Shown here piece after piece: positions 1 to 64,000 of a stretch of DNA of 64,000 nt; position 1 is the first letter of the stretch, and each line of letters opens with the position of its first letter. The translations under genes and the position numbers were made by a program. The notes below the pieces were generated by a model that ran no database searches, had not been told where the DNA came from, and saw only the letters and a program-made list of their open reading frames with translations. The stretch comes from Rhodocyclaceae bacterium (lineage in GTDB: Bacteria; Pseudomonadota; Gammaproteobacteria; Burkholderiales; Rhodocyclaceae), in the NCBI GenBank assembly GCA_019455325.1, contig JACFMQ010000011.1:1-64000 (forward strand), read 5' to 3'.

Positions 1-234
1 ACTCCTTCTGCTTGCGCAGGCTTTAGTGTGTTGCATCGACCGGTTGAATCCGCACCGAGAAGCTGCCGATATCCGGAATCCCAACGTCCGCGAGCTTCGA
101 CGGCCTTTCCCCAGTGATTGGCAACTAGGCGAAGCAACCCCAAGCGAACCGCTGCCCGGCCCGTTTGCCCTTACTGCTCCGACGATGGGATGTTCTTTGA
201 GGGGCGCGGGCCAAACTGCCTGTAGATCAGTGGC
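1..234. other. Window edge, no assignable gene
   Basis: I see no supportable gene here. A minus-strand frame is open down to a TAA at 23-25, but its start and identity cannot be established. It lies downstream of the Smr gene and could be the tail of something decayed. Confidence 0.3.
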
Positions 235-1239
235 TTATTGCCGCTCGGTATTGCGCGGGGCGCGCAGCAGCACCAGCAGCGCCCCCTCGCCGCCGTCGTG
301 CGGTCGCGCCTGGCAGAAGGCGAGGATTTCCTCGCGCTGCATCAGCCAGCCGCGCGAGAGATGCTTCAGCACCGGCTCGCGCCCCGGCGAGCCGAGCCCC
401 TTGCCGTGGATCAGCCGCACGCAGCGCTGGCCGCGCTCCAGCGCCTCGTACAGGAAGCGGCCGAGCGCGGCGCGCGCCTCGTCGCGCGTCAGTCCGTGCA
501 GGTCGAGCTCGGCCTGCACCACCCAGCGGCCGCGGCGCAGGTCGGTGAGCACGCGGCGCGGCAGGCCGTCACGCAGGTGTACGCCCTCGTCGCCGATGTC
601 GATGCGGTCCTCGAAGGAAAGCGGCGCGGCGATCGACTCGCGCAGCGCCGCCGCTTCGTCCTCCTCCCGCTGGCGCGGATGCGGTGCCGGCGGCGGCCGC
701 TGCAGCTCGGCGCGGTTGCGCTCGGGCAGCGGCGCGGCGGCGCCGACGGCATGACGGAAGAGGGCGGCCGGGTCGTCGAGGTCTGCGGGCAGCCAGGGTT
801 CGTCCGGCGGCGCCGGGCGGGCGTCGGCGGCGAGCGCCGGCGGCAGCGCGGCGACGGCGGCGTGCGCGCGGCGGCGGCCGAGTTCGACCCGGCCGCGGTC
901 GGCGAGCCGGGTGACGTCGGCCATTTCGTGGCGGAACAGGGCGGCGGCGTCGTTCGGGTCGGGCGCAGGCTGACGGCGCTGCGTCTCGGGCTCCGGTTCT
1001 TCGGCGCGCGGGCGCGGCAGCGGGGCCGGGCGCGGGCGTGTGATCTCGGCGTGATCGTCGGCGGGGAGCGGCGTCACATCGCCGAGCGCGGCGCGCAGCA
1101 GCGCGGCGGCGTCGGCCTCGTCGACCGGCGCCGTCGGCGGCAGCGGGCGCGGCTCCGGCTTGCCGCTGCGCGGCGGCGCCAGGCGGCCGCGCAGCGCGGC
1201 GAGCGCCCCGAAGGGGTGGTCCTTGGGGCGCTTCGCCAT
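235..1239 (-). CDS. Smr/MutS2-type domain protein with triplicated N-terminal motif
   Basis: The protein has 334 residues. The C-terminal Smr domain (about 240-325) is clear: LDLHG at 246-250, HGKG near 278-281 and a hydrophobic last strand. Smr domains are associated with nucleic-acid nicking or binding; the substrate of this stand-alone bacterial type is not settled. The N-terminal half is unusual. A DxAALxRxxxxxxxxL motif followed by a Pro/Arg-rich stretch occurs three times, near residues 43, 97 and 156. Stand-alone Smr proteins of this kind usually carry one such segment ahead of the domain. The gene lies 9 bp downstream of trxB on the same strand, so the two are probably cotranscribed. 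Confidence 0.85.
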   Translation of the reverse strand: MAKRPKDHPFGALAALRGRLAPPRSGKPEPRPLPPTAPVDEADAAALLRAALGDVTPLPADDHAEITRPRPAPLPRPRAEEPEPETQRRQPAPDPNDAAALFRHEMADVTRLADRGRVELGRRRAHAAVAALPPALAADARPAPPDEPWLPADLDDPAALFRHAVGAAAPLPERNRAELQRPPPAPHPRQREEDEAAALRESIAAPLSFEDRIDIGDEGVHLRDGLPRRVLTDLRRGRWVVQAELDLHGLTRDEARAALGRFLYEALERGQRCVRLIHGKGLGSPGREPVLKHLSRGWLMQREEILAFCQARPHDGGEGALLVLLRAPRNTERQ

Positions 1240-1248
1240 GCGCGGGGA

Positions 1249-4649
<3,401 letters not shown>

Positions 4650-4653
<4 letters not shown>

Positions 4654-5390
4654 TGGCAGGTTACGAACACCTACCGCAGAGGCGCAGAGGCGCAGAGATC
4701 CGCAGAGAACTGCACGATCTTTCTCGCCTTTCTCTGCGTTCCCTCTGCGCCTCTGCGCCTCTGCGGTGGACGTTCCGCCGCTGCCTGCTCGGACCGCTGC
4801 TGCTGTGCATGGCGACCGCCGCCAACGCCGACGCCGTCGATCGCCTGCGCGTCTTCCTCGAAACGACGAAGCTCCTGCGCGCCGACTTCTCGCAGACGGT
4901 GATGCCGAAGAACGGCAGGAAGGCGCAGTTCTCCTCGGGCAGCATGGCCATCGCGCGGCCGCACAAGTTCCGCTGGCAGATCGAGAAGCCGTATCCGCAG
5001 TTGATCGTCGGCGACGGCGAGCGGGTCTGGCTGCACGACCCCGAGCTCAACCAGGTGACGGTCAGGAAGCAGGGCGCCGCGCTCGCCGGCTCGCCGGCGG
5101 CACTGCTCGCCGGCGAGGGCCTGGCCGCGCTGGCGCAGCACTTCGCGCTGCAGGACGCTGGCGCGCAGGACGGCCTGGAATGGCTGGAGGCGACGCCGAA
5201 GTCCACGGACAGCGGCTTCGAGAAGGTGCGCATCGGCTTCGCCGGCGCCGAGCTGCGCGCGATGGAGCTGACCGACGGCTTCGGCCAGCGGACCTCGCTG
5301 GTCTTCTCCAAGGTCGAAAAGAACCCGCCGCTCGCGCCTTCCGTCTTCCGCTTCACGCCGCCCGCGGGGGCGGACGTGCTCGGTGATTGA
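4650..5390 (+). CDS. lolA: Outer-membrane lipoprotein carrier protein LolA with repeat-derived N-terminus
   Basis: The mature part (from about residue 62: [20 protein letters not shown] onward) is a periplasmic LolA, which ferries lipoproteins from LolCDE to LolB. The hydrophobic core of a Sec signal ([18 protein letters not shown]) is present, but about 40 residues rich in Arg, Leu and Ser precede it. Those residues are translated from the inverted-repeat element at 4673-4767. The start at 4650 is supported by GGAGG at 4644-4648 and ATGA overlap with ftsK. No in-frame ATG, GTG or TTG exists between the element and the signal core. Export with such a long n-region is uncertain; the function call itself is secure. 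Confidence 0.88.
4673..4767. repeat. Hairpin repeat element (REP/MITE-like) inside lolA
   Basis: The ends form a perfect 25-bp inverted repeat (4673-4697 and 4743-4767) built from repeated CGCAGAG and CTCTGCG units. An inner partly palindromic segment contains another CGCAGAGAA / TTCTCTGCG pair. The element sits between the lolA start codon and its signal peptide and keeps the frame open. No transposase is associated, so if mobile it would be non-autonomous. A degenerate relative occurs at 39290-39360. Confidence 0.85.
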
Positions 5391-5452
5391 ATCCCGCCGA
5401 GGGGCTTGCCGCAGCGCTCTCGCACCCGGCGACCGATCTTTTCCCGCGGAAG

Positions 5453-6049
5453 CTACCAGAGCGGCTGCGGCAGCAGTCGAGACACCACCGGCTCCCAGCG
5501 CACGACAACGTCCGGCAGCGCGGTAAGCGGCGTTTCGCCCTTCAGTTCCATGATCTGCGGCCGGCCATAGGCGTCGCCGTCGTGGCGGTAGATGGTCAGC
5601 GTGCGGTCGCCGGGGTGGGCCAGCCAGTACTCGCGGACGCCGGCGCGTTCGTAAGCGGCGAGCTTGATCGTCTGGTCGTGACTGGCCGAGGCCGGGGAGA
5701 TGACCTCGAGCACCCAGTCCGGCGCGCCGCGAATGCCGCGCGGCGTCACCTTCGCCGGGTCGCAGACGACCAGCACGTCGGGTTGGACGACGGTATCGAC
5801 GGCGTCGTCGGCGGCGTCGGCGGCGGCGAGCAGTACGTCCACCGGCGCCGCCAGCACGCGACAGGGGTGGCCTTCGAGCGCCATCCTGATCTGATGGGCG
5901 ACCTCGAAGGCCAGCGTCTGGTGGTCGACCGAAGGCGCTGGCGCCATCAGGAAAGCGGCGCCGTCGATCAGTTCGTAACGCACGTCGTCCGGCCAGCTCA
6001 GGTAGTCGGCGTAGGTGTAGCGTTTCTCGTCGCGCAGGGCGTAACCCAT
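5453..6049 (-). CDS. Uma2 family (DUF820) putative endonuclease
   Basis: The protein has 198 residues. Family signatures are YELIDG near 25-30, QPDVLVV in mid-protein, PDWVLEVISPAS followed by K and Y, and AGVREYWLAHP. These make up the PD-(D/E)XK-like core of the Uma2 family, which is abundant in cyanobacteria and scattered elsewhere; its biological target is unknown. The gene is isolated and runs opposite to the lolA and rarA genes that flank it, which suggests acquisition. Confidence 0.85.
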   Translation of the reverse strand: MGYALRDEKRYTYADYLSWPDDVRYELIDGAAFLMAPAPSVDHQTLAFEVAHQIRMALEGHPCRVLAAPVDVLLAAADAADDAVDTVVQPDVLVVCDPAKVTPRGIRGAPDWVLEVISPASASHDQTIKLAAYERAGVREYWLAHPGDRTLTIYRHDGDAYGRPQIMELKGETPLTALPDVVVRWEPVVSRLLPQPLW

Positions 6050-6195
6050 GGCTCTCTCCGTCGGCGTTCGGTGGGGGCGGGTCTCAGTTTATGCAAACGC
6101 GCGGCGGCTGTCATGCGGCCGGCGGCGTTTCCCAGGGGCGCCGCGATGTGATTGAATCCGTTCTCCCCCTGCAACCCGATGTGGCGATCTTCACG

Positions 6196-7530
6196 ATGAC
6201 CGACCTGTTCTCGACCCACGCCGACGATCCGGGCAAGCCCTTCGCCCCGCTCGCCGAGCAACTGCGCCCGAAGACGCTCGACGAGGTGGTCGGCCAGTCG
6301 CACCTGCTCGGGCCAGGGAAGCCGCTGCGCCTCGCGTTCGAGGCCGGGCAGCCGCACTCGATGATCTTCTGGGGGCCGCCGGGCGTCGGCAAGACGACGC
6401 TGGCGCGGCTGATGGCCGATGCCTTCGATGCCGACTTCATCGCGCTCTCGGCGGTGCTCTCCGGCGTCAAGGAGATCCGCGAGGCCATCGCCCGCGCCGA
6501 GATCACGCGCAGCCAGGGGCGGCGCACCATCCTCTTCGTCGACGAGGTGCACCGCTTCAACAAGGCGCAGCAGGACGCCTTCCTGCCCTTCGTCGAGTCC
6601 GGGCTGGTCACCTTCGTCGGCGCCACCACCGAAAATCCGTCGTTCGAGGTCAATTCCGCGCTGCTCTCGCGCGCCTCGGTCTATACGCTGCAGCCGTTCT
6701 CCGACGAGGAGATGGGCCAGCTCTTCGACCGCGCCACGAGCCGCGCGCTGCCAGGGCTGAGCTTCGACGCGGCGGCGCGCGAGCGCCTGTGCGGGGTGGC
6801 CGACGGCGACGCCAGGAAGCTGCTCAACCTGCTCGAACAGATCCGTACCGCGGCGCAGGCCGCCCATCGCGACACGGTCGACGGCGACTTTGTGAACGCC
6901 ACGTTGGCGCAGCAGTTGCGCCGCTTCGACAAGGGCGGCGACGCCTTCTACGACCAGATTTCGGCGCTGCACAAGTCGGTGCGCGGCTCGGACCCGGACG
7001 CGGCGCTCTACTGGTTCTGCCGCATGCTCGACGGCGGCGCCGACCCGCGCTACCTGGCGCGGCGCATCGTGCGCATGGCCTGGGAGGACATCGGGCTGGC
7101 CGACCCGCGCGGCGCCGAGGTGGCGCTGAACGCGGCCGAGACCTACGAACGCCTCGGTTCGCCCGAGGGCGAGCTGGCGCTGGCGAGCGCCGTCGTCTAT
7201 CTGGCCGTCGCCGCCAAGTCGAACGCCGCCTACAACGCCTACAACGCGGCGCGCGGCTTCATCCGGGACGACGGTTCGCGGCCGGTGCCGGTGCACCTCA
7301 GGAATGCGCCGACCAAGCTGATGAAGGAGATGGGCTTCGGCAAGGAGTACCGCTACGCGCACGACGAGGCCGAGGGCTACGCCGCTGGCGAAACCTACTT
7401 CCCGGACGGCATGAAGCCGCAGCGTTGGTACAGGCCGGTCGAGCGCGGGCTGGAAACGAAGATTGGCGAAAAGCTGGCGCACCTGCGAGCCCTCGACGCC
7501 GAGGCGCGCAAGAAGGGAACGGGCCGATGA
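6196..7530 (+). CDS. rarA: Replication-associated recombination protein A (MgsA/RarA AAA+ ATPase)
   Basis: A 444-residue AAA+ ATPase related to clamp loaders that acts at stalled forks and ssDNA gaps. Walker A is GPPGVGKTT (about 56-64), the Walker B region is [10 protein letters not shown] (about 112-121), and sensor 1 is the GATTENPSF segment. The C-terminal tetramerisation region ([14 protein letters not shown] ... [14 protein letters not shown]) is intact. I chose ATG 6196 because the conserved family N-terminus begins there; an upstream ATG at 6091 would add 35 unrelated residues. Confidence 0.95.
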
Positions 7531-7606
7531 GCGCCGCGCATGGCGGCCGGCAGGCGGGCGCCGGCGACGGATTGCCGAGCGGCGGCGGAGAGAGCGGAGC
7601 CGCGTA

Positions 7607-8230
7607 ATGGGCGACCCGGGCGCGGTCGTGCAGGCGGTGGCGCTGGCCGCCGGCCTGGCCTGGGCGAGCGGTCTGCGCCTTTACCTCGTGCTCTTCCTCG
7701 CCGGGTTGCTCGCGCACCTCGGCCACCTGCAACTGCCGGCGAGCCTCGACGTCCTCCAGCACCCGCTGGTGATGGCGGCGAGCGGTCTGCTGCTGCTCGC
7801 CGAGACCGTCGCCGACAAGGTGCCCGGCTTCGACTCCTTCTGGGATTCGCTGCAGACCTTCGTGCGCATCCCGGCCGGCGCGCTGCTCGCGGCGCTTTCG
7901 CTCGGCGTCGCCGACCCGGCGCTGCTGCTCGCCGCCGGCCTCGCCGGCGGCACGATCACCGCCGGCACGGCGCTCTCCAAGGCCGGCGGCCGGCTGGCGA
8001 TCAACGCCTCGCCCGAACCGCTGAGCAACTGGACGGCTTCGGTCGGCGAGGAAGCAGCGGTGCTCGGCGGCTTCTGGCTGATGCTCGCGCATCCGTGGCT
8101 CTTCCTCGGCCTGCTGGCGCTCTTCCTGCTGCTGCTCGTCTGGCTGCTGCCGAAACTGTGGCGCTTCGTGCGCGGCGCCGTCGGCCGCATTGCCGCGCTC
8201 TTCCGGCCCGGCGGCCGGCCTCGCGTATAA
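7607..8230 (+). CDS. DUF4126 family membrane protein
   Basis: A hydrophobic protein of 207 residues with about five to six membrane segments and a conserved GLRLYLVLF and LAETVADKVPGFDSFWD stretch typical of DUF4126. The function is unknown. The start ATG at 7607 follows a GGAG about ten bases upstream. A 26-codon frame (7527-7607) links the rarA stop to this start through ATGA and TAATG overlaps, so the two may be translationally coupled. Confidence 0.75.
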   Translation: MGDPGAVVQAVALAAGLAWASGLRLYLVLFLAGLLAHLGHLQLPASLDVLQHPLVMAASGLLLLAETVADKVPGFDSFWDSLQTFVRIPAGALLAALSLGVADPALLLAAGLAGGTITAGTALSKAGGRLAINASPEPLSNWTASVGEEAAVLGGFWLMLAHPWLFLGLLALFLLLLVWLLPKLWRFVRGAVGRIAALFRPGGRPRV

Positions 8231-8231
8231 T
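8226..8231 (+). promoter_or_regulatory. Candidate -10 box for serS
   Basis: A perfect TATAAT overlaps the end of the DUF4126 gene, 60 bp before the serS start. The -35 position is GC-rich and weak, so this is only a candidate. Confidence 0.4.
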
Positions 8232-8275
8232 CCGCGCATGTTTTTTCCAACGGCCGCGGCCTGCGGCGCCACTGA

Positions 8276-9571
<1,296 letters not shown>

Positions 9572-9577
9572 GCGCGC

Positions 9578-10975
9578 TCAGCGGGCGGTGCCGGGCGCCG
9601 CGTCGTGCGCCGCGGCGATGCCGTCGTCGGCGAACGGCCGGTAGACCGGCTCGAAGCGGCTGAGGATGTCGTAGAACACGCGGATGTTCTCGGTCATGAT
9701 CACCGCCTCGCCGCCGCGCCCGCGGCCCGATTTCAGCCGCTGGTAGTACTGCGGCCGCGCCAGCAGCGGCAGCACGCGCTTCATCTCGTACCAGGAGTCC
9801 GGATCCCGCTTCAGCGTCTGCGCGATGTAGCGGGCGCCGTTCATGTGCCCCATGCCCAGGTTGTAGGCGGCGACCGCCAGCCAGGTGCGGTCCGGCTCGG
9901 CCACCGTCGCCGGCAGCATGTCGCGCAGGTCGGCGAGGTAGCGCGCGCCGGCGCGGATGCTCTGCTTGGCGTCGAGGCGGTTGCTGACGCGTAGCTGGTC
10001 GGCCGTGTCCGCGGTCAGCATCATCATGCCGCGCACGCCGGTCGGGCTGGTCGCCAGCGGATCCCAGTGCGACTCCTGGTAGGCGAGCGCGGCGAGCAGG
10101 CGCCAGTCGATGCCGGTCGCCACCTGCGCCGTCTGGAAGTCGGTGCGGTAGCGCGGCAGCAGCGTGCGCACCCGCTCGATGAAGCGCATGGCGTCGATCT
10201 GGTCGAGCCGGTCGACGTGGCCGAAGTAGCGGTCGGCGAGACGCGCCAGCGTGCCGTCGGCGCGAATCCGTTCGACGAAGGCGCGGGCGCGCTCGATCAG
10301 CGTCGGCTCGGCGCCGGCGGCGAACAGCCAGACCACCGGAATGTCGCCGTTCAGGTCGAGCTCGTGCTGCAACTGCGGATAGAAGTTGGCGGCGATGTCG
10401 AGCGCCGCGCGGTCGACGAGGGCGGTGGCGTCGCGCTGCTGCGCGACCATTTCGAGCAGCGCGAACTCGTCCCTGCCCGGATGCTCGACGATGCGCAGGT
10501 CGTCGATGCGTCCCTGCAGTTCGCGCGCCGCCGCCACCTGCCGCGAGCCGGCGAGGACGTGCAGCGCGCGGCCGGCGAGCTTCTCCGGCTTGTCCGCGGT
10601 GAGCGCGTTCTCGTTCTGCACGACGACGTTGGCGCTGGTGAAGAACGACGGGCCGGCGGGCAGGGCCGGCGCGTCCGCCGCGGTCAGCCAGGCGGCGCCG
10701 AGGTGGCCCCGGCCGTCGCGCAGCCGGCTGATCACCTCGGCGTCGTGGCGGACGACGACGAGGCGCAGCTTCTTGCCGAGCTCCTCGGCGAAGAGCGCGA
10801 CGAGGTCGTATTCGAAGCCGGCGCGCCCGCCGTTCTCGTCGCGCGTCAGGATGGTCGGCCCCTCGCGCGTGAGCACGACCAGTTCGCGGCTTTCGCCGAT
10901 CGGCGGCGGCGTGCGCTCGCCGCAGGCGGAGAGCAGGAGCGCGGCGGCGAAGAGAAAAAAGGAATGTGTGCGCAT
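9578..10975 (-). CDS. mltF: Membrane-bound lytic murein transglycosylase F
   Basis: The protein has 465 residues. The N-terminus is a lipoprotein signal (MRTHSFFLFAAALLLSAC, lipobox LSAC). An ABC-type solute-binding domain follows (about 30-260), then a SLT catalytic domain (about 280-440) with LAYQESHWDP containing the catalytic Glu, and PTGVRGMMMLT. It cleaves peptidoglycan glycans to 1,6-anhydro products at the outer membrane. The frame stays open upstream into the antisense of tRNA-Ser; that 42-residue extension is spurious, because the lipobox signal begins at 10975. Confidence 0.95.
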   Translation of the reverse strand: MRTHSFFLFAAALLLSACGERTPPPIGESRELVVLTREGPTILTRDENGGRAGFEYDLVALFAEELGKKLRLVVVRHDAEVISRLRDGRGHLGAAWLTAADAPALPAGPSFFTSANVVVQNENALTADKPEKLAGRALHVLAGSRQVAAARELQGRIDDLRIVEHPGRDEFALLEMVAQQRDATALVDRAALDIAANFYPQLQHELDLNGDIPVVWLFAAGAEPTLIERARAFVERIRADGTLARLADRYFGHVDRLDQIDAMRFIERVRTLLPRYRTDFQTAQVATGIDWRLLAALAYQESHWDPLATSPTGVRGMMMLTADTADQLRVSNRLDAKQSIRAGARYLADLRDMLPATVAEPDRTWLAVAAYNLGMGHMNGARYIAQTLKRDPDSWYEMKRVLPLLARPQYYQRLKSGRGRGGEAVIMTENIRVFYDILSRFEPVYRPFADDGIAAAHDAAPGTAR

Positions 10976-10990
10976 CGCGGCGAATGCTTG

Positions 10991-10999
10991 TGCTATACT
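10991..10999 (+). promoter_or_regulatory. Extended -10 promoter for tRNA-Ser
   Basis: TGCTATACT matches an extended -10 (TGnTATAAT with one mismatch), 14 bp before the tRNA. It lies between the divergent mltF start and the tRNA. Confidence 0.5.
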
Positions 11000-11012
11000 G
11001 CGCGCCTTTCGC

Positions 11013-11100
<88 letters not shown>

Positions 11101-11140
11101 TACACCCACTAGGTAGTGGGGTTTAGGCAGGATTTCCGAT

Positions 11141-11153
11141 CCTACCCAACGAA
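11141..11153. repeat. Putative arm-type integrase site, left
   Basis: The 13-mer CCTACCCAACGAA occurs here, 40 bp inside the left attachment site, and again at 22139-22151 near the right end, in the same orientation. Paired sequences near element ends are what integrase arm-binding sites look like; the role is inferred. Confidence 0.4.
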
Positions 11154-11202
11154 CTACCTAACTACGGTCGAAGCGCTGGAAACTGCGCCCCGACCGAAGC
11201 CG

Positions 11203-11229
11203 AAGGCCATCCCCTGGGGTGGCCTTTTT
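11203..11229 (+). terminator. Rho-independent terminator near the left end of the element
   Basis: AGGCCA and the following C-run pair with GGGGTGGCC, leaving a very short loop, and TTTTT follows. It would stop transcription entering from tRNA-Ser before the first plus-strand gene of the element. Confidence 0.75.
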
Positions 11230-11264
11230 GCTATGGGCGACCGCAAGCCCCGCGGGAGGAATGT

Positions 11265-11498
11265 ATGTTGCGCGTGACCTTCGAGGATGGTTCTGTGATC
11301 GAGTACCGGGACGGCGAGGTGATCGAGATTGAGAGCCACCCGCCCAGAGACACCCCGGCGGCGGGCTGGGTGCGCACGCGCGAGTATCCGCCGGAGTTCC
11401 GGCGCGCAACCCCGTTGAGCATCAACGTGCTGACGGTCGGGAAGCGTGTTCACACCGGCAGCGGCTTCGTCAAGGTCACGAGCATCGAGCGGGTCTGA
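11265..11498 (+). CDS. Small hypothetical protein of the element's left end
   Basis: The protein has 77 residues and no recognised family. It begins with beta-rich hairpins (LRVTFEDGSVIEYRDGEVIE). A GGGAGGAATGT ribosome-binding region precedes the ATG. It ends 4 bp before the nuclease-like gene, so the two are probably one transcriptional unit on the strand opposite to the rest of the element. Confidence 0.6.
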   Translation: MLRVTFEDGSVIEYRDGEVIEIESHPPRDTPAAGWVRTREYPPEFRRATPLSINVLTVGKRVHTGSGFVKVTSIERV

Positions 11499-11502
11499 GG
11501 TC

Positions 11503-11937
11503 ATGGCGAACGGAAACGGAAACGGGCCACTGGACCCGCAGCTTACCGGCAACGTGGGCCTGTACTACTGCTGCTATCGGCTTTCCCTCCTCGGGTGGAA
11601 CGTCATGCCAACGGCGCGCAACGCCCGGGGAGTGGACATCATCGCCTACAGCCGGGACGCCTCCCGCTTCGTCGGGGTTCAGGTCAAGGCCCTGAGCAAG
11701 CGCAACCCGGTCCCCCTCGGGACCTCGCTGGACAAGATCATGGGCGACTTCTGGGTGATCGTGAACAAGGTCGCCACGCCTACCCCTTCGGCCTTCATCC
11801 TCCTGCCCTCGGAGGTCCGGGAACGCGCCCACCGCGGCGAGAAGGACGGGCGCGTGTCGTACTGGTTGCAGCCCGGAGACTATGAGCAGGACCCGTTCCG
11901 CGAAGCGTGGGAGCGGATCGGGCACGGCGGGGTTTGA
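11503..11937 (+). CDS. PD-(D/E)XK nuclease-like hypothetical protein
   Basis: The protein has 144 residues. GVDIIAY (D45) followed about 15 residues later by VQVKAL (Q60, K62) is the acidic-x(n)-(E/Q)xK pattern of restriction-endonuclease-like and Holliday-resolvase-like folds. An upstream helix could supply another acidic residue. The start ATG at 11503 was chosen over one at 11446 because the latter overlaps the preceding gene. As an accessory gene at the edge of a phage-like element it could be a defence or anti-competitor nuclease; this is inference. Confidence 0.6.
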   Translation: MANGNGNGPLDPQLTGNVGLYYCCYRLSLLGWNVMPTARNARGVDIIAYSRDASRFVGVQVKALSKRNPVPLGTSLDKIMGDFWVIVNKVATPTPSAFILLPSEVRERAHRGEKDGRVSYWLQPGDYEQDPFREAWERIGHGGV

Positions 11938-12104
11938 ATGGCGGGGCAAGGCCTGCCGCCTTCCTCCTCCGGGTCGAGGGGCGAGGTTGTACGCCTCCCG
12001 GAAGGCTCCAACGACAGGCCTTGAAGGGTGAAGCCCGCGCGCCCAATCACGAGGACGGTAGCGTGAGGCGCACACCGATGAGGTGAGCGGCGGGCTTCAT
12101 TCGG

Positions 12105-12290
12105 TCAGCGCCCGCGCGGCTTCGCGTTCGGGCGCTTGTAGGCGTGATTGACGAAGCCTTGAAGCTGCGTGGCGACAGTGTCCCGCTTCATCGCGGCAAT
12201 CTGGGTGTTGCGGGCGGCGGCGCGCTCCTCGTGGATGCGTGCAGCCTTCTTCACGTTCGGCACGCTGCCGGGCATCGGTTTCGTGGTCAT
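12105..12290 (-). CDS. Small basic hypothetical protein
   Basis: A highly basic protein of 61 residues (many Lys, Arg and Ala; predicted helical), with no recognised family. The ATG at 12290 has GGAGGAACC a few bases upstream. It is the last gene of the minus-strand run of the element. The 167 bp between its end and the converging nuclease-like gene hold an inverted repeat (12030-12038 with 12090-12098) that may separate the two transcripts. Confidence 0.5.
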   Translation of the reverse strand: MTTKPMPGSVPNVKKAARIHEERAAARNTQIAAMKRDTVATQLQGFVNHAYKRPNAKPRGR

Positions 12291-12305
12291 GGTCGGTTCC
12301 TCCAA

Positions 12306-12491
12306 TCAGTAGATGTTGCGGATTTCCTCTGCACACTTCGGACAGATGCGGTTTCCCGCGTGCGCTGACCAGAAGTCGGAGGAACACCGAAGGCAGCGGC
12401 GGACTTTGACCCGCGGATCGTCGTCACGCAGCCACCTCGGTACATGCCCACCCCAACACTTGGGCTTGGGCGGGGCGGTCTCAGGCTTCAT
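12306..12491 (-). CDS. Small zinc-ribbon protein
   Basis: The protein has 61 residues and two CxxC knuckles (CLRC and CPKC, separated by a WSAHAGNRIC linker), so it is a likely zinc ribbon; an earlier unpaired Cys is also present. Similar tiny proteins occur near phage packaging genes, but the role is unknown. Its start overlaps the end of the 250-residue gene upstream by 11 bp. Confidence 0.6.
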   Translation of the reverse strand: MKPETAPPKPKCWGGHVPRWLRDDDPRVKVRRCLRCSSDFWSAHAGNRICPKCAEEIRNIY

Positions 12492-13233
12492 CGCCCGCGG
12501 CTTGCGCAATCGCCTTCTCTGCGAGCGCCAGCGACAGGTTTTTGATCGGGTCAGCCTGCCCGCGGACAAATTCGCGGTCGGCGGCGATGGCCGTTTCATA
12601 GGCGAGGATCACGCCCTTGAGCTTGGCGACAATCTCCGCGTGCTGCGCACCGAACACCCGCTGCGCGAAGTCGCCCACGGAGAACGGGCGGCGATCACGC
12701 GGGCGGCGATCTACAACCGTTGCGATGGCGGCGGCGAGTGGGAGGTCATTGGTGGCAATGGCCGTGATGGCGGCTGTTTCGAGTTCGACCGGGCCAGCGC
12801 CTTCGAGCGTCAATTGATAGTTCAGGCGCTTCGTGTCGCCCAGGGCGATCCGCCCAAGGGCTTGCGCCGGGGACTGGTTCAGGGACAGCAGGAATTCAGC
12901 GTCAGCGGCGAGCTTGGCGAACGGGCGCAACAGCTCCTCGCGTTGGGCGCGCGACGATTCCGCGATGGTCAGGCGGAACTTGGCAATGCGGGAGGCTTCT
13001 TGCTGCTTGGCGAACTGACGGGCAACGGTGCGGTTGGCCGGTTCGGTTTCGCGGACAACCTCCTCAGCTTCGCGGCTGAAGCGGTCGCGGGCGTCTGCCA
13101 CCTGCTGCTGAATCTTGCCGATACGCCCCTGAAAGGCGGTCGCAAGTTCGGTGGCGCGGGCGGCCAGCCGGTCGATGTTCTCCGCGGTCAGCGGAACATC
13201 GGTGGGGACCTTCTTGAAATCTACGGTGGCCAT
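12481..13233 (-). CDS. Hypothetical phage-like protein, helix-rich
   Basis: A protein of 250 residues that is mainly charged helix with heptad-like stretches (about 18-110). There is no recognisable catalytic motif, signal or membrane segment. It lies 210 bp downstream of the large terminase and overlaps the zinc-ribbon gene. By position it could be a packaging or morphogenesis cofactor, but I do not recognise it. ATG 13233 has a GAGGAGCCC-type ribosome-binding site. Confidence 0.6.
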   Translation of the reverse strand: MATVDFKKVPTDVPLTAENIDRLAARATELATAFQGRIGKIQQQVADARDRFSREAEEVVRETEPANRTVARQFAKQQEASRIAKFRLTIAESSRAQREELLRPFAKLAADAEFLLSLNQSPAQALGRIALGDTKRLNYQLTLEGAGPVELETAAITAIATNDLPLAAAIATVVDRRPRDRRPFSVGDFAQRVFGAQHAEIVAKLKGVILAYETAIAADREFVRGQADPIKNLSLALAEKAIAQAAGDEA

Positions 13234-13405
13234 GTTCGGGCTCCTCTGAAAAGTCATCACGACTCGGAAGGGCCTCTTGACACGTCACCGGCGGGGCCGC
13301 TCCCAACCTAAAGCACGAGCGCCGAATGCCCGCACTTTCGAGGAACCATACTGGACGAATGGACAGCGCGGCAAGAAAAAGAAGTTGTAGATCAACTGCT
13401 TACAT

Positions 13406-13422
13406 TAAAAAGTAAAGTCCGC
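13406..13422. repeat. 17-bp repeat copy 1 of the element (TAAAAAGTAWAGTCCGC)
   Basis: TAAAAAGTAAAGTCCGC lies just past the terL stop. A copy with one mismatch lies at 20838-20854, just past the integrase stop, in the same orientation. The purpose is unknown. Confidence 0.4.
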
Positions 13423-13442
13423 CGGGATGCCTTCTGACCACG

Positions 13443-14849
13443 TCACACATACATGATCCGGTCCCCCGTGTCGGGCAGGCGCGGCGGCGGTCCGGCGAAG
13501 TCGCCCACGCTCACGACACCCTGCGAAGCCCCGGCGATCAGGTAGGAAGTGGCATCCAGCATGTGATCGTTCGCGGAGGTGTCCACGTCCTCGGGGCGGC
13601 GCGGATCGCGCGGCAGCGCGGGAACGGTCGAGAGCCAGAACCGGCAGCGCGAGGCCACGAAGAACTCCCCCTGCACCATGAGCTGCTTGATGACCTCGAA
13701 GCGCGGGACACGCGGACCCTTGCGCGCGGGCGTGACCCGCACCCCGGCGGCGCGGAATAGATCGCTGATGCTGTCCTCGTGACGCCCGGCGGTCTTGGCT
13801 TCGGCGGCGGCGTCGATGACGCCACGCGCACGGACACCGGAGCGGGCGCACATGGCATGAAGGGCGGGCGCAATCTGCGACGGCGAACGGCCCGTGCCGC
13901 GGGCGATGTTGCGCGGGTCGAACTCTGCGTGTTCATCGTAGATCACCCACGAGCCCCGCGGCATCACCCGGTCGTCAGACAGGCGAACATCGAAGGCGAG
14001 CTGACCGCCCAGCACAGCGGCCATCGGCGCGGCGCTGCCCCAGTCTATGCCGAGTTTCAAAGAGGTGAACAAGTCGGGCGGGACCTCGTGATGATCGAAC
14101 ACGGCGCGCGAGTGCTGCCATGACCCGCTGAAGAAGTCGCCTGTCAGCGCGGACCAATCGCCTTCACGGTGCGCGCGGTACAGCGCCGGGTCGGTGTGCT
14201 TCAAGACCTCGAAGTTGCGGCGGTACGCCTCCGGCAGGTGCGGGTTGTCATCGACCACGCTGGGCGCATAGACCCAAGTGTTGCCGCCGAACTCGAACGG
14301 AGCCCAAGGGGTCCGCGCGGTCACGTAGCGTTCAGCGAGTGCGCTGTGATTCGCACCGCCGGGGTTTCCGGCAAGGATCATACGCAGCGGGACGCCCGGA
14401 GCGCGCAGCGATAGCCCGAGCTGGTCGATCACGTCCATGCCCGGACCTTCGCCCGCCTCATCGACCACGATCAGACTGTAGGAGTGACCCTGCGCAACGT
14501 CGCTCAGGGCCGAACTCGATTCAACGTGCGTCAGCGTGATCGTGGCCCCGTTCGGGAGCCTGAACACGTTGTCGTTCATGTTGTAGGCGACCTCACGCCC
14601 ATAGGCGGAGCGCAGCAGCGCGCGGGTTTCCTCCGCGAACTGGAGCAGCGACTTCAACCGGCGGCGAGTGACCAGCACGCGGGCGCGTTGCTTGTACTGG
14701 TCGCAGTGCCGCAGGATCAGCAGTTGCAGGCCGAAGGACTTGCCGCCCCCGCGGCCACCCCCAAGGAACAAGAAATGATCTTCCGGGACGGCGAGCACGC
14801 GCGCCTGGAACGGGGTCGGGGCAATGATGCTGTTAGGTGGGCTGGACAT
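13443..14849 (-). CDS. Phage terminase large subunit
   Basis: A protein of 468 residues, an ATP-driven DNA-packaging motor and nuclease. The ATPase domain has Walker A GGGRGGGKS (30-38) and Walker B LIVVDE (126-131). The RNase H-like nuclease domain shows GIDWG, GVIDAAAEAKT and a late NDHMLDA, which supply the expected metal-binding acids. It overlaps the TerS-like gene upstream by 17 bp. No portal gene follows it, where a complete phage would normally have one. Confidence 0.9.
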   Translation of the reverse strand: MSSPPNSIIAPTPFQARVLAVPEDHFLFLGGGRGGGKSFGLQLLILRHCDQYKQRARVLVTRRRLKSLLQFAEETRALLRSAYGREVAYNMNDNVFRLPNGATITLTHVESSSALSDVAQGHSYSLIVVDEAGEGPGMDVIDQLGLSLRAPGVPLRMILAGNPGGANHSALAERYVTARTPWAPFEFGGNTWVYAPSVVDDNPHLPEAYRRNFEVLKHTDPALYRAHREGDWSALTGDFFSGSWQHSRAVFDHHEVPPDLFTSLKLGIDWGSAAPMAAVLGGQLAFDVRLSDDRVMPRGSWVIYDEHAEFDPRNIARGTGRSPSQIAPALHAMCARSGVRARGVIDAAAEAKTAGRHEDSISDLFRAAGVRVTPARKGPRVPRFEVIKQLMVQGEFFVASRCRFWLSTVPALPRDPRRPEDVDTSANDHMLDATSYLIAGASQGVVSVGDFAGPPPRLPDTGDRIMYV

Positions 14850-15261
14850 GGATCACCCTCGCGTATTCCTCGGCACTGAGCGCAGCGTTGATCTGGATAA
14901 GCACTCTTGGTGCTTCGCCGGGGCCGTCCTCGCGTCCGATCTTGTAGAGCTTGTCGCCCAGCCATTCCGCTGCACGGGTGTCGCCCTCCTTCATCCGGGC
15001 GCGCATGACGGCGATGACCTCGCCCGCGCCCTCCGCCCGGCCTTCCTCGATTGCCAGCGCCAGCGGTGACAGCTCGCCTTCGGCGTCATCCTTCTTGAGG
15101 GCGTTCCACTGCGCGGGGGATAGCCCAAGGGTTCTGCGTATGGCGTGCTCGCGGCACCCTTCGGCGGCGAGTTCGCGCACCACGTTCAGCGCGTCAGCGG
15201 GCAGGCCCTTCGTGGCGAGGTCGCGGACGATGCCCTTGGTCAGTTGGGTGTTGCGGCTCAT
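14833..15261 (-). CDS. Putative terminase small subunit
   Basis: The protein has 142 residues. An N-terminal HTH-like segment (AAEGCREHAIRRTLGLSPAQW) is followed by a helical, acidic region, and the gene overlaps terL directly. Small terminase subunits have this architecture and recognise the packaging site. The assignment rests mainly on position and HTH shape. Confidence 0.6.
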   Translation of the reverse strand: MSRNTQLTKGIVRDLATKGLPADALNVVRELAAEGCREHAIRRTLGLSPAQWNALKKDDAEGELSPLALAIEEGRAEGAGEVIAVMRARMKEGDTRAAEWLGDKLYKIGREDGPGEAPRVLIQINAALSAEEYARVIHVQPT

Positions 15262-15884
15262 GCTTCGGCCTCCTCCGGCGGCGCGACGTTCCCGGCTTCG
15301 AGGTCGCGCTTGATGCGGTAGATCGCATATTTGCCGGCATGGGTGAGCTTGCGCACGCGGTCGGGCTTCACCCCGGCTTGAAGCAGGGCGGCAATCTTGG
15401 CCTCCTGACTGCGAGGCATCGGAACACCGCCCACCCGGGTTCCCTTCGCCCGGGCCTTGCGGTGGCCGCGCCTGACGGCTTCGGCGCGGCAGGCTTGATC
15501 GAAGGCGATCAGGGCGGACAGGTGCCGGAGGGCTTGCCCGCCTTCGGCGGTCGTGGTGTCGAGGTCGAGGTCAGCGACGTACAGCCCAGCGCCAGCCGCG
15601 CGCAGCTCTAGAAGCAGCCGTTCGAGGTCGCCCACACTACGGCCCACCCGGTCTAGCGAAGTGGCAGCGATGATGACGCCTGCGCCCCGGATCGCGTCAT
15701 ACAGGGCGCGGTCCAGCATCGGGCGGGCGTCGCGTGAGGTCTTCTTCTCGGTGGTGTCGTCGGAGTATTCCGCGACGATCTCATGACCGGCAGCGGTCGC
15801 CCATGCGGCGAGGCGCGCGAGCTGTTCGGAGTGCTCGGGGCAGGACTCCAGCGCGCGGCGGGTGTAGAGGATGGCGCTTGCCAT
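15258..15884 (-). CDS. Serine-recombinase family protein lacking the catalytic serine
   Basis: A protein of 208 residues with a resolvase/invertase N-terminal domain: ILYTRRA at 5-11, SEQLARL near 19-25, RPMLDRAL at 54-61, and IIAATSLDRVGRS around 71-83. A short C-terminal HTH-like tail follows. In active enzymes the YxRxS motif ends in the nucleophilic Ser; here position 11 is Ala (Y7-T-R-R-A11). The Arg-bearing LDRVGRS motif is kept, so the fold is probably intact but DNA cleavage is doubtful. ATG 15884 has a GAGGAAAA ribosome-binding site. It overlaps the TerS-like gene by 4 bp. Confidence 0.75.
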   Translation of the reverse strand: MASAILYTRRALESCPEHSEQLARLAAWATAAGHEIVAEYSDDTTEKKTSRDARPMLDRALYDAIRGAGVIIAATSLDRVGRSVGDLERLLLELRAAGAGLYVADLDLDTTTAEGGQALRHLSALIAFDQACRAEAVRRGHRKARAKGTRVGGVPMPRSQEAKIAALLQAGVKPDRVRKLTHAGKYAIYRIKRDLEAGNVAPPEEAEA

Positions 15885-16472
15885 GATTGTTTTCCTCAAT
15901 CGGATATGCGAATGCGATAGATTCTAGCGTCCGGGTCTGGCGAGGGGAAGCCGGCTTCGTAGGGTAGGTGGATGGGTAAGCAGTCCGGTGCATCGGAGGC
16001 CATGCGGAAAGCCATCAACGGGTGGCGCGGCGCGGGCGTCCGGCGGAGGGTCCGTCCGTCGAACTGGTGCGGCGGACAGGTTCTTGTTGATGGGCGGTCG
16101 CTGCTGCGCCCAGCATGGCGGCGGCGGTGCGGGGTGAATCAGCCCAAGCAGGTCTGGTCGCTCCGTACTGGACATACCGCGGTCAGTATTTGACCCAGTA
16201 CGTTTCTATCCATCAATTCATGGGTTAATCAGTAGTAATACTGGAGATACTGGAGATACTGGATAGATAGATAAAAGATAAACGGAGAGGGGGTCTGCCC
16301 CTCCCTTGGGCCGTTCGCCGGTCGATTTGTCTAGCGAAGCGAACCACCCCGTATATCCAGTATTCCAGTACGAACCGCCGAAAAACTCCACGCGCTCATG
16401 AACTTACTCCGTACTGGGTGGCGTACCGGGTCACACTGGCCCCGGTACGTCCCGGCCCAAGGGTGGAGGCGG
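15885..16472. other. Non-coding block with clustered TACTGG iterons (candidate origin or packaging site)
   Basis: About 590 bp without a convincing gene. Eight TACTGG/CCAGTA hexamers lie between 16166 and 16417: plus orientation at 16166, 16239, 16248, 16257 and 16412; reverse at 16195, 16357 and 16365. Three of them are in perfect 9-bp register. An AT-rich stretch (16200-16280) separates the groups. This resembles an iteron origin for the element's primase, a cos/pac site for TerS, or an operator cluster. Confidence 0.6.
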
Positions 16473-16907
16473 TCAGGGGCGGGGCGGGTAGTCCGTGTCC
16501 ACGTACCCGATGAGGGAAGCGGCTTTCAGGCGGTCGCGGAAGGTGCTCCAGTCCGCCTGATTCGGGGCCTCACCGCGGGCGAAAGTCGCTGCCACGTCGC
16601 AGACAATCTCCTGCACCTCGGTCGGTACGCCGAAGAAGTTGTACATATCCTCCCGGTCGTCATACCCCAAACCTTTCGGCCAGTGCAGGCCACGCCGTCC
16701 GGGACGGGGGCCTGTAAAGTCCCTCCCGTAACGGGCATCGACCTCGTGCGTGGCAGCGACCGCAGCGCGCTCAAGGTCCTCGTCATCCACTCCCGACAGG
16801 AGGATGCCACGCATGTTCGCGCGGACCCGCACAGCTTCGGCGGTGACGTAGGAATTGGCGTCAGGGACAAGCGCACCTTTCTCCGGTTGGACGATGAACT
16901 TGCTCAT
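16473..16907 (-). CDS. DnaT-like (DnaT_2 family) phage protein
   Basis: The protein has 144 residues. The pattern DANSYVTAEA, then VAATHEVDARYG, GLHWPKGLGYDD, and VPTEVQEIVCDVA matches phage proteins labelled putative DnaT-like ssDNA-binding, often found near head-completion genes. A start at 16913 would form TAATG with the upstream stop. The GGAAGGGG ribosome-binding site is better spaced for 16907. Confidence 0.65.
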   Translation of the reverse strand: MSKFIVQPEKGALVPDANSYVTAEAVRVRANMRGILLSGVDDEDLERAAVAATHEVDARYGRDFTGPRPGRRGLHWPKGLGYDDREDMYNFFGVPTEVQEIVCDVAATFARGEAPNQADWSTFRDRLKAASLIGYVDTDYPPRP

Positions 16908-16912
16908 GGTCA

Positions 16913-17305
16913 TTACCCCTTCCGATAGTCAGTGAACAGCCCGTCACGCAACGGGTCCGGTCCTTCCACCGCGTACACCGTCAGCCGGGCGAGGTGTTCC
17001 AGCCGCTTCAGGTAGGCGCGCGTGTCCGCTTCATTGCCGCAGAACGGGGCGTGGGCATCGGTGTACAGGTGGATGGCGTTCGGGTTGTCGCTGCCGTCGC
17101 ACGACAGCGCGCGGATCGTCGCCGGAGTAAGCCGTGCGAACCGGAACCCGACCGGGCAGGCGTCGTACCGTACCCAGCCTTGCGTGATGAAGCCCAGAGG
17201 TTTGTAGGCGCGGTTGAGGGCGACATAGGCCCCGTCCACACCCCGGCGCTCAAGGCAGTACGGGAACAGAGTCCTGCCGACAGTGGTTTTGATTTGTTTG
17301 CGCAT
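16913..17305 (-). CDS. Hypothetical protein of the primase operon
   Basis: A protein of 130 residues with no recognised domain. It is soluble, with aromatic and basic patches (RTLFPYCLERRGVDGAYVALN, GFITQGWVRYDA). It sits 29 bp downstream of the primase-helicase and abuts the DnaT-like gene, so it is probably cotranscribed. A plus-strand frame overlaps it but looks like a shadow. Confidence 0.6.
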   Translation of the reverse strand: MRKQIKTTVGRTLFPYCLERRGVDGAYVALNRAYKPLGFITQGWVRYDACPVGFRFARLTPATIRALSCDGSDNPNAIHLYTDAHAPFCGNEADTRAYLKRLEHLARLTVYAVEGPDPLRDGLFTDYRKG

Positions 17306-17334
17306 ATCAGTCTTCCTTCGTAGTTGGTTGGTAA

Positions 17335-19677
17335 TCAGAACGGCAGGGCGCTGTAGTAGTCGTCAGGCTCCGAGTCCCACTGCGCCACTTCCCAGAACTC
17401 CCGATCCCACGCGGCACGAAGTTCGGCGAGGTTCCACCAGTACCCATTGCGGCCACCGCTTTCGCGGTACTTGGGGGCGCCAAGTTTCTTGCCTAGAAGC
17501 TCCTTCACCTCGTGATCGTTCACGGGGTGAACGCCGGGCGTGTCCTTCAGCCATGCCTTGGCGACCTCCACCAGTTTCCGCGTCGGCACGAACAGCGCGT
17601 CAGGATTCGCCGCCTTGCGTTCGGCTCCCGGCGGGCGTTCGCCCGTGGAGAGCAGTTCGTACAGATAGGCGCGGAGGCCGCGCAGGGTGCGGGCCTTCTG
17701 GTCATCGAGGAACGGCGTGGGCGGTACGTCGCGCACCTCGAAGTTCTTGATGTCGAGGTTCAGCAGGTGGTGAAGCAAGTTCGCGTAGCCGCCCGCTTCA
17801 AGGTCCTTCTGTATGTCACGGAAATAGGGCTTGTCTTGTTTCTTGCCGTCGCCCACTTCGAGCGCGAAGAACCGGCGCTCATCGACACCGGCGGGCACCA
17901 CCCAATCTTCGTTGGAGGCCAGGACCAGGTGAGTGTGGTTATTCCCGGTTTCGATGTCCTTCCCCTTGCCCTCGATGGCAAGTTGATGCGCTGTGATGAG
18001 CGTCTTGAGCACTGACTCATGGGCGCGGTCGCCAGCGAATAGGGCTTCATCACCGAACACCACGACCGCATCGCGGAGGTGGGCGTTGAAGTTGCCCGTC
18101 AACTGCTTCGATTGGTTGAGCAAGAGGAAGTGACGCCCGAACAGCTTCCCGAACTTCTCTCCGAAGAACGATTTGCCCGTGCCGCGCCCGCCCCGCAGGA
18201 CCACGGCGACCTCGCCGGGGCTGTCAGGCTCCTGTACGGCGCGAGCCATCCACTTCACCAAGTAGTCAAACCAGTTCGTGTTGCCAGAGCAGACGTTCTC
18301 CCGCAGGTGAGCAAGGAAAGACTCGTGCTTGTCGCCGGGGACTGGATCGAAGGCGAACCCGCGCCAGAGGTTGTAGGCGTTCTCCAGCTCTTTCCCCGGG
18401 GCAAAGGCAATGGTCTCGTACTGGCGGCGCTGAGGGTGATCCACCCACCACGCGCCCGCAGCCTTCTCGATGGGCTTGCCGTCTTCCTTCGCCACGATGA
18501 CCTTGATGTGGCGGTAGCGGTTGCGGAAGTCCTCGAAAGATTGGGTGCTGATACGCCAAAGACCCGTCTCAGGGTCCTGAAGCTCGCTGATGATGCGACA
18601 CTTCCCGCCGATGTCCGCGATGACGGCGTGCTTCTCGTTGAGCTTGCGCAGCCAAGGGTCCACCGCCTCCTCGTGGGCACGTTCGATCTGCCGCAGGGCG
18701 TAGCCTTCCCAGTTCGGCTTATCGCGCACGCTGGCGGCAATCTCGTTGGAGCCGGTGATCACCGCGAAGATCATTTCATCAGGGACCTCCGCCCGCACGA
18801 GGTCGCAGCAGACCTTGAACAGGGCCTCCGACCGGGAGGGGTACTTGGTCGGGTCCAACGGGTCCTGCCCGGTAGCGATCAGGGCAAGCGTATGGTCAGA
18901 AATGCTCTTGCCGTGTTCGTTCGCCCAGTCCTTCAGCTCCTCCGTTCCGATGTCCGGGACGTTGCCCGTGATCTTCAGGCGTGGGCGCGCGTCGAGCGTC
19001 CCCGTGTCGCCGGTCTGAACACGTGGTGCGGCCTTGAACTGCTCGATGGAATACACCGCGCTGTCATTCCACTCGATCAGCTTGGCGAGCGCGGGCTTGC
19101 GGCCCTTCTTCAACTTCTTGGCGGTCGGCACGTTGATGGTGCCCGGGAGGCGCATGATCCTGTCTACATTGAAACAGTGATCCGCCTGAAACACCTTCTC
19201 CAACTGGATGTTGTAGGCTTCCAGCTCCTGAGCCTTGGCGATGTTGCCGCCAATCTCCAGCTTGTCGGACGGTTCCAACTTCCACAGCGCCTGAACCCCG
19301 CCCCCGCTATCAACGATGACGGTGGGCTTGGGCGTATAGGCACGCAGCAGCTTCAGGGCGCGTTCCTTTTCCTCCGCCGGGTCCTCTCCGGCCCGGGGGT
19401 CAATATCAACGTGCAGGCAGGCAAGGCGGGCCATGTCCTCTTTGCTGGCCTTCACGTCGAGCGGACGGCGGACCGGATTGACGTGGAAATATAGGTTCTT
19501 GGAGCCTTGGTGGCCTTCGATCCAGTCAGCGGCGGCGTCCGCCTCGCTGGGCTTGAAGGTGCGCGTTTCGGTCTTGCCGTCAGGGATGATCGCCGTCAGC
19601 ACCCAGACTTCATCGGGTGACCAGCGGCGCAGGAAGTCGATAGCCGCGGCGGTCTTGTGCTTCAGTTCAGTCGTCAT
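17335..19677 (-). CDS. Satellite/phage primase-helicase
   Basis: The protein has 780 residues. The N-terminal half looks like an archaeo-eukaryotic-type primase: LHVDIDP with the metal-binding DxD at 91-93, DSGGGVQALWKL at 123-134, and RIMRLPGTINVP. The C-terminal half is a D5/DUF5906-type SF3 helicase with Walker A GGRGTGKS near 492-499, VVFGDEALF as Walker B, and VLASNEDWVVP as the sensor. It presumably starts and unwinds replication of the excised element. ATG 19677 overlaps the upstream HTH gene; an apparent 39-residue extension is just the antisense reading of that gene. Confidence 0.85.
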   Translation of the reverse strand: MTTELKHKTAAAIDFLRRWSPDEVWVLTAIIPDGKTETRTFKPSEADAAADWIEGHQGSKNLYFHVNPVRRPLDVKASKEDMARLACLHVDIDPRAGEDPAEEKERALKLLRAYTPKPTVIVDSGGGVQALWKLEPSDKLEIGGNIAKAQELEAYNIQLEKVFQADHCFNVDRIMRLPGTINVPTAKKLKKGRKPALAKLIEWNDSAVYSIEQFKAAPRVQTGDTGTLDARPRLKITGNVPDIGTEELKDWANEHGKSISDHTLALIATGQDPLDPTKYPSRSEALFKVCCDLVRAEVPDEMIFAVITGSNEIAASVRDKPNWEGYALRQIERAHEEAVDPWLRKLNEKHAVIADIGGKCRIISELQDPETGLWRISTQSFEDFRNRYRHIKVIVAKEDGKPIEKAAGAWWVDHPQRRQYETIAFAPGKELENAYNLWRGFAFDPVPGDKHESFLAHLRENVCSGNTNWFDYLVKWMARAVQEPDSPGEVAVVLRGGRGTGKSFFGEKFGKLFGRHFLLLNQSKQLTGNFNAHLRDAVVVFGDEALFAGDRAHESVLKTLITAHQLAIEGKGKDIETGNNHTHLVLASNEDWVVPAGVDERRFFALEVGDGKKQDKPYFRDIQKDLEAGGYANLLHHLLNLDIKNFEVRDVPPTPFLDDQKARTLRGLRAYLYELLSTGERPPGAERKAANPDALFVPTRKLVEVAKAWLKDTPGVHPVNDHEVKELLGKKLGAPKYRESGGRNGYWWNLAELRAAWDREFWEVAQWDSEPDDYYSALPF

Positions 19678-20296
19678 GGCCGACCTCCTGAGACAAGTAG
19701 ATGCCGCGGCGGTACTCGCCCGCGTTCTCGAAGCCCCGCGGCCCCCGGATTTCCGGCGGAACCCTACCGGCCAGCACGTCAGCGCAATGGGCAAGCGTGC
19801 GCAGGTAGCCGGTCAGCTCCGCGTTCGTCGGGTTCGGCTCGGGCGCATCGGCGCGCAATTGAGCCACGCGCGCGGTCAGGTGCTCGAACAGGTGTTGGCT
19901 GCCCGCCGGATCGCTGGTAGCTCCGAACGGGAAAACCTCGAACGGCGACAGGTCGAGCAGGTACGCGCACCACAGTCCGCGCTGTCCTGCATCGAGGCCC
20001 GCCGGAGTGAATAGCGGCACGGCGGCGGCGGGCGCGTTGCGACGCCATGCCATATCGCCTTGCTTCGCCATCCACGCTTCGAGGTCATCGACGTACCAGA
20101 CGGTGACGTTGCGACCGGCGAGGCGGTAGCGTTCGGGCTGAGGGAAGCCCGGGAGGTCGCGTGTCCAGCGCCACAAGGTCGGCGTGGCGATGCCCAACAT
20201 CACCGCGGCCTCGGCAGGCCGGACGGTTTGACGTGTGCCCTGCTCGGGAACCTTATCGAGACTATGCGGCGGGGCAGCAGGAGGAGTGCGGTTCAT
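19667..20296 (-). CDS. HTH (AlpA/MerR-like) protein with unknown C-terminal domain
   Basis: The protein has 209 residues. The first 75 contain an excisionase/AlpA-type winged HTH (VRPAEAAVMLGIATPTLWRW ... VTVWYVDDLEAW). The remaining 130 residues are not recognised. It overlaps the primase gene by 11 bp and follows the smaller AlpA-like gene by 12 bp, so it probably regulates or helps the replication module. Confidence 0.65.
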   Translation of the reverse strand: MNRTPPAAPPHSLDKVPEQGTRQTVRPAEAAVMLGIATPTLWRWTRDLPGFPQPERYRLAGRNVTVWYVDDLEAWMAKQGDMAWRRNAPAAAVPLFTPAGLDAGQRGLWCAYLLDLSPFEVFPFGATSDPAGSQHLFEHLTARVAQLRADAPEPNPTNAELTGYLRTLAHCADVLAGRVPPEIRGPRGFENAGEYRRGIYLSQEVGHDD

Positions 20297-20308
20297 GGCT
20301 TCGCCTCC

Positions 20309-20512
20309 TCACTGCTGTACTTGGGCGTCACGCCACGCGATCACCTCGTCACGATCCCAGACGGTGACTTGCGGGCCGATCTTGCGCGCGGGAGGAAAGC
20401 CGGGGCGCTTGGCCCAGACCCAGACGGTGCTCAGGCCGATACCCAGCAGGGCGGCGACTTGGCGAGCCCGCAGCGACTTCGGCTGGGGCGCTTCTTGTTT
20501 GTTCGGTTTCAT
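20309..20512 (-). CDS. AlpA family regulator / excisionase-like protein
   Basis: The protein has 67 residues: a single winged HTH (LRARQVAALLGIGLSTVWVW) with the closing VTVWDRDEVIAW wing. AlpA-type proteins switch on excision and early genes in P4-like elements. It is the first gene of the minus-strand operon, directly downstream of the 350-bp regulatory region. Confidence 0.8.
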   Translation of the reverse strand: MKPNKQEAPQPKSLRARQVAALLGIGLSTVWVWAKRPGFPPARKIGPQVTVWDRDEVIAWRDAQVQQ

Positions 20513-20862
20513 GGTGGCGATTCCTTGAGCAGTTCAGCTCACGCCACCGGGAGGATGTAGCTACACCAGCGGCGGGAGCGGCAAGCCCCGTGAGGGGCGG
20601 CTACTCTCACGCCACCGCTGCAACTACAGCGGATCGGGATACACCGGGGATTCCCGGAAGGGCCGGGGCAGCGCCCCGGAACCTGCATCCTTGTGGAGAT
20701 ACCGGCAGATAGCGGCCTGTGTGTCGGCGCTCGCTATCTCCTGTCTCCAGCGATCAATTGAGGGCTAGTCTACTCGACTAAACCAGTCTCGGGAAGCTCT
20801 TTTCGATATTTTCCCGTTGCGAATCAATGGCATAGCCTAAAAAGTATAGTCCGCGATACGTC
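20513..20862. promoter_or_regulatory. Control region between integrase and the AlpA operon
   Basis: About 350 bp without a gene. It contains two copies of CTCACGCCACCG near 20540 and 20609, followed by related ACACCAGCGG / CTACAGCGG segments. It also has a perfect inverted repeat AGATAGCG (20707-20714) / CGCTATCT (20732-20739) and the second copy of the 17-bp repeat at 20838-20854. Operators and promoters for the element's early genes most likely lie here; exact promoters are not evident. Confidence 0.45.
20838..20854. repeat. 17-bp repeat copy 2 of the element
   Basis: TAAAAAGTATAGTCCGC differs from the copy at 13406-13422 at one position. Each copy lies about 9-21 bp beyond a stop codon (integrase here, terL there). 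Confidence 0.4.
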
Positions 20863-22113
20863 TTAACTCACTGATTTCCCGTCGCAATACTCCGCCCACG
20901 CGCCCATCAATGCGCGGCGCTTCTCGAACAGGTCCCCCCGGCGATAAGCGGCTTCAACCGCGTTGCCGATGGTATGGGCCAGCGCCATTTCAGCGACTTC
21001 GCGCGGGAACTCGGTGTGCTCGGCGCACCAGTCGCGGAAGGTCGAGCGGAACCCGTGGGCAGTGACCGGCACTTCCATGTCCTTCAGCACTTTCGTCAGG
21101 GTGTTATCGGACAGGGGCTTGGTGCCGCGGGGCGGGGGAAAGACAAGATCAGTCCCTTCCATGCGCGGCAGGCTTTCGAGCAGCTTCAGGGCGGCGTCCG
21201 ACAGCGGCACGCGGTGTTCTTTGCTGGCCTTCATGCGGTCCGCCGGGATCGTCCACACGCGGGCCTCAAGGTCGATTTCGTCCCACGTTGCGCCGCGTAC
21301 TTCGCCGGAGCGCGCGGCGGTCAGGACGGCGAACTCAAGCGCCCGGGCTCCGATCCCGTTGCGCTGTCGTAGGCGGGTGAGGAAGTCGGGCAGCTCTGCG
21401 ATGGACAGGGCGGCGTGGTGCTTGACCTTGCGGACCTTGTCCGGGGCGGGCAGGACCTTGTCGAGCGCACCGCGCCACCGTGCCGGATTGTCTCCCTTGC
21501 GATAGCCTCGAACCGTCGCCCAATCGAGCACTTGTTCCATGCGGCTACGCACGCGCCTTGCCGTCTCGGTCTTTGTCGTCCAGATCGGCTCTACAACTTT
21601 CAGGACCTGCGTAAGCTCTATGTCGGCAACGCGCAGCGAGCCGATGACCGGATAGGCGTAGTCCTCCAGGCTCGTTGACCATTGGTGTTCGCTCTTGCCG
21701 CCTTCTTTCCACGTGACCGACTGGGCTGCGATGAACTGCTTGGCCGCCTCCTCGAAGGTGATCTCAGCGAGCCGGGCGGCGATCATTGCGCTGCGCGCCT
21801 CGCGCTTTTCGGTGATCGGGTCGATACCGTCTGCAATCAGGGCGTGCGCCTGCTTTGCCTTCTCTCGGGCGTCCTTCATCGACACCTTGTCATAGCTGCC
21901 CAAGCCCAGATCACGCCTCCACGGCTTGCCGGTTCCGGGTTTCACACCGGCGGTGAAGCGGAGAATCCACGTTGTCGCCCCGGCGGAGGTTACTTGAAGG
22001 TGAAGGCCCGGGACGCCTCCAACGGCAATCAGGCCTTGGGTTCCAGCCTGCTTCAGCTTTTCAATCTTGCGGTTCAGCTCAACGGGGGTGAGCGGTTCAA
22101 TCTTCTTCGGCAT
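20863..22113 (-). CDS. Tyrosine integrase (P4-like, DUF4102 N-terminus)
   Basis: The protein has 416 residues. The N-terminal arm-binding domain (GVPGLHLQVTSAGATTWILRF ... DLGLGSYDKVSMKDAREKA) is the DUF4102 type common in tRNA-targeting islands. Catalytic residues are visible in TAARSGEVRG (Arg), HGFRSTFRDW (His-x-x-Arg), LAHTIG (His) and EAAYRRGD (Tyr). It lies 158 bp from the right 14-bp repeat, pointing inward. It should catalyse integration and excision at tRNA-Ser. Confidence 0.93.
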   Translation of the reverse strand: MPKKIEPLTPVELNRKIEKLKQAGTQGLIAVGGVPGLHLQVTSAGATTWILRFTAGVKPGTGKPWRRDLGLGSYDKVSMKDAREKAKQAHALIADGIDPITEKREARSAMIAARLAEITFEEAAKQFIAAQSVTWKEGGKSEHQWSTSLEDYAYPVIGSLRVADIELTQVLKVVEPIWTTKTETARRVRSRMEQVLDWATVRGYRKGDNPARWRGALDKVLPAPDKVRKVKHHAALSIAELPDFLTRLRQRNGIGARALEFAVLTAARSGEVRGATWDEIDLEARVWTIPADRMKASKEHRVPLSDAALKLLESLPRMEGTDLVFPPPRGTKPLSDNTLTKVLKDMEVPVTAHGFRSTFRDWCAEHTEFPREVAEMALAHTIGNAVEAAYRRGDLFEKRRALMGAWAEYCDGKSVS

Positions 22114-22138
22114 CGTCTGCTCCTTTCGTACCCTACCA

Positions 22139-22151
22139 CCTACCCAACGAA
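22139..22151. repeat. Putative arm-type integrase site, right
   Basis: The second copy of CCTACCCAACGAA lies between the integrase start and the right attachment site. See the left copy at 11141-11153. Confidence 0.4.
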
Positions 22152-22270
22152 GAATAACCGATGCGGTGGGGTCCGTAAAGACCAGTCGAGACGATAGGGC
22201 TTGCTAATCGCCCTGCGTTTCTTGGATAATCCAGATCAGCCGAGACGGCCCTAGACCATACGACTAGGGA

Positions 22271-22284
22271 CACCCTCTCCGCCA
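22271..22284. other. Right attachment site
   Basis: An exact copy of the last 14 bases of tRNA-Ser. Beyond it the sequence returns to chromosomal genes. Confidence 0.85.
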
Positions 22285-22471
22285 CTCTCGACGGCCCGTG
22301 CGAATCTTACGTGATCGTGCGGGCTTTGTCGTTTACGGCGCTTTTTCGTGCCTTTCCCCGTCTTTTCCCCACCGCCGCCCCGATGCCGCCGGCAATTGCC
22401 GAGGATCGTTCGCTGCATCGCATCAAGTGATGGTACACTCGCGGCCGTCACGAAACCTTCACGGAACTGTC

Positions 22472-23110
22472 ATGTTCGGACGGCTGATGCCCAAAGAGGG
22501 CAAATTCTTCGATCTTTTCAACGAACACGCGGAACTGATCGTCGAGGGCGGCAGGCAGTTGGTCGCCATGATGACCGCGCTGAACAGCGGCAACGGCGAT
22601 ATCGAAACCTTCGCCGCGGCCATCGACAAGGCCGAGAGCAGCGCCGACAAGATCACGCACGAGACCATCTCGCAGCTGCACAAGACCTTCATCACGCCGC
22701 TCGACCGCGACGAGATCCATCAACTGATCACGCGCATGGACGACATCCTCGACATCGGCCAGGATATCGCCCAGACCATCTCCCTCTACGACATCCAGCG
22801 GGCGACGCCGGAGGCGATCACGCTTTCCGGCATCATGCTGTCGTGCTGCGAGCGCGTGAAGACGGCGGTGAACCTGCTGCACTCGATGGACAACGCGCAG
22901 GCCATCCTCGCCATCTGCCGCGAGATTTCCCACTTCGAATCCGAGGCGGACCACGTGATGCGCGGCGCCATGTCGAAGCTCTTCCGCGACGAGCCGGACG
23001 TGCGCCAGCTGATCAAGCTGAAGGCCATCTACGAACTGCTGGAAACCATCACCGATCGCTGCGAGGACGTGGCCAACGTGATCGAGGGCATCGTCCTCGA
23101 GAATTCCTGA
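22472..23110 (+). CDS. DUF47 family PhoU-like phosphate transport regulator
   Basis: A helical protein of 212 residues typical of the DUF47/YkaA family, related to PhoU (FFDLFNEHAELIVEGGRQL, ITHETISQLHKTFITPLDRDEIHQL, MDDILDI). These proteins partner with Pit carriers, and the pit gene follows 42 bp downstream. ATG 22472 begins at the conserved MFGRLMPKE start; an earlier in-frame ATG at 22298 would add junk from the element border. Confidence 0.92.
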   Translation: MFGRLMPKEGKFFDLFNEHAELIVEGGRQLVAMMTALNSGNGDIETFAAAIDKAESSADKITHETISQLHKTFITPLDRDEIHQLITRMDDILDIGQDIAQTISLYDIQRATPEAITLSGIMLSCCERVKTAVNLLHSMDNAQAILAICREISHFESEADHVMRGAMSKLFRDEPDVRQLIKLKAIYELLETITDRCEDVANVIEGIVLENS

Positions 23111-23152
23111 CCTCCGACCTTTCTTCCCCCAAGATTCACGAGCGGACAGCGC

Positions 23153-24160
23153 ATGGAAACCCTGCAGATCAGCCTGGGCGTGGTCATCTTTCTCGTCCTG
23201 CTGGCCCTGGTGTTCGACTTCATGAACGGCTTCCACGATGCCGCCAACTCGATCGCCACCGTCGTCTCCACCGGCGTACTGAAGCCGCACCACGCGGTTG
23301 CCTTCGCCGCCTTCTTCAACGTCCTCGCCGTCGCCGTCTTCCAGTTGAAGGTGGCGACGACCATCGGCAAGGGCACCATCGAGCCGGTGATCATCGACCA
23401 CATCGTCATTTTCGGCGCGCTCGTCGGCGCCATCGCCTGGAACCTGATCACCTGGTATTACGGCATTCCGTCGTCGTCGTCGCACGCGCTGATCGGCGGG
23501 CTGGTCGGCGCCGCGCTGATGAAAGCCGGGCCGTCGGCGCTGATCGCCTCGGGCATCACCAAGACGCTGCTCTTCATCTTCGTCTCGCCGATGCTCGGCA
23601 TGCTGCTCGGCGCGCTGCTCATGCTGCTGGTTTCATGGCTGCTGCGACGGACGACGCCGCGCCGCGTGGACAAGTGGTTCCGCCGCCTGCAGCTCTTCTC
23701 GGCCGCGCTCTACAGCCTTGGCCACGGCGGCAACGACGCGCAGAAGACGATGGGCATCATCTGGATGCTGCTCATCGCCGCCGGCCTCTCCTCCTCGCAC
23801 GATCCGATCCCGGTCTGGGTGGTCGCCGTCTGCTACATCGCCATCGGCATGGGCACGCTGTTCGGCGGCTGGCGCATCGTCAAGACCATGGGGCAGAAGA
23901 TCACCAAGCTGAAGCCGGTCGGCGGCTTCTGCGCCGAGACCGGCGGCGCGCTGACGCTGTTCCTGGCCACCGGCCTGGGCATCCCGGTGTCCACGACGCA
24001 CACCATCACCGGCGCCATCGTCGGCGTCGGCTCGTCGCAGAAGATGTCGGCGGTGCGCTGGGGCATCGCCGGCGGCATCGTCTGGGCGTGGATTCTCACC
24101 ATCCCGGCCAGCGCGCTGATCGCCGCCGTTTTCTGGTGGCTCGGCGAACTGATCCTCTGA
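23153..24160 (+). CDS. pit: Low-affinity inorganic phosphate transporter
   Basis: A protein of 335 residues with about ten membrane segments and the duplicated PiT signature: FDFMNGFHDAANSIAT in the first half and YSLGHGGNDAQKTMGII in the second. It takes up metal-phosphate by proton symport at the inner membrane. It forms an operon with the DUF47 gene. Confidence 0.95.
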   Translation: METLQISLGVVIFLVLLALVFDFMNGFHDAANSIATVVSTGVLKPHHAVAFAAFFNVLAVAVFQLKVATTIGKGTIEPVIIDHIVIFGALVGAIAWNLITWYYGIPSSSSHALIGGLVGAALMKAGPSALIASGITKTLLFIFVSPMLGMLLGALLMLLVSWLLRRTTPRRVDKWFRRLQLFSAALYSLGHGGNDAQKTMGIIWMLLIAAGLSSSHDPIPVWVVAVCYIAIGMGTLFGGWRIVKTMGQKITKLKPVGGFCAETGGALTLFLATGLGIPVSTTHTITGAIVGVGSSQKMSAVRWGIAGGIVWAWILTIPASALIAAVFWWLGELIL

Positions 24161-24176
24161 TCGCCCGGCGCCGCCG

Positions 24177-24965
24177 TTAGGCGACGAAGTCGGCGAGCGC
24201 CGCCGCCACCGCCGCCGGCCGCTCGACCATCAGCGCGTGGCCGCAGCCGTCGATCTCCTGCCGCGTCGCCCGGCGCAGGGCGTCCTGCAGCGGCTGTACG
24301 CTGCGCGGCGGCGTCATCCGGTCGCGCCGGCCGAGCAGCAGCAGCGTCGGGCAGTCCACCGCCGCGGCGGCGGCCAGTCCGTTCCGGTAATCGTTGCAGT
24401 TGGCGAGATCGCCGGCCAGCGTCGTCGCGTTCCGGCGCATGACGGCGAGCGTCCGGCCCGGACCCCAGACGCCGTGACCGCCGCCGCCGGCGGCGAAGAA
24501 GGCGGGCGTGTGCGACCACAGCGTGACCATGCGGCAGGCGGCGTCCGGCGTCGTCCGCGCGGCGTCGAGCAGGGCGTCCGAGACGGGCATCGGCGCCGTC
24601 GCGCCGAGCAGCGCCAGCCGGCCGACGCGCGCGCCGCCGCGCGCCGCCGCTTCGAGCGCGATCAGCGAACCCATCGAATGGCCGGCGACGGCGACGCCGC
24701 TGAGGCGCAGCGCGTCGAGCAGCGCCAGCAGCCAGTCGGCGGCGGCCTCGATCGACGCCGGCGGCGCCCCGGCCGAGCGCCCGTGCCCCGGCAGGTCGGG
24801 GGCGAGGGCGGCGACGCCGCGCGCGGCGAGCAGGGGCATGAGGTCGTGCCAGGCAGCGTGGTCGTTGGCCGCGCCGTGGACGAGAACGAGGACCGGCGCG
24901 CCGGAGGCGGGCGCCGGTCCGGCGGTGGCGACGTGGCACGCCAGGCCGTCGACGTCGATGCGCAT
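24177..24965 (-). CDS. Alpha/beta hydrolase
   Basis: The protein has 262 residues. The oxyanion HG appears in VLVHGAANDH, the nucleophile elbow is GHSMGS (about 107-112), the acid is in LLGRRDRMTPP, and the catalytic His is in CGHALMVERP. The substrate is unknown. The start at 24965 follows the end of the DUF465 gene by 2 bp, so the pair is likely cotranscribed. Confidence 0.88.
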   Translation of the reverse strand: MRIDVDGLACHVATAGPAPASGAPVLVLVHGAANDHAAWHDLMPLLAARGVAALAPDLPGHGRSAGAPPASIEAAADWLLALLDALRLSGVAVAGHSMGSLIALEAAARGGARVGRLALLGATAPMPVSDALLDAARTTPDAACRMVTLWSHTPAFFAAGGGGHGVWGPGRTLAVMRRNATTLAGDLANCNDYRNGLAAAAAVDCPTLLLLGRRDRMTPPRSVQPLQDALRRATRQEIDGCGHALMVERPAAVAAALADFVA

Positions 24966-24967
24966 GC

Positions 24968-25180
24968 TCAGGCCGGGATGTCCGGGACGAGCATCCGCTG
25001 AAGCTGGCCGATGCGGTCCTTCAACTGGAGCTTGCGCTTCTTCAGGCGGCGGACCAGCAACTGGTCCGGCGGCGGGTTGAGCGCCAGATGCTCGATGACG
25101 AGATCGAGGTCGCGGTGCTCGACCTGCAGTTCGTTGATCTGGGCGCGGATCGCCTCGATTTCTTCGTCGTTGGGATTCAT
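24968..25180 (-). CDS. DUF465 (YdcH-like) small coiled-coil protein
   Basis: The protein has 70 residues in two charged helices: INELQVEHRDLDLVIEHL, then DQLLVRRLKKRKLQLKDRI. The KKxKLxLKDxI ending is the DUF465 hallmark. The function is unknown. Confidence 0.85.
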   Translation of the reverse strand: MNPNDEEIEAIRAQINELQVEHRDLDLVIEHLALNPPPDQLLVRRLKKRKLQLKDRIGQLQRMLVPDIPA

Positions 25181-25355
25181 GTCGGTCGCGCGCTGCGCGT
25201 CGTGACGGTCGGGTGTCCGGCAATGTTAGTCGCCCTGCGGGGGAAAGACAACGAGCGGCCGGGAGGATGCGCGGGCGGGTCGGCAGCCAGGAAAAAAGCG
25301 GCTAGAATGAGGCGGTCGCAAGCACGCAGGTCCATAGCACAAGGAGGAGGGGCAG

Positions 25356-25676
25356 ATGCTCTATCAAGTGATGGTTGTCTTCGGCAAGGACAAGGAATAC
25401 GAATTCAAGATGTCCGACGCCGATCTCGCGGGGCGCAGCGCCGAAGAGGCGCGACGCTGGTTCGACAAGGAATTCACCGACCTCGAATGCGAGCCGAGTA
25501 ATCCGGTCGGCAAGGTGTTGATCATCGACAAGATTCTCAGCGTCGCCCGCTACGGCGGCGAGGGGCGCTTCGCCGCCGGCAAGGACTGGGCGCACGACTT
25601 CGCCCGCTACGCGGCGCTGGCCCTCGGCCGCGACACGATCCGCGTCGACGCCGCCAGTTTCAACATCAGCTACTGA
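25356..25676 (+). CDS. Conserved-looking small hypothetical protein
   Basis: A soluble protein of 106 residues with mixed alpha/beta content and no family I can name. A very strong AAGGAGGAGG precedes the ATG. A GC-rich hairpin without a T-run (25689-25713) follows the stop. It is divergent from DUF465 and precedes the hydrogenase promoter. Confidence 0.65.
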   Translation: MLYQVMVVFGKDKEYEFKMSDADLAGRSAEEARRWFDKEFTDLECEPSNPVGKVLIIDKILSVARYGGEGRFAAGKDWAHDFARYAALALGRDTIRVDAASFNISY

Positions 25677-25882
25677 CGCACCATCCCCGGGGAGGCGGCG
25701 CCGCCGCTTCCCCGCCGCACCGGCCTTCCGGCCGCGCCGCTTCTTCCCCGCCCGTTCCCTTTCTGCCCGCCGCTTTCGCCGGCTGGTAAGCAGGTTTCCA
25801 TTTTTCCTTTCCAGCGTAAGCGCGGCAGCCTTCGGCGCGTCCGCGCCTTTTCTCATCCCCTTGTTCGAAAAGGGAAAAGATA

Positions 25883-25899
25883 TTGGCACGGTTCTTGTT
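25883..25899 (+). promoter_or_regulatory. Sigma54-like -24/-12 promoter for the hyb operon
   Basis: TTGGCAC, five bases, then TTGTT: the -24 half (TGGCAC) is perfect; the -12 half has T in place of the usual C in TTGCW. It lies about 90 bp before hybO. Several proteobacterial uptake hydrogenase operons use sigma54. A specific activator site was not identified. Confidence 0.55.
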
Positions 25900-25985
25900 A
25901 TCGCCTTGTCGATAGGAGACGCCGCGGGCGTGACAAAGTGATCTCCCGGCCATCCGCCGGGGTTTCGAGAAGAAGGGTGAGGGTC

Positions 25986-27161
25986 ATGGCGAATACCAGT
26001 CTGCTGAAGCTGGAAATGGACGACAAGATCGCGGCGGCGGCCGAACGGCTGCAGATGTCGCGCCGCGAGTTCCTGCAGTTCTGCGCGGCGCTGGCGACGA
26101 CGCTCGGCCTGCCGCAGGGCGCCGACGCGGCGGTGGCCGAGGCGGTGGCGGCGAAGCCGCGGCCGTCGGTGATCTGGCTGCACTTCCAGGAATGCACCGG
26201 CTGCACCGAGTCGATGCTGCGCGCCGAGCATCCGACGCTGGAGAAGCTGATCCTCGACGTCATTTCGCTCGACTACCACGAGACGCTGTTCGCCGCCGCC
26301 GGCCACCAGATCGAGGCGGCGCGCGAGGCGGCGATGAAGGCCCACGCCGGCAAGTACGTGCTGGTCATCGAGGGCGCCATCCCGACCAAGGACGGCGGCA
26401 TCTACTGCAAGATCGGCGGCAAGACGGCGATCGAACTGACGAAGGAATGCGCCAAGGACGCGGCGGCGGTGATCGCCATCGGCTCCTGCGCCTCCTGGGG
26501 CGGCATGCCCTCGACCGATCCGAACCCGACCGGCGCCGTCGGCGCCAACAAGATCGTCACCGACAAGCCGGTGGTGACCATTCCCGGCTGTCCGCCGAAT
26601 CCGTACAACTTCCTGTCGACGGTGGTGCATTTCCTGACCTTCGGTTCGCTGCCGCCGGTCGACGAACTCGGTCGGCCGAAGTTCGCCTACTCGCGCCTGA
26701 TCCACGAGAACTGCGAGCGCCGCGCGCACTTCGACGCCGGCCGCTTCGCCATGGAGTTCGGCGACGAGGGGCACCGCAAGGGCTACTGCCTGTACAAGCT
26801 CGGCTGCAAGGGGCCGGAGACCTACGCCAACTGTCCGACCATCCTCTTCGGCGACGCCGGCGGCGGCACCTGGCCGGTCGGCTGCGGCCACCCGTGCATC
26901 GGCTGCACGGAGGAGGGCGTCGGCTTCCAGAAGCCGATCCACATGGTCGCCAAGATGAAGAACATCGAGCCGCCGCTGCAGTATCCGCGCATCGTCGAGG
27001 AGAAGGGCACGGGCGCGACGCTCGGCGCCGCCGCCGTGCTCGCCGCCGTGGCCGGGGCCGCCGCCGGCGCCGGCGCGATGGTCGCCAGCAACCTCGGTCT
27101 CTCGCACAAGGCCGAGCAGGCCGAAGAAGCGAAGAAGGCCGGCGAAAAGGCGCAGGTGTGA
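25986..27161 (+). CDS. hybO: [NiFe] hydrogenase small subunit (HybO type)
   Basis: The protein has 391 residues. A Tat signal (SRREFLQFC, twin Arg 26-27) exports the folded dimer with the large subunit. Fe-S ligands include ECTGCTES (C70, C73), GSCASWGG, IPGCPPNP, and the distal cluster set in YCLYKLGCKGPETYANC and CGHPCIGC. A C-terminal hydrophobic helix (about 345-368) anchors the complex in the membrane. The hybO-hybA-hybB-hybC order matches hydrogenase-2 (group 1c), which couples H2 oxidation to the quinone pool. Confidence 0.93.
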   Translation: MANTSLLKLEMDDKIAAAAERLQMSRREFLQFCAALATTLGLPQGADAAVAEAVAAKPRPSVIWLHFQECTGCTESMLRAEHPTLEKLILDVISLDYHETLFAAAGHQIEAAREAAMKAHAGKYVLVIEGAIPTKDGGIYCKIGGKTAIELTKECAKDAAAVIAIGSCASWGGMPSTDPNPTGAVGANKIVTDKPVVTIPGCPPNPYNFLSTVVHFLTFGSLPPVDELGRPKFAYSRLIHENCERRAHFDAGRFAMEFGDEGHRKGYCLYKLGCKGPETYANCPTILFGDAGGGTWPVGCGHPCIGCTEEGVGFQKPIHMVAKMKNIEPPLQYPRIVEEKGTGATLGAAAVLAAVAGAAAGAGAMVASNLGLSHKAEQAEEAKKAGEKAQV

Positions 27162-27163
27162 CG

Positions 27164-28195
27164 ATGAGCACCCGCCGCAATTTCCTCAGGGGCATGGTCG
27201 CGGCGAGCGGCGCGGCGGTCGCCGCCGGCGCGGCGAAGCCGGCCGCGGCGCGCGAGACCAGGCAGCGCCCGCCCGAGGCGCTCGGCCTGCTCTTCGACGC
27301 GACGCTGTGCGTCGGCTGCAAGGCCTGCGTCGCCGCCTGCAAACAGGCGAACGACAACCCGGCCGAGTTCTCGACGGTCGATAGGCTGTGGGACACGCCG
27401 CTCGACACCAGCGCCCATACCTTCAACCTGATCAAGATGTACCGCAGCGGCACGATGCAGACGAAGGACGCCGAGGAGAACGGCTACGCCTTCATGAAGA
27501 CCTCGTGCATGCACTGCGCCGACCCGTCGTGCGTTTCCGCCTGCCCGGTGTCGGCGATGACCAAGAACCCGGAGAACGGCGTCGTCGAGTATGACGCCGA
27601 CGCCTGCATCGGCTGCCGCTACTGCGTCGTCGCCTGCCCGTTCGGCATCCCGAAGTACGAGTACGACTCGCCGACCGGCAAGATCGGCAAGTGCGAGCTG
27701 TGCCGCCACCGCTACAAAGACGGCCGTTATTCCGCCTGCGCCGAGGTCTGCCCGACCGGCGCCACGCTCTTCGGCCGCAGCGCGGACCTGCTCGCCGAAG
27801 CCAAGCGCCGGCTGGCGCTGAAGCCGGGCGAGACGGCGGTGTTCCCGCGCGGCCGGCTGCGCGCCGCCGACGAGGGCGGCGTCCGGCACGCGGTCTGGCG
27901 CGAGGAGCCGGACCAGAGCTACGAGAACGTCGTCGGCAGCTACCAGCAGCACGTCTATGGCGAGACCGAGTACGGCGGCACGCAGGTTCTGAAGCTCTCC
28001 GGCGTGCCGTTCGAGAAGGTCGGCATGCCGAAGCTGCCGCCGGAGGCGGCGGCCGCGCACTCCGAGTCGATCCAGCACATGCTCTACGGCGGCCTGGTCA
28101 TGCCGCTCGCCGTGCTCGGCGCCATGACCTTCATCGCCAGACGCCACGTGCGCCACGACGACGAGAACGAAGGGGAGAACCGCGATGGCCGCTGA
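27164..28195 (+). CDS. hybA: Hydrogenase-2 ferredoxin-type subunit HybA
   Basis: The protein has 343 residues. It has a Tat signal (STRRNFLRG) and four cysteine sets for [4Fe-4S] clusters: CVGCKACVAAC (from C49), CMHCADPSCVSAC, CIGCRYCVVAC and CELC ... CAEVC. A C-terminal membrane helix (MLYGGLVMPLAVLGAMTFIA) follows. It relays electrons from HybO to HybB in the periplasm. Its start lies 2 bp after the hybO stop. Confidence 0.93.
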   Translation: MSTRRNFLRGMVAASGAAVAAGAAKPAAARETRQRPPEALGLLFDATLCVGCKACVAACKQANDNPAEFSTVDRLWDTPLDTSAHTFNLIKMYRSGTMQTKDAEENGYAFMKTSCMHCADPSCVSACPVSAMTKNPENGVVEYDADACIGCRYCVVACPFGIPKYEYDSPTGKIGKCELCRHRYKDGRYSACAEVCPTGATLFGRSADLLAEAKRRLALKPGETAVFPRGRLRAADEGGVRHAVWREEPDQSYENVVGSYQQHVYGETEYGGTQVLKLSGVPFEKVGMPKLPPEAAAAHSESIQHMLYGGLVMPLAVLGAMTFIARRHVRHDDENEGENRDGR

Positions 28196-29363
28196 TCGTC
28201 ACGCCCACCACGCGCCGGCCCCGGTCGGCGGCAATCTGTTCAACGCGGCGACGCTGGTCTGCGGCGTGCTGATCGCGATCATGATCGCCGTCCTCGCCGT
28301 CCGCTTCGTCTTCGGCCTGGGCGCCGTCACCAACCTGAACGACGGCTACCCGTGGGGCATCTGGGTGGTCGTCGACGTGGTCATCGGCTCGGCCTTCGCC
28401 TGCGGCGGCTTCTCGGTGGCGATGCTGGTGTACATCTTCAACAAGGGGCAGTACCACCCGCTGGTGCGGCCGGCGCTCCTGGCCAGCCTGTTCGGCTACA
28501 CGCTGGCCGGCGTCGGCGTCATCTTCGACCTCGGCCGCTGGTGGAATTTCTGGCACATCTTCACGCCCGGCTACGCCAACCCGAACTCGGTGATGTTCGA
28601 GGTCGCGGTCTGCATCTCGGCGTACATCGTCGTCATGTGGCTGGAGTTCTCGCCGGCCTTCCTCGAAAAGTGGGGCATGGAGGACGCCCGGCGCAAGCTG
28701 AACAAGGTGCTCTTCTTCCTGATCGCGCTCGGCACCGTGCTGCCGATGATGCACCAGTCCTCGCTCGGCACGCTGATCGTGGTCATGGGCGTGCAGGTCA
28801 ATCCGCTCTGGCAGACCCAGTTGATTCCGCTGCTCTTCCTGCTGACGGCGGTGGTCATCGGCTACGGCGTGGTGTTGTTCGAATCCTGCGTGGCTTCTTC
28901 CGCCTACCGCCGCAAGATCGAGACGCACCTGCTCGAACCGCTGGCCAAGGTCATGCTGACCATGCTCGGCGCCTTCGTCGTCGTCCGCTTCGGCGACCTG
29001 CTCGTGCGCGGCGCGCTGCCGCTCGCCTTCCAGGGCAGCGTCGCGGCGCTCGCCTTCTGGGTGGAGACGCTGTGCTTCCTGGCGCCGTTCGCCGTCGTCG
29101 GCTCGGCTTCCGCCCGCCGCAACCCGGCGCGGCTCTTCCTCGCCGGCGTCGCCATCATGCTCGGCGGCGTCTTCATGCGCTTGAACGCCTTCCTCATCGG
29201 CTACGACACCGGCGTCGGCGTCGACCCCGGCTGGCACTACTTCCCGTCCGTGCCCGAGCTGCTGGTGACGATCGGCATGTTCGCCGTCGAGGTGCTCGGC
29301 TACATCGTCATCACCCGCCGCTTCCCGGTGCTGCCGCGGGAAGAAGCGCAGGTCGCCCAATAA
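28185..29363 (+). CDS. hybB: Hydrogenase-2 integral membrane subunit HybB (NrfD family)
   Basis: A protein of 392 residues with about ten membrane helices and the NrfD/PsrC-type features YPWGIWVVVDVVIGSAFACGG and GVVLFESCVASS. It carries no heme and handles quinone and proton transfer for the HybOC complex. It overlaps hybA by 11 bp. Confidence 0.92.
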   Translation: MAADRHAHHAPAPVGGNLFNAATLVCGVLIAIMIAVLAVRFVFGLGAVTNLNDGYPWGIWVVVDVVIGSAFACGGFSVAMLVYIFNKGQYHPLVRPALLASLFGYTLAGVGVIFDLGRWWNFWHIFTPGYANPNSVMFEVAVCISAYIVVMWLEFSPAFLEKWGMEDARRKLNKVLFFLIALGTVLPMMHQSSLGTLIVVMGVQVNPLWQTQLIPLLFLLTAVVIGYGVVLFESCVASSAYRRKIETHLLEPLAKVMLTMLGAFVVVRFGDLLVRGALPLAFQGSVAALAFWVETLCFLAPFAVVGSASARRNPARLFLAGVAIMLGGVFMRLNAFLIGYDTGVGVDPGWHYFPSVPELLVTIGMFAVEVLGYIVITRRFPVLPREEAQVAQ

Positions 29364-29384
29364 GGCTTTTCGGAGGTCACAAGA

Positions 29385-31097
29385 ATGTCCAAGCGAGTCA
29401 CGATCGATCCTGTCACCCGCATCGAGGGCCATCTGCGCGTCGACGTCGAGGTCGACGGCGGCAGGGTGAAGAAGGCCTGGTCGTCCGGCCAGATGTGGCG
29501 CGGCGTCGAGAACATCCTGATCGGCCGCGACCCGCGCGACGCCTGGGCGATCACGCAGCGCATCTGCGGTGTGTGCACGACGGTGCACGCCATCGCCTCG
29601 GTGCGCGCGGTGGAGAACGCGCTGCGGCTGGAAATCCCGGTCAACGCGCAGTACATCCGCAACCTGATCATGCTCGCGCACGCCATCCACGACCACATCG
29701 TGCACTTCTACCACCTCTCCGCGCTCGACTGGGTGGACGTGGTCAGCGCGACGAAGGCCGACCCGGCGAAGGCGGCGAGCCTGGCGCAGAGCCTGTCGTC
29801 GTGGAGCGGCAACAGCGTGCAGGAATTCAGGAAGGTGCAGGACAAGATCAAGGGCTTCGTCGCCACCGGCCAGCTCGGCATCTTCACCAACGGCTACTGG
29901 GGCCACCCGGCGATGAAGCTGCCGCCGGAGGTGAACCTGCTCGCCGTCGTGCATTACCTGCAGGCGCTGGAAGTGCAGCGCTACGCGACCAAGATCGTCG
30001 CCGTGCTCGGCTCGAAGTCGCCGCACATCCAGAACGTCGCCGTCGGCGGCGTCGCCAATCCGCTGGCGCTCGATTCGCAGTCGGTGCTCACCGTCGAGCG
30101 CCTGCTCGCGGTCAAGGAATGGATCGACAAGCTCGACGACTTCGTGAAGAACGTCTACCTGATCGACGTCGCCGCCATCGGCGCCTTCTACGCCGACTGG
30201 ACCGGCCACGGCCGCGGCATCGTCGACTACCTGTCGGTGCCGGACGTGCCGCTCGACGGCAAGGGCACGCAGTTCGCCATGCCCGGCGGCCACATCGCCG
30301 GCGGCGACCTGTCGACCTTCAAGGCGATCGAGAGCTTCGACGACAAGTACTTCGCCGACGGCGTCACCGAGGCGGTCAAGCATTCCTGGTACGACTACTC
30401 GGCCGGCAACGACAGGGCGCTGCACCCGTACAAGGGCGAGACGACGCCGAAGTACACCGACTTCCAGGACGACGGCAAGTATTCCTGGCTGAAGTCGCCG
30501 AGCTTCTACGGCAAGCCCATGCAGGTCGGCCCGCTGGCGCACGTGCTGTGCATGTTCGCCGCCGGCCACGAGCCGACGAAGCGCTACGCGACGACGGCGC
30601 TCGACCTGGTGTCGGGCATCGCCAAGAGCAAGGTCGGCGTCGACGCGCTGCACTCGACGATCGGCCGCCACGCCGCGCGCGCCGTACGCTGCGCCGTCAT
30701 CCAGGACGAGCTGGTCAAGCAGTGGGATTTGCTGCTCGCCAACATGGGCCGCGGCGACCTGAAGACCTTCAACCGGCCGGTGTTCCCGAAGGGCGAGCAG
30801 ATGGGCGTCGGCTTCCACGAGGCGCCGCGCGGCGTGCTCTCGCACTGGGTGGTGATCGACAGCGGCAAGATCAGGAACTACCAGTGCGTCGTGCCTTCCA
30901 CCTGGAACGCCGCGCCGAGGAACGAGAAGGACGCGCCCGGCGCCTACGAGGCCTGCCTCGTCGGCAACCCGATCGCCGATCCGGAGAAGCCGCTGGAAGT
31001 GCTGCGCACCGTGCATTCCTTCGATCCGTGCATCGCCTGCGCCATCCATGTGATCGACGAGGAGCACCAGGAGATCGTCAAGGTGAAGGCTGCGTGA
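29385..31097 (+). CDS. hybC: [NiFe] hydrogenase large subunit (HybC type)
   Basis: The protein has 570 residues and the Ni-Fe active site. The N-terminal ligands are RICGVCTTVH (C61, C64) and the C-terminal ones DPCIACAIH (C549, C552). The 15 residues after His555 (VIDEEHQEIVKVKAA) are the tail removed by HybD after metal insertion. There is no signal of its own; it co-exports with HybO. Confidence 0.95.
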   Translation: MSKRVTIDPVTRIEGHLRVDVEVDGGRVKKAWSSGQMWRGVENILIGRDPRDAWAITQRICGVCTTVHAIASVRAVENALRLEIPVNAQYIRNLIMLAHAIHDHIVHFYHLSALDWVDVVSATKADPAKAASLAQSLSSWSGNSVQEFRKVQDKIKGFVATGQLGIFTNGYWGHPAMKLPPEVNLLAVVHYLQALEVQRYATKIVAVLGSKSPHIQNVAVGGVANPLALDSQSVLTVERLLAVKEWIDKLDDFVKNVYLIDVAAIGAFYADWTGHGRGIVDYLSVPDVPLDGKGTQFAMPGGHIAGGDLSTFKAIESFDDKYFADGVTEAVKHSWYDYSAGNDRALHPYKGETTPKYTDFQDDGKYSWLKSPSFYGKPMQVGPLAHVLCMFAAGHEPTKRYATTALDLVSGIAKSKVGVDALHSTIGRHAARAVRCAVIQDELVKQWDLLLANMGRGDLKTFNRPVFPKGEQMGVGFHEAPRGVLSHWVVIDSGKIRNYQCVVPSTWNAAPRNEKDAPGAYEACLVGNPIADPEKPLEVLRTVHSFDPCIACAIHVIDEEHQEIVKVKAA

Positions 31098-31136
31098 TCG
31101 GGTTTTGACCTGACGCAAGGTCGTTTTCCCTTCCCG

Positions 31137-31179
31137 GCGCGAGACTACCCTCCCCCTTACGGTCTCGCGCTTTTTTTTT
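31137..31179 (+). terminator. Strong intrinsic terminator between hybC and hybD
   Basis: A perfect 9-bp stem, GCGCGAGAC (31137-31145) with GTCTCGCGC (31162-31170), is followed by nine T residues. It lies 9 bp before the hybD start, within what is otherwise one operon. Confidence 0.85.
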
Positions 31180-31188
31180 CGAGGTGAC

Positions 31189-31668
31189 ATGAAGCTTGTC
31201 GTGCTTGGGGTCGGCAATACGCTGCTGACTGACGAAGGCATCGGCGTGCACGCGGTCGAGGCGCTGCTGCGGCGCTACGCGCTGCCGCCGGAGGTGAGCG
31301 TCATCGACGGCGGCACCGCCGGCATGGAGCTGCTCGAATCGCTGGAAGACCTCGACAAGCTGATCGTCGTCGACTGCGTGCGCGTCGGCCAGCCGCCGGC
31401 GACCGTAATCCGGCGCGTCGACGACGAGGTGCCGGCCTTCTTCCGCACCAAGATTTCGCCGCACCAGATCGGCGTTTCCGACGTGCTCGCCGCGCTGCAG
31501 TTGCGCGAGCGCTTCCCGAAGCGCCTGACGCTGATCGGCATCCAGCCGCAGAGCCTGGACACCGGCGTCGAACTGACGCCGGAAGTGGCGGCGACGATCC
31601 CCGCGGTGCTGGCGGCGGTCGTCGAGGAGCTGCGCCGGGCCGGTGTCGAAGTCGCGGAGAAAAGCTGA
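31189..31668 (+). CDS. hybD: Hydrogenase maturation protease HybD
   Basis: A protein of 159 residues from the HyaD/HybD/HupD family. It has GVGNTLLTDEGIGVHAVE with the Ni-sensing Glu16-type acid, VIDGGTAGMEL, and a KISPHQIGVSDVL segment. It clips the HybC C-terminal tail. It has a GAGGTG ribosome-binding site and overlaps the next start (TGATG). Confidence 0.93.
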   Translation: MKLVVLGVGNTLLTDEGIGVHAVEALLRRYALPPEVSVIDGGTAGMELLESLEDLDKLIVVDCVRVGQPPATVIRRVDDEVPAFFRTKISPHQIGVSDVLAALQLRERFPKRLTLIGIQPQSLDTGVELTPEVAATIPAVLAAVVEELRRAGVEVAEKS

Positions 31669-31955
31669 TGTGCCTGTCGATCCCGATGCGCGTCGTCGAA
31701 TGGGACGACGCCGACGGCGACTTCGCCTGGGTCGAGCGCGGCGAGGGCGACGGCCTGCGCCGCGAGCGGGTGAACATGATGCTCATCGGCGCGCAGCCGG
31801 TCGGCACCTGGATCCTCGCCTCGCTCGGCCTGGCCAAGGAGACCGTCGACGAGGAAAACCGCCGGCTGATCGAGGACGCGCTCGCCGCGCTCGACGAAGC
31901 GCTGCACGGCGACTATGACCCAGGCCGGCATTTCGCCGACCTGGACCGGCGGTGA
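31668..31955 (+). CDS. hybG: Hydrogenase assembly chaperone HypC/HybG
   Basis: A protein of 95 residues starting MCLSIPMRVV. The Cys at position 2 is the residue that carries the Fe(CN)2CO precursor with HypD and then contacts the large subunit. Position in the hyb cluster favours HybG over a general HypC. HypA, B, D, E and F are not in the window. Confidence 0.88.
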   Translation: MCLSIPMRVVEWDDADGDFAWVERGEGDGLRRERVNMMLIGAQPVGTWILASLGLAKETVDEENRRLIEDALAALDEALHGDYDPGRHFADLDRR

Positions 31956-32554
31956 GCGGTTCCCGCCCGCGCCAGCCGCTGTACCGCGCCGAACGCCCGG
32001 CGGCGCCCGCGCTGCCGCACGCCGACAACCCGGCGCCGCGCGTGCTCGCCATGTACCGGCGCATCTGGGAAACGACGATGCGCGACCTCGACTTCGTCAA
32101 CCGCGCGCTCGAAGTCGACATCGCCGGCTTCCGCCGCCATCGCGGCGACTGGGTCGGCGCCGTCGTCACGCCCTGGTTCGTGAACCTCTGCGTGCTGCCC
32201 GGCGGCGGCGAGCTGTGGCGCGACCTCGGCACCGGCGAGCGGGTGAAGCTGCCGTTCCCGGTTGGCGAACTCGAATTCATCGCCGACTGCGACCCCGCGG
32301 CCGAAATCCCGGCCGCGCTCCACTGCCCGCTGCTGGCGCCGGTGACGGCGCTCAGGTCGCAGGCGGAAGCGCTGCGGATGGCGCTCGATGCGCTGGAAAC
32401 GCTGTTCTCGCCGGCGGCCGAACCGGCCGCAGCGGATGCATCGGACGCGCCGGCTGCGCCTGAGCAGGCGCCGCCCGCCGCGTCCCTCGCCGAATCCTCC
32501 GAACCGCCGCGGCGCGCCTTCCTGCGCCGGCTCGCCGGCCGCGGTACGCGCTGA
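31952..32554 (+). CDS. hybE: Hydrogenase assembly chaperone HybE
   Basis: The protein has 200 residues. The conserved HybE core (RIWETTMRDLDFVNRALEVD ... WVGAVVTPWFVNLCVLPG ... LPFPVGELEFI) spans about 40-140. It is followed by a low-complexity Ala/Pro-rich tail ending in basic residues. In E. coli HybE escorts pre-HybO before Tat export. Its GTG start overlaps the hybG stop. Confidence 0.88.
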   Translation: MSGSRPRQPLYRAERPAAPALPHADNPAPRVLAMYRRIWETTMRDLDFVNRALEVDIAGFRRHRGDWVGAVVTPWFVNLCVLPGGGELWRDLGTGERVKLPFPVGELEFIADCDPAAEIPAALHCPLLAPVTALRSQAEALRMALDALETLFSPAAEPAAADASDAPAAPEQAPPAASLAESSEPPRRAFLRRLAGRGTR

Positions 32555-32583
32555 ATGCGGGGGGAGGGTGCTGCCGCGCGCCG

Positions 32584-35019
32584 TCAGTCTTCGGCGCGGC
32601 GCGCGATGAAGGCGCCGAAATCCTCGGGCGAGAGCGGCCGGCTCAGCAGGTAGCCCTGGATGCGGTCACAGCCGAGCGACCGCAGCAGCTCGCACTGCGC
32701 CTCGGTCTCGACGCCCTCGGCGACGACTTCGAGGCGCATGCTGCGCGCCAGCGCGATGACGGCGCTGGCGATGGCGCGGTCGTTGCCGTCGTCGAGGATG
32801 TCGCGCACGAAGCTGCGGTCGATCTTCAGCGTGCCGACCGGGAACTGCTTGAGGTGGGAGAGCGAGGAATAGCCGGTGCCGAAGTCGTCGATGGACAGGC
32901 TGATGCCCAGGTCGCACAGGGCGCGCAGGCCCGCCCGGCTGCGTCCGGGATCGTCCATCAGCGCGCTTTCGGTGATCTCCAGTTCGAGCGCGGCCGGCGG
33001 CAGGCCGGTTTCGCGCAGGACCTCGGCGACCGCCTCCAGCAGCCTGCCCTGGCGGAACTGCACCGGCGAGACGTTGACCGAGACGACCAGTTCGTGGCCG
33101 GCCTGCAGCCACTGCTGCGCCTGGCGGCAGGCGGTGCGCAGCACCCATTCGCCGATGCGGTCGATCTCGCCGATCTCCTCGGCGACCGGGATGAAGCGGT
33201 CCGGGCCGATCAGCCCCTTGTCCGGATGCCGCCAGCGCACCAGCGCCTCCATGCCGTAGACGCGCCGGTCGCCGAGGAAAAGCTTCGGCTGGTACACGAC
33301 GAAGAGCTGGCCGGCCGGCAGCGCGCGGCGCAGGTCGGTTTCCAGGTGCGAGCGCTCGATGGCGGCGCTGTTGATCTTGTCCTCGAAGAAGCGGAAGGTG
33401 TTCTTGCCGGCCTGCTTGGCGAGGTACATCGAGGCATCCGCGTTGCGCACGAGCGTCTCGATGTCGGCGGCGTCGGTCGGGTAGAGGCTGATGCCGACGC
33501 TGGCGGTGACGACCATCTCCTTGTCCTCGATGCGGAACGGCGCCTGCATGCCGGCGATGATGCGGCCGGCGACCGGCGTGACGTCGCCGGCTTGGTCGAT
33601 GTCCTCGAGCAGGATGGCGAACTCGTCGCCGCCCAGGCGCGCCAGCGTGTCGCTGTCGCGCAGCACGCCGAGCAGGCGCCGGGCGGCTTCCTTCAGCACC
33701 TGGTCGCCGGCGCTGTGGCCGAGCGTGTCGTTCACCACCTTGAAGCGGTCGAGGTCGAGATAGAGCAGCGCCAGCCGCCGGCCGCTGCGCTGGCAGCGCG
33801 CCGCCGCCGTTTCCAGGCGCTGGTGCATCAGCCGGCGGTTCGGCAGGTCGGTGAGCGGATCATAGAAGGCCAGCCGCTCGATCGTCGATTCGGCGAACTT
33901 GCGCTCGTTGATGTCCTCGATGACGGCGACGTAGTGGCTCGTCCGCCCGTGCTCGTCGAAGATCGGCGAAATGCTCTCCAGACACCAGAACACCTCGCCG
34001 GAGCGGTTGCGGTTCTTCAGCTCGCCGCGCCACTCGCGGCCCGCGGTGAGCATCTGCCACATGGTCGCGTAGGTCTCCGGCGGCGTCTCGCCGGACTTCA
34101 GCAGGCGCGGGTTCCGCCCGATCATGTCCTCGCGCGCGTAGCCGCAGATCTGGAGCATGCGGTCGTTGACGTATTCGATCGTGCCGGCGGCGTCGGTGAT
34201 GACGATGCCGCTGGCGCTCTGGTCGATGGCGCGGTTGAGCTTGCGCAGGACCTCGTCCTGCGCGTGCTTTTCGGCGACGATGGCCAGCCGCCGGCGGGCG
34301 GCGAAGCCGAGGAAGCCGATGCCGGCGAGCCAGAGCGCGCCGTGCGAGGTGAGCAGCAGCCGCTGCGCGTCGTCGCGCAGCTTGCGGTAGGGGGCGAGCG
34401 GAATCGCCACGTCGGTGGCGCCGCGCATCTCGCCGACCTTGATGCCGGTCCAGCCGTGGCACAGCAGGCAGCCTTCCTCCATCATCATCGGCTGCATGCG
34501 CCGCAGCACCGGCGTGCCGTCGACCGCCGTGACCTCGCTGTAGTCGGCGAGCGTCTCGCCGACGATGCGTAGCGCCTTCCTTTCCCAGTCGTCGGGCGCG
34601 TTGATCGGGTTCAGCACCTGTTCGCCGGTGATCCGGGTGCGGATGCCGTACAGGCTGGACTGCGTCTCCATCAGCAGGCGCAGCATGATGGCCGGGTTGT
34701 AGAGCGTGATCTCCTTGCCCGAGGCGGTCTTCGCGTCGCGGTCGGGCACCATCGCCATGAAGGGATTCGGCGGCGTGTCCGGCGTCACCGGCACGTACAG
34801 GCCGCCCAGCTTGGTGGCCCAGACGCGGAAGGCGAGGTCCTTCTGCAACTGCGTCTTGGCCTCGGTCTCGGCCAGCGCCAGCATCTGGCGCTCTTCCTCG
34901 CGCCACGCCCAGAAGAGCGACAGGCCGAGCAGCGCGGTCCACGCCGCGGCGAGGGCGATCGACCTGCGGATGATTTCGTTGCGGGCGCGGGGGGGCAGTT
35001 GGACGGCGGGTTTCTTCAC
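32584..35019 (-). CDS. Heme-motif sensor: DUF3365-PAS-GGDEF-EAL protein
   Basis: The protein has 811 residues with a likely GTG start. An N-terminal membrane helix (about 18-38) precedes a periplasmic Tll0287/DUF3365-type domain with CLLCH (184-188), a c-type heme attachment motif. A second membrane helix (about 225-245), a PAS domain (about 265-375), GGDEF and EAL follow. GGDEF is intact and has an RxxD inhibitory site (RDSD) five residues before it. The EAL domain keeps EALVRW, EITES, DDFGTGYSSL, KIDRSF and AEGVET, so both cyclase and phosphodiesterase could be active. It should make or break c-di-GMP in response to a redox or gas cue. The start is uncertain because the frame stays open upstream to 35265. 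Confidence 0.85.
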   Translation of the reverse strand: MKKPAVQLPPRARNEIIRRSIALAAAWTALLGLSLFWAWREEERQMLALAETEAKTQLQKDLAFRVWATKLGGLYVPVTPDTPPNPFMAMVPDRDAKTASGKEITLYNPAIMLRLLMETQSSLYGIRTRITGEQVLNPINAPDDWERKALRIVGETLADYSEVTAVDGTPVLRRMQPMMMEEGCLLCHGWTGIKVGEMRGATDVAIPLAPYRKLRDDAQRLLLTSHGALWLAGIGFLGFAARRRLAIVAEKHAQDEVLRKLNRAIDQSASGIVITDAAGTIEYVNDRMLQICGYAREDMIGRNPRLLKSGETPPETYATMWQMLTAGREWRGELKNRNRSGEVFWCLESISPIFDEHGRTSHYVAVIEDINERKFAESTIERLAFYDPLTDLPNRRLMHQRLETAAARCQRSGRRLALLYLDLDRFKVVNDTLGHSAGDQVLKEAARRLLGVLRDSDTLARLGGDEFAILLEDIDQAGDVTPVAGRIIAGMQAPFRIEDKEMVVTASVGISLYPTDAADIETLVRNADASMYLAKQAGKNTFRFFEDKINSAAIERSHLETDLRRALPAGQLFVVYQPKLFLGDRRVYGMEALVRWRHPDKGLIGPDRFIPVAEEIGEIDRIGEWVLRTACRQAQQWLQAGHELVVSVNVSPVQFRQGRLLEAVAEVLRETGLPPAALELEITESALMDDPGRSRAGLRALCDLGISLSIDDFGTGYSSLSHLKQFPVGTLKIDRSFVRDILDDGNDRAIASAVIALARSMRLEVVAEGVETEAQCELLRSLGCDRIQGYLLSRPLSPEDFGAFIARRAED

Positions 35020-35084
35020 GGCGTGGCGGTTCGGTGGCGTCGCCCGGATTGTAATCGCAAAGCCTGTCGGCGGCTTTTCGGAAG

Positions 35085-35121
35085 ATAGTTGTCGGCTATT
35101 TGATGTATAGCAATTATTTTC
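35085..35121 (+). promoter_or_regulatory. OxyR-type operator upstream of katA
   Basis: ATAG-N7-CTAT-N7-ATAG-N7-TTTC: three of the four tetranucleotides of the OxyR consensus (ATAGnnnnnnnCTAT twice) are perfect, with exact 7-base spacing; the last is degenerate. It lies about 180 bp before katA and just upstream of the divergent sensor gene. Confidence 0.75.
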
Positions 35122-35196
35122 TTTGGCAATCGCCGCTCCCCGCCTAGACTGTCTCCACGAACCGGCATTCACGCCGGGCGGGAAAGCGAGGTTGTC

Positions 35197-35268
35197 ATGT
35201 TTGCCAATCCGTTTACGCTGAATGGGTGGTGGATCGACGTCCTGGCGCTCGCCGCCGAAACCCACTGA
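35197..35268 (+). CDS. Possible 23-residue leader peptide upstream of katA
   Basis: ATG with a GAGG seven bases upstream encodes MFANPFTLNGWWIDVLALAA plus ETH. It ends 33 bp before katA, between the OxyR-type operator and the catalase. It could be a translated leader, or chance in a 5' UTR. Confidence 0.35.
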   Translation: MFANPFTLNGWWIDVLALAAETH

Positions 35269-35301
35269 TTTTTTTCAACCGTCTGCAGAGGAGGATTCAA
35301 G

Positions 35302-36744
35302 ATGGAAAACAAGAAGCTCACCACCGCCGCCGGCGCCCCGGTGCCCGACAACCAGAACGTCATGACCGCCGGCCCGCGTGGCCCGGTCCTGCTGCAGGAC
35401 GTGTGGCTGCTCGAAAAGCTCGCCCACTTCGACCGTGAAGTCATCCCCGAGCGCCGCATGCACGCCAAGGGCTCCGGCGCCTACGGCACCTTCACCGTGA
35501 CGCACGACATCACGAAGTACACGCGCGCCAAGATCTTCAGCCAGGTCGGCAAGAAGACCGAACTGTTCGCCCGCTTCACGACGGTCGCCGGCGAGCGCGG
35601 CGCGGCCGACGCCGAGCGCGACATCCGCGGCTTCGCGCTCAAGTTCTACACCGAGGAAGGCAACTGGGACCTGGTCGGCAACAACACGCCGGTCTTCTTT
35701 TTCCGCGACCCGCTGAAATTCCCCGACCTCAACCACGCGGTGAAGCGCGATCCGCGCACCAACATGCGCAGCGCGAAGAACAACTGGGACTTCTGGAGCT
35801 CGCTGCCCGAGGCGCTGCACCAGGTGACGATCGTCATGTCCGACCGCGGCATTCCGGCCAGCTATCGCCACATGCACGGCTTCGGCTCGCACACCTTCAG
35901 CTTCATCAGCGCCAAGAACGAGCGTTTCTGGGTCAAGTTCCACTTCCGCACGCAGCAGGGCATCAAGAACCTGAGCGACGCCGAGTCCGAAGCCATCATC
36001 GGCAAGGACCGTGAATCGCACCAGCGCGACCTGTACGAAGCGATCGAGCGCGGCGACTTCCCGAAGTGGACGATGTACATCCAGGTCATGCCGGAACTCG
36101 ACGCCGCCAAGGTGCCCTACCATCCCTTCGACCTGACCAAGGTCTGGCCGCACAAGGACTACCCGCTGATCGAGGTGGGCGAGTTCGAGCTGAACCGCAA
36201 CCCGGAGAACTTCTTCGCCGAAGTCGAGCAGTCGGCCTTCAACCCGGCCGCCGTGGTGCCCGGCATCAGCTTCTCGCCGGACAAGATGCTGCAGGCCCGC
36301 CTCTTCTCCTACGGCGACGCGCAGCGCTACCGGCTCGGCGTCAATCACCACCAGATCCCGGTGAACGCGCCGAAGTGCCCCTTCCACAGCTTCCACCGCG
36401 ACGGCGCCATGCGCACCGATGGCAACCACGGCGGCACGCTGGCCTACGAGCCGAACAGCTACGGCCAGTGGCAGGAGCAGCCGGACTTCAGTGAACCGCC
36501 GCTGGCCATCGACGGCGCCGCCGATCACTGGAACTACCGCCAGGACGACGCCGACTACTACTCGCAGCCGGGCGCGCTCTTCCGCCTGATGACACCGGCG
36601 CAGCAGCAGGTGCTGTTCGAGAACACGGCGCGGGCCATGGGCGATGCGCCGGAGGAGATCAAGCGCCGGCACGTCGCCAACTGTACGAAGGCCGATCCGG
36701 CCTACGGCGCGGGCGTGGCGAAGGCGCTCGGGCTGAAGGACTGA
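35302..36744 (+). CDS. katA: Monofunctional heme catalase
   Basis: A protein of 480 residues from the small-subunit catalase family (clade 3), converting H2O2 to water and oxygen. Distal His54 ([12 protein letters not shown]), Asn127 ([12 protein letters not shown]) and the proximal heme ligand Tyr337 ([12 protein letters not shown]) are all present. A GAGGAGG ribosome-binding site precedes the start. An OxyR-type site upstream suggests peroxide induction. A clean terminator follows. Confidence 0.96.
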
Positions 36745-36784
36745 TCGGTCTGCCGGCCGGGATTCGTCCCGGCCCGGCCCGAAG

Positions 36785-36814
36785 GGGGCGCTCCGTTGCG
36801 GGGCGCCCTTTTTT
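36785..36814 (+). terminator. katA terminator
   Basis: GGGCGC (36786-36791) pairs with GCGCCC (36803-36808), followed by TTTTTT. Confidence 0.75.
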
Positions 36815-36874
36815 CGTGTACGCCCGGTCTATGCCACTCGAACCACCCGGCGCTTTCCTGTCTTTGCCGGACGC

Positions 36875-38182
36875 TCAACCCGGCGGCGACGCCAGTAGCA
36901 GTTCGGCGAACATGCCGCGCGCCCAGTCGATGTCCTCGTCGCGCGGCTGGGCGTCGTGATGCTGGCGGACCGTCTGCACGATCAGGCCGTCGCCGCGGAA
37001 GCGGTAGGCGGTCTCGATGCGCATCGTCTCCATCGGTTCGGCGCCGGCGAGGACGAAGCAGGTGCTGTCCGGCAGTTGCTTGGGCGCTTCCTGCCCGCGG
37101 GCCTCGGCGGCGATTTCGCCGGCGGCGATCCGGCCCTGGCGCGCCGCCATCTGGCCGGTCTTCGGATAGTGCCCGAACAGTTGTCCGGCGCGGTCGATCA
37201 TGTCGCCGATGACGAAGATGCGCGGGTCGGCGGCGCTGCGGTAGCTGCCGGTGTCCGGGCCGACGGTCGCCGCCCAGCCGCTGGCGCGTGCGGCGTCGTT
37301 GACGTCGCGGCCGATCAGGCCGGCCTGCCGCGCCAGGCCGCCGGCGCGCTGCGGCGGCATGAGGATGGCGTCGTCGAAGCGGAAGGTCTCGAAATCGGTG
37401 CGCAGCGTGCGCGCGAAGGGGTCGATGGCGCGGACGTGCGCCTGCGGCACATAGACGATGCGATCGCGGTAGGCGCCGCCGAAGACGCGGGTGAAGCCGG
37501 GCATCGGGGGGTTCGGGTCGAGCACGACGACCCGCGCCTTCAGCCCGCGCTGCCGGAACAGCGTGGCGATCATGCAGGCGCGCTCGAAGGGGGCGGGCGG
37601 GCAGCGGTAGGGCATGGGCGGCACCGTCATCAGGAAGTCGCCGCCCGCGAATCCGTCCAGCCGCGCCTTCAGCGCCGCGTGTCCGCCGGCGCGCCAGGCG
37701 CTGCCGAAGCGCTTGCCGGCTTCCTCGGCCGGTCGCGCCTCGTCGCCGAACCAGGCGGAAAAATCCTCGTCGATGCCGGTGGCGAGAATCAGCCAGTCGT
37801 AGGGCAGGGTGGGGCCGGTCGTGCGCAGCTCGCGGCGGTCGCGGTCGATGGCGGTGGCGCGCGCGCGCACGAAGGCATAGCCGCCGGCCTGGGCCGCTGC
37901 CGCGTAGTCGTGGCGCAGCAGGCGGCCGTCGACCAGGCCGGCCAGCCAGCGGTTCGAGAGGGGGGCGGAGTGGAAGGCGTCGCTGGCCTCGACCAGCGTC
38001 ACCTGCAGTTCGGGCGCGAGCGCGCGCAGGTGGCGGGCAACGGCCAGCCCGCCCCAGCCGCCGCCGACGACGACGGCGCGACCGCCCCTGGCCGTCGGCG
38101 CGGCGACGAGCGGTGCCGGCAGCAGGGCGGTGGGCAGCAGGGCGGCGGAGGCGGCGAGCAGACGGCGGCGGTTCGTTCGCAT
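36875..38182 (-). CDS. FccB-like FAD-dependent sulfide dehydrogenase / oxidoreductase
   Basis: The protein has 435 residues. A Tat signal (TNRRRLLAASAALL) is followed by a Rossmann GGGWGGLAVARHL. It has the flavocytochrome c sulfide dehydrogenase hallmark PYRCPPAPFERAC and a C-terminal STCFVLAG, which place the redox cysteines. The family oxidises sulfide in the periplasm and passes electrons to a c-type cytochrome. No cytochrome (FccA/SoxE) partner gene is adjacent, so its acceptor is unknown. Confidence 0.8.
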   Translation of the reverse strand: MRTNRRRLLAASAALLPTALLPAPLVAAPTARGGRAVVVGGGWGGLAVARHLRALAPELQVTLVEASDAFHSAPLSNRWLAGLVDGRLLRHDYAAAAQAGGYAFVRARATAIDRDRRELRTTGPTLPYDWLILATGIDEDFSAWFGDEARPAEEAGKRFGSAWRAGGHAALKARLDGFAGGDFLMTVPPMPYRCPPAPFERACMIATLFRQRGLKARVVVLDPNPPMPGFTRVFGGAYRDRIVYVPQAHVRAIDPFARTLRTDFETFRFDDAILMPPQRAGGLARQAGLIGRDVNDAARASGWAATVGPDTGSYRSAADPRIFVIGDMIDRAGQLFGHYPKTGQMAARQGRIAAGEIAAEARGQEAPKQLPDSTCFVLAGAEPMETMRIETAYRFRGDGLIVQTVRQHHDAQPRDEDIDWARGMFAELLLASPPG

Positions 38183-38227
38183 TGCGGCGGATTCCTGCGG
38201 CGCGCGGACGGCACGCCGGCGTCGAGG

Positions 38228-39151
38228 TCAGACGGCGGGCTGGTCCGGTTCGGCCGGTTCGATCGGTTCGACCGGCTCGGCGGGGTCGATCGGCGGCGGC
38301 ATCAGCGGCATCGGCGGCAACTGCGCCTTTTCCTCGTCGGTCAGCTTGAGGCGGTCGATCAGCGCGTCGCGGTTGAGGTGCAGCAGCGCCTCGATGGCGG
38401 CGAAGTCGTCGGGCAGCGCGGCGTCGTTCCAGCCGTTCGCCGAGTGGCGGGCGAGATCGACGGCGAGCAGCACGTTGCGGATGCGCGGGTGCTCGGCGTG
38501 CGCCGGGTCGATCAGGTTGGCGAGCAGTTCCGGCAGGTGCCAGGCCTTGCACAGCGCGAGCTGCAGGTCGATCAGGCGGATGCCGAGCACATCCTGCTGG
38601 ACGGCGGCGCTGCGCAGCGTGCGATTGGCCTTCTGCCGCTCGCGGATCTCGCTGGCGAGCTTGGGCGCGAAGCACCACAGCAGGATTTCGGCGAGGTCGT
38701 GCAGCAGCGCGGCGATGGTCACTTCCTCGACGTTCAGATCCTGACGCCACAGCGCCCACTCGTGCGCGTAATGCGCGGCGCGCTGGACGCGGCGGATCAG
38801 CTGCAGCGTGCCGAGCATGGACTGCGGCTCGCCCTTGAGCATCTGCTCGATGGTGACGAGGTCCTTGAACTTCTCGAAGAACGGCTCGACGCCGATCATC
38901 ATCACGGCGCTGCCGATGGTCGTGATCTCGGTGCGCAGGGTCTTGCCGCTGAACGGCTGGATGTAGGCGAGCACCTTCACCGTCATCAGCGGATCGTGGA
39001 GGACCACGCGCGAGATGTCGCGGCCGTTCACGCGGTCGATGTCGGCGCGCAGCGCGTCGAGCTGGCGCACCGTGTTGCGCAGTACCGGCAGGTCGGCGCC
39101 GCTGAAGAACAGCACCCAGTTTTCGAGGTCCTGCAAGGGATGGGTCAGCAT
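38228..39151 (-). CDS. HDOD domain signalling protein
   Basis: The protein has 307 residues. The HDOD core (about 15-215) includes VVLHDPLMTVKVLAYIQ, TITTIGSAVMMIGVEPFFE and ALLHDLAEILLWCFAP. HDOD domains are non-catalytic HD relatives used in bacterial signalling. The C-terminal 30 residues form a repetitive Pro/Glu/Ile tail (repeated P-x-E-P). Confidence 0.85.
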   Translation of the reverse strand: MLTHPLQDLENWVLFFSGADLPVLRNTVRQLDALRADIDRVNGRDISRVVLHDPLMTVKVLAYIQPFSGKTLRTEITTIGSAVMMIGVEPFFEKFKDLVTIEQMLKGEPQSMLGTLQLIRRVQRAAHYAHEWALWRQDLNVEEVTIAALLHDLAEILLWCFAPKLASEIRERQKANRTLRSAAVQQDVLGIRLIDLQLALCKAWHLPELLANLIDPAHAEHPRIRNVLLAVDLARHSANGWNDAALPDDFAAIEALLHLNRDALIDRLKLTDEEKAQLPPMPLMPPPIDPAEPVEPIEPAEPDQPAV

Positions 39152-39289
39152 CTTTCTACTTCACCATGCGCATGAAAAAAAGGCGCTAATCGACTGATTT
39201 GGAAATGAACCGGTTGCTTCATGAATGGTACTCGCGAGCACGGTGGTATTCAACCGGATTCTACGCCCGCGGGCAGGTACAGACAGTGT

Positions 39290-39360
39290 GAAACACCTGC
39301 CGCAGCGGCGCAGGGGCGTAGAGGAGAGTGAGTTCATTTCTGCCTCTGCGAGGGGCGTTC
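39290..39360. repeat. Degenerate copy of the lolA hairpin repeat
   Basis: ACACCTGCCGCAGCGGCGCA matches the left end of the lolA element with a few changes, and TGCCTCTGCGAGG is a decayed right arm. It lies in the otherwise empty spacer (39152-39374) between the HDOD and pseudouridine synthase genes. Confidence 0.65.
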
Positions 39361-39374
39361 GAGCGGATCGGGGT

Positions 39375-40106
39375 TCATGTGGCCGTCTGGGCCGCGGCTT
39401 GCCAGCCGAGGGCGCGTACCAGCGCCGCGAAATCGCCGGCGAGCGGCGCCGCGAGGTCGAGCGCGCCGCCGTCGGGATGCGGCAGGACGAGGCGCGCGCA
39501 GTGCAGCAACAGCCGCGCGCAGCCGGTGTGCGCGGCGAAGGCGCGGTTCAGCGGCCCCTTGCCGTAGGTCGCGTCGCCGAGGATCGGATGTGCGGCGTGC
39601 TTCATGTGGCGGCGGATCTGGTGGCGGCGGCCGGTTTCCGGCGTCAGTTCGAGCAGCGCGCAGCGCGTCGTCGGGTGGCGCTCGCCGGCGATCGGCAGCT
39701 CGGTCGTAGCCAGCCGCCGCCAGTGCGTGACCGCCGCCTGCGGCAGCAACTGCGCGCGCGGATCGACCCATTCCGCGGCGTCCGGCTGCCGCTTCAGCGG
39801 ATGGTCGACGGTGCCGCGCTCGGCCGGCCAGCCGCGGACCACGGCGAGGTAGGTCTTCTCTACCCGCTGCGCGGCGAAGGCTTCCGACAGGAAGCGCGCG
39901 GCGGTACGGTCGAGTGCGAAGACGAGGACGCCGGAGGTGCCGCGGTCGAGGCGGTGCACGGGGTGCACCGGCTGCCCGATCTGGTCGCGCAGTATCTGTA
40001 CGGCGAACTCGGTCTCGCGGCGGTCGAGCACGGTGCGGTGCACGAGCAGGCCGGGCGGCTTGGCGACGGCGACGAGCGCCGCGTCGCGGTGGAGGATGTC
40101 GAGCAT
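39375..40106 (-). CDS. truC: RluA-family pseudouridine synthase (TruC-like)
   Basis: The protein has 243 residues. HRLDRGTSG with catalytic Asp54 and the downstream LLELTPETGRRHQIRRHMKH are family signatures. Length and the missing S4 domain fit TruC, which modifies U65 of tRNAs. RluA-type rRNA synthases are the alternative. Confidence 0.85.
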   Translation of the reverse strand: MLDILHRDAALVAVAKPPGLLVHRTVLDRRETEFAVQILRDQIGQPVHPVHRLDRGTSGVLVFALDRTAARFLSEAFAAQRVEKTYLAVVRGWPAERGTVDHPLKRQPDAAEWVDPRAQLLPQAAVTHWRRLATTELPIAGERHPTTRCALLELTPETGRRHQIRRHMKHAAHPILGDATYGKGPLNRAFAAHTGCARLLLHCARLVLPHPDGGALDLAAPLAGDFAALVRALGWQAAAQTAT

Positions 40107-40152
40107 GGCGGGGCGTTCTGCGCCGTGCCGGTGCGTCCGTTGCGCGCCGGCT

Positions 40153-40545
40153 TCAGGCGTCCGGAAACTCTCCGTCGACGTAGTACCAGCGATCGCCCTC
40201 GCGCACGAAGCGGCTCGTCTCGTGCAGCCGGTGGCCGCGGCCGCCGTCGCGGTAGCGGGCGACGAACTCGACGACGGCGCTGTCGGCGCCGGTCGTCTCG
40301 TGGCGCTTCACCTCCAGGCCGAGCCAGCGCGCCGGCGCGTCGTCGAGCGCCGCCGGCCGCGTCGCCACGTGCCAGGTGGCGAGCAGGTAGTCGGCAAGAC
40401 CGAGGACGTAGGCGCTGTAGCGCGAGCGCATCAGCGCCTCGGCGGTCGGCGCCGGTTCGCCGGCGTGCCAGCGTCCGCAGCAGGCGGCGTAGGGCCGGCC
40501 GCTGCCGCAGGGGCAGGGTTCGCGATGGGTGTGCTTCTTCGTCAT
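40153..40545 (-). CDS. YchJ-like UPF0225 protein with SEC-C motif
   Basis: The protein has 130 residues. It begins with a zinc-binding SEC-C type motif (CPCGSGRPYAACCG, from Cys11), followed by the NTF2-like YchJ domain (ALMRSRYSAYVLGLADYLLATWH). The function is unknown. Confidence 0.9.
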   Translation of the reverse strand: MTKKHTHREPCPCGSGRPYAACCGRWHAGEPAPTAEALMRSRYSAYVLGLADYLLATWHVATRPAALDDAPARWLGLEVKRHETTGADSAVVEFVARYRDGGRGHRLHETSRFVREGDRWYYVDGEFPDA

Positions 40546-40560
40546 CGGGGCGTGCCTGCG

Positions 40561-41295
40561 TCAGCCGAGTTCCCGCAGGTCGGCCACCGGCGCTTCGCCG
40601 AAGCGGTCGGAGAGCAGGTGGGCGACGACGCCGGCGGCGCAGTCGGCCGGCGTCGCCAGGCCGCCGTTCGCCTTCAGCGCCTCGAATTTCCCGCGCAGCG
40701 GAAAGTCGTCGAGCGGCGTCGCGCGAATCTGCGCCTGCATGTCGGTGTCGACGACGCCCGGTGCCAGGCTGCAGATGCGCACGCCCGGCGTTGCGTCGGC
40801 GGCGACCGTGCGCGCATGGTGGTCGAGCGCCGCCTTGCCGGCGCCGTAGACGCTCCAGCCGGCGATCGCGTTGCGGCCGGCGCCGCTGGAAACGTGCAGC
40901 ACGCGTAGTTCGGCGCGGCCGGCGACGGCCTGGGCGGCGGCGGTGGCGAGCGCCAGCGCGGCGGCGACGTTGCAGGTCGCGGCCTGGACGACGGCCGCCG
41001 GCGGCTGCGCGGCGAGGATGCCGACCGGGGCGAGCAGGCCGGCGTTGTTGACCAGCAGCAGCGTGTCGGCGTCGGCGGCGAATGCCGCCAGCGTGCCGCC
41101 TTCCAGCCAGCGGACGAGGGCGGCGGCGTCGGCGAGATCGAGCGCGACTTCGGTCAGCCGCCCGGCGCTGCGTGCGGCCAGGTCCGGGTGGCCGCTGCGG
41201 GCAAGGCCGAGCACGGCGATTTCCCGCGCCAGCAGGTTCTCGGCGACGGCGGCGCCGAGGCCGCGCGAGTGGCCGGTGACGACGGCCTTGATCAT
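40561..41295 (-). CDS. Short-chain dehydrogenase/reductase
   Basis: A classical SDR of 244 residues: a TGHSRGLG nucleotide-binding turn, NNAG, a catalytic Ser in HVSSGAG, and YGAGK with Tyr and Lys. It resembles sepiapterin-reductase-like SDRs. The substrate is not evident. Confidence 0.85.
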   Translation of the reverse strand: MIKAVVTGHSRGLGAAVAENLLAREIAVLGLARSGHPDLAARSAGRLTEVALDLADAAALVRWLEGGTLAAFAADADTLLLVNNAGLLAPVGILAAQPPAAVVQAATCNVAAALALATAAAQAVAGRAELRVLHVSSGAGRNAIAGWSVYGAGKAALDHHARTVAADATPGVRICSLAPGVVDTDMQAQIRATPLDDFPLRGKFEALKANGGLATPADCAAGVVAHLLSDRFGEAPVADLRELG

Positions 41296-41364
41296 CGGCT
41301 TCTCCAGAACGATCGGAAAGGCGTGATGGTAGCCGAAGCGCGCCGGCCGCGTGCGGCGGGCGCC

Positions 41365-42810
41365 TCAGCCGATCCGCCGCACTTCGCCGCGCCAGCCGCC
41401 TTGATTTCCTCGCCGTCGCGCAGTTCAGCGAGGATGCCGGAGAGGTTGAGTACGGCGGGCAGCGCGAATTTGCGGGCGACGGTCAGCCCGTCGGCCTTCA
41501 GGAACAGCGGCGTCTAGCCGGGGTCGGTGAAAGATGTCGCCGGCGTGCAGGCGCGCGCCTTCGGCAGAGGGGCGGAGCAGGCGGGCCTTGCTGCGCGCGT
41601 GGCCCGTGCCCGCGGTGACGCCGCGTCAGGCCGTGCCACCCGGTGCGACGGGCGGGAGGGAATCGCCCCTGGCACCGCTAGAGGTTTGTGCGGCTGGCTG
41701 CGATCCTTTCTCCGCGGACGGCGACGTCTGCCTTGCCGGATCGACGAGAAGCCATTCCGGCGGCTCGCTCGCCTGCCATGCGCGAAACCACGCCTGCTGC
41801 GACGCGGGCAAGCATGCCAGCGGGCGGTATGTCGCTGGCTAGGGCGCGGTCGATTTCACGGAGCGTCAGGTCGAATACGTCGTCGCACCGGTGGAGCCCG
41901 CCGCGCTCGATCAGCCGGTCCGCCGCTGCTAGCATCAGCCGGTGGGCCGGTTCGACGTTGGCGATCAGAGTGCTGCGAGTGGCCTCGCGCTGTGGTTCGC
42001 GGCCTTGACCAGCGTCCTGAGCCAGAGCCGCCGCCAGAGTGGCACGGATGTGCTGCCAGGCGGCATCGGCGGCGTCTCGCTGGCGGCGGTGCTGGGCCTC
42101 GTCGACCTCGGCGAGCGCGTCTAGCTGGTCCAGCAGCGCCTGCGCCGTTCCGGCCCTGGCCTTGAGTGATTTCCTTCTACAGCCGGGCGAGCCGGAGCAG
42201 CGCGTAGCCCTGTTCAGTGTTCGACGACACGCCAGACGTCGGTCGCGTCCTCCGCGAACAGATAGTCGTCGCCCGCTGCTTCGCCGCTGACCAGTGCCTC
42301 GCCCAGACCTCTGGGGGTGTGGACGATCAGTCGGTCCTTACGGCTGGAGCGCGGGTTGTAGGTGAAGGCGATACCAGTGGCCTGTGCATCGAGCATCGGC
42401 ATGACGACCACCGCCATCGCAACCTCGCCCGTCTAACCGATCCGCCGGCGATAGGCGCGGGCGGCCTCGCCGTCGAGCGAGGCCCAGACTTTGCTAAGCT
42501 GCGAGCAAGGCCGGAAATCTGCGGACGTTCAGGCTGGAGCGAAAGATACCGGTGAAGGAGGCTGCCGCGCTATCCTCGCCGACCGGGCGAGCACACGGAG
42601 GGTGGTGCATCCTGCCAACTGCGTTCGGCCAGCGCATCACGCAGGGTGTCCTGCAGCGCCGCTGGCGCGTCCATGTCGCGGCGGCCGTTCCAGTGTGCCG
42701 GGACGACGAGGAAATCCGGGGCCGGTAGACCATAGCGCAGCAGTAGCCCGAGGTGCTTGGCCTTGCCGTCGACCTCGGTCGGCGGTCGATCGGTGGCGAG
42801 CATGCCGGGC
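41365..42810 (-). pseudogene. Decayed PEP/pyruvate-binding domain protein (PEP synthase/rifampin phosphotransferase type)
   Basis: Fragments occur in order on the minus strand. GKAKHLGLLLRYGLPAPDFL near 42760 is the start of a PPDK N-terminal domain. VWASLDGEAARAYRRRIG, then an in-frame TAG, then TGEVAMAVVVMPMLDAQATG lie at 42490-42370, and AGDDYLFAEDATDVWRVVEH ends in a TGA at 42214. LIERGGLHRCDDVFDLTL lies near 41910. A phosphohistidine-domain remnant (TPLFLKADGL ... FALPAVLNLSG) lies near 41500-41400; its central His-bearing segment is missing. There are multiple stops and frameshifts, so no functional product is expected. Confidence 0.75.
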
Positions 42811-43189
42811 AGCAGCGGGGCGGGCGTTTCGGAGGGTGGGGGCCATAGTGGAAGATGAGGCGGCTGCGTCGGGGCATGTGGCGGCGGGCGTGTCTGGGCA
42901 CACGTGCAGGGGAGGTGCGTCGTTCATCGTTTTTTTCCCCGTTGCGCCATACCGTTGCAGACAAGGGCGAGCAGCCGTGTCATGTCGTCGACCAGTGGCA
43001 ACTCGCCGTCGAACTACTAATGCAGGAGGGAGGGCGGTGAGCTGTGCGACCTACAGGTGCATGGCGAGCACCGGCGCGGGAATGTCGGTGCTTGGCCGCC
43101 TACCCAGCCTTGATCAGCCGTAAAGTGCGGTTCATGCCGCTACGCTCGCTGTCCGCGCTGCTTCCCGCCGCGTCGCGCAGCGCGGCCTA

Positions 43190-43557
43190 GCGGACACGTA
43201 GGGTAGCAGGTAGCCGCGCCGGTTTTCGCACCAGTCGGCGTGCAGGGCGAGAAACCTCGCCAGTTGCGCTTGCCCCGCCGGCAAAGCGGCCAGATCGGCC
43301 CGGATCGCCGGCTACGCCTCGCGCAGCTTGTAGTGGAAGAGGTGGCGCAGTAAGGATTCCTTGACCGGGAAATGCTTGTTCAGCGTGACTTTCGACACGT
43401 CGGCGGTGGCGGCGATGCGTTTCATCGTCACCGACGCGTAGCCTTCGGCCTCGAACAAGTCCCAGGCGGTGTCGGCAAGATGGTCGCGCTGCTGCCAGCG
43501 TTTTCTTTCGTGCCGGCCAAGATCGGCCGAGTCGGCTTCGGCGGGGGAGGGGGGCAA
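43190..43557 (-). pseudogene. Truncated TetR family regulator
   Basis: The N-terminal HTH is clear (TAWDLFEAEGYASVTMKRIA, then ADVSKVTLNKHFPVKESLL). An in-frame TAG near 43315 stops the protein at about 81 residues. The frame then continues with recognisable ligand-domain sequence (PAIRADLAALPAGQAQLARF). A short DNA-binding product might still be made. The neighbouring decayed PEP-domain gene on the same strand may have been its target. Confidence 0.75.
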
Positions 43558-43655
43558 TGTAAATTATTAAACTATATTCATAGTACATTTTAGCAACCGG
43601 CTTAATGCAGTGGGATGAGGCACGTTATTGCCAAGCCATATGTGGCTTTATCGTA

Positions 43656-46600
43656 GTTTTACCCCACATCCCTCGAACCCGAGGGACGAAGCGCCAGCAA
43701 GGCAACCCGCGAGGCCAACGCCGCCGCGTTTCAACCCACGTCCCTCGAACCCGAGGGACGAAGCGTCTCGAGCTGGTCGGGGGCGGGGGTCGTGACGATG
43801 TTTCAACCCACGTCCCTCGAACCCGAGGGACGAAGCCTGCGCCAAAGGTAGACCAAGCACAGGATGGACAGTTTCAACCCACGTCCCTCGAACCCGAGGG
43901 ACGAAGCAGCCAGTGAGAGAAGCCGGGCTTCAGGCCGTAGCCGTTTCAACCCACGTCCCTCGAACCCGAGGGACGAAGCTCAACGGGAGCCAGCGGCGAA
44001 AGAGCCGACTTTTGTTTCAACCCACGTCCCTCGAACCCGAGGGACGAAGCGCAGATCGAGATAATGGGGAGGGCAGCATGACCGTTTCAACCCACGTCCC
44101 TCGAACCCGAGGGACGAAGCGTTGCCCTGGCCTCGCTCCCCGGCGCGCACGAAGTTTCAACCCACGTCCCTCGAACCCGAGGGACGAAGCCTTGCGCGGC
44201 GCTTGCCCAGCCCTCCGCATCGAGCGTTTCAACCCACGTCCCTCGAACCCGAGGGACGAAGCGCGACGAGGCGGCGCTGCCGGCGCGACCCCGCCATGTT
44301 TCAACCCACGTCCCTCGAACCCGAGGGACGAAGCCCGCAGCGGACGATCTGTGTAAAACCCTGTATCTGGTTTCAACCCACGTCCCTCGAACCCGAGGGA
44401 CGAAGCTCTCAAAACGATGCCGTCAATGAAGGTCATGGTTAAGTTTCAACCCACGTCCCTCGAACCCGAGGGACGAAGCGCCTAATGTGCACGTACCCGA
44501 ACCGCCGACGCCTGTTTCAACCCACGTCCCTCGAACCCGAGGGACGAAGCCGGCGACGGATTGGAATAATCCTGCCCACGGCAAGTTTCAACCCACGTCC
44601 CTCGAACCCGAGGGACGAAGCCGAACGCGTCCTGCCGAGGCATGGGGGGTGGAGGGTTTCAACCCACGTCCCTCGAACCCGAGGGACGAAGCAATGGACA
44701 TCCAGAGCACGATGAAGGAAAACTGGTTTCAACCCACGTCCCTCGAACCCGAGGGACGAAGCCTGTTTCGGCAGATTGTCGAGGGGGCGGTGTGATGTTT
44801 CAACCCACGTCCCTCGAACCCGAGGGACGAAGCGCCGGTCTTTCAGGAGTTTATCGCTCACGACGTAGTTTCAACCCACGTCCCTCGAACCCGAGGGACG
44901 AAGCAGCCCCTCGACCGAGTTGAGTCTGTTTCGCATGCGTTTCAACCCACGTCCCTCGAACCCGAGGGACGAAGCACGACAATGAGGCCAGCATGATGCA
45001 GTTCATCGAGTTTCAACCCACGTCCCTCGAACCCGAGGGACGAAGCTGCTGATCGACCGCGAGATGGTCGCCGCCTACGTGTTTCAACCCACGTCCCTCG
45101 AACCCGAGGGACGAAGCTCGAGCAGCGTGCGGCTCTTGCCTGTGCCCATGTCCATGTTTCAACCCACGTCCCTCGAACCCGAGGGACGAAGCTGACGATC
45201 AGGGTCGTCCGGCGGTCGAAGTCGACGTTTCAACCCACGTCCCTCGAACCCGAGGGACGAAGCTCCTCTCCCTTGCTGCAGACGAACTGCCCGACGCGGT
45301 TTCAACCCACGTCCCTCGAACCCGAGGGACGAAGCGCGGCGGGCTGTTTTCGATCGAGGCCATCGCGTGTTTCAACCCACGTCCCTCGAACCCGAGGGAC
45401 GAAGCACCACTTCGAGCGCGGTGGCATCGTCGGCTCGGTCGTTTCAACCCACGTCCCTCGAACCCGAGGGACGAAGCGTCGCAATGGCGTTCCTGTAATG
45501 ACCGACAACCAGTTTCAACCCACGTCCCTCGAACCCGAGGGACGAAGCCACGTAATCGGCGAGGTCGGATTCCCCCCATTCCTGTTTCAACCCACGTCCC
45601 TCGAACCCGAGGGACGAAGCACCGTGCCGGAACTCCGGTTGAGCAGCAACGCGATGTTTCAACCCACGTCCCTCGAACCCGAGGGACGAAGCCGTCGTAC
45701 TGCTGACCGTCGGAGATGCGAATGCAACGTTTCAACCCACGTCCCTCGAACCCGAGGGACGAAGCTCGCCGACGAATCTTCCCATCCACGATTACCAGGA
45801 GTTTCAACCCACGTCCCTCGAACCCGAGGGACGAAGCCGTCCATGGTTACCTCGATCAACTGCGCCAGGTCGTTTCAACCCACGTCCCTCGAACCCGAGG
45901 GACGAAGCCCCTCGCCGCCACGACGCGCTACAAGCTGCCGAAGGTTTCAACCCACGTCCCTCGAACCCGAGGGACGAAGCAGCGGCTCGAAGCCAAGGTG
46001 CGCAGCATTACCGAGTTTCAACCCACGTCCCTCGAACCCGAGGGACGAAGCCGGATGCGAGCACCGGAGAATTCGAGCGACTCAAGGTTTCAACCCACGT
46101 CCCTCGAACCCGAGGGACGAAGCCTCGCCGGCGCGATCATCGGCGGCTTTCTCGGGTCGTTTCAACCCACGTCCCTCGAACCCGAGGGACGAAGCCCGTG
46201 ACCGCGCTCGCCGCCGTCAATCCCGTGCTGGTTTCAACCCACGTCCCTCGAACCCGAGGGACGAAGCCCGCGTCGCATCCTCGACGGTCGTAGGTGCTCT
46301 GGTGTTTCAACCCACGTCCCTCGAACCCGAGGGACGAAGCGCGCAATGGGTGTCCGGATGGCACTCAGGCGGATGAGTTTCAACCCACGTCCCTCGAACC
46401 CGAGGGACGAAGCTTGCCGATGGCGAGCGGCGACAGGTAGTTTTGGAGTTTCAACCCACGTCCCTCGAACCCGAGGGACGAAGCCCGGCAGGCCGGTTGC
46501 TAGCGCGGCAATGGCGTGGTTTCAACCCACGTCCCTCGAACCCGAGGGACGAAGCCGGTACGTTCCGTCGAGGCCTCAAGCAATACTCGTGGTTTCAACC

Positions 46601-49600
46601 CACGTCCCTCGAACCCGAGGGACGAAGCTGCTCACCCATCCGGATACCGCCGGATTCAAGCTGTTTCAACCCACGTCCCTCGAACCCGAGGGACGAAGCC
46701 GTTCTGGTCTGCATGACCTGGTCGCCTTGATCAGTTTCAACCCACGTCCCTCGAACCCGAGGGACGAAGCTTATCGATGCGCTCAACCGACTGGCCGATG
46801 CTGCGGTTTCAACCCACGTCCCTCGAACCCGAGGGACGAAGCCCCCACACCCACAGGATGATCGTGGCGGCGATCATGTTTCAACCCACGTCCCTCGAAC
46901 CCGAGGGACGAAGCGCAGTTGCAAATCCATATCCTCAAGGGCAATACGGTTTCAACCCACGTCCCTCGAACCCGAGGGACGAAGCGTACCGTTCTACAAA
47001 CTCGGCATCGTCATCAGTGTTTCAACCCACGTCCCTCGAACCCGAGGGACGAAGCCTTACTTCTGGATTCGAGCGTCTTGACAACCATTCGGTTTCAACC
47101 CACGTCCCTCGAACCCGAGGGACGAAGCTGAGGTCGAGGTTGAGCATGGCCGCGCCTTCGCGGTTTCAACCCACGTCCCTCGAACCCGAGGGACGAAGCC
47201 GGCGCGGCGGCGCTGGCGGCGGTGTCCCAGGCGACGTTTCAACCCACGTCCCTCGAACCCGAGGGACGAAGCGGATGGTCGTGTTGCCGTTGGCGATCAT
47301 GTTCAAGGTTTCAACCCACGTCCCTCGAACCCGAGGGACGAAGCAGCTTGGCCGTGGCGCCCCAGTTGCGGGACAAGTTGTTTCAACCCACGTCCCTCGA
47401 ACCCGAGGGACGAAGCGTCGCGCCTTGGCGGCGCGCTGGCGCTGATGCCGGCGTTTCAACCCACGTCCCTCGAACCCGAGGGACGAAGCGACAGTGCCGG
47501 CCGATACGGTGTAAATCGTGACGCCCGTTTCAACCCACGTCCCTCGAACCCGAGGGACGAAGCGACTGCGAGGCCATTAGCATTACCCCTTATTGATGTT
47601 TCAACCCACGTCCCTCGAACCCGAGGGACGAAGCCAACGGCGGCCAGGCCGACGGCCAGGATGGTAAGGTTTCAACCCACGTCCCTCGAACCCGAGGGAC
47701 GAAGCACGGTAAGGCGGCCGGCTTCCTCGTTGATCGAAATGTTTCAACCCACGTCCCTCGAACCCGAGGGACGAAGCCGCGTTCGCCCCATTGCGTCATC
47801 ACTTGGTAATGGTTTCAACCCACGTCCCTCGAACCCGAGGGACGAAGCCGGTGCCGGAAACCTGCGATGCAATGACAGCGCTCGTTTCAACCCACGTCCC
47901 TCGAACCCGAGGGACGAAGCACGACGCCCTCTACCTGCTGCAAATACTTTTCCGGTTTCAACCCACGTCCCTCGAACCCGAGGGACGAAGCGACCGTACC
48001 CCAGGTGCCTTGCGACTTCTTCTGTTTGTTTCAACCCACGTCCCTCGAACCCGAGGGACGAAGCATCGCCACTATCTTCCACTGGCCGCTGGCGGCGATG
48101 TTTCAACCCACGTCCCTCGAACCCGAGGGACGAAGCCTTCAGCGCCTTGTGCAGCGCCGGGTCGATCTCGACGTTTCAACCCACGTCCCTCGAACCCGAG
48201 GGACGAAGCGACGGTCTTTTCGACACCTTGCACCGTGACAACCAGAGTTTCAACCCACGTCCCTCGAACCCGAGGGACGAAGCGCGAAGCCGCGCCTAAA
48301 CTTGTATCTAGGACACATTGGTTTCAACCCACGTCCCTCGAACCCGAGGGACGAAGCTGAAGCTCCCCGCGACGTCGGCTCCTCTTTCAATGTTTCAACC
48401 CACGTCCCTCGAACCCGAGGGACGAAGCCCATCGGCAGCTCGAGGCCGGCCGGCGCGGACTGGTTTCAACCCACGTCCCTCGAACCCGAGGGACGAAGCC
48501 CGGCAAACCGGTTGCCAGCGCGGCGATAGCGTGGTTTCAACCCACGTCCCTCGAACCCGAGGGACGAAGCCCGCTGGTACGCTACCGCGACGAGGTATCG
48601 CCGACGTTTCAACCCACGTCCCTCGAACCCGAGGGACGAAGCGGCGGCACCTTGGCGACGTGCCGCGCGACCAGCAGGTTTCAACCCACGTCCCTCGAAC
48701 CCGAGGGACGAAGCTCACCGCGCATCGGGATGACGTACTCGTAGTCGGCGTTTCAACCCACGTCCCTCGAACCCGAGGGACGAAGCGTTGAGTTTGTGGC
48801 TGCGTTTCAGGACTGCGTCCCGTTTCAACCCACGTCCCTCGAACCCGAGGGACGAAGCCATGGTCGTTACTCCTTCGCAAGGTTCAGGTCGAGGTTTCAA
48901 CCCACGTCCCTCGAACCCGAGGGACGAAGCCTGCGCAAACGTGCTTCGGATGAAATCGAGGATTGGGTTTCAACCCACGTCCCTCGAACCCGAGGGACGA
49001 AGCGTTAGGCGGGCGATAGGCGCCTCGCTTCGTTTCCGTTTCAACCCACGTCCCTCGAACCCGAGGGACGAAGCCTTCCAGCCAGGGTCCGTGGTCCGCA
49101 CGCTCATGGTTTCAACCCACGTCCCTCGAACCCGAGGGACGAAGCCTTCGCCCTGGTCTTCTTCCTCGGCCTGCAGTCGCTGTTTCAACCCACGTCCCTC
49201 GAACCCGAGGGACGAAGCTGAGGCCGGCGGCCTTGGTGACGCCGTACTGTTTGTTTCAACCCACGTCCCTCGAACCCGAGGGACGAAGCAGGATGCCGCC
49301 GACCGCAAGCGGCCGGCCGGCGGGTTTCAACCCACGTCCCTCGAACCCGAGGGACGAAGCGCGGAGACGTGGCCGGGCCAGACGACGTAGCCGAGGTTTC
49401 AACCCACGTCCCTCGAACCCGAGGGACGAAGCTTTGGTGCGCTGGGGCCACAAGATGGGGCCGCTTGTTTCAACCCACGTCCCTCGAACCCGAGGGACGA
49501 AGCTCCGGGATGGCCACCAGATCGCCGCATCTCATGTGGTTTCAACCCACGTCCCTCGAACCCGAGGGACGAAGCACATAGACCTCGGCGTGCTCGTTGC

Positions 49601-52600
49601 CGGTGTCGCAGTTTCAACCCACGTCCCTCGAACCCGAGGGACGAAGCCGTACTCCAGCCCGAGATCGTCGCGCAGACCGACGATGTTTCAACCCACGTCC
49701 CTCGAACCCGAGGGACGAAGCATCAAGCAGCACCAGCATTCCGAACGTGACGCGGTTTCAACCCACGTCCCTCGAACCCGAGGGACGAAGCAGGAAGTGG
49801 ATTTGGGTATGGCGCCATCCGGGAAGTTTCAACCCACGTCCCTCGAACCCGAGGGACGAAGCCAAGCCGTCGGCTCGATCAGGTTGGCCAGCATGTCGTT
49901 TCAACCCACGTCCCTCGAACCCGAGGGACGAAGCAGGGCACCACCGGATTCCGCATCGACGCCAAGCGGGTTTCAACCCACGTCCCTCGAACCCGAGGGA
50001 CGAAGCCCGCGCGCCGGCAGGTTGCCGTAGGTGTCGTGGATGTTTCAACCCACGTCCCTCGAACCCGAGGGACGAAGCGTCGCGGCCCGAGTCGCCCCGA
50101 ACTTCCGTAGTGAGTTTCAACCCACGTCCCTCGAACCCGAGGGACGAAGCGGCCAGGCGGCCGTCCTCTCCCTTGCTGCAGACGTTTCAACCCACGTCCC
50201 TCGAACCCGAGGGACGAAGCCCGACGGGCAACCCATTCCTCGACCTCTGCCTGTGGTTTCAACCCACGTCCCTCGAACCCGAGGGACGAAGCCATCACGC
50301 CGAAGTCTGATGGCGGCACGGACGCCGTTTCAACCCACGTCCCTCGAACCCGAGGGACGAAGCGGGACGTGCCTCCATTTGACCGTTTGAGCATGGCCGT
50401 TTCAACCCACGTCCCTCGAACCCGAGGGACGAAGCCGAGCGCGCCGCGGAACATTTCCGGCACGATCAGGTTTCAACCCACGTCCCTCGAACCCGAGGGA
50501 CGAAGCCTCCCGGCGGTCTTTCGCATCGTGAGCGTCCGTCATGTTTCAACCCACGTCCCTCGAACCCGAGGGACGAAGCGCGTCCAGCCCTGGCCCTTCT
50601 CTTCGGCCGGGTAGGGTTTCAACCCACGTCCCTCGAACCCGAGGGACGAAGCGCAGCCCACGAACCACGTCGCTGACGGTTCGATACTTGTTTCAACCCA
50701 CGTCCCTCGAACCCGAGGGACGAAGCCCTCAGCGCCGGCCGGATCGCTTCGTCTATGTTCAGTTTCAACCCACGTCCCTCGAACCCGAGGGACGAAGCCG
50801 TTGCGCACCAGGTTGTTCTCCGGCGTGGCGAAGTTTCAACCCACGTCCCTCGAACCCGAGGGACGAAGCCGCGTGCCCGTCTTGTGGCGGTACCGCACTC
50901 ATCCCAGTTTCAACCCACGTCCCTCGAACCCGAGGGACGAAGCCCGAAGGGCTCCTCGGTCTTCTTCGCCACGCCGGAGTTTCAACCCACGTCCCTCGAA
51001 CCCGAGGGACGAAGCGCATGAAGATGGCGAAGGCCACGGACGCCGACCTGTTTCAACCCACGTCCCTCGAACCCGAGGGACGAAGCATTCATCGCGGTCT
51101 TCGACGACCACCGCACCGACGTTTCAACCCACGTCCCTCGAACCCGAGGGACGAAGCGCCGGACCCCGATGAGGGCCGCTGGTTCGTCCTCTCGTTTCAA
51201 CCCACGTCCCTCGAACCCGAGGGACGAAGCCGGTGGACTGCCGGGTTGTGCGGCTGGCAACCACGTTTCAACCCACGTCCCTCGAACCCGAGGGACGAAG
51301 CTCGTCGGCGGGCAAGATGCTCGCGTGTGTGTGCGGTTTCAACCCACGTCCCTCGAACCCGAGGGACGAAGCTCAAGTGGGCCGACAACGTGCTGGCACT
51401 GGTTGAGTTTCAACCCACGTCCCTCGAACCCGAGGGACGAAGCTCGCAGCGGCATGCGGGCCATGCCTCCACCATTGCGGTTTCAACCCACGTCCCTCGA
51501 ACCCGAGGGACGAAGCGTTGTGGTCGTGCCATCGAGCAGGTCGTACTCGATGTTTCAACCCACGTCCCTCGAACCCGAGGGACGAAGCGACCGGCTGGAC
51601 GTCTACCGAAGGCAGGGCATGAAGTTTCAACCCACGTCCCTCGAACCCGAGGGACGAAGCCCCCCTCGGTAGAGGGATTCGCGTCGTGCCATCCGTTTCA
51701 ACCCACGTCCCTCGAACCCGAGGGACGAAGCTTCCTGCGCATCTTCCTCGACCGGCTGCGCAGGCGTTTCAACCCACGTCCCTCGAACCCGAGGGACGAA
51801 GCTCGCCGCGGCGGTCGGGCCAGCCGCGGTCGAGGTAGTTTCAACCCACGTCCCTCGAACCCGAGGGACGAAGCCGGCGGCAGATCGGCGGCGGTGATCG
51901 GCCGCACCGGTTTCAACCCACGTCCCTCGAACCCGAGGGACGAAGCGCGGACGCCGTTCTTTCCCGCGACCTTCCCTTCAAGTTTCAACCCACGTCCCTC
52001 GAACCCGAGGGACGAAGCGGCGATTTTGCGCCAGAGCAAACGCGATGGGTGACGTTTCAACCCACGTCCCTCGAACCCGAGGGACGAAGCGCATGTAGCG
52101 CCAGGCGATCAGGCAGCGCATGGCGTTTCAACCCACGTCCCTCGAACCCGAGGGACGAAGCTTGTTGGCCACGCTATACCTGATCTCCGTCTCGTGGTTT
52201 CAACCCACGTCCCTCGAACCCGAGGGACGAAGCGTGCTGACGCCCCCTGTCCGGCTGCGGTATGAGAGGTTTCAACCCACGTCCCTCGAACCCGAGGGAC
52301 GAAGCGCACGGTGATCTCGTACTGCGGCATCGCCTCGCTGTTTCAACCCACGTCCCTCGAACCCGAGGGACGAAGCAGATACTCGGTGCAATACTGGCGC
52401 TTGAGGCTCGGGTTTCAACCCACGTCCCTCGAACCCGAGGGACGAAGCCTCGCATGTTCATGGCTTACTCCTGTTGCGGTCTGTTTCAACCCACGTCCCT
52501 CGAACCCGAGGGACGAAGCGCCGGCTCGATGACTCCGTCCTCGCGGGCCTCAGTGTTTCAACCCACGTCCCTCGAACCCGAGGGACGAAGCCCGAAGTCG

Positions 52601-53597
52601 GCGACCATCGGCCACAGCCGGCGCTTGTTTCAACCCACGTCCCTCGAACCCGAGGGACGAAGCGCGGCAGATCGGCGGCGGTGATCGGCCGCACCGGTTT
52701 CAACCCACGTCCCTCGAACCCGAGGGACGAAGCGCCGATGCCGGCGGCGCTGGCAGTGGGTCGGCTGGAGTTTCAACCCACGTCCCTCGAACCCGAGGGA
52801 CGAAGCCTAATGGACATCAGATCATTCCTTTCACATTGACGTGTTTCAACCCACGTCCCTCGAACCCGAGGGACGAAGCCTTGATGCTTCCCTGCGCGAT
52901 CTTGCAGACGGTGGAGTTTCAACCCACGTCCCTCGAACCCGAGGGACGAAGCGCGTGCTGCTCGATGGCGCCACCGCCGTCGTCAAGTTTCAACCCACGT
53001 CCCTCGAACCCGAGGGACGAAGCTTCTCGTGGATCCACGACGACGTGCAGGGTGACGAGTTTCAACCCACGTCCCTCGAACCCGAGGGACGAAGCACGAG
53101 CCCGCCCGGCAGCACGGTCTCCGGTACGGTGACGTTTCAACCCACGTCCCTCGAACCCGAGGGACGAAGCCCCGGCTCGCTTGGGCAAAGGCCGCGCGAT
53201 GAACGTTTCAACCCACGTCCCTCGAACCCGAGGGACGAAGCCAGGCCGACCCGGTCGCCGCCATCGCCGCCAAGCTCGTTTCAACCCACGTCCCTCGAAC
53301 CCGAGGGACGAAGCGAAATCCAGGACACCGGCACATCCATCAGTTCCTGTTTCAACCCACGTCCCTCGAACCCGAGGGACGAAGCGCTGATCGACCGCGA
53401 GACGACTGCCGCCTACATAGTTTCAACCCACGTCCCTCGAACCCGAGGGACGAAGCACGCGGCGGGTGTCGTTGGCGCCCTTGCGGGCATGTTTCAACCC
53501 ACGTCCCTCGAACCCGAGGGACGAAGCACGGCGGCCGGTCGTCCGGATTTCTGCCGTCAAGTTTCAACCCACGTCCCTCGAACCCGAGGGACGAAGC
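43656..53597 (-). CRISPR. Type I-C CRISPR array, 139 repeats / 138 spacers
   Basis: A 37-bp repeat recurs every 70-75 bp; in plus orientation it begins GTTTCAACCCACG and ends CGAGGGACGAAGC. Spacers run from 33 to 38 nt. In crRNA orientation (minus strand) the repeat ends in GTTGAAAC and contains an 8-bp stem, GTCCCTCG/CGAGGGAC, with a 4-base loop. The rightmost repeat (53561-53597) abuts the leader. The leftmost (43656-43692) is degenerate in its first 15 bases, marking the old end. Counts were made by eye from each repeat start. Long apparent open frames across the array are repeat artefacts. Confidence 0.97.
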
Positions 53598-53778
53598 TCT
53601 TCATCTGCAACTACCGAATTCAACGCCATAAAAAACCTGCCTCGCGCGAACCCACAGTTGATGAGCGGTAAGAAATCTAATTTGAAGCATGTGCAGTTGG
53701 ATAACCGCAATAAAATCATTGCGCTGCAAACAGCGCGAACATCCCCACGAATTGCCGACCACTCCTGGTTCGCGCAGA
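53598..53778 (-). promoter_or_regulatory. CRISPR leader
   Basis: About 180 bp, comparatively AT-rich, between cas2 and the first repeat on the transcribed strand. No gene is visible. By position it should hold the array promoter and the integration signals for new spacers; exact elements were not assigned. Confidence 0.75.
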
Positions 53779-54069
53779 TCACAATACAAGCGGGGCATTG
53801 AAGTTAGTGGCGCGAAAGTGGCCGTGCTCGCGTACCTCGTAGCCTTTCAGCTCCGCGATCCGATAAAGGCGCAGATTGTCCTCTTCGACCTTGATCTCGT
53901 CGACCAGACGGCGCTCCAGCGATTCGAACTGCGCACGGTCGATTTGGCACTCGAATACTGACTTCTGTACGCGCTGGCCGATTCCCTCACAAATTTTCGC
54001 CACGCGCCGGAGACGTCTACGGCCTTCCCGTGTTTCAGTATTCACATCGTAGCAAACGATGACCAGCAT
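53779..54069 (-). CDS. cas2: CRISPR-associated endoribonuclease Cas2
   Basis: A ferredoxin-like Cas2 of 96 residues ([20 protein letters not shown], with the Asp in the first strand). It forms the adaptation complex with Cas1. It lies 4 bp after cas1 and next to the leader. Confidence 0.95.
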
Positions 54070-54073
54070 TGAT

Positions 54074-55102
54074 CTACCTCAATAGATAAGGCAGGTACTC
54101 GGCAACGTCGCCGCGTAGCGTCCGTGCGAGCATCCGTGCCTGGATATGGGGCAGGAGGCCCAGCGGGACGGGTTCGGCGAGCAAGGGGTGAGAAAGATTC
54201 TCCTGTTTGCGTTCCTGATAGGCGACCAGAACGGTCTTGCGCGCATCTCCCTCCAGGAGAACGGCTCCTCCGTCGCGTTCGACGAAGTCGCCGAACGTGA
54301 TCTGCCCCCGGTTGACGAGCGACAGAGCCAAGCGATCGGCAAAAATGCGGAACTCCTCCATCAGGTCGAGCGCCAGCGCAGCCCGGCCTGGACGTACCAC
54401 ATGCAGGAAGCCGATCTGCGGATCGAGGCCGACCGTTTCCAGCGCGGAGCGGCAGTCGTTCATCAGCAGAGAATAGATGAACGAGAGCAGGGCATTGATT
54501 CGATCCCGCGGCGGGCGGCGGCTGCGGCCGCCCATGCGGAAATCGGCGCGCAGGTTGGTGCGTACCAGGCGGTTGAGGACGGCGAAATATTGCCGCGCTG
54601 CTTCACCCTCGATGCCTCGCAGAGTATCCATGTCCGCTGCCTCCGGCAGTGCGCGCAGGCTTGCCGCAAGATCGGCTGCGCCGCGCGCCAGTGCGTTGGC
54701 GTCCTCCTCGTTTTTCGCCTCTCGCGAACCGCGTAACAGAATCTGCCGGCAATTCCGGATTTTCCCCGCGATACAGTTGCGCGCCACGCCGAGCGCGAAC
54801 ACAGCCTCTCCGGCGAGCCGATGTTGGGCCTGCCGCAGAAGCACGTTGCCGGCAACGGCGCCTTCCAGCCGCGCCTTGAAACGGCCGTTGGCGTCGAGCA
54901 GCACCAAGCCGATCCCATCGTCCGCCAGGCGATGCATCAGAGGAACCGAGACGGAGACATGGCCGAAGCACGTGACCGTGTTCAGGTGGTGGAGCGGCAC
55001 GCGCAGCCTGGTTTCCCGCGCCACTTCGACGCGCAGGGTGTTGTTGTCGAGGCATAGATGACTGTCGGGCGTCGTCACATAAAGCGTGTTCAGGAGTTGC
55101 AT
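54074..55102 (-). CDS. cas1: CRISPR-associated integrase Cas1 (type I-C)
   Basis: The protein has 342 residues. The metal-binding residues appear in [11 protein letters not shown] (Glu), [10 protein letters not shown] (His) and DLMEEFR (acid). It integrates spacers at the leader-proximal repeat. One base separates it from cas4. Confidence 0.95.
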
Positions 55103-55103
55103 G

Positions 55104-55742
55104 TCAGATCTCCGGGTCGAACAACGATGACAAGGTCCGGGTGCGAGTAGCGTCAGCCGAAAGCGCTTCCGGTTGGCACAGGTCGCGCAACGAGCAGGCC
55201 CGGCAACGCTCGTCGTTGAGCGGCGGCGGCATGGTGCTGCCAGCGAGCGAGGTACGAACGGCGGCGACGGTTTCCTCGACGCTTTGTCGCAGCGCTCCGT
55301 CGATGGAGACGATGCGCCGTCGTCGCGATGAGGCGTAGTACAGGGCGCCCTCCGCTATCGGTCGGCCGAACATTTCTTCCAGGCATATCGCCTGTGCTGC
55401 CAACTGGACGTCGTCGCAGGCCGCGATGTCGGCGCGCTTGTGCCGCGAACCGTGTTTGTATTCCACCGGATAGGGCGTTCCGTCGGTCAGGAACTCGACG
55501 ACGTCGGCTTTGCCGACGAGCCCAAGGCGGTCGCAGAAGAGCGGAAGTGCGCGCTCCACGCGCAGGCCGTCGCGCGTTTCGAAGCCGGGATCGTCCACCC
55601 GCTTGTGCAGGGCTTGGCCGCGCTGGGTGTAAAGGTTGTCCTCGAATACCTGCTCGACGTGGATCAGAGCACACTGGCGCGGGCAGTAGCGCCAGTGCTG
55701 CAGGGCGGAAAGGGCAATTGGATCAACAGGTTCATCGTTCAT
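55104..55742 (-). CDS. cas4: CRISPR-associated exonuclease Cas4
   Basis: The protein has 212 residues. Fe-S cysteines are in YCPRQC near the N-terminus and CRACSLRDLC near the C-terminus. The nuclease core has VGKADVVEF and YPVEYKHG. Cas4 trims prespacers and enforces PAM choice and orientation in I-C systems. ATG 55742 starts the conserved part; the frame is open upstream into the toxin-antitoxin remnant. Confidence 0.93.
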   Translation of the reverse strand: MNDEPVDPIALSALQHWRYCPRQCALIHVEQVFEDNLYTQRGQALHKRVDDPGFETRDGLRVERALPLFCDRLGLVGKADVVEFLTDGTPYPVEYKHGSRHKRADIAACDDVQLAAQAICLEEMFGRPIAEGALYYASSRRRRIVSIDGALRQSVEETVAAVRTSLAGSTMPPPLNDERCRACSLRDLCQPEALSADATRTRTLSSLFDPEI

Positions 55743-55802
55743 GATGCGAACAATCTGGAAGATTCTGACTACAATCCGAGATCCTCCACGAAGGAGGGGG
55801 TC

Positions 55803-56010
55803 ATGATGCCGCTCACCTACCAGCAAGTCACCAATGCCGCCATGCAGCTCAGCCCGAATGAGCGCGTCGTCCTTGCGGAAAGGCTCTGGGTCAGCGTCGA
55901 GACGTCCGAGCCATCGTGCAGCGGCCTGGGACGAAGAGATCGCCTGCCGCGTCGTGCAACTGATGCCGGCGAGGTGAAACAGCGTCTGCCGAAAAAGCTA
56001 TCGCCGAACT
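55803..56010 (+). pseudogene. Frameshifted antitoxin remnant (Unstab_antitox/PF09720 type)
   Basis: A good ribosome-binding site (AAGGAGGGGG) and ATG lead into LTYQQVTNAAMQLSPNERVV and LAERLWVSVE, the start of a small RelB-like antitoxin. The middle (AAAWDEEIACRVVQL) is in the +1 frame from about 55920, and the end (DAGEVKQRLP) is back in the first frame from 55962. Two compensating frameshifts therefore scramble about 20 residues. It lies antisense to the cas operon. Confidence 0.65.
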
Positions 56011-56154
56011 GTGTATCCGGCAGCCAGGCGGGAACTTCGGCGGACTTTCGAGTGGTATCTCCAGGAAACCGGTCCACGTATCGCTGCTCGTCGCCATCGC
56101 CCGCCACAGCCGCCGCCCGGAACATTGGGCGAGCAGGCCGTGGCGGTGCAGAGG
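56011..56154 (+). pseudogene. Truncated ParE/RelE-like toxin remnant
   Basis: YPAARRELRRTFEWYLQETG resembles the first helices of ParE toxins, and VAIARHSRRPEHWASR in another frame resembles their last strand. The intervening 35-40 residues are missing. It directly follows the antitoxin remnant and abuts the end of cas7. Confidence 0.6.
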
Positions 56155-57036
56155 TTACACCCGCTCGATCAGCGTCACCCCGGCCGGCAGGCTGGCCTCG
56201 TCGATGCTGACGTCGTAGTCGGTGAAGCTGCGCGGCACGTCGATGCCTGTCTTACGTGCGATCTTGATGCGGTCGAACAGTGCATGTGCGTGAGCGTTGC
56301 CCAGTTCTGAATCGTGCTTGAAGACGTACAGTCCGCGCGTCGCCATTTCGCCGCGCGCCGCCGACCGATCATGCTCGAACATGTGCTCCAGTGCCTGCCA
56401 GAGCAGCTCCAGGTCGTCCTCGCCAAAGCCGGTCTGCTTGGCGAGGAAGGAAGAAACGAAGCCGTGGGCGACATAGACGCCGTAAGGCACCGTGTGCTTG
56501 CGGCCCATGGTGCGGTTGTCGCCCTGTTGCTTCTCGGCTTCGGCTTCCGTCGCTACCGCCATGCGAGTGATCGAATGCTCCTGGGCGATGATCGGATCGA
56601 CGGAGCGGGCAAAGGTCAGTTGTACCGGGCCGCGCACCTGGCCGCAGTTCACGCCGGTGGACATCACCGCGCCGAAAGTGCGGACGTCGTAGAAATTGGC
56701 GCACATCCATTGCCGTGCCTTGTCGACGGTATCGCCGCTGCCCTTGCGCTTCTTGTCTCCCTTGAGCTCCTCTTCGGCGCCGACGGCGATGTAGGCTTTT
56801 TCGTGGGTCTGGTTGAGGACCGCCTTTTCCTTCACGTAGATGTCGAAGGGCGGCGTTTCGCCTTTCACCAGCCCGACGAAGTTGCGCACCTTGCGCTTCA
56901 GCGAAACGTCGGTCACCAGTCCGTGGCCGGATTCGGCGTCGAGGCGTGGCAGATTGCCGGCGTCCGGGTCGCCGTTGGGGTTGCCGTCGCGTACCTCGAA
57001 GACGAGAGCGAAGTCGTAGCGGTTGGAAAGGTTCAT
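56155..57036 (-). CDS. cas7: Cascade backbone subunit Cas7 (Csd2, type I-C)
   Basis: The protein has 293 residues. [28 protein letters not shown] and [20 protein letters not shown] are typical of I-C Cas7. It coats the crRNA spacer. It overlaps cas8c by 4 bp. A 412-bp gap containing the toxin-antitoxin remnant separates it from cas4. Confidence 0.95.
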
Positions 57037-58778
57037 TTGGATTCTCCCTGGGTGGATTCGTCGGACTGGGTGGATTTGCTGAAGAAGTCCTGGCGCTGGT
57101 GGTAGTAGCCGAGTGCGAAGCGTCCTTGCTCCTGCAGACTCAGATGCTTCGGAAAATCGTTCAGGCCGCCCATGATCTCGCCGAGCAGACGTTCGAAATT
57201 GATGACGCGTCCGCGATTGGCAAGCTTGGCCAAGTGGTGGTTCTTCAAACGCAACAGCGTGGTGAAGACCGCCACCGGCGTGCTGGAAGCGGCGCCGTAA
57301 TAGCGCTCGCGAATGGTCGCGTTGAGACCGGGGCTGGCTTCTTCCTGGATTTTCTCCAGGGCCGCGAACAGGCGCCCCAGCCGGTAAGCCGGGCTGTCGT
57401 TCTCAAGGTCGAGCATGGGCAACAACTCCTTTTCGAGAGATGAATCGGATTGAAACTGGCGAAGCCGATTGAGGTTGGCCTTGATGGCGGCCGCCCGCAG
57501 ATAGGTGACGTTCTGTTCGGCACGGCAGCGCAGCACCGCTGCGTTGAGCCAGGTCGCCGGGAAAGGCCCGCCGGATAGAATCGCCCGCATGATGTCGCCG
57601 CCCAGGTTGGGCGGAATATTGTCGGCCTTGCCCTGCTGGGCGCAGGCAGCGAGCAGGCGGAACAGGCTCGGGTATTCCGGGTCCCTGGCGCTGCGCACGA
57701 CTTTCAGATCGTCGAACCATTGCCGTACCCTCCGGGCGATTTCGTGCAGCGGTGCGGCATGCCAGAAGCGGACGGAAACCCGCGCCGCGTTGGGGGCGAG
57801 CCCGAGCACGTAGAAGCGGTTTTCGCCGCGGCCGCCGTCGAACTGCCCCGACTGCACCGCATTCAGCATGCTGCGCACTAATTCGGTTCGGGCATCGGGA
57901 TCGTCCTGTTCGCCGAAGATTGCGGCAAAGGCGGACTCTGCCTCGATGTCTTCCTTCTGCGTCCAGAACACCGTCGAAGCGTCGCTGACCTGGAAACGCT
58001 GGCGTGAATTGCGGTCGAGCAGGTGGTTGAGCGCGGTGGTGTAGGCGAAAGCGGCAAACGGGCTGACCGGCGCGTTGTCACCCTGTTCCTTGTTGAAGGA
58101 GGTAAAGGCATCCAGGTTGAACGAGACCAGCGTCGCCCCCGAGCTCTGCGCGCCCCAAACGCCCTTGATCGCCGTATGCAGACGTTCGGCCGCCACCTGC
58201 TGGCCGGTGATCAGACACACGGATGCACCGCCGGCTTCGTCGTCGCTCATGCAACCGGCGACGACGGCAGACCGCTGGCAGATCAGATCGCCGTCGTTGT
58301 GCAAACGGAAGGTCAATACCGGGTTGCTTTCCAGGATTTCCGGCCAGGCCGGATCGTCGGACAGCGCGGTCGGCCCGTAATCGGCATAGAAACCCTCCAG
58401 CGCCTGGATGCCCTCATCCCGGCGCGACGCTTCCGGCAGTTCGGCGATACGCCGGCGGAAGGCCGCATGCTGCTCGGCGACCCGTTCCGGCTTGCCTCGC
58501 GTATCGACGCCGAGCACGTATTCGGCGGTATCCCACAGCAGGTTGGCCGCGACGCCCGAAGAGCGCTTGATGCCCTTGGGTACAAGATAGCGCCGTGCCG
58601 TCTTTCTTTTGCCGTCGCCCTGACGCGTATCGACGATGCCCAAAGGCCGGCCTTCCGCGTCCAGTTCGACGATGAAGGGAATTTCCTTGTCCTCCAGCCC
58701 GAAGGCCGGCAAGCGCCGTGTCGGGTCGGGGTCGAGGGTCTTGCGCTGATAGTAGTCGTGAAGGGCCTGGAGAATCAT
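57033..58778 (-). CDS. cas8c: Cascade large subunit Cas8c (Csd1)
   Basis: A protein of 581 residues starting [13 protein letters not shown], the usual Csd1 beginning. Later signatures are [26 protein letters not shown] and [18 protein letters not shown]. It recognises the PAM and recruits Cas3; in I-C an internal start also yields a small subunit (Cas11c), a likely but unproven possibility here. Confidence 0.94.
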
Positions 58779-59428
58779 CCCGCCACCTGTGCTTTCGTCA
58801 GATCGATGACTCCGCGTTGCATGTCGGCGCGGAAAAATCGCGGTTTGGGATCGTCGACCGCAGAAAAATCGAGGTCGTAGAGCATCCAGCCCAGATCGCG
58901 GGTTTCGTCGAGGGCCGGCGTTTCCGTTGCCGGGTCGTCGACCAGCCGGAAGCGGGCGGCGAATTCGCGGCAGCCCAGATAGGGCTGATTGACGCATTGC
59001 CCTTTCTCGGCCCGGCGCTGGAACATTTCACGATACTTGGCCGGGTTGCCGCGGGCGTCGTCGCCGGCCGCGACCAGATCGGCGTGGATGCGATAGGCCA
59101 CGTCGCGCAGGAACAGGCCGGCTCGCTGCTGGCGATCCTCTTCCACGTACAGGGCCAGATTGCCCTTGCCGGCTCCCATGGCCGCCTGGGCGTTGCGCAC
59201 CGACACCTTGGAAGCCACTTCGTTGCGCCGCACGCTGATCCAGCGGATCGGCCTCAGTACCTCGATGCGCTTCACTTCCCAGCGGATCGCCGGCTTCCAC
59301 AGGATGGCCTCGAACACCGACCGTGCCGCCGAGGGCGTCATGACATCGTAGGACACCCGCTCGACCTTCATTTCTGGTCTGGTGAAGCAGGCGAAGCTGC
59401 CCGAAACTTCAAGGCAAAAACTCGTCAT
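58775..59428 (-). CDS. cas5: Cas5c (Cas5d) crRNA-processing subunit
   Basis: The protein has 217 residues: FCLEVSGSFACFTRPEMKVE, SYDVMTPSAARSVFEAILWKP and a GLFLRDVAYRIHADL block. In type I-C, Cas5 replaces Cas6 and cleaves the repeat at the base of its hairpin, which fits the stem seen in this repeat. It overlaps cas8c by 4 bp. Confidence 0.94.
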   Translation of the reverse strand: MTSFCLEVSGSFACFTRPEMKVERVSYDVMTPSAARSVFEAILWKPAIRWEVKRIEVLRPIRWISVRRNEVASKVSVRNAQAAMGAGKGNLALYVEEDRQQRAGLFLRDVAYRIHADLVAAGDDARGNPAKYREMFQRRAEKGQCVNQPYLGCREFAARFRLVDDPATETPALDETRDLGWMLYDLDFSAVDDPKPRFFRADMQRGVIDLTKAQVAG

Positions 59429-59476
59429 CGTTTTTCCTCTCCTTTCGCGTTTCAATCATCGTTGCTGCTGTTTGCC

Positions 59477-61855
59477 TCACAGCACGAAACTCCCAGGGTC
59501 GCCCGGCGCTCCGTCGGCATTGATGCCGAGCACCTTGTCGTAGAGCAGATCGTTCCCAGCCGACTGCACGTACAGCCCCGGCAGGTCTCCTGCCAGCGGT
59601 TCGACATCGCCCTGCTCGAGCAGGCGTTGCAGGTCGTTCCGGTAGATGGTCACGCCGTAGCGCTGCAGCTTGTGCAGCAGCCAGCGTTCCGGGCCGTTCC
59701 TTCTCAGAGTGTGCAGCCACATGTCGATTACTTCGTCGTGCTCGTCGCGTCGGTAGCGGACGAAAATCGTGGCGCCCTCCTGCTCGTCGATCAGGCGGAA
59801 TTTTTCGGCGGCGGTACGAAAAGCGACGTCGGCCTCTTTCCCCGCACGCAGCAGCCCACAGATACCCTTTTCATCCAGACGGGCATCGCCGTACAACCTG
59901 CGGAAATACTCGGCGAAGCGTTCGACGCCCATCGGGTCGGCGCCGCCCGGCAATCCGGCCCAGACGATCCGGGTCGCCTGCTCGGCCATGCGCAGCAGTC
60001 CTGGCGGCGGTGCTTTCGGCGGAACGAATACGTGGACCTCGCCATGCGCCAGCCGTCCCTCGCGATTGCAGCGGCCGGCGGCCTGGGCGATGGAATCCAG
60101 TCCGGCCAGCGCCCGATAGACCACGGGGAAATCGATGTCGACGCCGGCTTCGACCAATTGGGTGCTGACGACTCGGATCGGTGCCGCGGCCCGGCCGAGG
60201 GCCAGGGCCTCCCGTCGTGCCAGCAGGGCGCCCTTGATCGCGGCAATCGTGTCGCTGCGGTGCTGGGCGCACATCAGGCCGGAGAGATGCCACAGTCCGT
60301 CGCGGCTTTCCATCTTCATCCGGGCGTATAGCTCGCGGGCGTCGGCGCGGCGGCCGACGATGGCCAGCACGGCATCGTGCGCGGCGATCTCGGGCGCCAG
60401 GTCGTCCCAGGAGCGCGGCGTTTTCAGATCGGCCGGGAGGTGGATGCGTACCCGTTCCAGGTCGGCGTAAAGGCCGGGCACGTCATCGACGATTTCGCAC
60501 ACCTCGCCGGCGGCGAAGCCACGCAGCGCCCGGGCCTGATCGAAACTGCTGCGGCTTTTCAGTGCCGGCTGGGTGGCGGTGCACAGCACCAGGGTGACGC
60601 CGTAGTCCTTGACGAGCAGGCGCAGCACGTCGACCACTGGTTGCAAATAAGCGACCGGCAGCAGTTGCGCCTCGTCGAGGACGATGACGCTGCCGACCAG
60701 GTTGTGCAGCTTGCGACAGCGCGAGGTACGGCTGGCGAACAGGCTTTCCAGCAACTGCACGTTGGTGGTGACGACCAGCGGCGCGTCCCAGTTCTCGCAG
60801 GCCAGCCGGGAACGAGCGGTCTCCTGCGTTTCGTCGGCATCGACGTTGCTGTGATGTTCGATGACGTTATCTTCGCCGAAGATGCCCCGGAAGATGCCTG
60901 CCGTCTGTTCGATGATGCTGGTGTAGGGAATGGCGTAGACGACCCGGCGCTTGCCGTGGAGGGCCGCATGGCGCAGCGCGAAGGCGAGGCTCGACAGCGT
61001 CTTGCCGCCGCCGGTCGGCACCGTCAGGCTGAACACGCCGGGCGGCAGTTCGGCTTTTGCAAGACAGGCGCGCAAGACCTCGGTCCGTTTGCGATTGACC
61101 TTGCCGTCGGCTTCGCCGCGGGCGGCGACATCCTTCGCCATGTCGCTCAACCGTACGTCCAGCAAAGCTTCCATGTCCTCCAGGCGCATGAAACCCTGTC
61201 TCGTTTCGGTCTTGCCCGGCGACATGAAGGCTTCGGTATCGAGAAAGTCGGCGTCGACCAGACAGGAGAACAGCATGCGGACCCACAGCGCGAAGCGGCC
61301 GGGAATCTCGTTATCACGGCAGCGCATCAGGTCGGCGATGTCGGGCAGCGGCGCTGCGGGTTTCAGGATGGCTGATGGAATATCCGCCGCCAGCGTGGTG
61401 CTCAGCTCCCGCTGCGTGTCGCTTCGGGCAAAGCGATTGTTCAGGCTGGCGTTGTCGCCCAGCCAGTCGGCAAGGCCGGCGTGATGGCCGGCGATCAGAT
61501 AAGAAAGGACGCGGGCGACGACCGGGCCGGAACGTTTGTCCACTTCGGCCAGATACTGCTGTGCCCAGAGGGCGCCGGCCGCCGAGTGGGTTTTTTCAGG
61601 GTCGGATATCCGCCCTTCGATATGGGCGTCGGGATCGCCACATTGCCGGATGTAGCGCTGGAAGCCTTCGCGGAACTTGCCCAGGTCGTGCCAGAGGCCG
61701 GCCAGGGCCGCCCATGGTCCGGCACCGAATTCGGTGGCGAATTCGGCAGCCAGTGCGGATACTTTCTGGAGGTGCTCGTTCAGGCCGTGCCACTGCAAGC
61801 CCCCGCCTTCATGCCTTACATGAGCGACCCATCCCGGGTCGTCGCCGTTTCTCAC
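59477..61855 (-). CDS. cas3: CRISPR helicase-nuclease Cas3 with HD domain
   Basis: The protein has 792 residues. The HD nuclease (about 20-210) has LWHDLGKF and AGHHAG. The SF2 helicase has TVPTGGGKTLSSL, VLDEAQLLP and STQLVEAGVDIDFP, then QAAGRCNREG. It degrades target DNA after Cascade binding. The GTG start at 61855 is supported by GGGGGAGG just upstream. It is the first gene of the cas operon. The 243 bp upstream hold no gene and no clear promoter. Confidence 0.95.
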   Translation of the reverse strand: MRNGDDPGWVAHVRHEGGGLQWHGLNEHLQKVSALAAEFATEFGAGPWAALAGLWHDLGKFREGFQRYIRQCGDPDAHIEGRISDPEKTHSAAGALWAQQYLAEVDKRSGPVVARVLSYLIAGHHAGLADWLGDNASLNNRFARSDTQRELSTTLAADIPSAILKPAAPLPDIADLMRCRDNEIPGRFALWVRMLFSCLVDADFLDTEAFMSPGKTETRQGFMRLEDMEALLDVRLSDMAKDVAARGEADGKVNRKRTEVLRACLAKAELPPGVFSLTVPTGGGKTLSSLAFALRHAALHGKRRVVYAIPYTSIIEQTAGIFRGIFGEDNVIEHHSNVDADETQETARSRLACENWDAPLVVTTNVQLLESLFASRTSRCRKLHNLVGSVIVLDEAQLLPVAYLQPVVDVLRLLVKDYGVTLVLCTATQPALKSRSSFDQARALRGFAAGEVCEIVDDVPGLYADLERVRIHLPADLKTPRSWDDLAPEIAAHDAVLAIVGRRADARELYARMKMESRDGLWHLSGLMCAQHRSDTIAAIKGALLARREALALGRAAAPIRVVSTQLVEAGVDIDFPVVYRALAGLDSIAQAAGRCNREGRLAHGEVHVFVPPKAPPPGLLRMAEQATRIVWAGLPGGADPMGVERFAEYFRRLYGDARLDEKGICGLLRAGKEADVAFRTAAEKFRLIDEQEGATIFVRYRRDEHDEVIDMWLHTLRRNGPERWLLHKLQRYGVTIYRNDLQRLLEQGDVEPLAGDLPGLYVQSAGNDLLYDKVLGINADGAPGDPGSFVL

Positions 61856-62098
61856 ACCACCTCCCCCTCAGGCCATCGCGTACGATCAGCTCGGGATCGT
61901 TGTGGCCGGATATGCGCAACTGATTTGCTGTCATCATAACCGCCGACAAGATATCAGGCCAGCCGACGAGAGGTATTACGGGGCGATGAGGAAAGTCTTT
62001 TGCTCGGATGGCAGATGGAGGGCGCCACCCTCGGAAGAGGACGGCAAAGATGGGGCGTACCTGATGGCGTCGTCGTTGGGGGCGGGGCCGTTACCGGC

Positions 62099-62527
62099 TC
62101 AATGCCGCGCGAACACCTTCGCCCCGCCGCTCTTCTCGACCAGCAGCACGTCGTAGGGCTCCTTCTTCGCGCTCTCCATGCCCGGCGAGCCGCCCGGCAT
62201 GCCGGGCGCGGCGAGGCCGACGGCCTTCGGCTTCTCGCGCAGCAGGCGCTTGACGTCGTCGGCCGGCACGTGGCCTTCGATCACGTAGTTGCCGATCTTC
62301 GCCGTGTGGCACGAACCGTAGCGCTCGGGCATGCCGAGCCTGGCGCGCGTGCCGGGAACGTCGTCGACGTTGATCGCCTTCACGCGGAAGCCGTGGTCGG
62401 CCATGTGCTTCGCCCATTCGGTGCAGCAGCCGCAGTAGGGGCTCTTGTAGACCTCGACCTCGGGCAGGTCGGCGGCGGCAACGCCGAAGGCGGCGGCGGC
62501 GAGCAGGGCGGCGGTCAGTGCTTTCAT
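62099..62527 (-). CDS. DUF411 periplasmic metal-binding protein
   Basis: The protein has 142 residues. It has a Sec signal (MKALTAALLAAAAFGVAAA) and a DUF411 domain with YKSPYCGCC and SCHTAKIGNYVIEGHVPA. Such proteins accompany Cu/Ag or Zn efflux systems, and the CusA-type gene lies directly upstream on the same strand. The frame is open further upstream, but the signal fixes the start. Confidence 0.9.
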   Translation of the reverse strand: MKALTAALLAAAAFGVAAADLPEVEVYKSPYCGCCTEWAKHMADHGFRVKAINVDDVPGTRARLGMPERYGSCHTAKIGNYVIEGHVPADDVKRLLREKPKAVGLAAPGMPGGSPGMESAKKEPYDVLLVEKSGGAKVFARH

Positions 62528-62610
62528 CGGTGTTCTCCGTGTGTTTTCTCGCGCGGAAAGCGCGGCGTCTTCGTGGTCGAGCGGCGTCAGTTTAGCCGAA
62601 GCGTCGGCCC

Positions 62611-64000
62611 TCATCGTTCCAGCCCGCGCGCCAGCCGCCATTCCTTGACCAGCGCGTAGATCGCCGGGATCACGGCGAGCGTCAGCACGGTCGAGGAGAG
62701 CATGCCGCCGACCATCGGCGCGGCGATGCGGCGCATCACCTCCGAGCCGGTGCCGCTGCCCCACATGATCGGCAGGAGGCCGGCCATGATGGCGACGACG
62801 GTCATCATCTTCGGCCGCACGCGCTCGACCGCGCCTTCCATCACCGCCGCGTAGAGGTCGGCCGCGCCGGGCGTCCGTCCGTCGGCGCGGCACTTCGCCT
62901 TGATCGCCTCCCAGGCGTGGTCGAGGTAGATGAGCATGACCACGCCGGTTTCGGCGGCGACGCCGGCGAGCGCGATGAAGCCGACGGCGACGGCCACCGA
63001 CAGGTTGTAGCCGAGCGCCCACATCAGCCAGACGCCGCCGACCAGCGCGAAGGGCACCGAGAGCATGACGATCAGCGTCTCGGTGAGCCGCCGGAAATTG
63101 AGGTAGAGCAGCAGGAAGATGGTGAGCAGCGTCAGCGGCACGACGACCTTCATCCGGTCGACGGCGCGCTCCAGGTATTCGAACTGGCCGCTCCAGGCGA
63201 CGTAGTAGCCGGGCGGGAAGCTCACCCGCTCGGCGACCGCGCGCTTCGCCTCGGCGACGTAGCCGCCGATGTCGCGGTCGCGGATGTCGACGTAGATGTA
63301 GGCCGAGAGCAGCGCGTTCTCGGTGCGGATGGCCGGCGCGCCGGTGGCGATGCCGATCTTCGCCACCTGGCCGAGCGGGATCATGGCGCCGTCCATGGTC
63401 GGCACCAGCACCTCGCGCGCGATCCGCTGCGGGTCGCCGCGCAGTTCGCGCGGGTAGCGCACGCCGACGGCGAAGCGCTCGCGGCCCTCGACCGTGGTCG
63501 TCACCGTCTCGCCGCCGAGCGCGGCGGCGATCACGTCCTGCAATTCGCCGACGGCCAGCCCGTAGCGCGCGAGCTGCGCGCGGTCCGGCTCGATGTCGAG
63601 GTAGAAGCCGCCGGTGATGCGCTCGGCGAAGGCGCTCGTCGTTCCCGGCACGGTCTTGACCACGGCCTCGATCTCCTTGGCCAGCCGCTCCATGCCGGCG
63701 AGGTCCTTGCCGAAGACCTTGATGCCGATCGGCGTGCGGATGCCGGTGGACAGCATGTCGATGCGCGCCTTGATCGGCATGGTCCACGAATTGGCGATGC
63801 CGGGGAACTGCAACGCCTTGTCCATCTCGGCGATCAGCCCGTCGATGGTCATGCCCGGCCGCCAGTCGGCTTCGGGCTTCAGGTTGATCACCGTCTCGAA
63901 CATCTCGACCGGCGCCGGGTCGGTCGCCGTGTTGGCGCGGCCGGCCTTGCCGTAGACCGAGGCGACCTCGGGGAAGCTCTTGATGATCTTGTTCTGCGTC
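62611..64000 (-). CDS. cusA: CusA/CzcA heavy-metal RND efflux pump, C-terminal part
   Basis: About 463 codons lie inside the window; the gene continues beyond its right edge. FPEVASVYGKAGRANTATDP, GIRTPIGIKVFG, and a C-terminal block of membrane helices (NFRRLTETLIVMLSVPFALV, VIAGLLPIMWGSGTGSEVMR-type region) are typical of Cus/Czc pumps. An apparent start at 63903 is internal. With the DUF411 protein it suggests copper or silver resistance. Confidence 0.9.
   Translation of the reverse strand, partial: TQNKIIKSFPEVASVYGKAGRANTATDPAPVEMFETVINLKPEADWRPGMTIDGLIAEMDKALQFPGIANSWTMPIKARIDMLSTGIRTPIGIKVFGKDLAGMERLAKEIEAVVKTVPGTTSAFAERITGGFYLDIEPDRAQLARYGLAVGELQDVIAAALGGETVTTTVEGRERFAVGVRYPRELRGDPQRIAREVLVPTMDGAMIPLGQVAKIGIATGAPAIRTENALLSAYIYVDIRDRDIGGYVAEAKRAVAERVSFPPGYYVAWSGQFEYLERAVDRMKVVVPLTLLTIFLLLYLNFRRLTETLIVMLSVPFALVGGVWLMWALGYNLSVAVAVGFIALAGVAAETGVVMLIYLDHAWEAIKAKCRADGRTPGAADLYAAVMEGAVERVRPKMMTVVAIMAGLLPIMWGSGTGSEVMRRIAAPMVGGMLSSTVLTLAVIPAIYALVKEWRLARGLER

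Follow-up and report, generated by a model that had tools for sequence, protein, structure and literature searches.

A type I-C CRISPR array with overlapping spacers, a 5'-TTC PAM and extensive matches to the prophages of its own Rhodocyclaceae host

The DNA analysed here, referred to as the window, is a stretch of 64,000 nucleotides from the genome of a Rhodocyclaceae bacterium, and it harbors a CRISPR array, a leader region and seven cas genes (Table 1). Judging from the cas genes, the locus is of type I-C: the profile models for the I-C variants of cas1, cas7, cas8c and cas5c, as well as that for cas4, were matched over their cut-offs. None of the seven Cas proteins is truncated, and compared with 51–78 relatives each they do not carry more unusual residues than expected; at the sequence level they look intact.

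Table 1. Features of the type I-C locus and of the spacers discussed in the text. C3, C10, C21, C29 and similar labels are contigs of the host's own genome, the window lying on C7; "TTC" denotes the triplet preceding the matched site.
Feature	Position	Strand	Remarks
Type I-C CRISPR array	43656..53597	-	138 spacers; 37-nt repeats, 138 of them identical and one, at the trailer end, degenerate
Degenerate terminal repeat	43656..43692	-	3 mismatches; marks the leader-distal end
sp8	44263..44297	-	Old spacer; perfect match in filamentous-type prophage, C21:81412-81446, TTC
sp22	45264..45298	-	First overlapping spacer; homologous targets on C3 (3 mismatches) and C29 (4 mismatches), TTC at both
sp90	50151..50183	-	Second overlapping spacer; homologous targets on C3 and C29 (3 mismatches each), TTC at both
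sp99	50799..50832	-	Overlaps sp101; perfect match C3:106651-106684, TTC
sp101	50944..50978	-	Overlaps sp99; perfect match C3:106671-106705, TTC
sp113	51803..51837	-	Falls within the variable region of the DGR target genes in the prophages; differs from four copies by 5-7 mismatches
sp114	51875..51909	-	Same protospacer start as sp125; perfect match C10:355-389, TTC
sp125	52664..52696	-	Same sequence as nt 1-33 of sp114; perfect match C10:355-387, TTC
sp136	53457..53490	-	Second newest spacer; perfect match C3:123158-123191, TTC
Leader region	53598..53778	-	Between array and cas2; assigned by position
cas2, 96 aa	53779..54069	-	Assigned by position beside cas1 and alignment with 58 relatives
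cas1, type I-C	54074..55102	-	TIGR03640
cas4	55104..55826	-	TIGR00372
cas7/csd2, type I-C	56155..57036	-	TIGR02589
cas8c/csd1, type I-C	57033..58997	-	TIGR01863; ORF longer than the gene, profile match from residue 76
cas5c	58775..59455	-	TIGR01876
cas3	59477..61855	-	HD domain above its cut-off; helicase core scores 98.6 bits, slightly below its cut-off of 102.45

The 138 identical repeats occupy positions 43728–53597 and, together with the single degenerate one, delimit 138 spacers, the number given by the first-pass annotation. That annotation also took the minus strand to be the one from which the array is read, and this agrees with the position of cas2 and the leader at the high-coordinate end and of the degenerate repeat at the opposite one. 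This layout is better evidence for the orientation than the TTC triplet discussed below, which by itself is supporting. Moreover, the repeat ends in GTTGAAAC at the 5' side of the spacers, the GAAAC-type end expected from relatives; the same end allowed us to orient 72 of the 73 array calls obtained from 47 related loci, some calls being parts of one array.

Two spacers lying far apart in the array, sp22 and sp90, share a 20-nt block, TCCTCTCCCTTGCTGCAGAC, whose two plus-strand copies in the window start at 45264 and 50164, that is, at the left end of the former spacer and at the right end of the latter, as originally described. In the crRNA (minus) sense sp22 reads CGCGTCGGGCAGTTCGTCTGCAGCAAGGGAGAGGA and sp90 reads GTCTGCAGCAAGGGAGAGGACGGCCGCCTGGCC; the alignment of the two shows that the bases just 5' of the start of sp90, as read within sp22, are TTC, which is the triplet first proposed. 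Shuffled spacers had no word of more than 11 nt in common (three shuffles) against 20 for this pair, and the sharing is not due to chance. Given a TTC background frequency of 1.55%, a single triplet from a single pair has a chance of about 1.6%, and the evidence of the first-pass annotation, taken by itself, was suggestive.

The comparison of all spacers with each other retrieved seven pairs over the cut-off, five of which are clear. Besides sp22/sp90 these include sp99/sp101, a pair absent from the earlier description, with 14 nt in common on opposite strands; this overlap yields two further TTC triplets, and the chance of all three overlap-exposed triplets being TTC is 4e-6. In the other clear pairs the spacers share a common 5' end (sp114/sp125, 33 nt identical), the same register (sp39/sp67, 29 of 34 positions identical) or are offset by one (sp19/sp135, 28 of 33). 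The two weakest pairs, sp49/sp52 and sp52/sp126, both GC-rich, were not considered further. The 1250 distinct spacers from the 47 related loci gave 13 same-start duplicates, one tail-to-tail overlap and no PAM-exposing overlap; finding two PAM-informative pairs in one window is uncommon luck.

The claim that sp22 and sp90 sample one target was checked in the host genome, where the merged 48-bp sequence forms one uninterrupted stretch in two prophage-like regions, C3:103209-103256 (3 mismatches) and C29:4764-4811 (4 mismatches); in each of them TTC precedes both protospacers. The target gene, present as homologous copies in these two prophage-like regions, encodes a C-type-lectin/FGE-like protein diversified by a diversity-generating retroelement (DGR), and the spacers match its constant part. 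That the targets are the host's own prophages was not visible without a database.

The same triplet recurs throughout the array's targets. It precedes 47 of the 50 best self-hits (the exceptions being sp41 with TTG, sp19 with ATC and sp135 with GAT), all 21 perfect ones, both protospacers of the merged target, and the phage-database targets of sp62 and sp69; over all self-hits the count is 55 of 62, from 50 spacers. At the 49 distinct sites with no more than 4 mismatches, which are spread over many genes and both strands, T occupies positions -3 and -2 in 48 cases each, and C occupies position -1 in 46. This distribution argues against TTC being a codon accident that hides a different or shorter (TT) PAM, an idea suggested by the Phe codons that TTC forms at both sites within the sp22/sp90 target gene and by the last repeat base, C, given that the -1 PAM base often equals the repeat base in I-C systems, according to the part of PMC8482600 used here; we consider it very improbable. 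An array duplication that mutated later is less credible still: same-5'-end duplicates do occur in the relatives (the 13 pairs above), but here sp22 carries the block at one end and sp90 at the other, the sequence on either side of it runs on as in the target, and the contiguity of the 48 bp in two genomic copies refutes it.

Among the phage-database matches listed (the best 60 of 67 records in one search and 43 of 43 in the other), those with E below 1e-3 belong to sp62 and sp69. Eight of the listed records were examined, the others being mostly matches at E values of 0.1–5. Weak matches were those of sp87 (E 0.4), preceded by CTG, and of sp133 to a Microbacterium phage (E 0.1), preceded by CAC. 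Two plasmid searches gave four records at E ≤ 0.01: two of P. aeruginosa with the endolysin target of sp62 (the one flank read is TTC), a Streptomyces plasmid for sp133 (E 3e-3, flank GTC), and the integrase gene of a Stutzerimonas plasmid for sp33 (E 3e-3, 27 of 35, flank AAC). The non-TTC matches of sp87, sp133 and sp33 are taken as chance or distant. The sp22/sp90 regions had no match among the phage or plasmid records listed, and the merged target is absent in exact form from viral_contigs, where a 20-nt core gave zero hits. One viral contig was rejected as a target of sp99, its 18-nt core matching and the remainder not (23/34 and 23/35).

Overall, 50 of the 138 spacers, over a third, have a counterpart of at least 78% identity in prophage regions of the host itself, and 21 of them match perfectly. 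Reversed spacers and three shuffles gave no hits against the 62 real ones. Outside C7, the contig of the window, each of the 49 matches at E ≤ 1e-3 falls on C3, C10, C29 or C21; of six congeners, three had any spacer match, for a total of four matches, one being a related repeat array. Taken together, these data support, with a probability of about 0.93, the joint reading that sp22 and sp90 overlap on one phage gene, that the PAM is 5'-TTC, that the target is the constant part of a DGR-diversified protein and that the array as a whole is aimed at the host's own prophages. sp22 and sp90, 68 array positions apart, would then have been captured separately; Cas4-Cas1-Cas2 would have chosen TTC-flanked fragments of the targeted phage family, and, according to established I-C biology, Cascade and Cas3 would cut those same sites.

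Two of the prophages are bounded by att repeats, namely a 28-nt core at C3:98219 and C10:8557, and a 46-nt tRNA-Phe direct repeat at C21:74961 and 86000. The DGR comprises a reverse transcriptase (PF00078, E 8e-23), an Avd-like protein (E 1e-5) and four copies, three of them distinct, of a variable repeat that differs from the template repeat mainly at adenines (13–16 of 15–18 differences). As for sp113, TTC precedes all four copies of its target, and 7 of its 8 differences from the template repeat fall at template adenines.

The 21 perfect self-targets raise the question of how this bacterium survives its own immune system. As in the tolerance described for Xanthomonas albilineans, PAM-flanked perfect prophage targets (21 spacers) and intact-looking cas genes were both found. 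The lysogen might survive since interference is blocked, most likely by a prophage-borne anti-CRISPR of no described family; this is our leading explanation, at somewhat less than even odds. The fuller version, in which a working I-C system is stopped from cutting by such a protein, the array still records the same phages and the DGR rewrites part of the targeted gene, is more tentative; sp113 would then be a snapshot of sequence that the phage can change.

A first competing explanation, which we regard as unlikely, is that the cas operon, although unbroken in sequence, is silent or otherwise inactive, so that the system disregards the prophages and perfect self-targets do no damage. Mismatches to the targets are not concentrated in the seed (8 of 45 in positions 1–8, against 10.3 expected, for 23 spacers), and there is thus no escape signature; this, together with the retention of TTC at every perfect target, would be expected without selection for escape, and the lack of an anti-CRISPR family among those scanned (see below) points the same way. 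Spacer age and mismatch number are weakly correlated (Spearman -0.25, P 0.075). On the other hand, an inactive operon fits poorly with seven full-length Cas proteins without an excess of odd residues, with 138 identical repeats, and with the perfect prophage matches found among the newest spacers (sp130, sp132, sp133 and sp136), which imply recent acquisition. Furthermore, internal TTC is reduced in the used protospacers, as is upstream TTC; in type I-E systems the former marks primed, interference-dependent acquisition, in the portion of PMC6282206 drawn on here, and by analogy it might do so in type I-C.

Somewhat less likely again is a mixed assembly, in which spacer-bearing and prophage-bearing cells differ and the consensus joins both. 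The genome assembly consists of 31 contigs, and of the 80 relatives listed by cas8c most have MAG in their titles. In addition, the end of C3 is 88% like the start of C9, and the starts of C10 and C29 are 90% alike, which implies that contigs break inside prophages and counts in favor of a mixture. Against it stand a completeness of 100 with a contamination of 2.03, the assembly of the prophages in place beside att repeats (P1 and P3) or host genes (P2), and the fact that 20 of the 21 perfect matches belong to the more recently acquired half of one array.

Returning to a prophage-borne anti-CRISPR, we checked the prophages for candidate genes. A KlcA/ArdB-type gene (PF03230, a relative of AcrIC11) had no match in the genome, an E. 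coli control being matched; hence the AcrIC11 solution is not available here. Approximate gene calling gave 67 small prophage proteins, 58 of which entered the NCBIfam and PHROGs scans and four of the other nine separate searches. The 19 NCBIfam families matched by the 58 include no anti-CRISPR family, nor do the PHROGs families listed (the best 25 of 90 in one scan, all in two others). Described families cover few anti-CRISPRs. At C10:1687-2635, two proteins of no assigned family (140 and 107 aa) are followed by a 69-aa HTH protein in an acr-aca-like layout, which we do not claim as acr. The 140-aa protein has three relatives in viral contigs; in the stretches examined, one of these contigs holds a partial match to the 107-aa protein and none the HTH protein, and the viral-contig search confirmed no relative of the 107-aa protein. 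Neither protein had a useful PDB match or a match in the phage collection records, and their fold models (mean pLDDT 63 and 44) are too poor to use.

The PAM first proposed is correct, but TTC was already known for type I-C, and prophage self-targeting as such is known too; the weight of the case lies in the large extent to which one array, accompanied by an I-C operon that looks intact, targets its own host. This scale makes the tolerance of CRISPR by lysogens directly testable, with a small set of prophage genes among which a new anti-CRISPR might be encoded. In addition, the array documents, densely and in order, the encounters of a single host with a DGR-carrying phage family, allowing a test of whether mutation by the retroelement helps phages to evade CRISPR.

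Phage DGRs of the BPP-1 type possess a reverse transcriptase, Avd, adenine-biased differences between template and variable repeats, and a C-type-lectin-like target. The element described here resembles them in all of these, its Avd being an Avd-like protein, and differs in having a CRISPR spacer, sp113, inside the variable region. Among CRISPR systems, the type I-C system of Xanthomonas oryzae pv. oryzae uses a 5'-TTC PAM, according to the part of the report considered (PMC8406640), and is similar in subtype, as judged by cas genes, and in PAM; the array of the window differs in aiming mainly at the host's own prophages. In Escherichia coli, primed adaptation by type I-E avoids internal PAMs, with flanks lacking specific features in the sections of PMC6282206 used; the reduction of the PAM trinucleotide inside spacers is shared, whereas here the system is I-C, the triplet TTC, and upstream TTC is reduced as well. 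Oenococcus sicerae, as far as the extract of PMC9867325 describes it, likewise combines a type I array whose spacers match a prophage in the same genome, a conserved PAM and a suspected anti-CRISPR; it differs in having five spacers against its own prophage and reported candidate acr genes. The closest parallel in tolerance is X. albilineans, with self-targeting by I-C and I-F1 systems and the inhibitors AcrIC11 and AcrIF12Xal: in the portion of PMC10810201 available, it shares an intact-looking I-C locus with spacers against its own prophages, but its 24 self-targeting spacers belong to two systems, in contrast to 50 in one I-C array here (at least 78% identity), 21 of them perfect.

A degenerate repeat and 138 invariant copies of a 37-nt repeat make up the CRISPR array, which gives the 138 spacers previously counted; these are numbered here in plus order, from sp0 (43693-43727) to sp137, with the high numbers adjoining the leader and cas2. 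The first-pass annotation had claimed that spacers sp22 and sp90 share a 20-nt block and that sp22 exposes a TTC PAM. Exactly two plus-strand copies of the block are present in the window, in these two spacers, and TTC does stand in sp22 immediately before the sp90 start. An all-pairs comparison of the spacers retrieved seven pairs (sp22/sp90, sp99/sp101, sp114/sp125, sp39/sp67, sp19/sp135, and two weaker ones, put aside as GC-rich), the longest word common to spacers in three shuffles being 11 nt. The pair sp99/sp101 overlaps by 14 nt on opposite strands, each spacer exposing the 5' flank of the other, which is TTC in both cases. With a TTC background of 1.55%, the chance of three TTCs out of three is about 4e-6, compared to about 1.6% for the single case originally described. 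The arrays of 47 loci of type I-C relatives (1250 distinct spacers) harbor no overlapping pair revealing a PAM; thus, this route to the PAM is rarely usable. Spacers sp39 and sp67 are identical at 29 of 34 positions in the same register and have no match within the scanned stretches of their own genome; they seem to be captures of two diverged relatives of one target from one PAM.

The 23-nt core of the sp22/sp90 target was searched in 297 genomes of the family. Besides the array, it matched two places in the same genome, on contigs C3 and C29, with three mismatches each; one core match in each of two other genomes was rejected, since the surrounding target was not continued. At both places the merged sp22 and sp90 target is unbroken and TTC precedes both protospacers, in agreement with the contiguity and the PAM proposed from the array alone. 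The targeted gene codes for an FGE-sulfatase/C-type-lectin-like protein of 263 (C3) or 262 (C29) residues, whose Pfam FGE score (23.2 bits) is marginally under the cut-off of 23.3.

Probing its own genome with the whole array retrieved at least 49 matches at E<=1e-3 outside the array contig (40 of 248 candidates scored), confined to contigs C3, C10, C29, and C21. A base-by-base scan of 119 kb taken from these contigs, at a threshold of at least 78% identity, assigned 62 matches to 50 spacers, while reversed spacers and three shuffles gave none. The 5' flanks of the 62 matches are TTC in 55 cases, TTT in two, and ATC, TTG, TCC, CCC, and GAT in one each; considering the best match of each of the 50 spacers, they are TTC in 47 and TTG, ATC, and GAT in one each. 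All 21 perfect matches are preceded by TTC (20 sites, since sp114 and sp125 represent one protospacer). The best match has at most one mismatch in 31 spacers and at most three in 43. Most matching spacers (39 of 50), and all but one of the 21 with a perfect match, sit in the newer half of the array. The TTC rule is broken chiefly at one site, covered by sp19 and sp135 with a 1-base offset, where the prophage copies carry TTT, ATC, or GAT.

Outside this genome, three of six other genomes of the genus gave any match (four in total, the largest being a related repeat array). Among the matches listed from a phage collection, two spacers reached E<1e-3: sp62, targeting a Citexvirus endolysin gene, and sp69, targeting a phage cytosine methylase gene. 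TTC was found in all six phage records inspected for them; the weaker phage or plasmid matches of sp87, sp133, and sp33 (E 0.4 to 3e-3) lack it.

The targets belong to three prophages, P1, P2, and P3, with 17, three, and one perfect spacers, respectively. The two arms of P1 are read as one prophage because the 28-nt core on C3 recurs on C10, within tRNA-Ser; the middle of P1 has no assembled sequence on these arms. P2 may continue on contig C9. The initial 1.5 kb of C9 resembles the C3 end at 88%, and no spacer matches occur in its first 40 kb. Of the 28 spacer matches on C3, 26 lie in C3:102000-116000 and only two (sp34, sp136) in the P1 structural gene region, C3:116000-128274.

Coordinates of the array, spacer, and prophage features considered (C7 is the array contig)
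Feature	Location	Remarks
Degenerate repeat	C7:43656-43692	End opposite the leader/cas2 side
sp19; sp135	C7:45047-45080; 53386-53419
sp22; sp90	C7:45264-45298; 50151-50183
sp39; sp67	C7:46485-46518; 48500-48533
sp99; sp101	C7:50799-50832; 50944-50978
sp113	C7:51803-51837
sp114; sp125	C7:51875-51909; 52664-52696
sp22/sp90 target core	C3:103219-103241; C29:4779-4801	23 nt
P1 arms (putative)	C3:98219 to contig end; C10:1-8584
P1 28-nt core	C3:98219; C10:8557
P1 integrase	C3:98311-99558
P2 phage genes	about C29:1-14000	Followed by serine recombinase and typA
Template repeat	C29:7278-7398
P3, filamentous-type	C21, between 74961-75006 and 86000-86045	Zot-like, replication-initiator, and integrase genes; flanks are 46-nt tRNA-Phe repeats

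C29 also encodes a reverse transcriptase and an Avd-like protein. Corresponding variable repeats form the ends of four genes on C29 and C3, two of these repeats being identical; their differences from the template repeat fall at template adenines in 16/18, 13/15, 16/18, and 14/16 cases. These features identify a diversity-generating retroelement (DGR), and the sp22 and sp90 sites fall in the constant part of its target gene. The sp113 site lies in the variable part (C29:5254-7398), with five to seven mismatches to the four present copies, all preceded by TTC. Compared to the template, sp113 has eight differences, seven of which are at adenines, adenine representing 11 of the 35 template bases (Fisher P 3e-4). 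The spacer thus reads as a snapshot of an older or related variant of the hypervariable sequence; a limited literature search found no report of a spacer within a DGR variable region. In P1, at C3:102480-102560, the element lacks about 3.7 kb compared to C29:5505-9254, namely, the second target gene, the Avd-like gene, the template repeat, a methylase-like gene, and the bulk of the reverse transcriptase. An 11-nt sequence is in common at the joint; the stretch on C29 harbors the sites of sp41, sp79, sp88, sp104, sp113, sp124, sp130, and sp133. A further reverse transcriptase domain is encoded at C31:284627-285292.

How the cell survives such targeting was then considered. The Cas proteins were compared with 51-78 relatives each (85% coverage and at least 45% identity required); they show zero or one deviation at near-invariant columns, ordinary by leave-one-out, and the system appears intact in sequence. 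A stop is present in 62 of 77 relatives' cas8c segments, presumably because the window ORF begins upstream of the real gene. Prophage escape by mutation left no sign among the imperfect targets, since mismatches are not concentrated in the first eight positions (8 of 45 vs. 10.3 expected, P 0.48). We favor a novel prophage anti-CRISPR. PF03230 (AcrIC11/KlcA kind) is absent from the genome, and 20 individual scans named no anti-CRISPR. When 58 of the 67 small proteins called in the prophages were compared with family collections, no anti-CRISPR family appeared among the PHROGs listed (25 of 90) or all 19 NCBIfam, collections that include few of them, with prophage gene calls that are approximate and include some strand errors. 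Silent cas genes would be the second choice; a mixed assembly comes third. In P1, C10:1687-2635 encodes uncharacterised proteins of 140 and 107 residues followed by a 69-residue HTH protein; this layout resembles an acr-aca one and is a candidate at most.

The reading of the PAM from overlapping spacers is right, and subtype and PAM are ordinary; the interest lies in the self-targeting load. Nobrega and colleagues have reportedly carried out a broad survey on prophage self-targeting. The 5'-TTC PAM of type I-C (PMC8406640; also supported by PMC8482600) and the self-targeting of prophages (PMC6990116, PMC10810201, PMC9867325, PMC11288051) are established. A 2010 survey, as given in a review, counted 0.4% of spacers as self-targeting, whereas here the share is 36% (loose match) or 15% (perfect), under criteria differing from those of that survey. 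A limited literature search found no comparable array reported for this clade.

Regarding acquisition, 46 of 1961 prophage TTC sites serve as protospacers. Further TTCs inside amount to 0.35 per used site vs. 0.59 (P 0.014) and those immediately upstream to 0.35 vs. 0.58 (P 0.017). For GAA, no such reduction is seen (P 0.74). The TTC/GAA asymmetry is 38/72 in the window spacers (top of 32 trinucleotide pairs, P 0.0015 uncorrected) and 424/570 in 1219 spacers of relatives (second most asymmetric pair). Two results speak against this signal. Relative to the count expected from dinucleotides, TTC in the window spacers is just mildly low (38 vs. 48.6, outside the eight lowest), though third lowest in the relatives, behind CCC and GGG; and the per-locus trend in the relatives (23 vs. 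13 of 45, P 0.13) is not significant. On the whole, the depletion of TTC inside I-C spacers, with GAA spared, is a signal of moderate strength. Upstream depletion is present here, whereas it is not among the features found in the available part of PMC6282206. The low internal TTC of these spacers (43693-53597 and the relatives' arrays) resembles the primed internal-PAM avoidance of type I-E; in E. coli I-E, depletion of the internal PAM is described there as a mark of primed, not naive, adaptation (PMC6282206), and, if this rule holds for I-C, Cascade and Cas3 would have been working when the spacers were acquired.
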